From positions 1,116,001 to 1,180,000 of the forward strand of contig OX637624.1 of NCBI GenBank assembly GCA_951802195.1: a DNA stretch of 64,000 bases. The letters run 5' to 3'. The DNA is from Tausonia pullulans (Eukaryota > Basidiomycota > Tremellomycetes > Cystofilobasidiales > Mrakiaceae). The notes under the pieces were generated by a model. That model did no database searches. It worked only from the letters and a program-made list of their open reading frames with translations, and was not told the origin of the DNA. A program made the position numbers and the translations under genes. Numbering within the stretch: the first letter of the stretch is position 1; each line of letters starts with the position of its first letter. Shown one piece after another: positions 1 to 64,000 of this stretch.

Positions 1-108
1 TAGTTTTGCCGCTATTCAAGGTCCAGTGAAGGACTACGCGATCTGCTCTAGCTCAGGTATCCATTGGCATCCTGTCGTCTCATACATTCGGTCGCTCGCT
101 TACCCACT

Positions 109-1678
109 TCATGACCGGACGCTAGCAACATTGGCGCCCGGGACCGTGTCCTTAAGGATCTCCTTGCCCTCCCAGAACCTGAACACGATGTCGTCGGCGT
201 CAGTCGTCTTTCTCCGTCCGATGAGAAAGGGAGGAGGGAGGGGCCGACCCACCTAGGGATGTCTTCGCCCGCGAAGAACTTGCGCTCGACGCCCTCGGGC
301 GTGATGACCGCCATCCGGATGACACCACCCGACGAGCCATCACGTGCCATGGCGAGGCTCAGGGCTATGTTCCAACTCTCCATCAGCGACCCCGCGCACA
401 GAAACGAAGAGAAACGAGGGAGAGATTGAGCTGAACTGACCGTCCCTCACGAACTGGATAGTCCTCTCCTTACCCCAGCCCTCCTCGTACGTCGCATCGC
501 AATAACCGTAGATGTACGTCGATCCGGAACCACCGATAGCCCAGGGCTGGCGGAAAAGACCGCCGCCGAGGGGGATGTTGTAGACCGAGGGGCCGGATTC
601 GGCGTCCCAGCTGAGGTTGGGAGAGAGAAAGGCGCGATGTGTCAGCACGGCACAATAAGGAGTAAGAAAATTCTCTCCAGCTCCCATCTGAGCACAGCTC
701 GTTGTAAAGGAAAAGCCCACGAGCGGGAATCCATCACGACGCGACGCGACAGCTCCAACTCACCCTGCGACGATGATACCGGCGCTCAGGTTGTCCTTGT
801 TCTCGTAGCAGAGCTTCTGGAAGATGCTCGCCGCCGTATGAACACTCGGCGGGGTACCCGTCTGGGTGGCAAACATCTGAAGCTGGTAGTGGACGATGTC
901 GGCGACCGCCTGGGTATCGGCCGCGGAGCCGGACCGACAGCAGTAGACGCGGTCATGGATGTGCGTTAACTTGTCGGTCACACGATTGGCGATGTAGGAT
1001 CTGGGTGGAAGGAAGGAGGTCGGAGTCAGTTGGCGTGCGTGAGAGATGACGAGACCCATCGAAAGGGTGGAGGTGCGAGGGAGCTCAAGGCTCGCTCGAT
1101 GACAGGCAACGGGCGACTGAAGGCGAAGGCGAGAAACGCCTCGTGCAATCAGGACTCCTTGGAGAAAGACTGGCCTGGATCACGGTTTGAGGTTCCGCCA
1201 GCTCTGAGAAGAGCTCTAGGCAGCCCCGCTCCGGAAGAGCAGCGTGAAGACGCGCGAGTGCCTCGTTGGCATCCTCGAGACGCGCGCGGCCTCACGACGT
1301 CGCTTCCGCCAAGCAGAAAGAGACCGCAACCGAGGCCCCCGGGCCCATGAGATTACAATGCTGAGCAACAAACGGGCCGAAAAGATGGCCTGGCCAACGG
1401 ACCAACAGGGCGAGCGGGCGACGACGACGACGCCGCCGCCGCGAGGACGTGGAGAAAGACGGCGAGACTAACCCAGACGTCGTCCGCGAGTCGGCTCCAA
1501 TGATGACTCCTCCCTCGAACTGAACGGCCATGATGGAGGTCTAGGAGGAGGGACGGGCAGGCGGAGGTCAATGAGGACAGGCGACCCAGCGAGCGACGAG
1601 TCGAGAGAACGGCGGCCTCACTCCAAGATTGATCTCGCCCTTCTTCAACCGATCGATGCCTGCGCGTCCGACTTCCAT
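109..1678 (-). CDS. PRE3: 20S proteasome subunit beta-1 (caspase-like catalytic subunit)
   Basis: Catalytic beta subunit of the 20S core, cleaving after acidic residues. The first exon encodes 19 residues ending KKGEINLG. After an intron the next exon starts [20 protein letters not shown], so the expected Gly/Thr self-processing site falls exactly on the splice junction and Thr20 becomes the N-terminal nucleophile. Further exons give [20 protein letters not shown] (with the conserved Lys33 equivalent), a [18 protein letters not shown] stretch and [18 protein letters not shown], all typical of beta-1. The last exon adds a fungal-looking tail ending VASVRS. Start chosen at the ATG at 1678, since it gives the short propeptide usual for this subunit. 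The intron after SRTTSG is long for this window (about 470 bp). It is divergent from RPN12. Confidence 0.95.
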
Positions 1679-1964
1679 GATGTGGGCGTGTGAGGGGGAG
1701 AGTGCTGGTGTGCTGGGGGCTAGGCCTGAGGGGAGAGTGCTCTAGAGGGTGCGTGGGGGTGATGGTGGTTGAGGGTCGGTGGGGGTGAGGGAGCCAGCCG
1801 CGTCACCTCCACGCTCGTCTCCCTCGACGTCGACCTCGTCCTCATCTCCCTGCTGACCATCAACCACCACCAACCCACTGCCGCCAACACACACGCCCGC
1901 CGTTGCCACCACCTCGCCACCCGGTGCCGCTCCCTCTTCCGTCTTTCGCGTTCTTCTCTCCACC
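1679..1964. promoter_or_regulatory. Shared divergent promoter of PRE3 and RPN12
   Basis: 286 bp between the two start codons of divergently transcribed proteasome genes. It is rich in CCACC/CCACCACC motifs. At 1902-1910 it contains GTTGCCACC, whose reverse complement GGTGGCAAC matches the yeast proteasome control element (GGTGGCAAA, bound by Rpn4) at 8 of 9 positions. It lies about 55 bp before the RPN12 ATG. Use of this element in a basidiomycete is inference. Confidence 0.55.
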
Positions 1965-2966
1965 ATGTCTCTCCAGGCCGTGCACGACTCGCTCAAGGCC
2001 GCCCTCGACGCGAACGACCTCGCCCAGGTCGCAACCCAGCTGCCGCCCGTCAAGGTGAGCCCATGCTCGCTCTTGCCATCAGGATGGCGCTCTGCGGCTT
2101 CACGGAAACGGGGCAGCACTGACTCAAGTGGTCTCTCCCCCAGCTCGAGCTCACCAAGCGCGGCCTGCTCTTCCCCTCGGGCGACTCGCACTCGGAGCAG
2201 GACCTCGTCCTTGCCCGTCAGTAGTCTCTCTGTCCCTCTCGGGCACCCTCTATGGCCTCCGGCCGATCCATTGACATCTTCATGTGTGTTTGCAGGCTCC
2301 ATCCTCGAGATCGCCGCCTTCCACGCGATTCGGACCTCGTCGCTCCCCGCGTTTGAGCGCTACATGTCTCTCCTCTCGTCGTTCTACTCCATGTCCGTGG
2401 CGCGCTCTATCTCTCCCCCTCTCTCTTTAGTCTCTCTTTAGGAACCAACTGACTGACTCTCCCCCTCACTCTGTCCTCTAGCCCCGCCCTCCCGCCCTCG
2501 CCCTCGCACCCTCCTCTCCTCTCCCTCCACCTCCTCTCCCTCCTCTCGACGTCTCGAACCGCCGCGTTCCATACGCTCATCGAGACGCTCACGCCGGAGC
2601 TCCTCGCCGACGAGGCCGTCCATGAGGTTGTTGAGCTCGAGCGGGGGCTCATGGAGGGTTCGTACAACAAGGTCTGGAGGATGGCTGGGGAGATCGTCCA
2701 GAGGGAGGGAGTGGGCGCGGTTGGGGAGGGCCTGATTGGCAGCATTCGGTGAGTCAAGCGTTCTCTGCTCTACAGGATGGGCGTTGGAGCAGAAGTCACG
2801 GAGAGTACGGTGGAAGGGGCGGTCGGGAGGGACGCGCCGAGCCGCCTCCACGCGTTCGCGTTTGCGCGCGCGTCGTCATGGTCTGCGAGGCAACTGGCCA
2901 TCTTGCCCTGTTCTCTCTTCTCGATGTGAGATTTCGGTCACCCCCTCACCTCTGCTCTCCACTCTT

Positions 2967-3005
<39 letters not shown>

Positions 3006-3419
3006 ACGTCGCCTCGCCCGTCGGCTCCTTCTCCTTGCCTCCCACCCACTTCCTCCACCCGTCAGTTCCTGATCCTCAGCTGACTCGCCCCTTCCCCCGC
3101 GTTCTCGGTTTTCAGCAACGAAATCGCCATCTCCTTCTCCTCCTCCTACGCCTCCCTCCCCCTCGCCTCTGCCCAACAGCTCCTCTTCCTCCCCTCCTCG
3201 TCCGAAGTCACCGCTTTCGCCCAGAAGCGCGGGTGGACGCTCTCGCCTTCGAGCGCGACGATCTTCTTCCCGAAGAGCGAGGATCTCGTCCATGGCAGCA
3301 AGCTGGGGGCGGGGGCAGGTGCGGGTGGCGTTGGAGAGGACCAGGGGGAGGAGGATGGGATGAGGTGTCTCATTGACGATAGCCTGGGATATGCGAGGGA
3401 GCTGGAGATGATTGTCTGA
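1965..3419 (+). CDS. RPN12: 26S proteasome regulatory (lid) subunit Rpn12 / PSMD8
   Basis: Non-ATPase lid subunit of the 19S regulatory particle with a CSN8/PSMD8-type PCI fold. Exon 1 reads MSLQAVHDSLKAALDAND and ends at a GTGAGC donor. Later exons give LELTKRGLLFPSGDS, SILEIAAFHAIRTSSLPAFE and RTAAFHTLIETLTPELL. The last exon carries EIAISFSSSYASLPLASAQQ, a winged-helix-like segment, then a Gly-rich insert and a helix ending GYARELEMIV. The family members are about 270 residues, which fits. At least four introns; the one before the last exon holds a (GA)17 repeat. The ATG at 1965 follows a pyrimidine-rich leader and ends in CACCATG. Confidence 0.93.
2969..3002. repeat. (GA)17 microsatellite in an RPN12 intron
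   Basis: Uninterrupted GA dinucleotide run inside the intron that precedes the last RPN12 exon. Likely length-polymorphic; no function visible. Confidence 0.95.
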
Positions 3420-3630
3420 GGAAGGCATGGAGTCGGGAGGGGGTGGGGCGATCACCCAAATGCATGGACTGACTGACTGACTAACTGGGCATCGGCTCGA
3501 GCTGGAAGCGAGCGTTTGCGTTTTTGTTTGTAAGAGTGGTGGGACACATTCCGTGCGAGAAAAGAAAAAAAAGGGGGGGGAAAAGGGGAGGAGGGGGGGG
3601 GGGGGGGGAGCAAGAAAAAGAAAACATGAT
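3420..3630. other. Convergent 3' intergenic region with G/A homopolymers
   Basis: Between the stop codons of RPN12 (+) and COX15 (-). It contains a short GACT repeat near 3465-3485. A block at about 3560-3608 is made of alternating A and G homopolymers, including a G run of about 16. No gene is visible. Confidence 0.8.
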
Positions 3631-5677
3631 CTAGCTCTGTCCACCTCCCATCCCTCCCATCGGCTTCACCTCGGGAACCCCCCGCTTCGCCGCCAGCATC
3701 CTCGCCACGCTCCTACTCGCAGACCCTTGCCTCCTCAGACTGACAATCATCCCCACCATGGTCGTCAGCAGCACGACCGACCCGGCCTGATGCGCCGCGG
3801 CGAGCGGTGTCGGCACGAGGTAGAGAAGCGTCGAGATGCCGAGCGTCACTTGGGTGAGGACGACGAGAGAGGCCGCGGACGCCCAGCGGCGGGTCGAGCG
3901 GGGGAGGTGTGGGCGGAAGCGAGAGTGGGAGAGGGCGGTCAGGGTGAGGAGGGAGAGGAGCGTCGTGACGGCCTATCGTTGTCGGTCGCCCGCTGTTGTC
4001 AGTTCGGGCACGAGGAAAAAAAGAAGAAGGGCGGTGGGGGAACGCACAAGCACGCGGTGATCAAACTGGACCGTCGTAGGGTTCTCGAGCATGTTGCGCC
4101 ACCATCCGTCCGAGCTGTCCACCTTGCGGGCATAAGCCTTGGGGTTGTAGAGCTCCGGGAGGGGAGGAACGATGCCCTCGCCCATCTGGGGGAACTCATT
4201 GTAGATCAGGCCGGCGTCGAGACCAGCGACGAAGGCGCCTGAGAAGGGAAAAGAAGTCAGTTGGCCTTTCACCAGGAGAGAGCAAAGGGAGGAGACCTAC
4301 CGGAAACAGCGGTGAGCAGAACGAGCGCAGCGACGCCCCAAACGCCCCGCCTAAACACATTCCGCTTCTGGACTGACTGGGCGAGCGAGGGTCCAACATC
4401 GACAGTGCCATGGGCAAACTTCCAGTCGCGAAGAATACTCCAGGCGGAGTGCATCATGCCGACGTAGAGGACGAGTGCGGCGCCGAGGTGGGCGGCGAGT
4501 CGGTACTGCGAAACGCGAGGGGTCGTGTTGGGCCGGGCGGAAAGGTGCTCGGCGTCGAGACCGGAGGCGACCATGTACCAGCCGAGGAAGCCCTGGACAA
4601 GAAGGCGAAAAGATGTGAGACTGTTGCGTCTGCAGTAATAGGGGTCGCTCTCTTGCCTACCTGGAAGCCGATGCCACCCGCGAGCGCGAGGACCTTGACC
4701 TTGTCACGACGCGAGAGCTTGCCTCGAGCAGCGAAGTAAATAGCCGGGAGCACGAACGAGACGCCGATGAGCCTGCCAAGATTCCGGTGGGCCCACTCCA
4801 TAAAGAAGATGAACTTGAAATCCTCGATCGAGATCTTGGCGTTGAGGCTGGGGAGGAGAGGGCACGCCAGTCAGCGGCCGATTCTAAGCACGTCTATTGC
4901 CTTGAATATGAGCCCTGCTTCCTGCCCCTTGCCCGCTTGCATCTCTAGCAGAAAAGAGAGGAGAGAGGAGGGATCCGACGGCGCAGATCGCAAGCACAGG
5001 GGGTCACCCTCTCGCCTTCTTTTGCTGGGCGAGAAGAGGCGAGAAGAGGCGAGAAGGACGGAGCCTTGAAAAAGGAAGATACCCTAAGGAGGTTGACACA
5101 AGTCATGAAGGACAACATGTTTCCCTCCTGCATCTGTAATTGCAGATCGGACGGACCAAACAGTCTCGACGCGCGCGCGAATGAGGGGAGAGCCGACTCA
5201 CATCGTGCCCTCTTCGCTTTCCCGGTACTTCCTGAATTCCTCCTCCCACTCGGCGTCGCCTATGGGCGGCAGCATCCCACTGACGGGTTTCCACTCGGTA
5301 ATGCTCAGACCCGACTCGGTGAGCCTCGTGAGGCCGCCGACGACGATGATCGAGAACGTGAGGAATGAGGTCGCGTAGAGCCAACGGGCGACGGCGGGGG
5401 TTGAAAGCGTCTCGGGCTTGTCCTCAGGAGAGGAGTGCTCATTCTCGGGCTCTGGTGGAGGATGTGGCAAAGTTGGGGCTGGCGAGGTTGCGTAAGATCG
5501 ATGCTGCTGCAGCCAGGTGGATCGGAAGGAGGAAGAAGGTGAAGTGCGAAGGCGCGCGGCAGTGGCAGCGACCGCCTGAGAGCGAGCGGCCAGTCTAGGG
5601 AAGGCCAAGCATGGCGGAGGTGGGGCGTGAGAAACCCTGCTGCCGCACGAGGCAAGGAGGCTGCGAACGCGGCTCAT
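3631..5677 (-). CDS. COX15: Heme A synthase (cytochrome c oxidase assembly protein Cox15)
   Basis: Mitochondrial inner-membrane enzyme that oxidises a methyl group of heme O to make heme A for cytochrome oxidase. Residues about 1-70 are Arg/Ser/Ala-rich and poor in acids, as expected for a presequence. The first exon then gives a membrane segment and the family signature [20 protein letters not shown]. Later exons give [59 protein letters not shown] and [20 protein letters not shown]; these supply the conserved heme-ligand histidines and about eight membrane segments. The C-terminal exon (3631-3849) ends [10 protein letters not shown]. The start at 5677 is the only ATG that retains the presequence. 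Confidence 0.95.
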
Positions 5678-6189
5678 GGCGTTGGTTGGCGTGGGTGGAT
5701 GAGAGAAGGAAGACGAGAAGAGGACGGGGATCGAGCCAGAAAACGTCGGTGACGGGCGGAGACGGATGGTCGCGGCGGAATGACCTTTCGGCTGCGATCC
5801 GTTTGGCCAGCCTCTCGTCCTTCCATCTGGCCAGGAAAGAGAGGTACGCGATCAGACGAGCGTGCTCTTATCCTATCATTCGGTGAGGCCTGGCCATCGG
5901 CGGATCTTAGGCTTGGTCGAATGGTCGGCGGTCAACGTGCCACCGCCCTGTTCATATCTGCATATGGTAGTGCGCGCTGACCTCACTCGCTCTTCGTTCG
6001 GAGAAAAACAAGTCTATCGCAATAAGATCGTTTGATCCGTCGCCCCTGAGGAGGGATGCCATGCACCTTGAGGGAGGGCGAGCGCACGCGGCGCAGATGC
6101 CACCTGTCTGTCTCTCTTCTCTCGATCTAGAAACACGCGCGCGCCCTTTGCTGGCTCAAGCATCAAAGTCAGGTTTCTCGGACATTTAT
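5678..6189. other. COX15 upstream region
   Basis: Intergenic stretch between the COX15 start and the stop of the next minus-strand gene. I see no coding signal, RNA gene or repeat. Confidence 0.6.
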
Positions 6190-7030
6190 TTAGATCTTGG
6201 GTTCAGACGATCCTTCCTTGGAGGCCTATAAAGAAATGTCAGAACGACAAGCCAACAATCAGCGGTAAGTGCTGTCTCCTCGCTCACGTCTTTGACTTCA
6301 CATCAGGACTCACCGCTGCATTCTCCTCATCAGGCCAGGCTTCCCCATTCGCCTTCGCCTTAGCCCTCGCCTCCTCGTACGCCCTCCGGTTCATCCTCTC
6401 CACATCCTTCTCGTTCGATCGACTCTCCAATTTCGGGACCGTCTCCTCCGGCCGGAAGTACATCCACGCCCCAACCATCGCGGCAGCGACCGCCCACCTC
6501 TCGAGATGCAGGTTGGCGGGCTCCCACTCCTTCTCCTCCTCCTCCTTCCCTGCGCCCGTGGGGGAGGTGCCGGCGGCCTTGGCCGCCTTCTTGCGCGCCT
6601 CGGCCTCCTGGACCTGTTTCTTCCGAACGTACTCCCTCAGGACGCCCGTCTCCATCTGGGAGGCCTTGGCAAACTCCGATGCCTTGCTGAAGTCGAAGGA
6701 CTTGTCCTTCTGGCCGGGTCGAGGGGGCGGGGAAGGCCGGTACGTTGGAGGGGGAAAGGTCGACGAGCTCGACGACGACGACGCGCCGGCGGAAGGGGGG
6801 TTGGCGAGCGAGGGGTTGAACGGCGGCGGCGTGGATGAGGAAGACAGGCGTTGAGGAGGGCGGGCAAGCTGAAAATCAGAGGGACAGCTCGTCAGCGTTA
6901 ACAGCCGAAGAGAAACGAACAGCCAGAACGACAGAAAAGAGGCTCGTACCAGCGCGGTCGGAGCGAAGACGGCGCGACGTGCAGCTGCTGCCGCGCTCAC
7001 ACGAGAGACGGGAAACATAGCGGACGACAT
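6190..7030 (-). CDS. Uncharacterised small protein with likely mitochondrial targeting and one membrane segment
   Basis: Three-exon model. Exon 1 starts MSSAMFPVSRVSAAAAARRA, an Arg/Ala/Ser-rich stretch without acids that looks like a mitochondrial presequence. An intron with acceptor TTTTCAG follows. Exon 2 has a Pro/Ser-rich linker, a charged helix (KASQMETGVLREYVRKKQVQ) and one hydrophobic segment, WAVAAAMVGAWMYF, followed by an acidic/basic helical tail. A GTGAGT donor, a CTGAC branch site and a TTATAG acceptor define a short last exon ending KEGSSEPKI. Without that intron the frame stops at 6284. I do not recognise a family; single-span inner-membrane assembly factors have this build, but that is inference. 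It sits between COX15 and GEM1. Confidence 0.65.
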
Positions 7031-7561
7031 AGATGTCGTTTGAGTTCGGCAAGGGGAAGAGGGAAGTTCCTTGTGAGTGAAGGCCGAGGAGGTCGATGTC
7101 GTGGTTCGAGGTGGAACACGCGACGAGGCGACAACGAAAGGCCGAGCAAGGTCGAACAAGCTCCAAGCGCCAGGCGACGGCCAGCGCCGGTCTCCACCCA
7201 AACACTTCAACCGCCCTCTCATCCAACCTTTCAAACGGTGTGCACCTGAGGTAAGCATTTCAGCAACAACCGGAAAAGATCACAAAATCCCATGCTCACG
7301 TACTTTCACCGTGTCCACATTCTCCTTGATACTGTGAACAGTTCACACGTGATATTCTGAGATTGTCTACTGAGCTAGCCCACTACTACTTCCCAACCAC
7401 GACCTCGACCGGCCTCATTCCACTTTCTTCGCCATGGGTTGTGCCCGCAGAGCACGCGACGATCTTCGTCTCCTGCAAGATCGTGCTTCCCTGCAGCGTG
7501 GCCATCCATAGAAAGAGAGCAAGTCACCAACTCAAAGCGCAAAGGATTCCAACCTCATCGA
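7031..7561. other. Intergenic region between the small membrane-protein gene and GEM1
   Basis: Holds the promoter of the minus-strand small-protein gene and the GEM1 3' end. No additional gene or repeat is visible. Confidence 0.6.
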
Positions 7562-10730
<3,169 letters not shown>

Positions 10731-11544
10731 TTCGGACGCCGCTGTGTGTGGAGGGAGAGGAACGGGCCTGGCTTGGTTGGGCTGCCGGGCTGGAGCTGTG
10801 TCACCTGAGGGCAAGCTCTGGGGTCTGTGTGTGGGGATGCGTGTGAGGGTATGCTCTGAGCAAGGGCACGAAGGACGAAGGTGGTGGCTCGAGGAGAAGA
10901 GCGAGAGAGGGGGCCAATTGGGTCTCCGCTTGTCTTGCTCCTCGGCGCGTGCGCCTGGACCATCGCGCGTCTCGGCCAGACAGACACAGGGAGAGAGCCG
11001 GCTCGCTGCTGTCTACCAACAACCACCGCTCGCATTGACTCTCACACCCCAACGCACTCCGCCTGACCTGCAAGTAGCAGAGCCATCACAGATCTTTGAT
11101 GTGGCATTGGAGCTCATCTCTGTCTGTCCCCGGATGCTGGCCCTCAGACCAGAGAATACGAGGACCACCGTCGCGTCGCATTCGACACCGAAATCACTCG
11201 TTCCCGTCTCGCCTTCAGGGCAGCTGGTGGACCCTGGCCCATGTCAGTGTCGTTATTTTTGGATGAGATTCTGTTACTAGTCTCTGGATGTATCCATATA
11301 AGCACTGGCTCCATCCGGCGCGCGTCGCTGCCTCCGGGCTGCTGCGTGCTTTGGATCTCGGCAACGTCTCCCCCTCTCTCGATGGGGCGAGACAGTCATC
11401 TGGGAACCGCACCTTGGGCGAAGAGGCTGCTGCTCATCGATCTCGCACGTCCCATGTCCCAACCACGTCCGCTGACCCTCCCACCATCCGCCTGTCTCTC
11501 GCCGTTGTTCCAGACCCATCAATCACCCTTGTTCTCCGCCCGGC
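10731..11544. promoter_or_regulatory. Divergent intergenic region GEM1 / HDA1
   Basis: 814 bp between the GEM1 start (-) and the HDA1 start (+). It has a TATA-like ATATAAG near 11294 and a pyrimidine-rich leader before 11545. Open frames here are GC-driven and lack splice-consistent coding features. Confidence 0.5.
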
Positions 11545-14500
11545 ATGTTTGAGCCTTCCAACGGAGTCTCGACGTCCGCTGCCGCTACCAACTCGCCAGA
11601 TCCCATGGACAGCCTCAACGACAACCCAGCCTGGAGGGCGGCCCTCGAGAAGGATCTCGAGAAGGCGACCGACGCGCCCCTCATCGTCCCGCGTCACACG
11701 GGCTTCGTGTACGACATCCAGATGGCCGCGCATATCCAGCCTCCAGAGTCTCGCCCAGAAGGCGACGATGAGGTCCACCCGGAGAAGCCGGAGCGGATCC
11801 TCGGAATCGTGACGGCCTTGCAGAAGGGTGGATGCATTGAGCGGATGAGACGGATCAAGATCCGAGAGGTGTTGAGGAAGGAGGTACTCCTCGTTCATAC
11901 GGAAGATCAGTGGAGAAAAGTTCAAATCATCGAACGTGAGTGGGAGAAGCCTCTGGAGGGCGTCGCCTCCTTGCCCGCAAGCATCCAACGTCATTCGCTC
12001 GCCTAGGTTGATACTGGCCCTTCACCTCCCCTCCACTGATCCAGGAGTTACGAGAGACGAGATTCGGTTCACGAACCAGTATTATGGATCTCTCTCACTC
12101 TACATTTGCCCAGCGACGACGCTCGCTGCCAAGCTCTCCTGCGGCGGCGTCATCGAGACGGCGCTCGCTGTCATGGACCCTCTCTCCAATATCCGCAACG
12201 CCTTCGCCATCGTCCGCCCACCTGGCCACCATGCCGAGCCCGACGAGCACATGGGCTTCTGCTTCTTCAACAACGTTGCTGTCGCCGCCAAGGTTATCCA
12301 GGAGAAGATGCCAGGGACGAGGTCGGTGATCATCGATTGGTGAGTGCGAGCGATCAGCGCATCTGGCCTTGTCTGTCGCTCATTCTCTCTCTTCTTCTCT
12401 CACCTGTCCCTAGGGATGTCCACCACGGTGCGCATCTCGTGTCTGTCTCTGCTCGCGCTCTCTTTCCCCGTTGACGCCCCTCTCCTTTTAACCAGGCAAC
12501 GGCACCCAAAAGGCGTTTTACTCGGACCCTTCCATCCTCTACATCTCTATCCACCGCTATGATTACGGCGACTTTTACCCAGGGGGCACCTACGGCGCGG
12601 CCTCCATGGTTGGGGACGGGCCCGGGCTCGGCCGCAATATCAACATCGCCTGGAACGGGGGGGGAGGATTCAACGACGCCGACTACCTGTATGCTTTCCA
12701 GAGGCTCGTTATGCCAATATGTTACGAGTTTGCGCCAGATCTCGTGCTGGGTAGGTCTCCCACGTCTTGTCCATCAATGGTGTGGCTGACCATCTCGACC
12801 CCTTCTCCTCAGTCTCGGCTGGATTCGACGCTGCCCGGGGAGACCTGCTGGGAGGATGCGATGTCACCCCGGCAGGCTACTCCCACATGCTGCATATGCT
12901 GTCTGGGCTCGCAGGCGGCAAGGTCGTGGTCGCGCTCGAGGTTCGCCCTGTTTCATTGATTCAAAGGGGATCTTCTAACTGACGAAACTTGGAATCCATT
13001 CACCCGCAGGGAGGCTATAACGTCGATGCGATCTCGCAGTCTGCTCTTGCATGCACGCGGGTCCTTCTGGGGGACCCACCGGAGCAGCTGGGCGCATTGA
13101 AGGCGAGTGCGAGGGCCACGGCTGCGGTCTTTGAGACGGCCAAGATCCACTCCAAGTACTGGAAAAACATGGTCCCCAGGGCGCCGCCGCCCAAGGAAGG
13201 TCAGCCATCTTTCCTCCTTCCTCTTCCTACGTGGCATTGTTTGATGACTGATGTACGCATCGGAAACCTTCAGAGTTCCAAGAGTTTGAGGACTCGATCC
13301 ACTCGCTCTCGGGTGAGTGTACTATTCTTAGTCATTTTTTTTTCTTTCGTCTGACGACTAACCCCCCTCACGTCCTAGACCTTCTGAGCGCTCACCGTAA
13401 GGAACACCTGTACAACGCGTTCCGCCTCTACCCTCTTCCAATAGCCGTCGAGAAGCTCGAGGCGATCTTTAGGCACCGAATCTGCGTCTCGTGAGTTGTC
13501 TACTTTGAGCGAGCGAGCGGGATCGCCTGACACCTCCCTTCATGCAGCGAGGACATTATGGACGAGTCGGTCTCGCTGGCAGTCCTTTTTGTGCACGACC
13601 TGTGAGTGAGGACATTGTGTTCCGCCTGGGCTGCACTGACTATCGTTGAACACCCCCCCCCCCCCCCCCCCTTCCGGTCGTTTACCTCAAGTGGCACTTT
13701 AAACTGTGACACAGGCCCAACCAACAACGTCGATGTCGACCTGGAGTTCAGCTACCTCGTGGGATTCATCTCTCTCTCTCTCTCGGTCACGCGCCCCAAC
13801 CCCTGCTCATTTCACACTCCCTCACAGCTCGACACATCCAACAAGATCCTCGAGCTAGCTCTTGGCAACCCAGAAGAGGGTATCCCTTCCCTGGGCGGGC
13901 ATGGCGTGAAAGTCGGCGTGATTGACGTCGATTTGCCGACGTACTTCCCAGCGTACTTACTGGATGACGATGAGGTGAGAGTTTTCCCGTCCGGCCCGCT
14001 GTTGGTATGCGTGCAGCTGACTGCTGCTTTTCAGATGCAAATCACGACGCCCAAGGACCAAGCCAAAATCCACCTCGAGCAGCTGAAGTACATTTGGGAC
14101 AATCTGATTGAGTCGGTTCCCCTTCTCATCCCTTGCCATTGCGCTGGTATCTACTGCTGACTCTTTCTCATACAATACAACAGAATTCGAGGCAACGACC
14201 TCAAGGTTATCCTCATCGGCCACGGCTCAGGGTGCGCAGCCATCATGTCGCTAATCAATGCCCGAGGTCTGTCTCTTTGTCTTGCCCGCTTGAATCGAGC
14301 AAAGCACTGATCCTTTCCTCGATGATCAGACGTCGAGCACATGGTCAAGGCTGTGATACAAGTCCATGGGCTCGACAAGCCCATCAGCCTGCGCAACCCG
14401 GAACCGTCGAAGCAACAGTGGTTTACGCAGGTGCGTTCTCCCTCGTTCCACTTGCAAACACACGTGAGTGGCTAACAGTGCTACAATTCTGCAGTGCTCC

Positions 14501-14839
14501 ATGGCAATTCTGCCTCCGGACCACCCGCATCTTTTGGACAAGCGGACGAAGAGGTTCGGAAGGGCGACGATCTCGAGTGCGTTGTTCCCTCCCTCGCCCT
14601 ATTCATGCTTAATGCCTGCGCTGACCTCCGCGTGCTTATCTGACCTAGCGGAGACGAAGCCCCTTCTCGTCCTCCATCGGTCCATCGACATGATCCGCTC
14701 GTTCATTGAGGACCTCGTGCCTCCGGCTAAGCAGAAGAAGGCGGAGGCGGAGGAGGCCGACGGCGGCGGGAGTGGGGGTGGGGGCGAGAGTGTGGAGGAT
14801 GTGACGAGCCGGCTAGAGGCGGGGGCTTCGATTGATTGA
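11545..14839 (+). CDS. HDA1: Class II histone deacetylase (Hda1/Clr3 type) with C-terminal Arb2-like region
   Basis: Zinc-dependent lysine deacetylase acting in gene silencing. The N-terminus is short and Ser-rich; the catalytic domain begins near residue 45 ([16 protein letters not shown]). Active-site elements are intact: [20 protein letters not shown] with the catalytic His pair, the metal-ligand stretch [19 protein letters not shown] and GGYNVDAIS. After about residue 420 comes the region typical of the fungal Hda1 family (Arb2 fold): [49 protein letters not shown] and [13 protein letters not shown] Gly/Glu-rich tail ends the protein. Exons joined across about twelve short introns. The start at 11545 follows CCGGC; an alternative in-frame ATG lies at 11605. 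Confidence 0.93.
13653..13671. repeat. C19 homopolymer in an HDA1 intron
   Basis: Run of 19 cytosines on the coding strand, mid-intron, upstream of the GACACAG acceptor. Confidence 0.95.
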
Positions 14840-15113
14840 TGAGTTTATGGGAGGGAGTTGATGTGTGGGGACGTCTGCTTTGGTCATAGTTTGTCTTTCT
14901 TGAGCAAACAAGAACAAGGTCAATCGGTCAATGGCCGCCGCGCAGCTGTGCTCGTGTGCTCGCTCACCGCTTCGCTCTCGGCCTTCTCCGACGAGCTTAC
15001 CGCGTGCATCCACTTTCTTCGTCCGCGTCGCACCATCGGATGAGGGCGGACTCTCCTTTCCTCTCCTTCCCACCGACGGTGCTACCCTCCTTCCCCTCAC
15101 ACCCACCCGGTTC

Positions 15114-18100
15114 ATGTCGAGTCTTCCTCCCGCCTACACGGACGACAAATCTGCGGACCATGACCTCCTCACCCACCGCGGTGGAGGCCACCGTCGTCGT
15201 CGTCGCGCCGTCAAGGCCGCCGTCGGTCTCGCGTCGATGAGCTTCCTCGCTAGCTGGGGATGCATGAGGGCGTACGATGCTCTTTCCGGTGAGTCTCACA
15301 CTCTCCTCCATCTCCTCTCGCGAGGAAGACAATGTCTTGACTGACCACGTCCTCTCCGGCCCAGTCGAGACCCTTGATGCGCAGATTCTTACAGAGGGCC
15401 TGACCCTCTGCGAAGCCTTCACTGCGCCCAAAGCCACCCTAGGTCACCGTCTCGACCGCGCCAACGAGCGTTTTGTCCCAGGAACGCCCCCATATCTTCT
15501 CAAGAACGCGACTATCTGGGTCGGCGCCGCCGACGCTTCTGGCGGCGTCGTCCATGGAGATGTGCTTCTGAGGGACGGGCTGATTGAGCAGGTCGGGCAC
15601 ATCGAGAAGGAAGCGCTTGAAGGACTCAAGGGCGTACAGACGATTGATCTGGGTGGGAAGTGGGTGACGCCGGGTGTGGTGGATATGCACTCGCACAGTG
15701 AGTACTTTCCATCCTGCTTTCGAATCTAGAGGCTCTCCGACGCTGATCCTGCAAGCGGTAATCTATCAGTGGGCGTCGGTGCTGCCCCTGGACTTCGCGG
15801 GAATCAGGACACCAACAGCCGCAAGGCTCCAATCCTGCCTGGTCTCCGCTCTCTCGGTTAGTAGTAGTCGGTCTCAAGCGTTGAAAGAGCAAGCTTGACT
15901 AACGGTTGTTGGCTCGGTTTTCAGACGGCTTTGTGAGTCCTCTTTTGCCTCAGTTTGAACACCATCGCGCATGTCTGACGCTCCTGCTGCACCAGAACAC
16001 CCACGATCTCGCTTTCAACAACAGCATCGCCGGAGGTATCACCACAATGCTCGTCCTCCCCGGCAGCGCCAACAACATCGGCGTCAGTTCACTCGTGCTC
16101 TGCCTGCTTCCCTCCCGTTCGCCGACTGACGAATCTCAATCCCGGACAGGGTCAAGCGTTTGTATTCAAGCCCCGCCAGACTCAGGGTAATGCTCCCTCA
16201 GACATGGTTCTAGAGCCTCCCTTTGAGAATGGCAGACGTGTCCCGGGTCGCTGGCGGCATACCAAGCATGCCATGGGGGAGAACATCGCTGGACGTGAGT
16301 TGTATCTGTCCCGTGGCTGTCGTCGATTGCATGCGCGCTGACTGCCTTCTGCGACAGTCTACCAGAGCACCCGGATGGACCAAGCATTCGACTTCCGTAA
16401 GGCTTACGAGGAGGGTCGCAAGTTACTCGCCAAGCAAGATGCCTGGTGTATCAAGGGCGACAAGAAGTGAGTCATGCGGACTGGATTCGTTAACGACCTG
16501 AACTGACGAGTCGTCTCCTTCAGCACCGAGCCTTTCCCTGTTGATCTGAACTGGGAGATGCTGGCGGACGTGCTTCGAGGTGGGTTTAAACAGGACCTGT
16601 CCATCTGGGGACAGACCAGCTAATGTTCGGATCCACCTAAGGCAACGTAAAGGTCAACGTCCACAGTTACCAGACCGTCGATTTTGACCAGCTCGTCCGC
16701 CTCTCCAACGAGTTTAAGGCGCGTCGCGTCCAGCCTACTGTCCTTTCCTGTGTCTTCTGACATCCCTCATGACACCCATAGTTCCACGTCGAGGCGATCC
16801 ACCATGCGACCGAGGCCTATCTCGTGCCCGAACTGCTCAAGAAGATGCACGGCGGCCCCCCCGTTGTTGCTCAGTTCGCTACCCACTCGAACTACAAGCT
16901 CGAGTCGGCCCGCGGGTCGGAGTACGCGCCTAAGATCCTCGCCGACGCGGGCATCACAAGCACGCTCAAGAGCGACCACCCGGTCCTTGACAGTCGATAC
17001 CTCATCTGGGAGGCCGCGCAGAGCCACACGTTTGGTCTCAACTGGACGCTCGCTATGGACGGGGTGTTTGCTTCTTCGGCCAAGGCGATCGGCATGGACC
17101 ACCGCATTGGACATGTCCGGGCCGGACACGACGCCGATGGTGAGCGCGCACTGTCTCCGTCCTTTTCAATATACGCTCCTCTTCTGACTGGCCGAGATTA
17201 GTTGTCGTATGGGACTCGATGCCCCTGGCCCTCGGCGCGACGCCTGAGCAGGTGCGTTTTGTCTCTTGCAGCCTGTGGGATAAACTACTTGGTCTTATGC
17301 TGATCATTTCCCCTCCTCCAGGTTTTCATCGACGGTGAGCCGGCGCCTCGTTTCGAAAATTTCCTCTAAGATCTACTGAAGCATATTCTTCTATCCTCCA
17401 GGCATTCCCCAGATCGAGAAGCCGCACGTCGTCGCCAAGCCGCACCTCCAGGCGATCCCTCCAACTTCGTCCAACGTCGACGCGCTCGCCCGCGAAGCTG
17501 TTCTAAGCAACGGCAATCCTGATCTTCGGCCGAAGAAGTTCGCCACAGATATCGTTTTCCTCAATGTCGCGTCGTTCTACACGCTCGCCCATGGCCAGGT
17601 CAAAAAGGTCTTCGAAAGCTCGTCTTCTCTTGAGGACGCCGGCAAGGAGGTCCTCGGTGTCGTCATCGTTGAAGATGGCGAGATCGTCTGCTCCGGATCA
17701 TGCGAAATCCCGACCCACCTGCTTAAGGCGACCCTCGACCTAAAGGGCGGCTCCATCCTCCCCGGTCTCGTCAGCTACGGTGCGCCGCTCGGTATCGCCG
17801 ATATCGCCTCGGAGGCTTCCACCCAGGATGGCAGCACATTCGACCCTGCTCTCCAGGAGGGTCTCGGTCTTGTCCCGAAGCTGCTCGACGGGCAGATTAT
17901 CAGGGGCTCTGAAGCGCTCTCCTTCGGTGGCAAAGCTCTCCGGATCGCTCACCAGGCCGGCATCCTCACCGCGGTCTCTCACGTTACCTCGCCCGGTCTT
18001 GTCTCGGGCGTGTCCTCGGCCTTCGAGACGTCGGCGGACAACCTCCTGAGCCCATATGCCATCGTTGCTGACGAGGCCGCGATGCACGCCTTCATTGGGC

Positions 18101-18891
18101 ATGGCTCGGGCGGTGGCCGCTCGTACGGCGGTGGAACTGTCGGCTCCGTCTCGGAGCAGATTCGGGGGCTCAAGAACACCCTGCTCGATCGGGAGAGCAA
18201 GACAGAGCGGTCCAAGTACTTCAACAAAGTCGTTGAGGGAAGGATGCCGCTCGTAGTCACGGTCTCGAAGGCGGACCACATTGCAGCGCTCCTGGTCATG
18301 AAGCGCGCCGTCGACGAGATCACCGGCCACACGATTCAGCTTGTCCTCGAAGGCGCGCACGAGTCGCACCTTGTCAGTCGTTCCTACAGTAAGCTTCCTT
18401 CCTGTGCGCCACTCTGACATGCTCATTCCATAGCTCGCGGACGAGCTCGCCGCCGACTCGGTCGGCGTCATCATCAACCCGCCCCGCTCGTACCCGGGCA
18501 CCTGGGACACTCAGCGCATCCTCGCCGGCCCTCCTCTTACGGAGCACACCCTCGCCTCGTTCCTGACGAGCAAAGGCATCGTGCGTCGAGCTTCCTCTTC
18601 CTGAAAATAGATCGACCACTAGACTGATGCTCCTCCTCCCAGACGGTTGGTCTTGGTCACGCCACCTCGGACGCCGTCCGTAACGCCCGCTTCGACGCCT
18701 TTTGGAACCTCAACTCGGTCCCCTCGGTTTTCGACCGCGTCTCAGCCCTCTCGCTTGTCTCGGCGAACCTCTACACGCTTCTTGGTGTCGATGGCTCCCG
18801 GGCGGGCCACATCGCAGTCGAGAAGGACGCGTTTGCCGTCGGTTCGCGCGTTGTCAGTGTCATCGAGAACGGGGTCATCAAGGTTTTCTAA
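15114..18891 (+). CDS. Membrane-anchored amidohydrolase (fungal carbohydrate-esterase-9-like), two-half protein
   Basis: Large composite amidohydrolase of the type annotated in fungi as carbohydrate esterase family 9 (GlcNAc-6-P deacetylase-like). The N-terminal tail (MSSLPPAYTDDKSADHD, then an Arg run) precedes a hydrophobic segment at about residues 30-48, suggesting a type II anchor. Half one has GKWVTPGVVDMHSHMGVGAA with the HxH metal motif, GGITTMLVLPGSANNIG, VNVHSYQTVDFDQLV, FHVEAIHHATEAYLVPELL and TLKSDHPVLDSRY. Half two (from about 17400) repeats the composite-domain pattern and an amidohydrolase-like barrel, but its equivalent site reads LPGLVSYGAPLG, without the HxH ligands. The true substrate is unknown. 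It is tandem to HDA1, 274 bp downstream, and about 920 residues long. Confidence 0.85.
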
Positions 18892-18999
18892 GTGAAGACC
18901 TCCACAGCCGGAGGGGGACGAATGAAAGAAGAAGAAGATGATGAGATAAGATGTCGATCCAATGATATTTGTTTTGAGTCTGACCGTCCTTGGGTTACT

Positions 19000-20553
19000 C
19001 TAAAACCGGCTCTCCCCAAGGACAGCCTCGACCTCCCTTAACCGGTGCTCGACAAGCTCAATGAGCGTCACCACACCTTTGAGGACGCCCAGGTCGGGAC
19101 CCTCACCGACAGCCGCCCGCGAGTGGGCGAAGTCGATGAGCCGGACAAGCGCGCACGGAGGAGGACGAAGGCGCCGGTGGCGGCGACCCCCTTTACCCTC
19201 GTTGCCGCCATCGTCGTTAGCTTTCGGGTCGAAGTCGACGTCCGAGTTGTTGTACCCGGAGTCGGACGAGTCAGAGGAGTCGCCTTCGTCCTCATCTGCA
19301 GGTGCTTGCCATATCAGTGAGCGCTCGCTCCTCCAACTCGACAAGAAACGAGCGAGCGCTCTCACCTGAGACGAACGGCGAGTCGGCCTCAGCCTCGACC
19401 GCGTGAGCAAGAGCCTCCCGATCACCCTCGTACACGATGAGGAGAGAGGCGCCGACGAAGCGCGCCTCAGTCTCACGGAGGGCTGGGAGGACTTCTTCCT
19501 GGAGCGAGTTGAGGACGTTGCGGAGGACAGAGAGGAGGAGGTGGGGGGCCACGCCCGTGTGGTCGACTGGAGAAGACGGGGCGGCGGTGGTGCTGCTGGA
19601 AATGCCCTCGGCTAGGACGGCGACCTCCGTGATGTTGGAAATGGTGGCGAGGAGAGGGGCAGCAGCACCATCGACAACCGGAGCAATGGCGGGAATGGCG
19701 ACGGTGGCAGAGGAAACCGTAGCGAGGAGGGGGAAGAAGCGGGCAATGCCCTTGGGTAACTGGGCGGCCTTGATTGACTTGCCGTACGCCTTGGGCGTCG
19801 TTTGGTTCGTCTTGTTCACCGGATCCCAATTCTGAAGAGACCAAGGGAGAGTGGGGCATGTCACTGGTCCGTCGACGTGTCATGTATGTAAGCCAGAGCT
19901 CTCTCACCTGAAAGCCCGTGAGCCGGATGCCGGTCTCGAAGGATGTCGTCGCCTGGGCTGTGGCCTCCATCCTCGCCTTCTTCTCCGCCGAAGCCGTTTC
20001 CTCGTCGTGCAAGACGGTCCCGAGCTTGACGTCGAGCACGCACGGTCGGCGGAACGCGTACGCGAGGTTGGTGAGGACGATATGCTGATGGGTCGCTCGC
20101 TCGTTAGTGTCCATTTGACCTTTACTCTCTCCCTCTCTCTCTCTCTCTCTCTCTATCTCTTCCCTCTCCCATAAGGGAGACTGACCTCCTTCTCAATCAC
20201 GATCTCCTCCACCGGCTCAACATGCTCCTTGCCACCCTCCTCCGTCGTGGACGTCCTTGTCACTGGCTCGGCCGGGCTCTGGACCTTGAGCGTGCCGAGA
20301 AAGTCTGGGACGAGGTCCTGAAGACGGCCGAGGGCGTCCACCGTGGAGATGGCCTGGTAGAAGGCGACCTCCTGGGCGATGCACGGCTGTTCGGCGGACA
20401 GAGCGAGCGGAGGGGTCAGCGGTCGTCGGCGACCCGGCAGCGAGCCGAAGGCACCTTGATGACGAGCGAGCCATCCTCGGTGGCGAGGACGCCCGCATGG
20501 CCTCCAACTTGGGAGGAGAGCGCAACATGGCCGGAGGCGGGAGGGGAGGTCAT
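19000..20553 (-). CDS. ARG82: Inositol polyphosphate multikinase (Ipk2/Arg82 family)
   Basis: Kinase converting IP3 to IP4/IP5 in the soluble inositol phosphate pathway; in yeast it also has a nuclear transcription role. Start: MTSPPASGHVALSSQVGGHA, followed by VLATEDGSLVIKVP, the usual IPK N-lobe opening. Hallmarks are in order: AQEVAFYQAISTVDALGRL, RPCVLDVKLGT (the PxxxDxKxG signature), FETGIRLTGFQ, GASLLIVYEGDR (the SLL motif) and LVRLIDFAHS (the catalytic DFxH motif). An Ala/Val-rich insert (about residues 150-210) and an acidic Ser/Asp insert before the IDFAHS motif enlarge it relative to human IPMK. It converges on the amidohydrolase gene, with 108 bp between their stops. A CT microsatellite lies in one intron. 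Confidence 0.9.
20124..20154. repeat. CT-rich microsatellite in an ARG82 intron
   Basis: CTCTCTCCCTCT repeat, mostly (CT)n on the plus strand, so GA-rich in the transcript. It is intronic. Confidence 0.85.
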
Positions 20554-21071
20554 GGTGGTGTCGAGACGAGAGCCATCGAAGGCCCGCCACAAGCGAGCGC
20601 GAAGTCGGTCGGTCACCGCCGTCTCGCGGTCCGTTCGCGCCGAAGCTCTCTCGTCTCGTGTTTGACGACTCTCTCCCCCTGATTGCCCTTGGTTGCATCG
20701 TCGGGGAAAAAACTGGGGCATGTATCGGAAGGAATGACTGTAATCTGACTAGCAAAAAACAATGGCAAAATGGGCTTGGTGTTGGAAAAAGAAGGCGGGC
20801 CGCCCCTTTCCAGAAATGTGGAGGCGACGACGACTTGACGTCCGTCGCCGCCCGACGGGGGAGCACTGAACTTCCTCTCTCTCTCGCCCGCACGGTGCAC
20901 CAACCAAAATGGGCAACCGATGGACGGCGGGGCAGGAGGAGGGAAAAGAGGCGGGGGAGGGGGACAGCCTCGAGGTGGAGTGGAGTGGGAAGGCAAAGGC
21001 CCAGTCTTGAAAAAGACAAAAGGGGAGTGCAAGCGGAAGGGAGGGAACCCCTACGTTCGATCCAGAGTGCC
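20554..21071. other. ARG82 upstream region / 3' end of the SMG6-like gene
   Basis: 518 bp. G-rich stretches near 20930-20970; open frames here have no coding features. Confidence 0.5.
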
Positions 21072-24000
21072 TCAGCCAGCGACCAAGAGCTTCTTGATCC
21101 CTCGCTCGTCGGTTGATTCGATGCCGCGCGCCCTCGCCCGAAGACGGAGGTTGCGGTCGAACGTGAGGAGGACAACCTTGCTCGCTTGGGCTTTGGTGCC
21201 CTCGTCGCTGAGTCCCACGCCGCCTGCGCCCAGGATAGCCCTCCGGTCGACAAAGTGCTCCTCCTGGAAGCCGCACGCGCGGAGGATAAGGTCGTCCATG
21301 TTGCGAACCCGCTCTGGGTTGTACGTACTCGAGAGAGAGAACGAGATGTCCTCGGCCCGGAGCGTGAGATCCGAGAGGTAGTTGCCGCGTGACGTTTGGA
21401 CCTTGAGCGTCCGAGCTCGGGCTCGAATGTTCTCCGTGAGGTAGGCGAGGGCGCGCGATGCCTCGTCCCCGAGCGGGGCTGGCTGATGAGCGAGGCCATC
21501 AAGCTCGGTAATGACTGGGAGGGGGACCATTGCCGTCCACTTGCCGGACTCGACGATCGAGATGAAGAGGGCAAACGAGGACAATAGGAAATTGGTGTCG
21601 AAGACGAGGACGGTGTACCCGGCGAGGACGCTGGGCAGATTGCGCGACGAAGCCATCGAAGGCTTGTTGGACGAGCGAGTGGTGGCTGCATTGACACCGG
21701 CGCGATTGGCGCGAGCGTTGCTGCGAGTAGCCGAGAGGGCGGCACGAAGGTGCCTGCGCTGGGCCTGCAGATGCAGACGAGAGCAAGACCAAGCCAATCT
21801 TGTGAGCTGGAGGAAAGAGAAGAAAGAGAGCGCTATAACCACGCACCTTGAGAGCACGAAGCTCCTCGTCCTCCTCGTCATCCTCGTCGCCCTCGCTGAG
21901 CTCCTCGTCCTCCTCCTCGCCCGTCTCCAACTGCTCGGCGGCAGCCCGCTCGGTTCTGATCATCTCCTCCTTGGCGATCCTTGCCTCCAGTGCCTCAACC
22001 TTTTTCCTCCTATCAGCCTCCCAAGCCTCCATCTTACGAGCGAGCACCCCACCCTGCTCGATCCGGACCTTCCTCCCGCCGCCAGCGCCTTCGTCGACTT
22101 CCAGCCCAGGAACGGCCTTGACAAGCGCAGCCAATGCCCAGGCCGCGCGCCGCCACCTCCTCACCGTCAACTCCTGAGCCTCGGACCCTCCACCGGCTCC
22201 GCGCTCGCCCTCGACGATACCCTCGCGGAGCTGCTGCTCGACGTCGACGGGCTCCCGCTCGGGCTCCGCGGCGAGAACATCCATTTCGCTCGTAATGAGC
22301 TGTGTCGTCCGTGGGCCGTCGCGGATCGCAAGGCTGGTGCTACTGCTGGTGGCTCCTACGGATCCTAGGATGTTGCCGTTGAGATTATTCGAAAGAGACG
22401 AAGATGAGGTGATTTTCTGCTTCCAGAACCCGCGCTCGTATACACGCCGACCGACCCACTCCATTCCACGAAGACACCAGTCCTCCGGAAGGGGTCCCCC
22501 ACCCGTGATCTTGGGTGGGATGTCAAGCCGGACCTCAATTTTCCTCGGAAGAGCGTTGAAAAAGGAGACGAGTTGCGTCCAAGGGATGGATCTCTCGAGG
22601 AGGGCAAGCGCGGGAGGTTGTTTGAGGACCGTCGAGAGAAAAGTGAGGAAGATCGGGATGTATGGGTTGAGGATTCCTGAGGTCGAGCTGGAGCCGTTCG
22701 ATTGGAGGAGCGCAGCAGAGGGATCGCGTCGGACTGGGTGTGCGAGGCAATAGGCGAAGACGGAGAAGGCGAGGCGAAGGGCGTGACGAAAGGGGAGGGG
22801 AAGGGACTCCTCGTCGGAGGACGAGAAGGCCGTACGGCCGAGTGAGCGAACCTCGGGCGCCTGACCATCACTGCCGGATCCTCCGCCCCCACCACCAGTG
22901 CCAGCTCCACCCCCGTCCGAGACGCCACTAGTGCTGCTGAGGAGGCCATCCGAGGGCGAAGTAGTAGCGTGGACCATGATGGCCTGAGGGCCAGTCTGCT
23001 CAAGAACGGTCGTCGGCCGGCCGGCCTTGCGAGTCGAGTCCTCCGCGCTCGCCTGCTTGAGAAGGCCATCTGGAGCGCCGTACTGAAGGCACGCCGCGAG
23101 ATTGATGACGGCCATCATGATCCACTCGGTCTGCGGCAAGGGCCGGGTACCGAGACGGTCCTCCTCGAGTCGCTCGAGGAAGCGGGCAAACACGTCGTCG
23201 AAGTCGTCGAGCTGGATCTTGGTGAAGATCATGCCGTGGAGGAGGACGAAGAGCTCTGATGCCATCGCGTCCGGGTGGAAGCGGCGCGACTGGAGGGCCG
23301 TGTCAAAGAGCGGGAGGAGAGACTCGCGCGTCATTGAGAAGGGCGAATTGGTGATGAGGCTGGAGACGAAATGCCATCAGCGCTCTGGAGCACCACCACC
23401 CAAAATAAATCGGAGGCTCCGCTCGCTTACCTCTTGGAAAAGTGGTAGAGAGCCCTCTCCTCCTCGCCCTTGACATCACGCGAGAGGAGCGCCAACCGGT
23501 GGTGGAGCCTGCCTTCGCCAGGCTTCTCCCCCACGCCCGTGGCGTACCAGTCTCTCGCCGTCGTCCGCCACGTCTCGCGGTCCTCGACGTCCCAAGCGTC
23601 CGCAACCTCCTTGCCAATGCTGTTGCCGCTCGGGATGGGCATCTCGGCGTCGTCGTCGTCGATTCTCGCCATATGATTCGGCGTCGAACGAGAAGGAGCA
23701 GCCTCCTGCGACGAAGGCAACGAGTCGGCGATGCTACCAGCGATCGCCATCCGGTACCTCGCGAGGTCGCCCAACGCCTCGATCCACGCCGACCGGAAGG
23801 GGGAGAGAACCTGTTCGTCGAGCAGCGCGGTGTAGAACGAGTAGGCGTCGAGGATGTAGTCACCCATGTGATCCAGTGCCCTCGACGAGATAGCTCCGAT
23901 GCGGGCTGCGTTCGCAGAGTCGGACGCGAGGTCCCGCGAGGTCAAAGACGAAGCGGCGGCGCCGAGCCAGACCGCACGCATGCGTTCGACAAGTCGATGG

Positions 24001-26070
24001 AAGCCCTCCTGCCAGAGCCGGACGGGGATATTATACCGGACGGGAAGGTTGTGGTGCGAGGCCGGGATCCGCGGGTCGAGCGACTCGGTCAGAAAGTCAT
24101 GATGAGCGTGGGCAAGCCTGGGCAAGAAAAGGTAAGAGAACGTCTCAAACCAGGGGACAAGTAGGATTAAGCCGGAGACCTACTTCATGTGCCGGTTGAT
24201 GAGCTCGACCCAGCCGTCGTCTCCCATCTGGGGGCTGAGCGTGACGGGTGAGCTGCCACCCAGCACGACCACCTCCTCCCTGTCCAACCTCTTATGCACA
24301 TCCAGCAAGCTCGCCTCGAGCTGCTGAATCGCGCGATACCTCTCCCTCAGTGCTCCCAGAACACCCGTGTCGCCCCCCTTCCCCCTCTGCCGATCCTTCA
24401 AGCTCTCGCTCCCATCCGAACTCCGACTCTTCGTCTCGTCCCTCTCACCATGCCTGCTCCCTCCCTTCCGCTCACTCCCTTCCCTCCGCTTCCTTCTCTC
24501 CCGATCCCTGTCCCCTCCAGTCTCCCCACCAGGCGGCTCATGTATCGAGCTCAGACCGGTACTGTAGCTTGCCGAGCTGTGTGAATGAACGCCCGTCGTT
24601 CCCGTAGAACCACTCGCGACGGAGCCTGATGTCCCAGACGAGCCACGAGCGAACCGGACCGGGTCGTGCAGACGGGGGTCGAAGAGCTCTCGGGGAGGAC
24701 CGCCGATGGGGTTGATTGCGATAGTCCGCGGAGGCTCGCCGCCTCCTCCTCCTCCGCCGCCGCCGCAGCCGCGGCCGCTTGAGCGGTGGGGGGGCTCGTG
24801 GTGGTGATGGTGGTGGTGGTGTCGGCGAGAGGGGGACGAGCTCCCTGGCAGCGGAGGAGGAGGCATCGTTGTCATGTCGCGTGCCGACGATGCTGCCGAA
24901 GGAGCGCGCCCGGTTCCTCCGCCAGAGGGCTTGTCCGACGGCCCTCCAGGGTTGAAGAGTGTCCGATTCTTCGGCGGAAGCGTCGACCCGGGCATCATGT
25001 GCGGAGCATCGTCGTGAATACTCATCATCGATGTCGACTTGAGCGGCAGGGACCGATCAAAGTCGGACCCAGCGATGGGGGGGGCGCCTCGAGGGTACCT
25101 ACGCGTCCCGGACGAGGACGACGGGCCTGGCCCTCCGGCGCCGTAAGAAGACGAAGCGGACGTTCGGCTCGCCGGAGCACGCGGGTACGGAGGATGCGTA
25201 GCGTGGCCTTGGAGCCGAGAGGGCGTCGCTAGGGTTGCGGCGGTGGTGGTCCCGTTGGAGGAGGAGGGATGGCCGCTGGAGGGGTGCCGGTGAGAGGAAT
25301 GAGGGGAGGAAGGAGGGCCAGGAGCGCGTGGCCTGGAGCGAAGGAAGAGGAGGAGCAGAGCAAGGACATCAGCTCATCTGCCTACAAGATGCAACGAGAC
25401 GAGAAGGGTGCGAATTGAGCTGATGCATGCACCGAGAGGAGAGGCGAAAGAGGAGGTGGCGCAAGCGAGAGCGGGAGTGTAGAGGCTGCTGACCGCATCA
25501 CGCCAGCAGACCGGGTGTGCTCGCTTATCGATCTCCATCGACAGCAGACCGTCCGATGCCATAACCAAGTGGTCTGGCCATCGTCCAGCACACAGGAGCT
25601 CGGCCTCTCGCCAGTGAGAGAGATGTGCCCAAATCCGTACTGCGTCGCTGTCTCGCCGCAGCTCGCACTGTCCCACCCTACCGCTGCTGCCTCCTGACCC
25701 GTACCAACAGGGAAGTCGACCGCGCGGGATGCGGCCGCCAGCACAGAGGCCTCGAGCTTGCGTCTCTCTGGACGGCGGCGGTCGAGGCTCTGGATGAGGA
25801 GAGAAGAAAGCTGACAGGCGGGCGAGCCGGCTGCCCAGGCTGGAGGACGTGAGAGGACACGAAGGAAGGGCCCAGCTGACTCGCTTCCAAGGTGTCACGC
25901 TCGCCTCCCCCCCGAGGGACAGGTCACCGACCCTCGCCCTCCATGGACCTCCCAGCATGACATGATGTCCGCGCCTCCAACTGCATAGAACCTGCTGCCG
26001 AACGAGCGCCGCTCACCTCCGTTCCCTCCTCTGGCTCGGGCGCCCATCGTCGCCCCGGGAGCTCGTCGAG

Positions 26071-26102
<32 letters not shown>

Positions 26103-26126
26103 ACGCTGCTCGTCGTCCTCGCGCAT
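21072..26126 (-). CDS. SMG6: SMG6/EST1-type nonsense-mediated decay factor with C-terminal PIN nuclease domain
   Basis: Telomerase-binding/NMD protein. Exon 1 (26017-26126) encodes MREDDEQR, a run of eleven prolines and SQRRER. A 684-bp intron follows, then an exon starting at 25332. The N-terminal third is disordered (His8, Gly-rich and Ser/Arg stretches). From about 24300 come the EST1 helices: GALRERYRAIQQLEASLLDV, DDGWVELINRHMK, then the 14-3-3-like TPR region and the Est1 DNA/RNA-binding region (RLHHRLALLSRDVKGEEERA, YHFSKR, FDTALQSRRFHPDAMASELF). A Glu/Asp-rich hinge leads to the PIN domain: VLVFDTNFLLSS, VITELDGLAHQP, VRNMDDLILRAC and LLTFDRNLRLRARARGI. The Asp residues of a catalytic SMG6-type PIN are kept, unlike in SMG5. 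About 1,500 residues. Confidence 0.9.
25333..26016 (-). other. Long first intron of the SMG6-like gene
   Basis: 684-bp intron with a GTGAGC donor and a GCTCCAG acceptor. Joining the flanking exons keeps the frame (AG + G) and links QRRER to PRAPGPPSSPHSSHRH. Most introns in this window are 50-120 bp. I see nothing coding inside it. Confidence 0.65.
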
Positions 26127-26758
26127 GGTGCTGTCGGTCTGTCCACACAGGCGTGGGTGGCCGATGAAGATGTGAGAGAGAGCGTGTGAGAACGAGCAAG
26201 GAGCGAAGACGGTGCGTGGTTGGGTGGAGGATGAGCTGGTGGGTGATTCGTCTGTGCCCTCCTGCCGCACGCGGCCGCTTGCTCGCCTCGCCTCGCTCCT
26301 CGCCTCCCTCGCGTTGCTCACGCCGCAGCGCCGAACCCTTCTCGCAGTTGCGGCCGCAGTCCTCAGCCGGATGCCTCCCCCCACACAGGCGTGGGTCGGT
26401 TCCTCGTGAGCTATTACGGCCTCGGCTATTCGCTGCGTTGCCCCAAGGCGACGCACCGGCCGTCGTCCTCAGAGCAAAGCTGGACGGAGTTTAGTCGAGT
26501 CTGCCCTCGCCTGCCTCGAGCCGCAAGCGAGCGGGTGGGATCGTCACTGGCGGTCATCTCCGCCTCCCTCGCCGTGCTCCCCTCTCGCGTCCTGTGTGCT
26601 TCGCAGGCGCCCGCACTCACGCTCGCGCTCGCCAGCGATGGGAGTCCAAGACTCTCCTATCGGAAGGAGGTCCTCTTAACATTGCACAAGGACCTAGAAT
26701 CAAAAGGGCAAGCTCCTCTCCCTCTCCCCCTCCCTCTCTGCCGCCCCCCCCCCCTCCC
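26127..26758. other. Intergenic region upstream of the SMG6-like gene
   Basis: 632 bp between the SMG6-like start and the stop of the NTF2-like gene. It ends in a pyrimidine block with a C10 run near 26746-26755. No gene is visible. Confidence 0.5.
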
Positions 26759-28170
26759 TTAGGCAGATCCTTCAGCGGCCTTCTTCTCCTTCGGCACGCT
26801 CACCATCCACGGCACAATCTTGGCATTCAACTTCCTCAGCGCCTGAGTGCCATCCATCCACGTCCGTGTCAGCGCACATCTCCGCCCGAGAAAGATGAGA
26901 TGGACCAAAGGCAGGAAAGCGACAGCCCACCGAGATTCCGAACCGCGCCGGCAGCTCCTTCCCACCCCACCGGTCCTCAAAGTGCACGACTTTGTCCTCC
27001 TCGTCGAGCGTCACGACGACGAGCGAATGGATCTCCTGGGGTCCGAACGACGCTGGCTCGTCAGCTCCCGCCCGCCCGGGTCAGGTCGAGAAGGGCCGCG
27101 GAGGCATGGATGGATCCCGCACCTTCTTGATTCCCAACCAGCGGGTCGTGTACTCCTGGACCTGTTCCCATCGGAATTCGTTCGGTTTGGACGGGTCGGG
27201 GGAGAGGACACGGAGGGAGAGCGTCTTGGATACTGGGAAGGCCTTAGGCATGGCGAACCACTGGTGCGTTCCGAAGGAGGAGGAATAGCGGGAGGGAGGG
27301 AGGTCAGATCAGTGGCGAACGGGGAGGAACCGGGGGGGGGGGGGGGGGGGGGGGGCAACAGAGAGAGGGACAGACCTGCGGGGCGTACTGCTCGTAACCG
27401 TGGCATCTGATAGTCCGCATGCGCGAAAGAGAGAGAGAGGGAGAGAGAGATAAGCTAAGAATGTTCACTCGTTGAAGACAAGGACGACAACGACACGGAC
27501 TTGGCGATAGGGTCCTCGAACGACGCATCCTTCCGCCACGTCCGATCGAGAATCTCGAGGCTCGGCTTGGAGCAAAAGAGCTGTCGATGTGTCTCTCGCG
27601 GTCAGCACACGCACATGTGACTCAGGCGCCAACGGAACCCACAGCGAGGCAGTCCTGAAGCACCCTCTTTCTTCCGGGCGACAGCTGCGACATGGAAGCG
27701 TTATGTTCGGCGTCGTCCGGCCTCGACGAGGTGAACCGATGGAACATCGTCTCGGGCGTCTCTCCCGACGGGCTCATCACGGTTCTCAGATGACTTAGAG
27801 AGATTCCATCCCCTAGTCCGTCAGTTCGATAGTCGGACACTCGTCGTGTGGCAAGACGTTGGACTCACGCTCCGGTTGGAACGGCTGCTAGCAGGCCAAG
27901 GGTCGGGACGTGTAGGTCCAGCGAGCGCTTCTTTTCCCGCTGCTCGTTTGGGGGCGGCGTCTGGTGGGCGTGGTGCGAGGAGGAGGACGACATCCTCGTG
28001 GAGGAGACGGGGGGCGTTGGGTAATGGTACGTATGGTGGGTCGGGAGCGGCCGGGGAGACAAGGAGGGGGAGAGCGTGGTGTCGGCGGCCGCCGTGGACG
28101 CGTCAGGCGAGGCGGTGGTAGTAGGAGGAGGTGAGGCGGCCCCGGGGGTGGTAGAAGCGGCGGTGCTCAT
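26759..28170 (-). CDS. Uncharacterised NTF2-like (SnoaL-type fold) protein
   Basis: Small soluble protein seen widely in fungi without assigned function. The N-terminus is Ser/Thr/Pro-rich and disordered (starts MSTAASTTPGAASPP). The folded part runs from SQLSPGRKRVLQDCLA to LFCSKPSLEILDRTWRKDAS, FEDPIAK, a 31-nt exon encoding CHGYEQYAPQ (27376-27406), WFAMPKAFPVSKTLSLRVLS, WEQVQEYTTRWLGIK, VVTLDEEDKVVHFEDRWGG and KLNAKIVPWMVSVPKEKK. The order helix, W-F-D/E, beta strands, 'FEDRWGG' is that of NTF2-like folds; this assignment is from the pattern only. The intron 27261-27375 carries a C24 run on the coding strand. The start at 28170 is the only ATG upstream in frame. Confidence 0.75.
27332..27355. 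repeat. G24 homopolymer (C24 on coding strand) in an intron of the NTF2-like gene
   Basis: Uninterrupted run of 24 G on the plus strand within the 115-bp intron 27261-27375 of a minus-strand gene. It is about 20 bp after the donor. Confidence 0.95.
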
Positions 28171-29328
28171 GGGGATGGATCTGCGTGCTGACTGTTTGGG
28201 GAGACTTCAAAAGGTGGTGGCTGTCGGGAGACGACGAGAAGCCAAGGGCGGTGAGAGGCGGAGAGAAGCGAGAAAGGAGGAGGCCGATTGATTCGAATGA
28301 AGTGAGCGAGCGGCTCAGGGATCAACCCTCCCAGCCGGGCAGGGACGGGCATCGTCATCGCCGCCATTCACATGTCTTTGTTCCTGGCGAAGAAGTAAGG
28401 AGGAACGATAACCGCCAAGACCACCCCACCTCGTCCCCGGCTCCTCCTCGCGTCTCAGTCCTCCTTCCTGGGCCCCATCTACTGCCCGCTGTCGTACAGG
28501 CGCCAACATACTTCTGCACCCGCTTCGAGCACGGTCCACCAGCTCGCAGATCGCATCTCTCTCTGCTCTCGCCCTCTCTGGCTGCGGTCTCTCTCAAGAA
28601 CGCGTGGGTCTGCTGCAGCCTTGAAGTGGCTTAACCGGGCACTCCGCGTCGTCATTAGGATCGAAACACAAGAGCAACGGGGAGATGCGTCGACAACGAG
28701 TCAAGACAAGCTGCTTTCGCTGGATGAATCTTCTACCCATCCTCCCTCTTCTAAGTCTACACAAAAATTACAGCCCTTGGTAGAGCTCAGATGCCCACTC
28801 CAAGGGTGCCTCTGCTTCTGGAGGGGATTCACCCGTCATCTTGTCATCGAGATGCATGAGAATGGAACTGGGACTATCGGAGGAATCCCTGGGGATTGAG
28901 AGACTGACTGCGGCTTGAAGTAGATGGGAAATTGGGTTGGCGCCATCGCATTTCGCCGGCGTAGACTCTCCTAACTCTGTAACATCTTTTTAATGATGCA
29001 ACGATGAAATTAGTGAAGGACCTTAGAAGCGCATGCGCGCTGAAAGAAAGACTGCAAGGCGCACAGTCAGCCAACAAGAATCGAAGGAGGATTTCAGCCT
29101 CAACCGAATAGTCACCAATCGCATAGCGAGATAACTTAAGATGAAGCAGGGAAGAGCGAACGGATGCTGAGCAATCAGAACAATTCACGCGAGGAAACGG
29201 AGGAAGATGAAGCTTGCAAGGACCGGGATAGCTCGATCAACCTGTACCCCTCGACACTGCAGACCGCAGCCTAGAGCTGTGAATGCTATTGCAAAGCATC
29301 CATAGAAACAAGTCTACACAAAGCAAGT
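28171..29328. other. 1.16-kb intergenic region
   Basis: Lies between the NTF2-like start (-) and the HD-domain gene stop (-). The part after about 28620 has lower GC than the surroundings. Frames of about 90-105 codons exist on both strands, but none shows a recognisable motif, so I leave it unannotated. Confidence 0.5.
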
Positions 29329-30504
29329 CTACATCGTATCGAGAAGAGCGTACTCCTCCTGAACGCCATCGTAGAACGCCCGCATCTGGAGTCAAGTGCA
29401 TCGGGAGGTTAGCAGCTCATTGGAAAAGGATGCTGAAAGGAGAGGCACGAACAAGGGCCTGCCGCTTCTCCGCGAGCTGGCGTCCGAGAGGAGTCTGCAC
29501 CAGGGGGCATGTGGATCAGCAGAGTTCACATCGTCAGAATGCTCAACATGGCAAGACTGACTTTCATAGCGTCACCTTGGATCTTGAAGAGCTTGTCATC
29601 GAAATGCTGGATCGCAGTGTCCTTGGCGCCCGGCTCGCCAGGCTTGATGAAGAGCGCTCGGTTGACAGCGGCACTGTATGCGGTGCAGCGCATGATGCCT
29701 TCCAGGAAGGGAGGTAGGCCAAGCCGATCAGAGCCGAGCGAGCGCACGCCTTTCCATACCCCGACTCACCGAAACCACCGATAGCATCAAGCCTATCCGC
29801 GTCCTGGACACACTTGAGTTCAACGTTGATGTTCCGGAAGCCGTCGTCCCATTCGCCTTTGGCGCGAAGCTTCTGCTCCTTGGACCACGAGACGCTGTCG
29901 ACGATGCGGGCAATCGTTGCCGGTGCCGAGGGGTCGAGGACGGAAGGGGCAATGGACTTGAAGAACGGGGTGAGGAGCGAATGGGTTGTGGAGGTAGGGG
30001 AGTACTTGGCTGTAGAGAAGGTCAGCCTGGAATGGTCATTGACAGGTGTGACATGCGAGATGGTGAGACAGACGGACCGTCACTGATGTCGTGGAAGAGA
30101 GCGGCAAGCTCAAGGATCACGAGGTCCACAGGTTCGGGAGCGAGCGATCGAGCTAAGGCGAGGGCCGTCCGGCGGACGCGGTCGACTAGTGACGAGGCGA
30201 GGCCAGAATCAGTCGACGTCGTTGTTGGAGAGTGGGGGGGGGGGGGGGGGGGAGGGGGGAAGAAACAGGAGGAAACCGTACCATGGTACCAGTCATGGCT
30301 TGGGTCATACGATTTCATGTGGTCTTTGACGAGCTCCTCGGCAGCAGCGATGACCTCGGCCTTCTGCTTGAGCGGATATCGCCACGTGGAAGAAGAGAGG
30401 GGGTTAGGCGGTTGAGAGGCGAGGGAACGTAAGCACATCGGCGGACCAGGTCTCAGCTTCCAGAGCGTTAACGACGCGTCAACAGGCCTTGGAAGAGCAT
30501 ACAA
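29329..30504 (-). CDS. HD-domain phosphohydrolase (YedJ/YpgQ-like)
   Basis: Metal-dependent phosphohydrolase of the HD superfamily; substrate unknown, though small bacterial relatives act on nucleotides. Visible in order: KAEVIAAAEELVKDHMKSYD, then SHDWYH (first His), VDRVRRTALALARSL, LAALFHDISD (the HD pair), VSWSKEQKLRAKGEW, QDADRLDAIGG (final Asp), IMRCTAYSAAVNRALF, AIQHFDDKLFKIQGDAM and a last exon ending FYDGVQEEYALLDTM. All four metal ligands are present. The 5' end is uncertain: 30504 is an in-frame ATG, but 30438, or splicing from an ATG at 30539, would also work. One intron holds a 19-base C run on the coding strand. Confidence 0.8.
30234..30252. repeat. G19 homopolymer (C19 on coding strand) in an HD-domain gene intron
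   Basis: Run of 19 G on the plus strand inside the intron between SHDWYH and VDRVRR of the minus-strand gene. Confidence 0.95.
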
Positions 30505-31090
30505 CGCACGGTCGAAAGAAGGGGAGCAGACTGGGACATGGGACGAGGAGAGAAAGAAGAGAGAAGGAGGGAGTGGAGGTTAGCGGAGAGAGCAACCTCG
30601 TCTGAGATGTCATGCGGCGCGTTCGAGAGACAGCAAAAGTGTCGGACCTGTCCGACACTGACACTGGGCTGAGTCGGATTGGTCGGTCGACTTGCCTTGG
30701 ACACGGGACACAGATAGGGCGTAGTGTGCTTGTAAGTAGCAGTTTTGAACAGTACTGGTGGGAAGAGCGGCGAGGAAGTAAGAGGGCGATGATGCGAACA
30801 AAAGCGCGCAGAGTGCAGGCAGCGCGCGCAGTCGTCACTCGCCACTTTCGGATGGAATGACTACGGACAGAACGCGATCAGATATACCTGCAGGCAGAGC
30901 CAAAGAAATTCAACTGTCTGTTTTTGGCTCCTGGAATCGTCTTGAACGTCAGCGTCAAGCCCAGCAACGACCGTCATCTCAGCGCTCTTGTCGCTCGCTC
31001 AAGCGGGCAGGGCCGACACCGCTCTCACTCGCTCCCAACCTCCATCGCCTTTCCCCCTCGCACCTTCTCTCTTCTCCCGACTCCCCCGGT
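30505..31090. promoter_or_regulatory. Divergent region HD-domain gene / CAP2
   Basis: About 0.59 kb between head-to-head genes. It has a pyrimidine-rich leader just before CAP2. No distinct motif recognised. Confidence 0.4.
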
Positions 31091-32819
31091 ATGGCAGACT
31101 ACGACCCCCTCGAGCCCATGCTCGACCTCACCCGCCGACTGCCGCCCTCGGAAATCGAGACGACCCTCTCTTCGCTCTGTGCGTTGCCCCCCTGCTCACC
31201 CTCGTCTTGACCACCGTCTGCCGCCCTTCGTCGTGGTCCTCGTTGTTGTCTAACATCTTCCTGTACTCTCCCTCCTCGCTCAATCACAGGTGCTCTTCTC
31301 CCGGAACACTCCGACGACCTCCTCGGGTCCGTCGATCAGCCGCTTCAGGTCCTCCAGGACGCCAACGACAAGGGGCGCGAGTTCCTCGCCTGCGATTACA
31401 ACCGCGATGGGGACAGCTTTAGGCGAGTAGCACGCAAAACCAAACTTGAAATTGCCCTGCCTCCCGGTAGTTAGCTGATGAGGCTTCCTTGCCCACTCGC
31501 ACTCTCAGGTCGCCCTGGTCCAACACCTACGAGCCGGCCATCGATGACGCCGTCTTCCCTAGCGAGCAGCTGAGGACGCTCGAGGTCTCGATGAACGCTG
31601 CATTCGACACGTACAGAGAAATGTGAGTGTTCTCAGTTGACTTTTCGTGCGTGAGTAGCGCGAGACGAGCCGAGTGCGAGCGTATTGAGGAAGGGAAGGA
31701 GGGGGTGAGGGGCGGGCACGGGCCTGGAGTCGTCGGCGGCCGAGGGGTTAGAAGTTGGCTGGTTCATAGCTCGTCGAGAAGGCTCTGGAGACTGTCGAAG
31801 TCCTCAGACACTGCTAAGGTCATCTCTTGTGTGAATATCGAAGGCCATAGGGCAATTGGAGGAGGTGTAGGATGAGGTTAAGGGGGCGGTGACTGGTGAA
31901 ACGCGTCGCGTCTGAGCTCGCTCGCCCTAGCTTGCCATCGCACATCTCTCCTAGACATTCCGTCCATCAGATCGCTCTTTCAGCCAGCAGATGTTCTCTT
32001 CGTTACATCTGTCAAGTCATTCCCCCACGACACTGACGCGCGTCCTTTCAGGTACTTCGAGGGCGGTGTCTCGTCCGTCTACCTCTGGACGCCTGAAGAC
32101 GAGAAGGACCGATTCGCCGGTGTCGTTCTTCTCAAAAAGGGTCTTTGTCTTTCACTTTCATCCTCAACTCCCCCCCCCTCTCTGACAACTCTCTCTCTGG
32201 CTCATCAGAACTCCCCGCCCCAACGCGCGGATCTTGGGACTCTATCCACGTCTTTGAGGCCGCCGAGCGCGGCCGGACGGCATCGTACAAGCTCACCTCG
32301 ACCGTCATGCTTCTCCTGACCTCGGGGGACGCTGCGGTCGACGGGAAGGGCGGAAAAGTCGAGCTTGCGGGGAGCCTTACCCGGCAGGTGCGTGCTGCGG
32401 CGGTCCCGTTTCCCCTTCGAAGAGGCGAGTCTGAATCGATGGATGTGTGTGTACTCCCTCCCCCAAGACGGAGCTCGACGGCCAGCCGCTTCAGAGCCAG
32501 GCGAGCCACGTCGCCAACGTCGGCCGGATGGTCGAGGATATGGAGATCAAGCTCAGGAATCTGCTCGCCGAGGTCTACTTCGTGGGTGTCCAGCAGCCCC
32601 CTCACGCCCCTTGGGAACTTCCTCGCCTGATGATGACACTCACAGGGCAAGACGAAGGACGTCCTCAACGACGTCCGGTCGTTTGCTGGCCTCGAGCGCA
32701 AGAAGAACGAGGATGCCCTTCGGCGGGAGCTCGTACGTTCGCTCGCCGTCTCATCACCCGCTGTCCTTACCTGACTTGCAATCTGTCTCATACCTAAGAT
32801 GGCCAACATGCGGCGGTGA
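31091..32819 (+). CDS. CAP2: F-actin-capping protein subunit beta
   Basis: Beta subunit of the heterodimer that caps actin filament barbed ends at cortical patches. Exons read [141 protein letters not shown] and [13 protein letters not shown], ending ALRRELMANMRR. These match the family along its whole length (about 280 residues). At least eight introns, one of about 420 bp after YREM (31625-32050). Confidence 0.95.
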
Positions 32820-33089
32820 ACGAGTGCCCACAGCTCCCTTGTAACGATGTACATGATGCCCTCTCGGTCTTCCCGGTTCGACAATCACAACCATTGAAGA
32901 AGAAAAGGGGAACTTGGGCGAAGGAAAGAGAAAGAAAAGAAGAGCTATTGCAACTCGCGAAAAAGGGATCGCTCAATCTCCCCCTCTCCACCCGCCACCG
33001 GGCCAGCCCTGTCGTCTAAAGGACTTCCTTGCCACCTCCCTCCTCCCTCGGACCCAAACCAGAGACCAATCCATCAAACGCGCTCACAC

Positions 33090-36276
<3,187 letters not shown>

Positions 36277-37267
36277 CGCAGGAGGGGAGAGGAGGGTGGT
36301 GGTTCAGGGAGAGAGCAGGGCAGGGAGGAGAGGACGAGAGCGAGAGGCGCGCCCTCTTTCGCCCGTCTCCCGATTGGACCAATTCCCTCTCCGTCAGGCA
36401 CCGTTCTCAACAGCATCAGATCTGGCTCGTTCTTCGATCCCATCGAGCCAGAGTGTGGACAGGTGCTCTCCACGTCGCTGATACCCATCCTTGACAACCA
36501 GGGAAGACCCTAGGGAGGAACAGCCCAAGCAGAGAGCATCCTTCCCACTCCTCAGACTACTCCGATCTGCGCCGACGGCGATTCGGCTTCGTCGGACGAG
36601 CGGGTCTGCTGTTCTGGACATGCGATGCGCACGACGACAGAAACGCCTGGGAGAAGTCGGAACAAGAACGCGACGGCCGGGCGAGGAAAGGGTGGAACGG
36701 AGAAGAGAGACAAAGACAAAGAGAGAAGAAGAAAGAGAGTTTGACTGCGCGCGCGCCCACTGCCCGCCACGATGAGTCTTCAATTCATTTAGATCGCCTG
36801 AGGATAGTCAAAGTGGGTAAGCAGCATACAATGAGAGAGGATGTAAGCCTTTGTGCAAAAGGAGTAGGATGGGAGGACGCAGTGTCTACGGCACTAATCG
36901 GCGACATAAGAAGACGGAAGACCCAGAAAATCGAAGGCGAGCAAGTGAGGAGAGCATAAAAGGAAAGAAAAAGCGAAGCAAGGTGTGGGAGTGAGCATAA
37001 TACAAAAAGGGGGGGTGCTCAGCAACAGACGGAAAGCAGTAACGGGGTAAAGCAAAGGGAGAGGGGAAGGGAGACATATCGTTGAGACGCGCCGCTCTCT
37101 TAAGAACAAACCCATCCGAGCGCGACAGCTCGTGGTTTGCTTTGAGCCAGATGAGGAGGACAAGGTAATCATCCGGACTTGAGGTGAAAGATGGACACCG
37201 AGCCCGATTCTCTTGGGGTGAGTCGACGACCACGACGAGTTCGAGTGATTTGGAAGCACGTTCTTCA
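36277..37267. other. SDH1 upstream region / PAC1 3' region
   Basis: 991 bp. Frames here are GC- or Arg-rich and shadow each other; no gene seen. From about 36780 base composition becomes more AT-rich, fitting UTR sequence. Confidence 0.5.
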
Positions 37268-39652
37268 TCACGGCGTCCAGATCTGTGAACCGCGTGATAG
37301 TCCTGTACATCAGCATGGGTGTAAAGAGCTGCAAAGCAAGCACGGAGACTGACCTTGACACTCTGGTCGACTGACCCCGTAGCAAGGACATTCACCTGCC
37401 TCTCTCTGCTCGCCTCGCCTCCCTCACCACCTGCCCCTCCAGACACCACAGCCCGCCCCCAGCTCATACACGTAACAAAATGGCCGTGCGCCTCAATCGT
37501 TTTTGAACATCGCCCCGTCGCGAGGTCCCAGATGCGGACTGTCTTGTCGTCGGAGGCCGAGAGGAGAAACTTGCCGTTCGGGTGAAAGACGAGGGCACGG
37601 ACCCAGTTGTCGTGTCCAATCTGCTTGTGGATGCGTCTCAGATATGGACAAGGGGTATAGAGAGAGAAGAAGAAAAAGACGCACGAGTGTCCGGATGCAC
37701 TGCCCTGACGAGGTCTCCCACAAACGGATCGTCTTGTCTCGCGACCCCGTAGCGAGGTACGCGCCTGGCGACTTTGCCTTTTCGTCTCTCAGCGCCGTCT
37801 GGAGGTTAGTCCAGAGCAGGTTTTCAGTAAGATTTCTCGTTCCAAGTGAAAATGAGGACGATCGACGCGATATTACGCACCTTGACCCCCGCCAGTTCCC
37901 GAATTGCCCCGTACGCTCCTACAGGCGCAAAGATGGCCACCTCGACAACGTGCTCGTGGCCACGCATCTCCATTTTTGTCTCACCTGAGGCAAAGTCCCA
38001 GACTCGGGCCGTCTGAGAGGCGAGAGGCGCGAGAGTAGTCTTCCAGTTAGTTCCACTTCTTGCAGCATAGGAGCGCGTTCATACCTGGTCATTCGAGCAG
38101 CTCGCCAGCAAGCGGCCATCTTCGGACGGGACAACGCATCGCACCCATTCTGAGTGGCCCTGGAACGTCTTCACGCAGAAGCTTAAGGGAGAGTCGGATT
38201 CATCGTCAGCGAGGGTCTTCATCTTCCTCTTTCAAGCCCACTCACCCAGTCGCCACCTCCCAGACCTTGATCGACCGGTCTCGACTCGCCGAGACGACGA
38301 AGTCGCCCGCGGGAGTGAAACGTGCGCTCGATACAGAGTGATCGTGGCCGTAGAGGGTCTTGACATTCTTGTACTCGTTCGCCGTGTCCCAGAGCTTGAT
38401 TGTCAGGTCCGATGAGCACGTCACTGCGGGACAAAGCGAGTGGTGGTCAATTCCCTTCTGAAATTGAAAAATAGAGTGCGAGTGAGAGTAGCGCACCCAT
38501 CAACGCGCCCTTGGAATCAAACTCGACATCCTGGACGCTTTTCGTGTGACCCTTGAGCGTCCGTTCGAAGTCGCCAGACTCCCAATCCCACACCTTGACG
38601 CTCGCGTCTTCTGAAGCTGTTGCAATCACAGAGTACAGAGGGTGGAACGCGACGCGCGTGATCGGCGAACGATGTCCGGCGAGGACGTGGCGGGCGGAGG
38701 CCCGCGGGAGCCAGTCCGTCAGGGAAGCGGATCGCTTGGAGCTAGGAGCGGCGGAGAGCTCCTCGAGGAGAGCGGCGTTCTTCGACTCAAGATCCATGAT
38801 CTGAGGGGGAGAGGGGGGGGGGAAGCCCCAACGAGGTGGGCGCGAGGAGCGTCAGGGAGGGGGTCCGAGGACGAGCGGCGCGTGTGAACGTCAAGGAAGA
38901 GTAGACAGAGCGAGCAGCGAAGAGTGGGCACAGCGGGATTGCCGTTGCCTGATCAAACAGGTGGAGTGCATACAAGGCGAGTCTCCTGGCTTGAACCAGG
39001 CGGGAAGAGAGAAGGTCGCGAAGGACGGGGTCGAGACAGTGTCGCGTCGAGGCAAGCGAAGAGGCCCCCAGACCAACCGGCACGTACGAAGGCCGCCAGA
39101 GCCTCCGACAAGCCTGTAAGGTCTACCCTGCCTCGAAAGATACGTGTGACGGGGTCCTCTCGCTGAACCTAACAAGGCGACGCGTCCGACTAACACAAAA
39201 GCACATGCCAGTGGGCGGGTGACCTTCCTGCCTGCCTCGCGTCCCTTCTTGCCAAGCCCCATCGCGACCAGGTCTTGCCCATGGTCGGGACCATATAGAG
39301 AGGTCACATGCAAGCAGGCGCTAAGGATGTTCAAGCGCACCTTCTTCTGCAAACGAATGACGCTCGTCCATTTCTTCTCGAGGAGACCGGCATGCTTTCC
39401 CTTGGGATCCGGCGCAAAGTCCGCCTGGCGAGTTTCTTCCCGGAGAGCGTCATATGAGGTGGTGAGGCCCGAGTTGTAGAGGTAGTCGAGGATCGATTTG
39501 TGCCTGCAAGCGCACGGTGTGTCAGAATGACGCGGTCTGGGCAAGGCAACAACGCATGGAGAACGAGCGCAAAGAGAAGGGGGAAGGAGGTAGGTTGAAG
39601 GAAAGCCCACGAACAGCTCGTCCTTCTGTCGCTCTGACAGAAGAGAGGTCAT
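37268..39652 (-). CDS. PAC1: Nuclear distribution protein PAC1 (LIS1 homologue)
   Basis: Dynein regulator for nuclear migration along microtubules. Start [13 protein letters not shown], then the LisH motif [20 protein letters not shown], a linker ending [16 protein letters not shown] and a short coiled coil ([17 protein letters not shown]). WD repeats follow: [16 protein letters not shown]...[20 protein letters not shown]...[21 protein letters not shown]...[20 protein letters not shown]...ARVWDF, a repeat with a short insert ending [21 protein letters not shown]...VRIWDL, and a last one ending SVKIWTP. The final coding exon is only 15 nt (37268-37282). The last repeats carry a Gly-rich insert. 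The large spacing of the 5' exons puts the LisH exon about 560 bp from the coiled-coil exon. Confidence 0.93.
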
Positions 39653-40865
39653 GAGTCGCCAAGCCTGGTCGACGGGCGGGCGGGCGGGCGAGCGAAAGTG
39701 GAAGAGGGAGGTTGTTGAGATCGAGCTGAGGCCGAAACAGTAGAGAGGTCGTTCGTTAGGAGGTGGTTCGGGCGGAGTGGCAGCGCGCCATAGCGCGGGC
39801 GAAGCAGTCCAACGGAGGCGACGCGGCTGGGCGCGCGCTCTGACCAGCGAGGAGACCAGAGATGCCACGCATTATTCCGTGGCTACCTATGACCAACGTA
39901 AAGGGACATGCCAGACTAGAGCTGAAGATCATATTTCTCTCTTTCAATGCTGGACAGGCCTGAAAATATTGATTCGCTGTAGTAGCTCTCTCGCATTTCG
40001 CTGCTGTCAGTTCCAGCTTGATCAACTTGTGGTCTATGAACTTGCAACGTCCTTGAGATATCCGGGAGGCGGGAAGACCTTGTTCTTGGTGCTAATGGGT
40101 GCTTCTGGCGAATGACTGATAAAAGTCGGTCGAATCGAGGCTCAGACTCCAAATATTGATCAGCGGTGACGGCCGGCCAACAATGCTCGCAGCGCACATC
40201 CCCGCTTGCCAATGGCCTCGGCTCTCCCATCTGACCAGTCGACCTGACCTTGCTCAAATTGAGGCCAACTAGCTATTCTCAGTAGGCACGCATCCTCGTC
40301 CCCCGAAACCCCAATTAAACACAGTCAAATTGGAGAAGCCTACACGCCGATCTATGCTGCACAGCGCTCGGATCTCATCCAGCCCGCCGCGCACGAAAAA
40401 GTTAGCAAAGAATTCAATGTGCTCGATCTGACAGAGTCAGGTTGGCAAGCCACTGTTCAATGAAATTCCAGAGATCAACTATCATAAGGTACTTGCGTAG
40501 ACGTACGAGACACAAACAGGGTTTCTGGGATACAGTGAGCGAGTTTACACCCTGTACCTCCACGAGGGAATCGTCGTCATTCTACGTTGTTGAGCCAGCT
40601 CCCAGTTTAAAAGCCAAGAGTGATCAATATCAGAGATGATCAAGAAAATACTGCTGAGACCATGACCTCACGGCCAGAATTTTCTCGTTCTTTCAGCTGA
40701 GAAGAGATACGGGCCGAGTGCAATTCGAAACCTTCTTTGTTCAAGGCCAGGCCTCGATCGGCGAGATTTAAGTTCGCTATTCGCCGTGTTCGTCTGCTTG
40801 AATTCACTCCTTCCTGCTTCCACGAGCTCCCTCCTCTCCTCTCTTCTCTCCCTCAATCCGCGAAC
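39653..40865. promoter_or_regulatory. Divergent 1.2-kb region between PAC1 and the esterase array
   Basis: Head-to-head upstream region, more AT-rich than its surroundings (especially 39880-40700). It ends in a CT-rich leader before the ATG at 40866. No complete gene is visible. Confidence 0.5.
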
Positions 40866-43344
40866 ATGTCGAGGTCAGCCAGCTTCACCCCTCTACTTCT
40901 GGGCGTCTACTTCGGACCGTCGTCGTGCTCTGCGGTCGCTTGCCCAGCTCCACGCCACCTTTCACGACGACATTCGCTCGCCAGCGTGCGGAGTTGATAT
41001 CCGGATCGTCAGCTTGATCGCCGACCAACCACCCCTCTTCCTGGCTGGTTACCCCCTTTCTCTTCTGCATGCCCTTTGCTTCATTCCCTCGGGGTCCCTC
41101 ATCTTCCCGTTCAGTGTCAAGCACGCGAGACCTTGCTGTGGTCTCCGCTCGAAGGGGATCGATGATGATGAGGTCAAGCCCTCGGTTGCCACGACGAGCT
41201 CGTAGCCCATCAAACCCTCTATCTTCTACCGAAGCTTCTCCATATAAATTTATGTTGGCCAAAGAGCTTACGCGTTTGACACCAACAGACCCTACGAGTC
41301 CGAGGTGGACGTTCCTCTTATTTCGACACCCGCACGCAAGGCTCTGGCAGGGCGAGGAGCGGGCTTCCTCGCGTGCCTTCGCCTAACTCGGCGAGTCCGA
41401 ATGAGCGTCCTCCTCACGCTCGTCTTTCTCCTTGGGACGTTCTGGAGCCAGTGGGTGTCTTCCCGTGCCATCTAGTCGTGCATATCCGGACTGTACTGAT
41501 GCTGTACTCGCTCCTCAGCCAAACCAATTCTTTCGCCTACTCCGCCGACCTCCGGGCCTTCCTTGCCCAACCACTCCCACCGCACCCCTTTGATCCGCCC
41601 GGCGTGCTCTCCTTCAACGAGAGCAACGCCTTTGACACCCGTTGGGAACCCTCGCTAGTTTTCCCAGTCCCCAATTACCTGCTCCGCGGCGAAGATGTGA
41701 ACAAGACCGTGTCCATCCACTCCAGGCCGAAACGACACATTCCGCGGCTGATGTCGAAGCTTGTGATGCACCTCGTCGGCAATGACGCCGTCGTCCGCAA
41801 CCGGTACGAAGATTCGGTGGCGCGCTTCAAGGAGACAAGTCAGGCTGCCGATGTGGAGGGAGAGGAGGATGAGAAGAATGAGGAGGACGAGGAGGAAGAC
41901 GAGGAGGAAGACTTGGAGTGGCTCCGTGGACGTACGATCCTTCTCCTCGGCGACTCGATCGACCGATTCCATCTTAGTGAGTCTCTAACCTCAGCTTTGG
42001 CGCTCATTTTTCTATTCTTACGGCGGTTCATCTACCAACCCTTCTCAGCTCACCTTTGCGGTTTCACACACGTCTCCGACCCTCAGCACCACACGCCCTG
42101 GCCGTGGGCCCGGGAAGAGGACAACGGGATCTCCATCATCGGCTCTCCCAGCCCGCCGTCGGCCGACAAGTCACCCTACCCCCTAGAGCTGCAGCAGCTC
42201 GAGCATGACCTCTCGCTCGAGCTTCGTGAGGGCAAGCCCTGGGGTTCGCCCCTCGGACGGCCGCATGTCTGCGAGATTAAGCAGCTCGACCTCGTCCTCC
42301 TCTGGAGCTTCTCCCCAGGTCTCGACGACGGCATTACCACGCCCGGGCTCGTCGACTTCCAGAACGGAACGATGAGTACAGAGGGTGTCTGGGGGGAGAG
42401 AGCACTAGCTCAGCCTTTTGGACCGAAGGCATTCTGGCCGATCCAGTGCGTAGACTGACTCTTACTTGAGGTTGGCCATTCCGCCGGCCATCTAACTGAT
42501 GACCTTTCGTCCTTGATTTCTCAGGACCGGCCACTTCTCACCACCCCATGGACCTGAGGAGCGACTTCGGAGGCTCGTCCTACCCTTGCTGGCCAATCTT
42601 GGGCGCAAGACGGTTGACTTCGTCGAAATTGGCATCGGGCCTTGGGACCTGCACATGTTCAGGGTGAGCTCCACCTCATGTACCCTTCTTCCTTGGACAT
42701 CTCTCTGATGCTTCTCTTCTTGGCCTGGTAGCTTCAGGACGAGAAGGCGGTCGACAAGTGGCTCAAGAGTGGAGATCCAAACGCATGGGGGTCCGTCGCT
42801 GATCACGCTCCTGCTCTGAGCTCAAAGCCGTTGATTCCAGAGCGGCTGGCCTGGCTCGAGGCCCGTACGGAAGCCTGGCTCACAGAGGTTCTAAAGGCGT
42901 TTCCGGGCACCGAAGCTGGTCCTCGAGTCGGGATCCACGCGATGCACATCACGCCTCAGACTAGAGGGTACCCGCAGCTCGAGGTCGCCCGTCGAATCGA
43001 CCAGGTCGAGGTCGTCGTCCGTGACGTTGTCGCGCGAATCAACGCTCGGGCGAACGGCCGGGTGGCGGACATGACTCGGCTGAGCGAGTGGCCTAGGATG
43101 ATCCGAGAGGCGGCGACCTTCAGGGACCACATCCATCGTGAGCAGCGGTCGGAACTCGCTATCGAGCAAGCGCTGATCGCGAAACGTTCCTTTCTCTAGC
43201 TGAGAACACGCCATCGAGCTGGATCTGGTCCGACATGATACTTTATGGTCAGTCGCCTTGATCATTGGTCGATACTTGACCATTAATTTGACCGTCGCTC
43301 GTTTGTCCACAGAGTTCAGGAAACTGGTCGTTGGGAAGGATTGA
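40866..43344 (+). CDS. Type II membrane SGNH/PC-esterase-like protein (array gene A)
   Basis: Uncharacterised esterase-like protein. My 5' model: an 8-nt coding exon (ATG TCG AG) at 40866, a 415-bp intron (GTCAGC donor, ACCAACAG acceptor), then an exon from 41289 giving MSRPYESEVDVPLISTPARK. This leads to the membrane segment MSVLLTLVFLLGTFWS with Arg residues before it, so a cytosolic tail and lumenal body. A minimal start is the ATG at 41401. The lumenal part has an acidic run (Glu/Asp, about 41850-41915), then RTILLLGDSIDRFHL (the Ser of GDS as likely nucleophile), LVLLWSFSPG, VEIGIGPWDLHMF, GIHAMHITPQTRG and FRDHIHPENTPSSWIW, a DxxH-type dyad as in PC-esterases. It ends FRKLVVGKD. Substrate unknown. 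It heads a tandem esterase array. Confidence 0.72.
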
Positions 43345-43725
43345 AAGAGGGGACGAAGCTTTGATTAGGGGATTTAGATGGTCACTTTTTGGGATTTTTA
43401 TGTATTGCCTAGACGATCTACAGCCGAGGAAGAGAGAGAGGGACTATCCGTCTGGTCCGATGCACAGCGTGGTTTCGTGCTCCCCGGCTTGCCGGATAAG
43501 GCTTCCTATCAACGTTTTTGCCAACAAGCAGGGGTGATCGGCGATCGGCTTCGTCGGACTGGATGGAGTCCGCCGAGGAAGGGAAAGAGGAGGAAATTGG
43601 GGCTCCAAACTCTATGGACCGCACTTTGTTTTTGTTCGTCTCGATGACTATGAAAGCTCCTCATATACAGGCGGGCAGCCGCGAGTGCCGGGGGATATCC
43701 ATAGAGTAATCTAACGACCATCAGC
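43345..43725. other. Spacer between array genes A and B
   Basis: 381 bp with no coding signal. It serves as the 3' end of gene A and promoter of gene B. Confidence 0.5.
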
Positions 43726-45643
43726 ATGGATGACTCGACTTTGCTTGATGCCGACCTGAAGGACAACCGTGGACTCGTCAAACTCGAGAGCCAGGCGTCG
43801 TCGCGACCTGCTCTACTCAATGACGAACGAGCTGCTGGCTCTTCTTCCAGCCTCAGCAAGCACGGGAGGCTCTCCCTCCCCGCCGGCGACGACGAGGAGG
43901 CTCAGCGGCTTCTGCCGCCTTCACAGCGACAGCGTCATCGCATCGACCCTCAGTCTCGCCGTTATTGGCCTCATCAGCAGCCCGCTTCCACCTGCGCCAG
44001 CAGCCCATACTTTTCCCACAAAATCGCCGGATTCAGCATCAGGCTCATCCTCCTCCTCCTGCTTCTTCTGATGATCGGCGTGGCGTTCCAGTTCACCAAT
44101 AGGACATGTCTCTCGTCAGCTTCGGTGAACCAGCGCGCGCCGACGACCGACGATCTTCACCATCCGCTTCCCATTCGTCGAGGACCAGGCGCGCCTGTCG
44201 ACCGACTCATTGACTTTAGTGGTCGATGGGTTCAGAACAACGTGACCAACGGCTACACCACTGGATGGCAAGCCTTGCGTCTTCCGCTCTCTATCACTCG
44301 CTTTCAGGCTGACAGTCAAATCCCATTGGGCGGCATACCCACGTGCGCTGTCGTTGTCGCCCGATTCACAGGTCCGGCTCCTCAGCTCGCATCATGTTCT
44401 ACGGGTCTCGGCTCGATTGGACCCCTGGTCCGCTTACTCAGAGCAAGGCTGGCAAGACCAGGACGGTTGCCTGGTCCTTGAACGGTACAGAGGCGGGCGG
44501 AGTCTACATAAAGAACTACGACCCGATCACTCTCATCGACAATTCGTCGCCGGCGCTTTATGTGGTAGCGATCTGGCTCACCGACTACGAGTCTTTCCTG
44601 GATCTTGGGCACTTCACGACGTCGGCGGTTAGTGACATCGTGCGAGCTCTAGGCACAAGATGGCCGCGGTCTGACGGACGACGTGTTCCTTATATCACAC
44701 CGCCATAGGATGGCGGCTTTGCTCCTCCCCCTCCCCGAGCAAACGACGGAGTCCGTCTAACTTTCATCGGTGATTCCGTCACGGTGGGTACCTTGCCATC
44801 ACTCAACTCAAATAATCGCTGCCACCGTCGCATTCGCCACATGGACGACGCAAGATGCTGAACCGCTCTGTTCTGTCATTATACTATCAGACCGGCCTCA
44901 AAGCTTCTGGATCGGTTAGCGAGGTCGATTCGTTCAACGTCTACGCGGCTCTCATAGCCCGCCGACTGGACGCCCCTCTCAACCTAGTGTCGTTCCGTGA
45001 GTGGCCCAGCAACTATAGCCTGGCGCGATCTGCGAGGTTCCATCCACTCACGTTTGATGCCTTTGCTCTGCAGCTGGCATAACCCTACGAGACGATCCGG
45101 ATCGCGGCAAGGGCATGATGACCCGGTACGAGTGGGCCGACTCAGGTCACACCGCGGACCCGTATAATGCTTCGCTTGACAGACCTACGCACATCTTCAT
45201 CAACATCGGTGCGTGTCTCTTTCCGCTGTGGGATGACTTACTCCTAACGAGCTCGTTTTGTCAAACTCCTCGTGTCCATAGGCGTCAATGATCAGTACAT
45301 GAATCAGACCGCCGAGGGTTTCGTCGGAACCCTTGAGACCTTCCTGGACCGTCTCATCGTTCTGCATCAAGACACCAACCCTCGGATCTACGTCGTAGAT
45401 CCCTTTGGCTGGTTCCTCCCGAATCCCGCCGCTGGGGGCACGCTGACGAGGCTCGCCGTTTGGAGTCCGGAGGTAGCCTACTTGGTTAGGACCAAATTTG
45501 CTGGACCAGACGGCCGCCACCCTCGTGTGCGCTTTATCGACACAGACGGATGGCTCTCTTCTGAATTCACTCAGGACGGCCTCCATCCGACGGTTGCAGG
45601 AAATGTTAAGGTGGCAGACCGGCTCGAGGCTTTCCTGATGTAG
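43726..45643 (+). CDS. Membrane-anchored CE2-like SGNH esterase (array gene B)
   Basis: Start MDDSTLLDADLKDNRGLVKL; a tail of about 105 residues (Ser/Arg-rich) precedes one membrane segment, RLILLLLLLLMIGVAFQF. The lumenal part begins with a beta-sandwich-like module: LIDFSGRWVQNN, WSGSSARIMFYGSRLDWTPG, ALYVVAIWLTDYESF. The SGNH domain follows: LTFIGDSVT (block I Ser), HIFINIGVNDQY (block III Asn) and FTQDGLHPTVAGN (Asp/His). A jelly roll before an SGNH domain is the layout of CE2 carbohydrate acetyl esterases; assignment to CE2 is inference. The first large intron (44268-44371) uses a GC donor (ATG|GCAAGC). Frame-keeping splices were found at each junction. Likely a Golgi or cell-surface enzyme. 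Confidence 0.82.
44268..44371 (+). other. GC-AG intron in array gene B
   Basis: Donor GCAAGC, acceptor TTCACAG. It joins GGATG to GTCCGGC and restores TGWSGSSARI. Gene D has a standard GTGAGT donor at the homologous position (TAW|SGSTIRF), which supports the call. Confidence 0.8.
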
Positions 45644-46029
45644 GAATCCTTCACCTCTCCTACTATTTCTTGACTCCCACCTGTCTTTTTCCTTCGGTCC
45701 GTTTTTCTCCTTGTTCTTCTTAGATGTTCCTACTGCTCTTCCTGCTCTATTGTTTCCTCCCTCGTTTAGATGTCTCACATCCGGCCGTCGACATTCAGCG
45801 GCTGTTCCTACCTTCTTCTTGCCAGTCTTCTTTCCTGTACATGTATATTCGCCTCGGCGCGACACCGCGATCGTAGACAGAGTATCAGCAATTGTCCCTC
45901 CGTCGGCTTCCCTTGCTTCCCGCTTAACGACGATACAGGCTCTCTCTTGATGTACCGCAGCATGATGAAGAGGGACACTACCGAGCGCCAAATATCTCCC
46001 TCAGCATTTGCGGCATCACGCATGGGTGA
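45644..46029. other. Spacer after array gene B
   Basis: Non-coding to my reading. It has T/C-rich stretches just after the gene B stop. It may hold unrecognisably decayed 5' parts of the pseudogene that follows. Confidence 0.4.
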
Positions 46030-46930
46030 GTCTTGATCGATCTGGCTCACGGGCTATGAAGCTTTCACTAATTTTGGATCTTTGGCGTGGAGGTAGTGCG
46101 TAGGGCGTGCACGAGCCCAGAGTATCTCGCAGGGCTGAAATCGGCGGCTCTCGCACTGAACGTCATCATCGCTCTGTCTACGTGAGAACGAGGATGTCCG
46201 GCTCCCTTTCACCGGAGACTCTCTGGTTATCTGTCCTTATTTGTCCCTTATCTACTCATACTGCGTGGCCACTGATGAAGCTTTGCCTCTAAGGCCTTCG
46301 GCCGGCTTTTAGGAAGGGCGCAGCTCTCGCCGATCGTTCGACTGCTACCCAGCGTTCATCTCCCGGAGTTGGACGCACGCCTCGATCTCGTTGCCTTCCG
46401 TGAACCTCCAAGCTCCTTATTTGCCAAATTATATAATTCTGATGTCTGCTGAAGTGCAGTTAAGATTATCCTCGAGGATAAAACGAGGCTCAATAGGATG
46501 AACACGAGATACGAACAGATTGGGCCATAGCTCGATGGGCAGCTTTGGAGCGCTTCGTCGAATGCGCCGGTTCATTTCTTCGTCAATCTCAACGAGCACA
46601 GCTGTGTGAAGGGGAATTTCATCACAAGGCTGACCACCTGATCTCACTCCTGGCTGTCTTGTTAAGGCTTCAACGATCAATTTCACTTCTGGCAGGCCGA
46701 CGAGCTCGTGTCCGCCCTTGGGTTTGTTCCTCGATCAACACCTCCCCCTTCACAGCACCAGTGTCCAGCGGGACTCAATTTCCAAACTGTTGCCCCCTTC
46801 TCTTTGGATCTGATGGCTTCCTGTATTTCCCAGAACATTGCCACTATGACCCGCTGCGAGTTTTCTAGGGCAGATGTCCGGGCTCAGTTGCCACGGGTCG
46901 GCACAGATGGGCGGCTCTACTTTGCCCGTT
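46030..46930 (+). pseudogene. Decayed CE2-like SGNH esterase copy (array pseudogene C)
   Basis: Disconnected pieces in the order expected for a paralogue of genes B and D. Near 46040: WLTGYEAFTNFGSL (B: WLTDYESFLDLGHF). Near 46330-46400: SFDCYPAFISRS, then in another frame LDARLDLVAFRE (D: SFNSYPAVISRN; B: LDAPLNLVSFRE). Near 46500: TRYEQIGP, an in-frame TAG, then LDGQLWSASSNAPVHFFVNL (D: TRYERTGPQFDALQWNASWD and CFVNIG). Near 46670: GFNDQFHFWQADELVSAL (B: GVNDQYMNQTAEGF). Near 46815: QNIATMTRCEFS...GTDGRLYF (D: DDVATMLHRDFS). No GDS-serine block or terminal DxxH block was found. So it has at least one frameshift, one stop and missing ends. Confidence 0.75.
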
Positions 46931-47988
46931 CTTCTTCCCTCTTTCCTTGTCTTCTGTTCATCTCGCTGACTAAACACCATATCCATTCTTACAACGAAAA
47001 CTCGGGGTCAGCTCCGCCCAGCAGCAGTCAAGGGCCGCCAGAATATCGCGAACTGATTGGGGCCATTCTTTTCGAGGGATGAGTGGCTGGCTCGACTTCG
47101 AATCACTCTTGCTCCGTATTTCTTGTCCTGCCTGCACCTTATATTACCTCTCCATGTCGTCCAAATTTATCTGGCCTCTTATCCAAGGCTTATCAAGGGC
47201 GGCGCTGCACTCCTCCTCTCCCTGCTGCCTCTGTGACCGATGAGAGGTGAGGCCGCCACTTGTCCGGTTACGTTTCACTCATGCTTAAGGATGCTCTCGC
47301 TTATTCGCTCACTCGTTCAAAGATTTGTTTAGAATCGTTGGTTCCCCCCTGTGCTGCTGCAGGTGAGATGGACTCACATTTTGATTTTTTTTGTCACCGC
47401 CGGGGCCTGGATGTGAATCTTGATCGAACGAATGACCGAACAACGTTTTTGGCTTGCCGCAGTCTGGCTACCTTTTAGACAAGGACATCTCGAAGGAAAT
47501 ATGCTAAAGCATGAGGATCTCTCTGACCAATAAAATAGGAAGAACCACGAAGGCCAACCAGATCCGTTGGGCTAGCCACCTTTTCCTGTAGAATCCGACC
47601 GTTGAGTCAAAAGACCAACCTATTCCGCATTCTCACCTTGCGTGCGTCAAGTCTGTTGGGCAAGCTCGAATCTTCTGTTATCGTCCGGAGATTTGACCGA
47701 CAACCGCTGTTCGGATCGATTTGCTGGCTGCGAAACCAAACCTCTTCCTCTGCGATGCATATTGAAGGGTGCTAACGCTTGTCTACTGGTAGACGTTATG
47801 CCGCAAGAGAGCCCTTCATCTCGCCCCAGACGGTAAGGTCATTCGAAACCCGCCCGCGGAAGAGAGAGGTGACAACCCTGCCCTGACGGACGCCTCCTCC
47901 CTCGTTCCCGTTCAATTCGCTATGAGCTGCGACCCCTGCGTGGAGCGAGTCGACCTCTCTCCCGCTCGCCCCTCACCCTTCAACACCA
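46931..47988. other. 1.06-kb spacer before array gene D
   Basis: Lower GC than the genes around it. I could not trace further esterase fragments with confidence. The last 100 bp are the leader of gene D. Confidence 0.4.
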
Positions 47989-49684
47989 ATGACCCCTGCC
48001 CTAGTAAAAACTGTGGACAACGACGAGGGCAATGGCCTCAGGGTGATGCGTCTGCCAGAGACTCAGCCCCTCCTGCCCCGCCATCAAGACGCCGACCCTG
48101 TACATTCTAAGTCCTCTGTGAGGCCTCGCAAGCTTCTCCCTCTCACCTTTCCCGCCCTCCTCCTCGTTCTCACGATCATGATGAGCGTGGCACTCTTCAC
48201 CCTTGGTTGCTCGCGGTTTCTATCTCAACCGTCGCCGGCGACCCCAGCTTCTCCGCCGCCTCCTCCTGCGAAGGCGGTGACGTCGGCTCACCCCCTCTTT
48301 GAGCTCTCCGGAAGATGGGCATACAACGCTTCAACCAAGGCCTATATGACTGCCTGGTGAGTCTCTAGATCAGACTTCTCTGCTTGGCGGGTGCCAACGG
48401 CGTTATATCCTCGCCTGCACGTAGCACAAGCGTCACCCCCACGTGCTGACGTCTCTTCGATTTTGATCCTTTTCGCCTAGGTCCGGGTCCACGATCCGAT
48501 TCTCCTTCTTCGGCACTCGGCTGAACTGGACGCCTGGGCCTTCGACGCAAAGCCGGGGCCTCTCGAGGACGGTCGTTTGGACGGTCAATAGAGTCCATCG
48601 AGGAGAGGCTGTCCTTCAACCGCCGAGACGCGACTCTCTCACCCTGGTGGACGAGCTGGAAGCTTCTCAATGGCTCGTGGAGATTTGGCTCGCTGACTAC
48701 GAGGCCGTTCTCGAGCTTGGAAGTTTTGAGACATCGATAGTGAGTACAGATACTAACAGAGACAGATGTTTCAGAGTCAGGCTGACTCGTCCGCCCCTCA
48801 ATCTCAGAACGGTTCCATCACTGCTCCACCTCCACGCCAGAGCGAGAGTGTGCACCTTCAATTCATTGGCGATTCGTTGACGGTTCCTCCCTCACCCGCT
48901 ATTGTCTATACAACCGCACGCCAATGCTTACGTGTCCCTGACCACCAGGCCGGCTTCCAGTGCAGAGAGGATGCCGCCCTCGTCGACTCGTTCAACAGCT
49001 ACCCAGCAGTTATTTCTCGGAATTTGGGCGCACACCTCAATCTCGTTGCCTTTCGTGCGTTCTCCCGGCCTCTTGCGTCGGCTTTCTGGCTGACCTTCAA
49101 TTGAACATCCAGCGGGCATCGCACTCATGGACGACCAGGCACACTCGTCCAACTCGGGCATGGTCACTCGCTATGAAAGAACGGGTCCCCAGTTCGATGC
49201 ACTCCAGTGGAACGCGTCGTGGGATGCCCCAGTCACGCATTGCTTTGTCAACATCGGTGCGCTACAATCAGCTGGCCCGCTGCCCCGCCGTCGTGATTGA
49301 GGACGTCAGTCTTAATTTAATGCTCCGCACTCGATCCCATCCCATCCAGGTACCAACGATCTCTTCCGAGGAACACCAGCAGGCGATTTCGTCGAGGCCC
49401 TCTCTACCTTCCTCGGCTGCCTCCTCGCCCTCCATGGCCCCACTCTTCAACGAGCGTTCGTGATCGATCCGTTCGGGGTCTTCTCGGAAGGCTCTCGGCG
49501 GCGCATCTTTTCCGACGACGTCGCCACCATGCTCCACCGCGATTTCTCGGGCCTCAACGGGCAGCCTCGCATCGACTTCATCGACACAGAAGGGTGGATT
49601 TCGCCGGTGCTCACGCAGGACCTCCTCCACCCGACGGTCCAAGGCCACCAGAAGATTGCGGACCGGCTGGTAGCCTATCTGTAG
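47989..49684 (+). CDS. Membrane-anchored CE2-like SGNH esterase (array gene D)
   Basis: Paralogue of gene B. From the ATG at 47989: MTPALVKTVDNDEG, LPETQPLLPRH, then the membrane segment LLPLTFPALLLVLTIMMSVA. The beta-sandwich-like module shows FELSGRWAYNASTKAYMTAW, spliced to SGSTIRFSFFGTRLNWTPGP and LVEIWLADYEAVLELGSFET. The SGNH domain has VHLQFIGDSLT, LVDSFNSYPAVISRNLGAHL, HCFVNIGTNDLFRGT, RAFVIDPFGVF and LTQDLLHPTVQGHQKIADRL, keeping the Ser, Asn, Asp and His positions. It ends LVAYL. An earlier ATG (47922) is in a different frame that stops at 48110. It looks intact, about 480 residues. Confidence 0.82.
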
Positions 49685-49855
49685 CTTCATACAACACGGA
49701 CTCATAGACTTTTCTTTTACATGTTCTCTCTATCTATCGAACCACTGTCACATTTCAGAAAACAATTGAAAGAGAATACCATGGTGCAAGACAGAGAAAC
49801 GTCGTAGGAAGGGTATGAAAGGAGAGAGAGATGAGAGAGGTGGGTTTCGACCAGA

Positions 49856-52660
49856 TCAGGCCGAAGCGTACCTCGACTTTGCGCGGAGGTTGGCGCCGTC
49901 ACGCTGAGGGAGAAGAGGAGCATGTAAGACAAAGTCATAAGCAGCGAAGAAAGAGAACGACGGAGACGGACCTTGATGTACCAGAAGATCGGGATCATAA
50001 TTGCGCTGAGACCAGCGAGGAGGGACGAGCCACCGCCGAGACCTGGAGGGGGAGCCGTCAGCGCCGGACAGATTAGCAATATCTGTTTGACTGAGGACTT
50101 ACCAAGCACCTTGTAAAAGGCGTGACCGAAGAGCGGGAAACATCCGGCCATGACGCTCCGGAGGAAGCAATTGGCCGCCATGACTGCCGCCGAGTGGCTT
50201 GGATAGGCCGTCGGGAGGTAGACACTGGGGAAGAGAGAGGTCAAAAAAGCTGCTCGAGAAATGGGAAACGACAATGGCAAACACGCTCACAGGATGCTCT
50301 GAAACGTGAAGAAAACACCGGGGAGGTACAGAGCTCCGAAAATGACCGGGAAGATCCAGTGCACCGACTCGCGCGCCGTCCACCCGAACAGGAGAGTCAC
50401 TACAGGGATCGAAAGGCTGGCGAGGAAGCCAATCTCAAGCCTGTCCTCAGGAACTGGAAGTCGAGAGTTAGCGCTGGATGCAGTGCAAGAGTGAGGAAGG
50501 AGGCGGCGAGCGAGCGACTGACCGAATGTGCCAGCAGCCAGAAGCTTTGCGACGCGCAGCCGTTGATAGTAGATGTAGACTACAACCATAATGACACCGG
50601 TGACCTGTGTAGAATAGAGTCAGCTGTTGGACATCGAGAGATAAGCAAGCAGATATGAATGGCCGTACCAAGAAAGCGAGGAACGGGAGCTGCGAGGTGC
50701 CGAGGTTCCACCCGTAGACACCCTCCTTAGAATAAATGAGCGGAAAGGATTCAAAGAACTGCGGGGTGATGGAGTCAGGAGGAGACTCCAAGAGAGCGAC
50801 CGCGAAACAGCGACGCACGAGGTAGAAGATGGCGTAGACCAGGCCGAGGTAGAAAGAAAAGATAAAGATGACGGGCTCAAAGAGCACTGAGGACGATAAT
50901 TGAGTCCGTGTAGTATCACTCGTTGACCGGATGACGCTGACTCACTTTTAAATGGCTGGATGAATGCGTGGGAGAATACGGCCGAGAGTTGCATGTTCTT
51001 CTGGTCGATCTCGCTCTGCGAGCGGAGGTTTTGGTTGCCGGTGACCTTTCGGAGCCGCCGGGCCTTGCGAAGGAGAATGGTCGACGGGAGGGTCCTAAGG
51101 GAGGGAAATGACAATGAAAACATCAGACTGTGAGAGTAGGAAAGAGAACACGTCGCGCTGCTTGGACTCGACTCACTCGGGCAGGAGGAAGAACAGGACG
51201 ATAAACGAGAAAGCCGCGAGCCAGGAGAGAATCATCATCGGCCACTGCCAACCGTTAACACCCATGTTCATCGCCGGGTAGCCACCGAGGACGGGGCCGA
51301 TAACCTGTTAAGTGTGCGATGGGACGTTAGTCCGGCAACGGGAAGTTCAGGTCTCGAATGCATATGACTCACGGGACCCAGAACAGCCCCGACGGACCAA
51401 ACAGCCATGGCGTAAGGAACAGTCCGAGAAGGCCACTGGAAAATTCAAGATCATGTGAGTCAGTCAAGTTTCTCTCAGGCGCTTTTGAACACCACCACCT
51501 ACAATATCCTGGATCGTCGCGCCACCGGTCGAGAGCGACGGGCTACCGACGAAGCCGGCAAGGAACCGGAAGAAGAGCAAGCAGCCCATATTGGGCGCAA
51601 ATATGACGGGCAACTGAAAGAGTGTGAAGGTGAACACGCCCACAACGTAGCCGGGAGTCCGCCCAGTGATGGGAAGAGATTGCATGCTGGCGGAAAGCAG
51701 CGAAGTCTTGGTCAGTGTCTGCGGTCAATAAAGGACGGAGAACGGCTGAACGCCTGCGTGCTCACGGAGCGAGAAAGAGCGGGCCAACCCCGTAGCCTAG
51801 AGGATGGATATGTGCATGGTTAGTATTGGCTTCCAGCCGTTGACATGAGCAATCACTTACCGATGACAAAGAGAGAAAGACCCAGAGTAGCCTCAGTGCT
51901 GCTGCAACCAAAGTGCACCATGAGGCCAGGAATAGACGTGGTGTAGATAGCGCTTCCCGAGTATATGCTGAACGTCAAGATGCATATGAGGATGGTGGTG
52001 AAGGCCTTCTTTCGCGTCGTCCAGTTCTGCGGATTCTCCGGGTCGTCGGGGCCATCCCAGTCTACGAGGTCTGACATCTTCTCTGAGGGTGGGCTCGCCG
52101 CTGCGGACATCTCGGGAAAATTCTCGGCAGCCTTCTGTTGCCTGTTAGAAAGAATGGAAAACCGTGTCGAGTCGTGTTAGCAGATGAGATCCGAGATGGC
52201 GGAAAGCGGTGAAGAGTGCGTGAGTAGCGGACCTAAGAATCTCGCAGACCTCGTTGCCACCCTCGAGGGCATCATTGCTCAAGGGATGGTGCCGCAGGGT
52301 GCACATCTCCTTCTCCTTAATGGCGGTGCAGATGGAAGCGGCGTCTGGGACAATCCCTCGGACAGGCTGGTCGCTGGATCTGAGCGTGTCCGATTTGGAA
52401 AGTGCGCGCTCTGGGACTGCAAGGCCCTCAATAGGCGTGATGGTACCTGAGGGAGGAGGCGTCTTCTTCTTGGAGTCCGGGCTGGCATCCTGGTCGACGA
52501 GGGTCCGGAGAGATGGCGCCCTAGTCGTCCCGTTCGAGGTAAGATAGCGGCTGGGGACGACGAAGCCGGGCCGCTGTTCGGGGTACTGGAGGAGCTTGCC
52601 GTCCGACGCCCAGTTCAGGATCTGGCCAAACGTTGAATCTCGAAGCATTTCGGGCGCCAT
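49856..52660 (-). CDS. MFS multidrug transporter, DHA1 (polyamine/drug:H+ antiporter) type
   Basis: Twelve-span plasma-membrane exporter. A long cytosolic N-terminus of about 200 residues starts MAPEMLRDSTFGQILNWASD and is Ser/Pro-rich. The core opens DPENPQNWTTRKKAF, the usual motif before helix 1 in Tpo/Flu-type transporters. Then SIPGLMVHFGCSSTEATLGL, the DHA1 motif-C-like GYGVGPLFLAP, FFRFLAGFVGSPSLSTGGAT, VWSVGAVLGPVIGPVLGGY, PETLPSTILLRKARRLRK and FFESFPLIYSKEGVYGWNLG. Late helices include VYLPTAYPSHSAAVMAANCF and GLGGGSSLLAGLSAIMIPIF. The last exon gives KRDGANLRAKSRYASA. Substrate cannot be told. It is tail to tail with the esterase array, 171 bp from gene D. Confidence 0.9.
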
Positions 52661-53788
52661 GGCGGAGAAGGGACAGGGAAGCCGAGAGGGTAGGAGCGAG
52701 GCTGGGGGGCTGAGAGGAAGAGCGGGCCAAGCCTTGAGGAGGGGCGGTTCGTGCGGGACAAGAAGGAGGAGGTAGAATTGTACAGAAGGCGACAGTGTCG
52801 GCGATGCATGAAAGAGGATGAAGGGGAAGAAGGCGAGAGAGAGTGGGGGAAACGAGGTTGTTGAATTTGTCCAGAGGGTTTGGAGAGAGGGAGGGAGATA
52901 GGGTACAAGATGTCCAACATGTCAGCGAGTAGAACGAACGGAGGGTCTGCCTCTTATTCTCTCATGGTATCTGCCATGCCGTGCGCTCGCTGGGGGCCCT
53001 GAAAGGAAGTCAGGCCTGACCTAGAGAGAAGGGTGACGATCTCCGTTGATTGGGTGTTGAGGAGTGTGAGAGTGGGATGGGAGCTGGAGAGCAAGAGGGC
53101 TGAAGCGGGCAGGAATTGATCTTAGGTCGCATGAAGCCGTCTCTCGCTGACTGAGCGAGGATGCCATGCCCTGCCATTAACCAACGCTCACTCTAATTCG
53201 CCGGTCCTGTGGGCGGCCCCACTTTCGCCCTGTCTTCATCTGACTCAGGGCCAAGGCGCTCATGTATCGACTCGGCTTACAAACGTGTTATTTTTTAAAT
53301 TGAGGGGGGAAGGATGGGGCGACAGTGGAAGGTTTATGGCATCCCCCGGATGCCTGACGAAGCACGAGCGAAAGCCAGTATGATCCATCAGCTAGTCCGC
53401 CGGCCACCGGCATGCCTGCGCTCTTCAACAGTTGCGCGCGACTGCAAAGGAAGTCTTCCACTAAATGCCGGCCTCAATACATAGATGACGCGTCGAAAGA
53501 GGGACGACGCCCCAGAACGAGGCTTAATCGGAGCTCTCTGAACTGAACGACCGACTGATAGGGGGAGGCAGCATTCATCAGTCATGAGCATGCGCAATCG
53601 CCCCCAAGTCGGTCCTCTTCTTGGATCTGACAAAGCTAGTCGTTCGACATATGAGATCACCCAAATACAAAAAAGAAAGGAAGTACGCCGCCTTCCTGCC
53701 GGACCCGGCTGTCCATGCAAGTTTTGTCTTCTTAGTCAGACTCGAGCTTGAATGAGGCGTCTCAACGCCGGCAATCCAGCGAGCTAAT
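52661..53788. promoter_or_regulatory. Upstream region of the MFS transporter
   Basis: 1.13 kb between the transporter start and the PCD1 stop, both minus. It has lower GC at 53280-53330 (an AT-rich stretch followed by a G run). No gene is visible; an ORF from 53832 to 53578 overlaps the PCD1 last exon in another frame. Confidence 0.45.
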
Positions 53789-54810
53789 TCAATCTTCATA
53801 AATCTTGAGTGCTGTGCGGCGGGCCGATTCAAGGGGAGAATGCATCAATCAGTCAGCGCTTTCGTCGCTTACAAACGTCCGTAGCTAGCTTACTGACCTC
53901 GCAAGCTCTCGATCAAGACCCAACCGCTCAGACCCCAAATCCTGAGCTCTTTCATTTCCTTCTCTCTCTCCTGTAAGAGATCTCCAACCCTGATCGTCCA
54001 GTATGGATCTCGATCCCGGAAGAGTCCCGGTCGAACGCGATCCTCCTCGACAAGGCTTGATAAGGGGACAGGAAGGATGTGAGAGACCTCGCTTGGCTGA
54101 CGGGAGAGAGACGCAAGATCCAAAGAATGTAGGGCCTCATCATGAGCCAGGATTGGAAGCAACAGTCGGTTTCGCGGATGGACAAAGCCCTGAAAGAGTA
54201 ATGGCGAACAGCGCGCGTCAGCTCGTCATCTCGCCGAAAGTCGTCCCCTGAGTTACTGACAATGATGGGCGAGACTATCATAGTGTTTGATCCACTGGGC
54301 AAGGATCCTACCTCGCCCAGAAGTTCCACCTGGTCCGGCAAGATATTGAGCTCCTCAAAGGCCTCGCGTTTCGCGGTGTCGAATGCGTCCAAGTCAGTCT
54401 GAACGGAAATGGGACGAGACGATCATCAGCAGAGCCACTGTTTGCGCGTCCCTCGGACGACTTACAGGATCAACACGCCCGCCTGGAAAGGCAATTTCCC
54501 CGGCGTGGGTCCGCATCTTCACACTCCTGACTTCCATCAAGACCGACGCCCTAAGAATCAAGGAACGACAGACACATGAACATTTAACTCGACGAGCAAA
54601 CGAGACCAATACCCACACTCCTTCGATGTTGCAGAAAGGCACGAGCACGGCAGCGGCACCAAGGATGAGGCTGGACGTGTCCGGGGGGCGCGGGTAAGAC
54701 GACCGCGACTTGGCGGAGATCAGCGCTTCGCTGACGATGGCGAGGCTGGACCGTGTGAAGGGCTTGAAAGGGGAGATCAGGGGTGTCCGGGAGAAAGGCT
54801 TCGGCAGCAT
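53789..54810 (-). CDS. PCD1: Nudix hydrolase, peroxisomal-type coenzyme A diphosphatase
   Basis: Hydrolyses CoA or oxidised CoA to phosphopantetheine and 3',5'-ADP. Start MLPKPFSRTPLISPFKPFTR. Then SSLILGAAAVLVPFC, RTHAGEIAFPGGRVDP, spliced to TDLDAFDTAKREAFEELNI; together these form the Nudix box with REAFEEL intact, preceded by the UPF0035-type HAGEIAFPGG. Further: LPDQVELLGEVGSLPSG, SPIIGFVHPRNRLLLPIL across a GTCAGT donor, and WGLSGWVLIESLR. I place the end in a short last exon (ALKIYED) after another GTCAGT intron with a CTGAC branch site; if unspliced, the frame stops at 53890. No clear C-terminal peroxisomal SKL is seen in either version. Confidence 0.85.
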
Positions 54811-55323
54811 ACTGGGCAGCGGTCAAGGCGGTCAAGACATGTCGTGGTTGAGGGGGGAAAGGAAGCTGGATGCGAAGATTCGCGAGGTCTCGAGAGAGTG
54901 AGAGAGTAGTCGCTCGCAGATCGCTAGTCTCTGGGCTATCGCTGCTTCGATCTATCCCTCCACCTATTCTCTCAATAACATACCATGGAAAGATTTAGGA
55001 GAGAAAAGAGCTCTCATGCATTGGCGCAGAATCATGGGCTGCAGCGCGTGCTTGTTCTCCAGCTGACCAGTCTGCACCTCCTCTCAACCTTGGCTACTCA
55101 TCCTCTCTGTCTTCTCATTTTCGCATGCATACTGCAGCTCACTTATCTCCCAGAGCGCGTGTCAGATCTCGCTGATGGCCAGCACCATGACGACCCGACA
55201 ACGAGCGGGAACGTCGGCCCGGCCGAGTGTTTGAGGCCGAGATGGAGGTGGGAGGGAGGGAGGAAACCTCGAGTCGTCTCCCGACTCTGGACCACTACCT
55301 ACCCTGCTCATTACCGCCTGCTC
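54811..55323. promoter_or_regulatory. Divergent region PCD1 / GSK3-family kinase
   Basis: 513 bp between head-to-head start codons. An ORF from 54985 runs through it in the kinase frame but has no kinase-like content before 55324. Confidence 0.45.
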
Positions 55324-57453
55324 ATGGCCCGTTCATCCCATGAAACGACTCTGCTTGTCGAAGGTCAGTCTTGGTACTCTACCTGATTATGGGCTTCTTA
55401 CCCCCCCCCCAATCAACGGGCACAAGCCCCAACGGCGGCGATGGCCGCTCCTCGATTTGATGGCCAGCTGCCACCCGTGCTCCTTCGGCTGCTGCTGACC
55501 TCCTATCCTTACCCATTCTGGCAGGCGTATCTGAGCCCCAGACTATCTTCCGTGTTGACGCCGAGGACGGTCGATCCGGGCGGGCGGTCGAGTTGGCGTA
55601 CCGCAACACCAAGGTGGTGGGGAACGGCTCGTTTGGCGTCGTGTTCAGGGCCGACTTCCTCCCGACTGCGAGCAATGGCGACGATGCGATGGGCGAGGAG
55701 GCCGAGGGAGAGTTCTCGACGATCCGGGAGCCCTCTACATTTGCGGTCAAGAAAATGAAGCTCGATCCGAGGTACCGTGTGAGTCTGAACACGCGCGCGC
55801 AAGTTCATCGATGATGACAGCGACACCTAGGCAGTCCGTTGAGACCATCGCCCGATGTGTGCTTATGCTGTTGAGCACATTTTTCCTGCCTTCTCAGAAC
55901 CGCGAACTGGCTCTCATGAAGCTCCTCCATCATCCCAACTGCATCTCCCTCATCGCCTCCTTTCACTCGCATGGCCCACGACAGCGGGACACATATCTCA
56001 ACCTCGTACTCGAGTATCTGCCCCAGTCGCTCGATACGACGTTCAAGGATCTCCAGAGCCGGGAAGTGCTCATGCCGTTGCTCGACGTCAAGGTGCGTCG
56101 TCGCGTCGAGCTTACATACGACACGACGTCATGCTTGCGTTGCGTTTGACGCGGCGTCTGCCCGCCTGCCAACGGGATCTGATCGTGGGCGCCCACGGTC
56201 TCTCTCTCGCCCAGCTCCTCACATACCAACTCCTTCGAGCGGCTGGCTACTTACATGGCATTGGCGTCACTCGTGAGTCCGTTCTGTCCTTGATAAAGTC
56301 CCGGTTGTGCTCATCATATCCTGGGATCAGACCGCGACATCAAACCGGGCAATATCGTCTTCGACCCTTCGACATCCCTCGCCAAGCTCATAGATTTTGG
56401 ATCAGCCAAGACCATCGTCCCAGGCAGCCCGAGCGTGGCCTACATCTCGTCTCGATTTTATCGGGCCCCGGAGTGCATCTTTGGGGCTACGGACTACGGG
56501 TGCCAGATTGGTGTGTCCGGTGGTGAAGGCACATCGATAAGGCCACACACTGACGCGAAACGTGCCTCTGCAGACATCTGGTCGACAGGCTGCGTCGGTG
56601 GGTGCTTCTCATGACAACTGACGCACCCCGTCTCACTCTCTGATGCGACCCACTTGCTTCAGTCGCCGAGGCCTTGCTAGGGGACATATTCTTTCCAGGA
56701 GAAAACGGTGTCTCCCAGCTGATCGAGATCATCCGCGTCCTAGGGACGCCGACACGCAACGAGATCCTCACATTAAACCCGGAGGTACGTTCGTGCTAGC
56801 GGTCTCATTTCGTCCTGAACCTAGCTCACAACATCCTGCGCTCATACAGTACAAGGATCACAAGCTGCCGCAGATACCAAAACCTCCCGTATGGACCAGA
56901 ATCCTAAACTCCGCTCCTCAGTTGTCAAGACTGAGACTCTTTCGTCTCTCAGATGGCGAACTCCTTCGCGTCTCAGACCGACCGGACAGCGATCGATCTT
57001 GTCTCCAAGCTGTTGGTTTACACTCCGGGGGCCCGGCTCACAGCCATCGAGGCCTTGCTGCATGTCAGTCTTGCTCTTTCATCCACCGCTGTGAGATTAC
57101 CTTGGTGACCTCTGGTTGCACCTGTAGCCCTTCTTCGACGCCCTTCGGGACGAGAACGCTCGCCTTCCATCGGGGATGCCACTCCCACCACTGTTCAAGT
57201 GCGTTGTTTCCTGGTTTGCCTTGTCAACCTGCGCTCACGCCGCTCCAGCTTCACCCGGGAGGAGCTCTCCTCGCGACCAGATCTCGTTGAGCGGCTCGTC
57301 CCGCCATGGACCGCCGAGGCTCTCAAAGAGAAGGGTATCGACGTCGCTCACTTTGGTGAGTATCTTCTTTCCTCTTTCGCTCGTGCACAAGCTCACCTCC
57401 CGATTTTTGCAGAGCCAGTTCCATCGGACGAGCTTCGCGTTTTTCTGGAATGA
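55324..57453 (+). CDS. GSK3-family serine/threonine kinase
   Basis: CMGC kinase of the glycogen synthase kinase 3 group (yeast Mck1/Rim11, fission yeast Skp1). Exon 1 (55324-55363) encodes [13 protein letters not shown]. Splicing over a 161-bp intron gives [16 protein letters not shown], then the Gly-loop [13 protein letters not shown], the catalytic Lys in [52 protein letters not shown] and the activation segment [20 protein letters not shown] with the GSK3-type Tyr. Then [40 protein letters not shown] (the Axin/substrate helix region) and [11 protein letters not shown]. The ending is SDELRVFLE. The N-terminus lacks the RPRTTSF inhibitory motif of animal GSK3. About 390 residues. Confidence 0.92.
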
Positions 57454-57633
57454 GCGCCGCACCATCGCGGATCTGCTCTTCTCGCCCTTTTGCTCCTCGC
57501 CGTATCATGCTTGGACTCGCTGGTTTCCTTGCTTCGTCTGGATAGCCCTTCCTCTCTCTGTCGAGGTCTCTCGCTCGGGAGACCATGTGAATAAAACTAG
57601 CAAGCAGCGCGCACTGTCATCTCTTCCTCTCCC

Positions 57634-60600
57634 TCACTCCTCCCACTCATACTCCTTCTTCCTCCGCTCCTTCTCCATCTCCTCCCACTCGCCCTCACTG
57701 TAGTCGTCCGGATTGAGATCGCTCTTCTTCTTAGGCACCTTCTTGATCGGCACGGCCGCGAGCTTCTTGGGCGCTGGGTCGATGTGCATGTGCAAAGAGG
57801 GAATCTTGGCCGCCGTCTTGCGAGAGAGACCTGAGGGACGAGCGAAAGGTGAAGAGGCGTGCTTGCTGATAATAGAGGAGACTGTGAAGTCGATCGGTCA
57901 GCGCGCGTCCATGTGACCGAATGAGAAGAGGTAAGACTCACGGGACGTGGAAGCAGGAGCTGGGGAAGTGTGCCGATCTCTCAGCGGTGGGATGTGGCGT
58001 GGAATACTGAAGGCCCTCGAGGACCCTGACGATGCCAGGGCACCCGGGCGGCCGAGGGCTTTCGGTGGGGGCAAGGGCTTGGGAGAGGCCTCACGCAGGA
58101 GCTGATGCGGCATTCGACCCAATCAGTCAGTCAGAATGAAAAGAAACAGGAGCGGATGACTCACCATATCCTCCTGGAGCTCTTCTTCCTCTTCCTCCTC
58201 CGTGGCCTCGACCTCCTTCTCCGACTGAGCCATCTCTTTCCCCTTCTTCCCCTTCAACGCTCCCTTTTTCTTCAAAGGTAGAGCTACGGTCTGCTCCTCC
58301 TCCTCCGGCTGCTGCATCTCCATCTCGTCGTCCCCCAACTTTGGTTCAGGCTCAAGCTCCGTCTCAACTGCCGTCTCCTTACTCTTGCCCTTTCTCTTCT
58401 TCTGTGCTCCCTTCGCCGTCGCCGCCGCCTTGCCCTTGCTCTTCTCCTTGGCAGCAGTGGCCGCCGCTCCCTTCTTCGTCGTCAGAGGAGGCGACACCTC
58501 AACTATGGGCTGATCCAAGACCGCCGCCTTGTTGATGCCAGGCAAAGACGCCTTCAAAGGCAACTCCGATGTCGTCAAGGCCTCCGCGACCACGGTTGTC
58601 GACGTCACCTCCCATTCCTCCTCTGCCCTGTCGATCTCGACGGCTCGCTCCTTCCCCTGCTGACCCACAACGCCCTTCTTCTTCGCCAGCATAGGGGCCT
58701 CTTGCTCCTCATCCCCGGAAGAAGGTGGCGCGACCCTCTTCTTCTTCTTGTGAGCCTTCTTCGCTGGAGGAGGGACAAGAGCAGTGCCGTCCTCGTCGTC
58801 TTCATCGGACTGAATGATCGCCGCCGATGAGCGCTTCTTCTTCCCCTTTCCCTGGGCAGCCAAAGTCGACGCCGACTCCTCCCCAACGCCGCGAAGTCCG
58901 TCGTCCTCGTCGTCGGCTCCAGCAGCATCCGCACCGCTGGATCTCGCCCCATAGTTCCTCTTCGGCGGCCGAGCGGGTGACTCCGCGTCCGAGCCGGAGT
59001 CCTCGATCTCGCTCCCCATGACAGCCGTCGAGGGCGTCTTGGTCTTGCCTTTTTTGCTCGTGTCCTTGGACGGCGCATTCTCCACAGGGTCCTTTTTCAC
59101 CTTGGACAACACTTTAGACGACACCTTGGGCTCCTTCTTCCCCTTGCGCTTCTTCTCCTTCGGCACGTTCTGCATCTCCTCAAGAGTAGGAGCGTCCGAA
59201 AGCGGCTGCGACGACAGCAACTCGATCCACCCTCCCTCCTCCTCCATAGTAGCGGGCGGGGTCTTCTTCGACTTCTTCCGCGGGGGTTGCTCGCCACCTC
59301 CGCTGGCAATCCCCAGCCCTGGCATCGAGGAGGAGGAGGAGGATAAGGAGGACGAGTTCGTCGAGAGAGGATGGGCGAGTTTCGGCGAGGAGGACTTGGC
59401 AATGAGGCTGAGAGGGTCTGGCGAAGGGAGACGGCGTGGGTGCTGCTGCTCTCCGCCCGTGGTGGTGGTGATGGTGGTGGTGGTGGTGGTGATGGCGGCG
59501 GCGACGGAGGCAGGCACGGGAGGGTGGAGCGACCTATGCATCCGAGCTTTGGGCTTGGGTCTGGGGCGCTTCACGGAGGGCGGGTCCGCTGAGCAAGGAG
59601 GATCAGAGGCGGTAACGAGAACGTCGGCAGCAGCTGCGGTGGTGGTGGGGGTGGTGGTGGGGGTAGTGTTGGCGGAGGTGGACGTCAGGGAAATCAGAGC
59701 TTGTCTTGCCACCACAGGAGAGGGAGAAAGAGGAGGAATCGGCGGGCGATGCCCGGCCCTCCAAGCCACGGCTCTCGCCGCCTTCAACGTCGCTGCCGCA
59801 CCCTTTCCCTCTTCCTCCCCTTGGGAGTCAGGGACGACCTCGTTGCCGTCGTCATTGTCATCCGAGCAGTCGAGTGCCACCAGGGAGGTGGAGCGATCGA
59901 CAGCGGGAGCAGCGGACTTGGATTGCGCTCGGCTGTACGTCCTTTCAGGGGTGGGGGCTGAGCGATGGGAAGGGAGGAGTTCGTCGAGAGACAGGGACTG
60001 CTGTGGAATCTGAGACTTGGGTTGCTGTTGGGAAGGCGGGGTCGAAACGTCCCTTGAGAGCTGGTCCGAGAGCGGGTGGTGATGGCGAGAGGCATCGAAA
60101 GGTGGGGCCGGCGCACCCACCCGTCCGGACGAGGAGGATGTCATGGCCACGACAGAGGACGATCCACCGGACAACGATGACCTGGCTCCAGCGGCAGCAA
60201 CGGCGGCCAGGGCGGCGGCATCTTCAGGTCGAGGGGAGGACGTGGGGGCGATAGGCGCGATGAAAGAGGGTGGTGTGTTGCCGACGATATGGGTCGAAGC
60301 TGAGGATTGGAGCGGTAGGTGAGGTTGATAGGGCGAGTAAGCCGGGAGGACAAAAGACGGGAAGGGGTTCGAGTCGGCTTGCGACACTGCGGTCGAATAT
60401 AATGTTTCAGGTATGGCGCTTGAAAGAAAACAAGAAAAGACAGAGGAACGAACGGAGGTTCTCGCCCTCGGTGACCAGGACAGGCCGGTCGTCGCTGTCG
60501 TTGCCGAACCTCGGAACACCCGAGCTGCTCGCGGTAGCGGCCTGGTAGTTCCAAGGGGAAGCCGGATTCCTGAGCTCCCGGGTGACGGTACTAACCGAGC

Positions 60601-60736
60601 CCCCACTCCCAGTGATCTCTCCCAGAAATGAGGTTGACAGTTGGAGCGTGGGATCGGGGCTGGTCGCCGGGTTCGACGATATATGGAGGGCAAGCTGCGT
60701 CTCCCTAGTCTCCCTTCGGCTTGACAAAGGTTCCAT
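57634..60736 (-). CDS. Large low-complexity, probably nuclear protein, unrecognised
   Basis: Start MEPLSSRRETRETQLALHIS at 60736. A GTTCGT donor after GENL and a CCGCAG acceptor join it to LSQADSNPFPSFVLPAYSPY; the frame of the main exon does extend past 60736, but reads as non-coding there. The main exon (down to about 58160) is Ser/Thr/Ala-rich with a Thr run near 59470, then many Lys clusters (RKKSKKTPP, KKRKGKKEPK, KKAHKKKKR, KKKGALKGKKGKE) alternating with acidic blocks, like chromatin-associated scaffolds. The C-terminal exons are less repetitive (TAAKIPSLHMHIDPAPKK, LNPDDYSEGEWEEMEKERR). No domain recognised. About 950 residues. It converges on the kinase gene with 180 bp between stops. 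Confidence 0.7.
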
Positions 60737-62472
60737 GGGCGAACTGGACGGGAGGAAGGCTGGAACAAGGCTTGAGGTCAGGATACTAGGATGACAGGTG
60801 AGGTGGAGGGAAGAAGTCGCGTCGCGTCATGTCAAAGGGCGACCTCGACGTCTCGCGTCGGATACGTCAATATCGGCAAGGAGGGGGGAGACAAGGTAGG
60901 ACAACAGGAAAGGTCGTAGAAGCAAAGGACAGGCCGGTCTCTGGGAAAGACTGAGGAAGGGCTTCCACCAGTCACGACGTGGAAGTCGGCCTGCGCAGGA
61001 CGGCGCGTCTGTTGCAACGCGCGTGCTGTCGAAAGATCTGATCTTGGCCACCCACCCATCAAAGGGCGAGCCGCTCCGAGGATTGGAGACACTCACCAAG
61101 ACGATTAGGAAGTCCTATACGGAAGGATCACGGATAGTCGGCAGCAAAGTCGAGAGTGGCGAGTGAGCGACCGATCGAGGGCTGGTGTGGAGGACGACGG
61201 AGGATGGACACTGCCACGCGCGTGCCCAGGAGACTCTGGAAGATGAGCGGCGGCTCAGCCAAGGGACCTGTAAGGAACAAACGCTCACGAGTGGCGATAT
61301 TTGGGACCGTCGTGGTTCGTAGTTAGTGGATCGGGGCGAGGGGGGTCAAGGCGTCTGCTCGCTCGCTCACGCCCTCCCGCGCTCGCCGCCGTACGCGCCT
61401 CTCTCGCTGACGACCACCCAGGCTCCATCCACCCGCCAGGCCGCCCAACTTCACAACTACGGATCGGCCATCGGGCCCTTATACTCGGTCAGTCTGCTCT
61501 CGTTGGTCCCAGACATTTCCACGCACGCGATTCTGGTGCTCGCCACTTTCTTCTCGCGCTCGCGATCCTCCCCGAGACCAACACTCGCGACCAGTCCGGA
61601 CCCGGCCGTCATCGCTCGCTGTCTCTCCGTCAGCTCTCCGGAAGGCAGGGGTCCCTCGTCAGCATGGCTGGCAGACCCGCGCCTGGGGACAGTCTGCTCC
61701 GCAGGGTGCTCAATGCGCTTGGGTCGTCCACCCAGACTCTCCCTCGCACCTCGCCCTAGTCATGCCTCACCACGGGACTGTCCGTCGGGCAGTCGCCGTC
61801 TTGGTCATCTGACTCGACAGCGACTCCTGTACCCTCACGCTCTTGATGCTCCTCTCCCTCGAGTCTCCTGCTGCCCGACGCGCAACTGTGCACCGTTCTT
61901 TCCCTGCGATGGGCGGGGGGTGGGGGTGGGGCGATGACCATCCGGCGTCCTCCGGGGGAGCGGAGCGGGCGAGCTCGAGACGCGTTGTTCTCTCCTGCAG
62001 GGACCCCGGCGCTCGTCGACAGCGACAACGGCTCTCTCTGCCGTCTGCCCGCCTTCGTGTGCACGATCCGGCCGGCTATCCTTCGCCTGACACACCACAC
62101 TGCGGACGAGCGAGCATCGATGCCTCGCCGGAATGATTTCGCGCGTGCGATGCTCGTCTCTTCTCCCTGTTGTTTGGGTCCCAGGCCGGCCGGACGCGGA
62201 CCCGTGCGCCCATTGTCTCAATGTGCTCGAGCGTCAGGGGGTGGGGATCGGGAGTGGGGAGGTGGGAACAATCAATTAGATCGACGAGGGCTGACTCCAT
62301 GTGCCTTGCTGTTCCGTCCCGACAGCGACATCAATTCAAAGCACCAGCTCCGCCTGTGTGATCAATAAGCTGATCTCCAACGAGCCCCTGTCCTCTTCTC
62401 TCTCGCGGCGCGCCTGCTTCCGTCCTCCCCCCCTTTCCAGCCAGCTCTCTCCTTCACCTTAAGACGACCTAG
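60737..62472. promoter_or_regulatory. Divergent 1.74-kb region upstream of the F-box gene
   Basis: The longest gene-free stretch of the window. It is GC-rich, with a CT-rich leader at 62380-62460. The frames in it (for example 61326-61937 +) have no motif and sit in skewed composition. Several short upstream ATGs precede the CDC4 start, so a long leader or 5' UTR intron is possible. Confidence 0.45.
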
Positions 62473-64000
62473 ATGGACCAACAGATGGAGTCCCTGGAGG
62501 GCGTCCTCGAGGCGCCCGTGTCCTCGTCGTCATCAGCGGTCGTGACGGGACCCGACGGAGCGATGTACCTCGTGCGTGTTCTCGTCATGCACAGAGTCGT
62601 GCCTGTCTGACCATCTCTCCTTCCCCTCCCTCTCCTCAGCGGTGGGAGCCTGGCATGACCACCACAACAACGACGCACATCACCCAAACGGTCACTCACT
62701 TCCCGCCCGTCCGACTCCCTCTCCCTTCCTCCTCGCGACCCCTCGCGACCTCCCTCCCCCTCCCACACCATCTCTCACCCGCCCGCTTCCCTCTTGCCAC
62801 CACGCCCACTCCGGAGGACCTCCGATTCTTCGCACTCGACTTGCACGGCCGCAAAGTCATCTTCCGCGAGGAGGGCACGACGGATGAGGAAGAGCGCGCT
62901 GCCGAACGCGCAAGCCGCGAGGGAAGGGGATGGGTTCGTTGTGGGGAGTACGAGGACTCGTGGGGTGGGGGGTCAAACGTCAAGAGGGAAAGGCTGGGCG
63001 TCGTCGAGGCGCTTTCGACAGGGATGGACCCCAGGCGGAAGGGCAAGGCGAGGGAGCAGACCAAATTGATCGGTGCGCCACCGGCGCTGCCTGCTGGCCT
63101 TGTCCCGTCGACGACAACATCCTTCCCTGGTGTTGGGCGGACGGAAACGTATACGAGCCAGAGTCAGAGCCCGCCTCGGAAGAGGCTGAGAGATACGAAC
63201 TTCGCGGCGCTGTCTTCGCCGCATCTCTCTTCCTCGAGAAGTGGCGGCCAACAGCCGGCTGTCTTCTCTCCTCCTGATGGCGGTAGCGGCGAGTCAGACT
63301 CCGACGCCCACGCTCACGACCCGCACCAGCCCTCCGTAGGATCCGGCGTCGAGCTCTCGGTCCTCTACTCGCTCCCATCGCTTCTCTCAGAGTTCGACCA
63401 GCTGCCTCCGAAACTCAAGGAGCACTTCCTCATGCACTGCTTCCGCCGCTCGGAGCTCTCCACCATCCAACGGCTGTCCTCTTTCATCTCCCCGGCCCTC
63501 AAGTTCGATTTCGTTACCCGCTTTCCTCCCGAGATCGCCATCACGATCTTCACTTTCGTCGAGCGGTCTGGTCTAGCGGCGGCAGCGAGGGTCTCGAGGA
63601 AGTGGAATGAGATGGTCGATGGCCAAAGGGGGATCTGGGCTGGGAGGCTCATCGCTGATGGGCTCTGGTGGGGGTTTGGAGCGGAGGAGGAGGAAGAAGA
63701 GAAGGTGCGGAGGAGATGGGAGATGAGGGACCTGTTGGATGCGAAAGGGGGCAGCGGCAAACCCTCAGGTTTCTATCGAAACACGCTCGGGACCCCGACG
63801 GACACATACCTTCCGGATCCATGGTCCAAGGAGGGTGATGGGGGCGGTGGGCGTGGTGGGGGAAGCAGAGGAGGCGAGACTTCGACCTCGTCGCCGGATG
63901 GACCATCACTTCCGCCGACGAAAAGGCGTAGCCACCCGCTCAAACAGGTCTACCGCATGCGACATATGCAGGTCCAGAATTGGTCCAAATCCAAGCCGGC
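62473..64000 (+). CDS. CDC4: F-box/WD40 protein, SCF substrate receptor Cdc4/Fbw7 type (partial)
   Basis: Substrate adaptor of an SCF ubiquitin ligase; the frame is still open at the window end, so it is 3' partial. Exon 1 gives MDQQMESLEGVLEAPVSSSS and ends AMYL at a GTGCGT donor. The next exon starts RWEPGMTTTTTTHI. PTPEDLRFFALDLHGRKVIF, a disordered Ser/Pro region, and LPPKLKEHFLMHCFRRSELS (the dimerisation-like helix) follow. The F-box reads FDFVTRFPPEIAITIFTFVE then AAAARVSRKWNEMVDGQRGI. The last visible part, HPLKQVYRMRHMQVQNWSKS, is the link that precedes the WD40 propeller in Cdc4/Pop1/Fbw7. The propeller itself lies beyond 64000. Confidence 0.88.

Follow-up and report, generated by a model that had tools for sequence, protein, structure and literature searches.

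Predicted membrane-anchored CE2-like SGNH esterases in a small gene array of Tausonia pullulans

Introduction

According to the portion of a 2022 review drawn on here, characterised GDSL-1 and GDSL-2 enzymes, including CE2, act on plant cell-wall polysaccharides (PMC9487903). A locus of Tausonia pullulans, lying in the window analysed here (the whole stretch of 64,000 nucleotides), raises the question of what such enzymes might do when they are fixed to a membrane. Two of its genes, B and D, encode proteins that look anchored in an internal membrane; they may thus serve to remove acetyl groups from sugars of the fungus itself, not to digest plant material. If this is true, a maintained, membrane-tethered CE2 pair, together with the CAS1 gene of the same genome, would be a sign of an enzyme that erases the O-acetyl groups of fungal glycans, and no such eraser was found named for fungi in the open-access literature searched.

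Layout and history of the locus

As listed in Table 1, genes A, B and D and the pieces of C lie in a single orientation, as an earlier note on this DNA had stated, and span about 8.5 kb. The same note counted three apparently intact genes in a tandem array, a description that has to be narrowed on both points. Complete spliced models were obtained for B and D, but for A an intact gene is only plausible: at its 5' end the ATG at 40866, possibly the start of the first exon, allows 29 frame-keeping single-intron choices. Gene A was also rejected as a relative of B and D, with no relation detectable by blastp and an hhalign probability of 0.3%; the true tandem array is thus B-C-D. Intron 1 of gene B begins with GC, and the start of its exon 4 is one of three in-frame acceptors, picked through its match to D and to known SGNH sequences. 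The exon 3 acceptor of gene D (48808) was picked from several in-frame alternatives. Inspection of the open frame of gene D exon 1 revealed no in-frame ATG upstream, and a further upstream exon is possible.

Table 1 Features of the locus, in window positions, and an unlinked paralog in genome coordinates
Feature	Position	Strand	Exons	Description
Gene A	about 41158..43344	+	41158-41201 (start arbitrary), 41265-41450, 41519-41976, 42049-42445, 42525-42663, 42732-43137, 43200-43247, 43313-43344	SGNH-like, separate PC-esterase-like type; frame kept to stop
Gene B	43726..45643	+	43726-44267, 44372-44627, 44709-44783, 44891-44996, 45074-45208, 45282-45643	spliced model, 6 exons, 491 aa
C	about 46038..46638	+		decayed B/D-family copy, fragments only (repeat families D1-D3, blastn, tblastn)
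Gene D	47989..49684	+	47989-48356, 48481-48739, 48808-48882, 48949-49054, 49113-49256, 49350-49684	spliced model, 6 exons, 428 aa
Paralog E	G000:C4:1260693-1259250			third intact copy, unlinked to the window

B and D are old duplicates that are still maintained. They share 46.6% identity over 335 aa (E 3e-95), their codons differ more at third positions than at first and second ones, and all five introns fall in the same alignment column and phase, four of the five being common to B, D and E. The position of E elsewhere in the genome means that the family is not confined to the B-C-D locus. The decayed pieces of another copy described earlier were recovered as C, which is closer to D than to B: it has 80% nucleotide identity to D across 85 bp (blastn, E 4e-15) and a tblastn match to D (E 3e-7) that is broken into pieces with stops and frame changes. 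The repeat families D1-D3, 34-40 nt in length, have copies in each of B, C and D. One of these families has one more copy (60%) away from the genes, at 51480. Weakly indicated as a further part of C is a GFND-like stretch that begins at 46666 and ends near 46930; of 500 shuffles, 92 equal its match to B and 27 its match to D. A hydrophobic stretch at 45770-46030 was discarded as a membrane segment of C, as it is equalled by 259 of 500 shuffles in the comparison with B and by 299 in that with D.

Beside the array, PAC1 was recognised, as was a piece of an MFS transporter that scored below threshold. The Pfam scan of the window covered 28 of its 62 listed ORFs of at least 180 aa plus two shorter ones. 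Rfam gave 0 matches at gathering score on the window, and a bacterial-type promoter scan of 43300-43800, a type of scan that is not apt for a fungus, gave nothing. Phenylalanine ammonia-lyase, sought as a lineage marker, was not found, although genes split into exons may escape such a search.

Kinship with CE2

The kinship of B and D with CE2, as judged by sequence comparison, is well supported. A joint profile of B, D and E aligned with CE2-type proteins at an hhalign probability of 99.6%, over 299 columns spanning both domains, and its best seven matches among solved structures were all CE2 enzymes. Pfam Lipase_GDSL_2 lay above its cut-off in all three proteins. The CE2 arrangement of a beta-sandwich followed by an SGNH domain, with homology over the whole length, was seen in the profile, in the alignment and in the predicted model of a bacterial (Kutzneria) homolog, which matches CE2 over both domains; the model of the homolog P0003 (pLDDT 43.5) adds weak support only. 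The catalytic Ser of GDS, Asn of GxND and His of DxxHP are present in B (GDS, FPG, GVND, DGLHP), D (GDS, FPG, GTND, DLLHP) and E, and are invariant in 6/6 aligned proteins. The exceptions in the alignment are P0005, which lacks the Asp of DxxH, and the Kutzneria homolog, which lacks the block II Gly. A Trp in the block V DxxH, which goes with a Ser-His dyad, is described in part of the 2022 review as common but not universal in CE2, with CjCE2A as the triad exception (PMC9487903). Block V reads DGLH in B and E and DLLH in D. As neither of its two middle positions holds a Trp, B and D look to be of the triad type of CjCE2A and not of the dyad type.

Results with ready-made family profiles weigh on the other side. 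In the case of Pfam CE2_N, gene D reached 14.6 bits against a cut-off of 27.9, in a match that ran from position 3 to position 108, the last of the profile; neither B nor E matched up to E 1, nor did an exon-by-exon search of the fungus's own genome give a match at that level. Matches of the B/D family to NCBIfam CE2-like equivalogs were far under their cut-offs. A protein-collection search with B, which scored the 7996 candidates sharing most words, returned none at E<=0.001; the tail of B is of low complexity, so this empty result is not evidence of absence. The A1 profile matched 4 proteins of the collection, of which P0002 is, by eye, exons 2 and 3 of E with the intron read through.

Profile, alignment and folds of homologs agree, and they support the earlier view of B and D as CE2-like SGNH esterases. 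The shared build claimed for the two also stands: a tail and a single hydrophobic segment are followed by a part with homology to the beta-sandwich of CE2 and by the SGNH domain with GDS, GxND and DxxHP. The Kutzneria homolog's model has the two-domain fold of SsfX3 as well, at a Z lower than those of the CE2 entries. As this structural neighbour is an acyltransferase, esterase activity of B and D is not guaranteed.

Predicted membrane anchor and site of action

B and D are predicted type II membrane proteins, as had been proposed, and their sequences support such an anchor. Each has one strong hydrophobic stretch, at about residues 103-121 in B and 56-74 in D (KD19 maximum 2.72 and 2.41, respectively), preceded by about 100 and 50 residues. 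All glycosylation sequons, 6 in B and 4 in D, lie beyond this segment. E is without such a long tail; it has a short leader only and is the sole intact copy, of the three found, whose leader is short enough for a signal peptide.

The tails carry an acidic dileucine, EAQRLLP in B and ETQPLLP in D, that fits the [DE]xxxL[LI] pattern of AP-3 or vacuolar cargo and resembles the vacuolar signal of yeast Ypq1; a second such motif lies at residue 2 of the B tail. An endosomal or vacuolar location, for which the motif in both tails speaks at least as well, therefore competes with the Golgi or surface location suggested earlier. However, shuffling yields the motif in 18% of cases for the B tail and in 10% for the D tail, and shared tail windows as good were found in 20, 28, 54 and 74 of 500 shuffle pairs at lengths 10, 11, 12 and 8, respectively, so that the endosomal or vacuolar address is weakly supported.

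Our best explanation, a tentative one to which we give somewhat less than an even chance, is that B and D are type II CE2 O-acetylesterases that act on the fungus's own glycans and are sent to the endosome or vacuole through their dileucines. We infer topology, location, substrate and activity as follows. The tail would lie in the cytosol, with the single segment as anchor, and the beta-sandwich and SGNH catalytic part would face the lumen of the secretory or endosomal system. On leaving the late Golgi, the protein would be directed by its acidic dileucine to endosomes or the vacuole and would there deacetylate glycans arriving for turnover. The substrate would most likely be one of the fungus's own O-acetylated glycans or glycoconjugates, and the presence of CAS1 in the genome makes such a glycan plausible. 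The tail motifs make the site of action of B and D a simple localisation question.

Alternatively, along the lines of the earlier note, B and D could stay in the Golgi, or at the plasma membrane, and there edit the O-acetylation of the fungus's own wall or secreted glycans during synthesis, a reading that is possible but rather unlikely. The type II build is typical of Golgi glycan enzymes, and the writer CAS1 is at hand in the genome. Golgi-located GDSL deacetylases also have a plant precedent in OsBS1 and OsDARX1, as covered in a section of PMC11360243. Against this, no Golgi-retention signal was seen in the tails by eye while both have the acidic dileucine, and no glycan-synthesis gene was recognised beside the array among the ORFs scanned. 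It is distinctly unlikely that B and D are surface-displayed or proteolytically released esterases that allow feeding on acetylated hemicellulose. Characterised relatives do work on acetyl-xylan or mannan, as part of PMC9487903 relates, and a fungal CE2 structure is known (4xvh), but B and D have long tails ahead of the segment, of the three intact copies found only E has a leader short enough for a signal peptide, and no biomass-degradation family was recognised by Pfam in the 30 scanned window ORFs. Action on small acetylated molecules, e.g., acetylated glycolipids, or acyl transfer as in the two-domain SsfX3 is improbable, as the sequence profiles favour CE2.

Gene A as a possible partner

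The earlier note gave A the same anchor style as B and D and a PC-esterase-like core, and each claim stands in part. A weak N-terminal hydrophobic segment is present: its best window (1.43) falls below the usual threshold of 1.6. The motifs of the core, GDS and DxxH (DHIHP), are present, and two paralogs in the same genome, F and G, share them, with GDS[IL]DR and DH[IV]HP conserved in all three. P0001, a protein fragment from another source, has 91% identity over half of A. No Pfam or PDB match stands behind the motifs, however: A matched no Pfam family up to E 1, PF13839 included, F and G matched none up to E 10, and an A/F/G profile gave 0 matches to the PDB up to E 10. The PF13839 test is itself weak, as Pfam missed the SGNH stretch of the fungus's own CAS1 and PF13839 was found in no control genome.

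A linked writer-eraser set, with A as O-acetyltransferase and B and D as the matching esterases, would be compatible with a vacuolar or a Golgi site and draws on the common orientation of all genes within about 8.5 kb and on A's DHIHPxxxPxSW, which presumably resembles a longer motif of plant polysaccharide O-acetyltransferases. The GDS and DxxH of A are likewise those described for these plant enzymes in part of PMC11360243. This reading is very improbable, given the missing Pfam and PDB matches of A, F and G, an hhalign comparison of A with the fungus's own CAS1 that aligned 27 residues, in block I only, at 8% probability, and the fact that F and G do not adjoin E, so that the linkage of A to B and D may be chance. 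A broader scheme, in which A would be a Golgi type II PC-esterase-like acetyltransferase and B and D type II CE2 esterases routed by AP-3 to the endosome or vacuole, we regard as a long shot. In it, the three would jointly control acetyl turnover on the fungus's own glycans, and CE2 would have moved from the breakdown of biomass into a housekeeping role.

Comparison with known systems

Gene A shares GDS, DxxH and an N-terminal hydrophobic segment with the PC-esterase/Cas1 SGNH domain, with no statistically supported match. In the case of B and D, SsfX3, a salicylyl-acyltransferase of a tetracycline pathway, matches the Kutzneria homolog in its two-domain fold. Human SIAE is described in part of PMC8319020 as an O-acetylesterase that has the SGNH fold, acts on glycans and belongs to the secretory system, with its location in lysosome or Golgi debated. 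It differs from B and D in being secreted in cell culture and in its SGNH family, which the relevant part of PMC9487903 lists as SASA. The rice proteins OsBS1 and OsDARX1 are Golgi GDSL deacetylases thought to edit xylan, as far as the cited part of PMC11360243 goes. The role proposed for B and D is alike, namely acetyl removal within the secretory pathway. The rice enzymes presumably lack the N-terminal domain of CE2 and form part of a separate GDSL branch. The closest likeness is to the CE2 enzymes CtCE2 (2wao), CjCE2A (2waa), Est2A (3u37) and the fungal 4xvh, with which B and D share domain order, SGNH motifs and profile similarity over the whole ectodomain. B and D differ from them in a block II that reads FPG, and in having a tail and hydrophobic anchor where CE2 enzymes have a signal peptide.

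Family identity and copy number

The earlier note read B and D, the two intact genes of the array, as CE2-like SGNH esterases, and this identity is supported by Pfam Lipase_GDSL_2 (above cut-off in B, D and their unlinked paralog E), by profile matches to PDB sequences and by a two-domain profile alignment. B alone matched two CtCE2 chains among PDB sequences and nothing else at E<=1; a profile of B, D and E found 12 matches at E<=0.1, of which the top seven are CE2 enzymes. Set against three CE2-type proteins (the Kutzneria protein L039 and the comparison proteins P0005 and P0004), the same profile aligned at 99.6% over 299 columns spanning both domains. L039 is also the sole confirmed locus for the fungal profile (1/38 pattern matches). 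Pfam CE2_N is under cut-off in D and has no match in B or E, and NCBIfam AxeC2 finds B (E 5e-5) and E (2e-8), both far under the cut-off of that model. Alignment of six proteins shows no change at the Ser, Asn and His positions. In dyad-type CE2, as described in part of PMC9487903, a Trp displaces the Asp of block V; since block V here reads DGLH or DLLH, without that Trp, a catalytic triad would be expected for B, D and E.

Searched against the whole genome, the B ectodomain has exon matches in at least three places among the best candidates, namely B, D and E. A Lipase_GDSL_2 search of the genome gave four matches, which are one exon of B, one of D and two further genes (on C7 and C1), both absent from the matches listed for the ectodomain.

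Features in and beyond the array
Feature	Location	Strand	Description
PAC1/LIS1 gene	window 36886-39871	minus	LisH + WD40; divergent to A
A, gene model	window 41158-43344	plus	Frame kept across eight exons
Candidate MFS transporter	window 50471-51724	minus	Adjoins D; piece 51467-51724 alone matches Pfam MFS_1
E	G000:C4:1260693-1259250 (L030)	minus	391 aa; third intact copy of the family; short hydrophobic leader; 4/5 B/D introns
F	G000:C6:20156-21346 (L031)		A paralog; ~20 kb from contig start
G	G000:C4:21012-22834 (L032)		A paralog; ~20 kb from contig start; apparently a GC-AG intron, as in B
CAS1-type acyltransferase gene	G000:C5:186987-188443 (L040)		Upstream SGNH stretch with GDS, DGLH
Kutzneria sp. 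744 CE2 protein	L039 1042-2049		Signal-peptide-like start (by eye)

Gene models and descent

The window spans C5:1116001-1180000 of an intron-rich genome (23.9 Mb, 21 contigs), which is treated as fungal on the strength of its genes, CAS1 and PAC1 among them, and of the earlier note. B and D each have six exons whose reading frame is kept through splicing up to the stop. Mapped on the ectodomain alignment, their five introns fall in identical columns (25, 119, 144, 182 and 235; phases 2, 0, 0, 1 and 1), an agreement that is not fully independent of the B-D comparison, which steered some splice choices. E lacks the column 144 intron on the same alignment. Columns and phases together lend strong support to the predicted gene models and to common descent. 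Intron 1 of B starts with GC at its 5' end.

With 46.6% identity across 335 aa, B and D differ by 0.42, 0.36 and 0.64 at codon positions 1, 2 and 3 (400 aligned codons), and 65% of 105 four-fold sites at identical residues differ, which indicates that the duplication is old and has been retained under constraint. In its build E comes nearer to ordinary secreted CE2 and, with only a short leader, it could be secreted or anchored.

The decayed pieces of another gene also hold up for C, between B and D. Repeats at 46038, 46334 and 46369 in register with both genes, an 85-bp match to D (80% identity, E 4e-15) and broken protein matches together show a decayed family copy with D as its closest relative. 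A membrane part and a 3' end of C were sought between B and D, and none was convincing.

Gene A and its neighbors

From the ATG at 40866, 29 single-intron choices for the 5' end of A stay in frame. GDS[IL]DR and DH[IV]HP are common to A, F and G, and the proposed PC-esterase-like core stands as far as its GDS/DxxH motifs go, but searches of Pfam and PDB sequences with A, F, G and their joint profile gave no PC-esterase match and no PDB match, so that A is PC-esterase-like by motifs alone. The anchor style that A was said to have in common with B and D is present as a hydrophobic segment, but a weak one (1.43), and comparison of A with B and D detected no kinship. Inside A, immediately ahead of the GDS motif, lies an acidic tandem repeat (GATGAGGAG type, window 41850-41912); the corresponding stretch in F and G is shorter and different.

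PAC1 and the MFS piece, on opposite sides, are the nearest Pfam-recognized neighbors, the latter scoring 20 bits, below the curated MFS_1 cut-off of 33.4. Mammalian LIS1 binds an SGNH-type PAF acetylhydrolase, and PDB entry 1vyh, noted alongside this link, appeared among the structure matches; the position of PAC1/LIS1 beside gene A is probably coincidence. Among the 30 window ORFs scanned, no glycan gene cluster came to light.

Cellular address and substrate

About 100 residues in B and 50 in D precede a strong hydrophobic segment, and every sequon lies C-terminal of it. An acidic dileucine occurs in each tail, with similar residues around it (EAQRLLPPSQ in B, ETQPLLPRHQ in D). Given that a dileucine motif occurs in 18% (B) and 10% (D) of shuffled tails, and an equally good common window in 20, 28, 54 and 74 of 500 shuffled pairs for lengths 10, 11, 12 and 8, the motif is suggestive of an address signal, not proof of one. 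EQQPLL is the motif that Ypq1, a vacuolar protein of yeast, uses via AP-3, according to a section of PMC4649669. With this precedent, an endosomal or vacuolar location competes seriously with the Golgi or surface location that the earlier note proposed.

CAS1 is present in the same genome (PF07779; four exon matches, three above cut-off, best E 4e-52), which makes an O-acetylated glycan of the fungus itself a plausible substrate for B and D. The SGNH stretch upstream of the CAS1-type gene, roughly joined, matched no Pfam family. The writer-eraser reading, in which A would be an O-acetyltransferase and B and D the matching esterases, is compatible with the first two explanations, and the odds of the explanations partly overlap.

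Comparison with known enzymes

Fungal CE2 is already known from a solved structure (4xvh). Anaerobic fungi have CE2 genes resembling bacterial ones (excerpts of PMC8778642), and an oomycete CE2 that lacks a signal peptide has been described (passages of PMC4176579). No type II membrane CE2 was found in the open-access literature searched, and one could exist elsewhere. For human SIAE, also an SGNH glycan esterase, location in the lysosome or the Golgi is debated (parts of PMC8319020), and plant Golgi GDSL deacetylases, as portrayed in portions of PMC11360243, offer a functional precedent for B and D.
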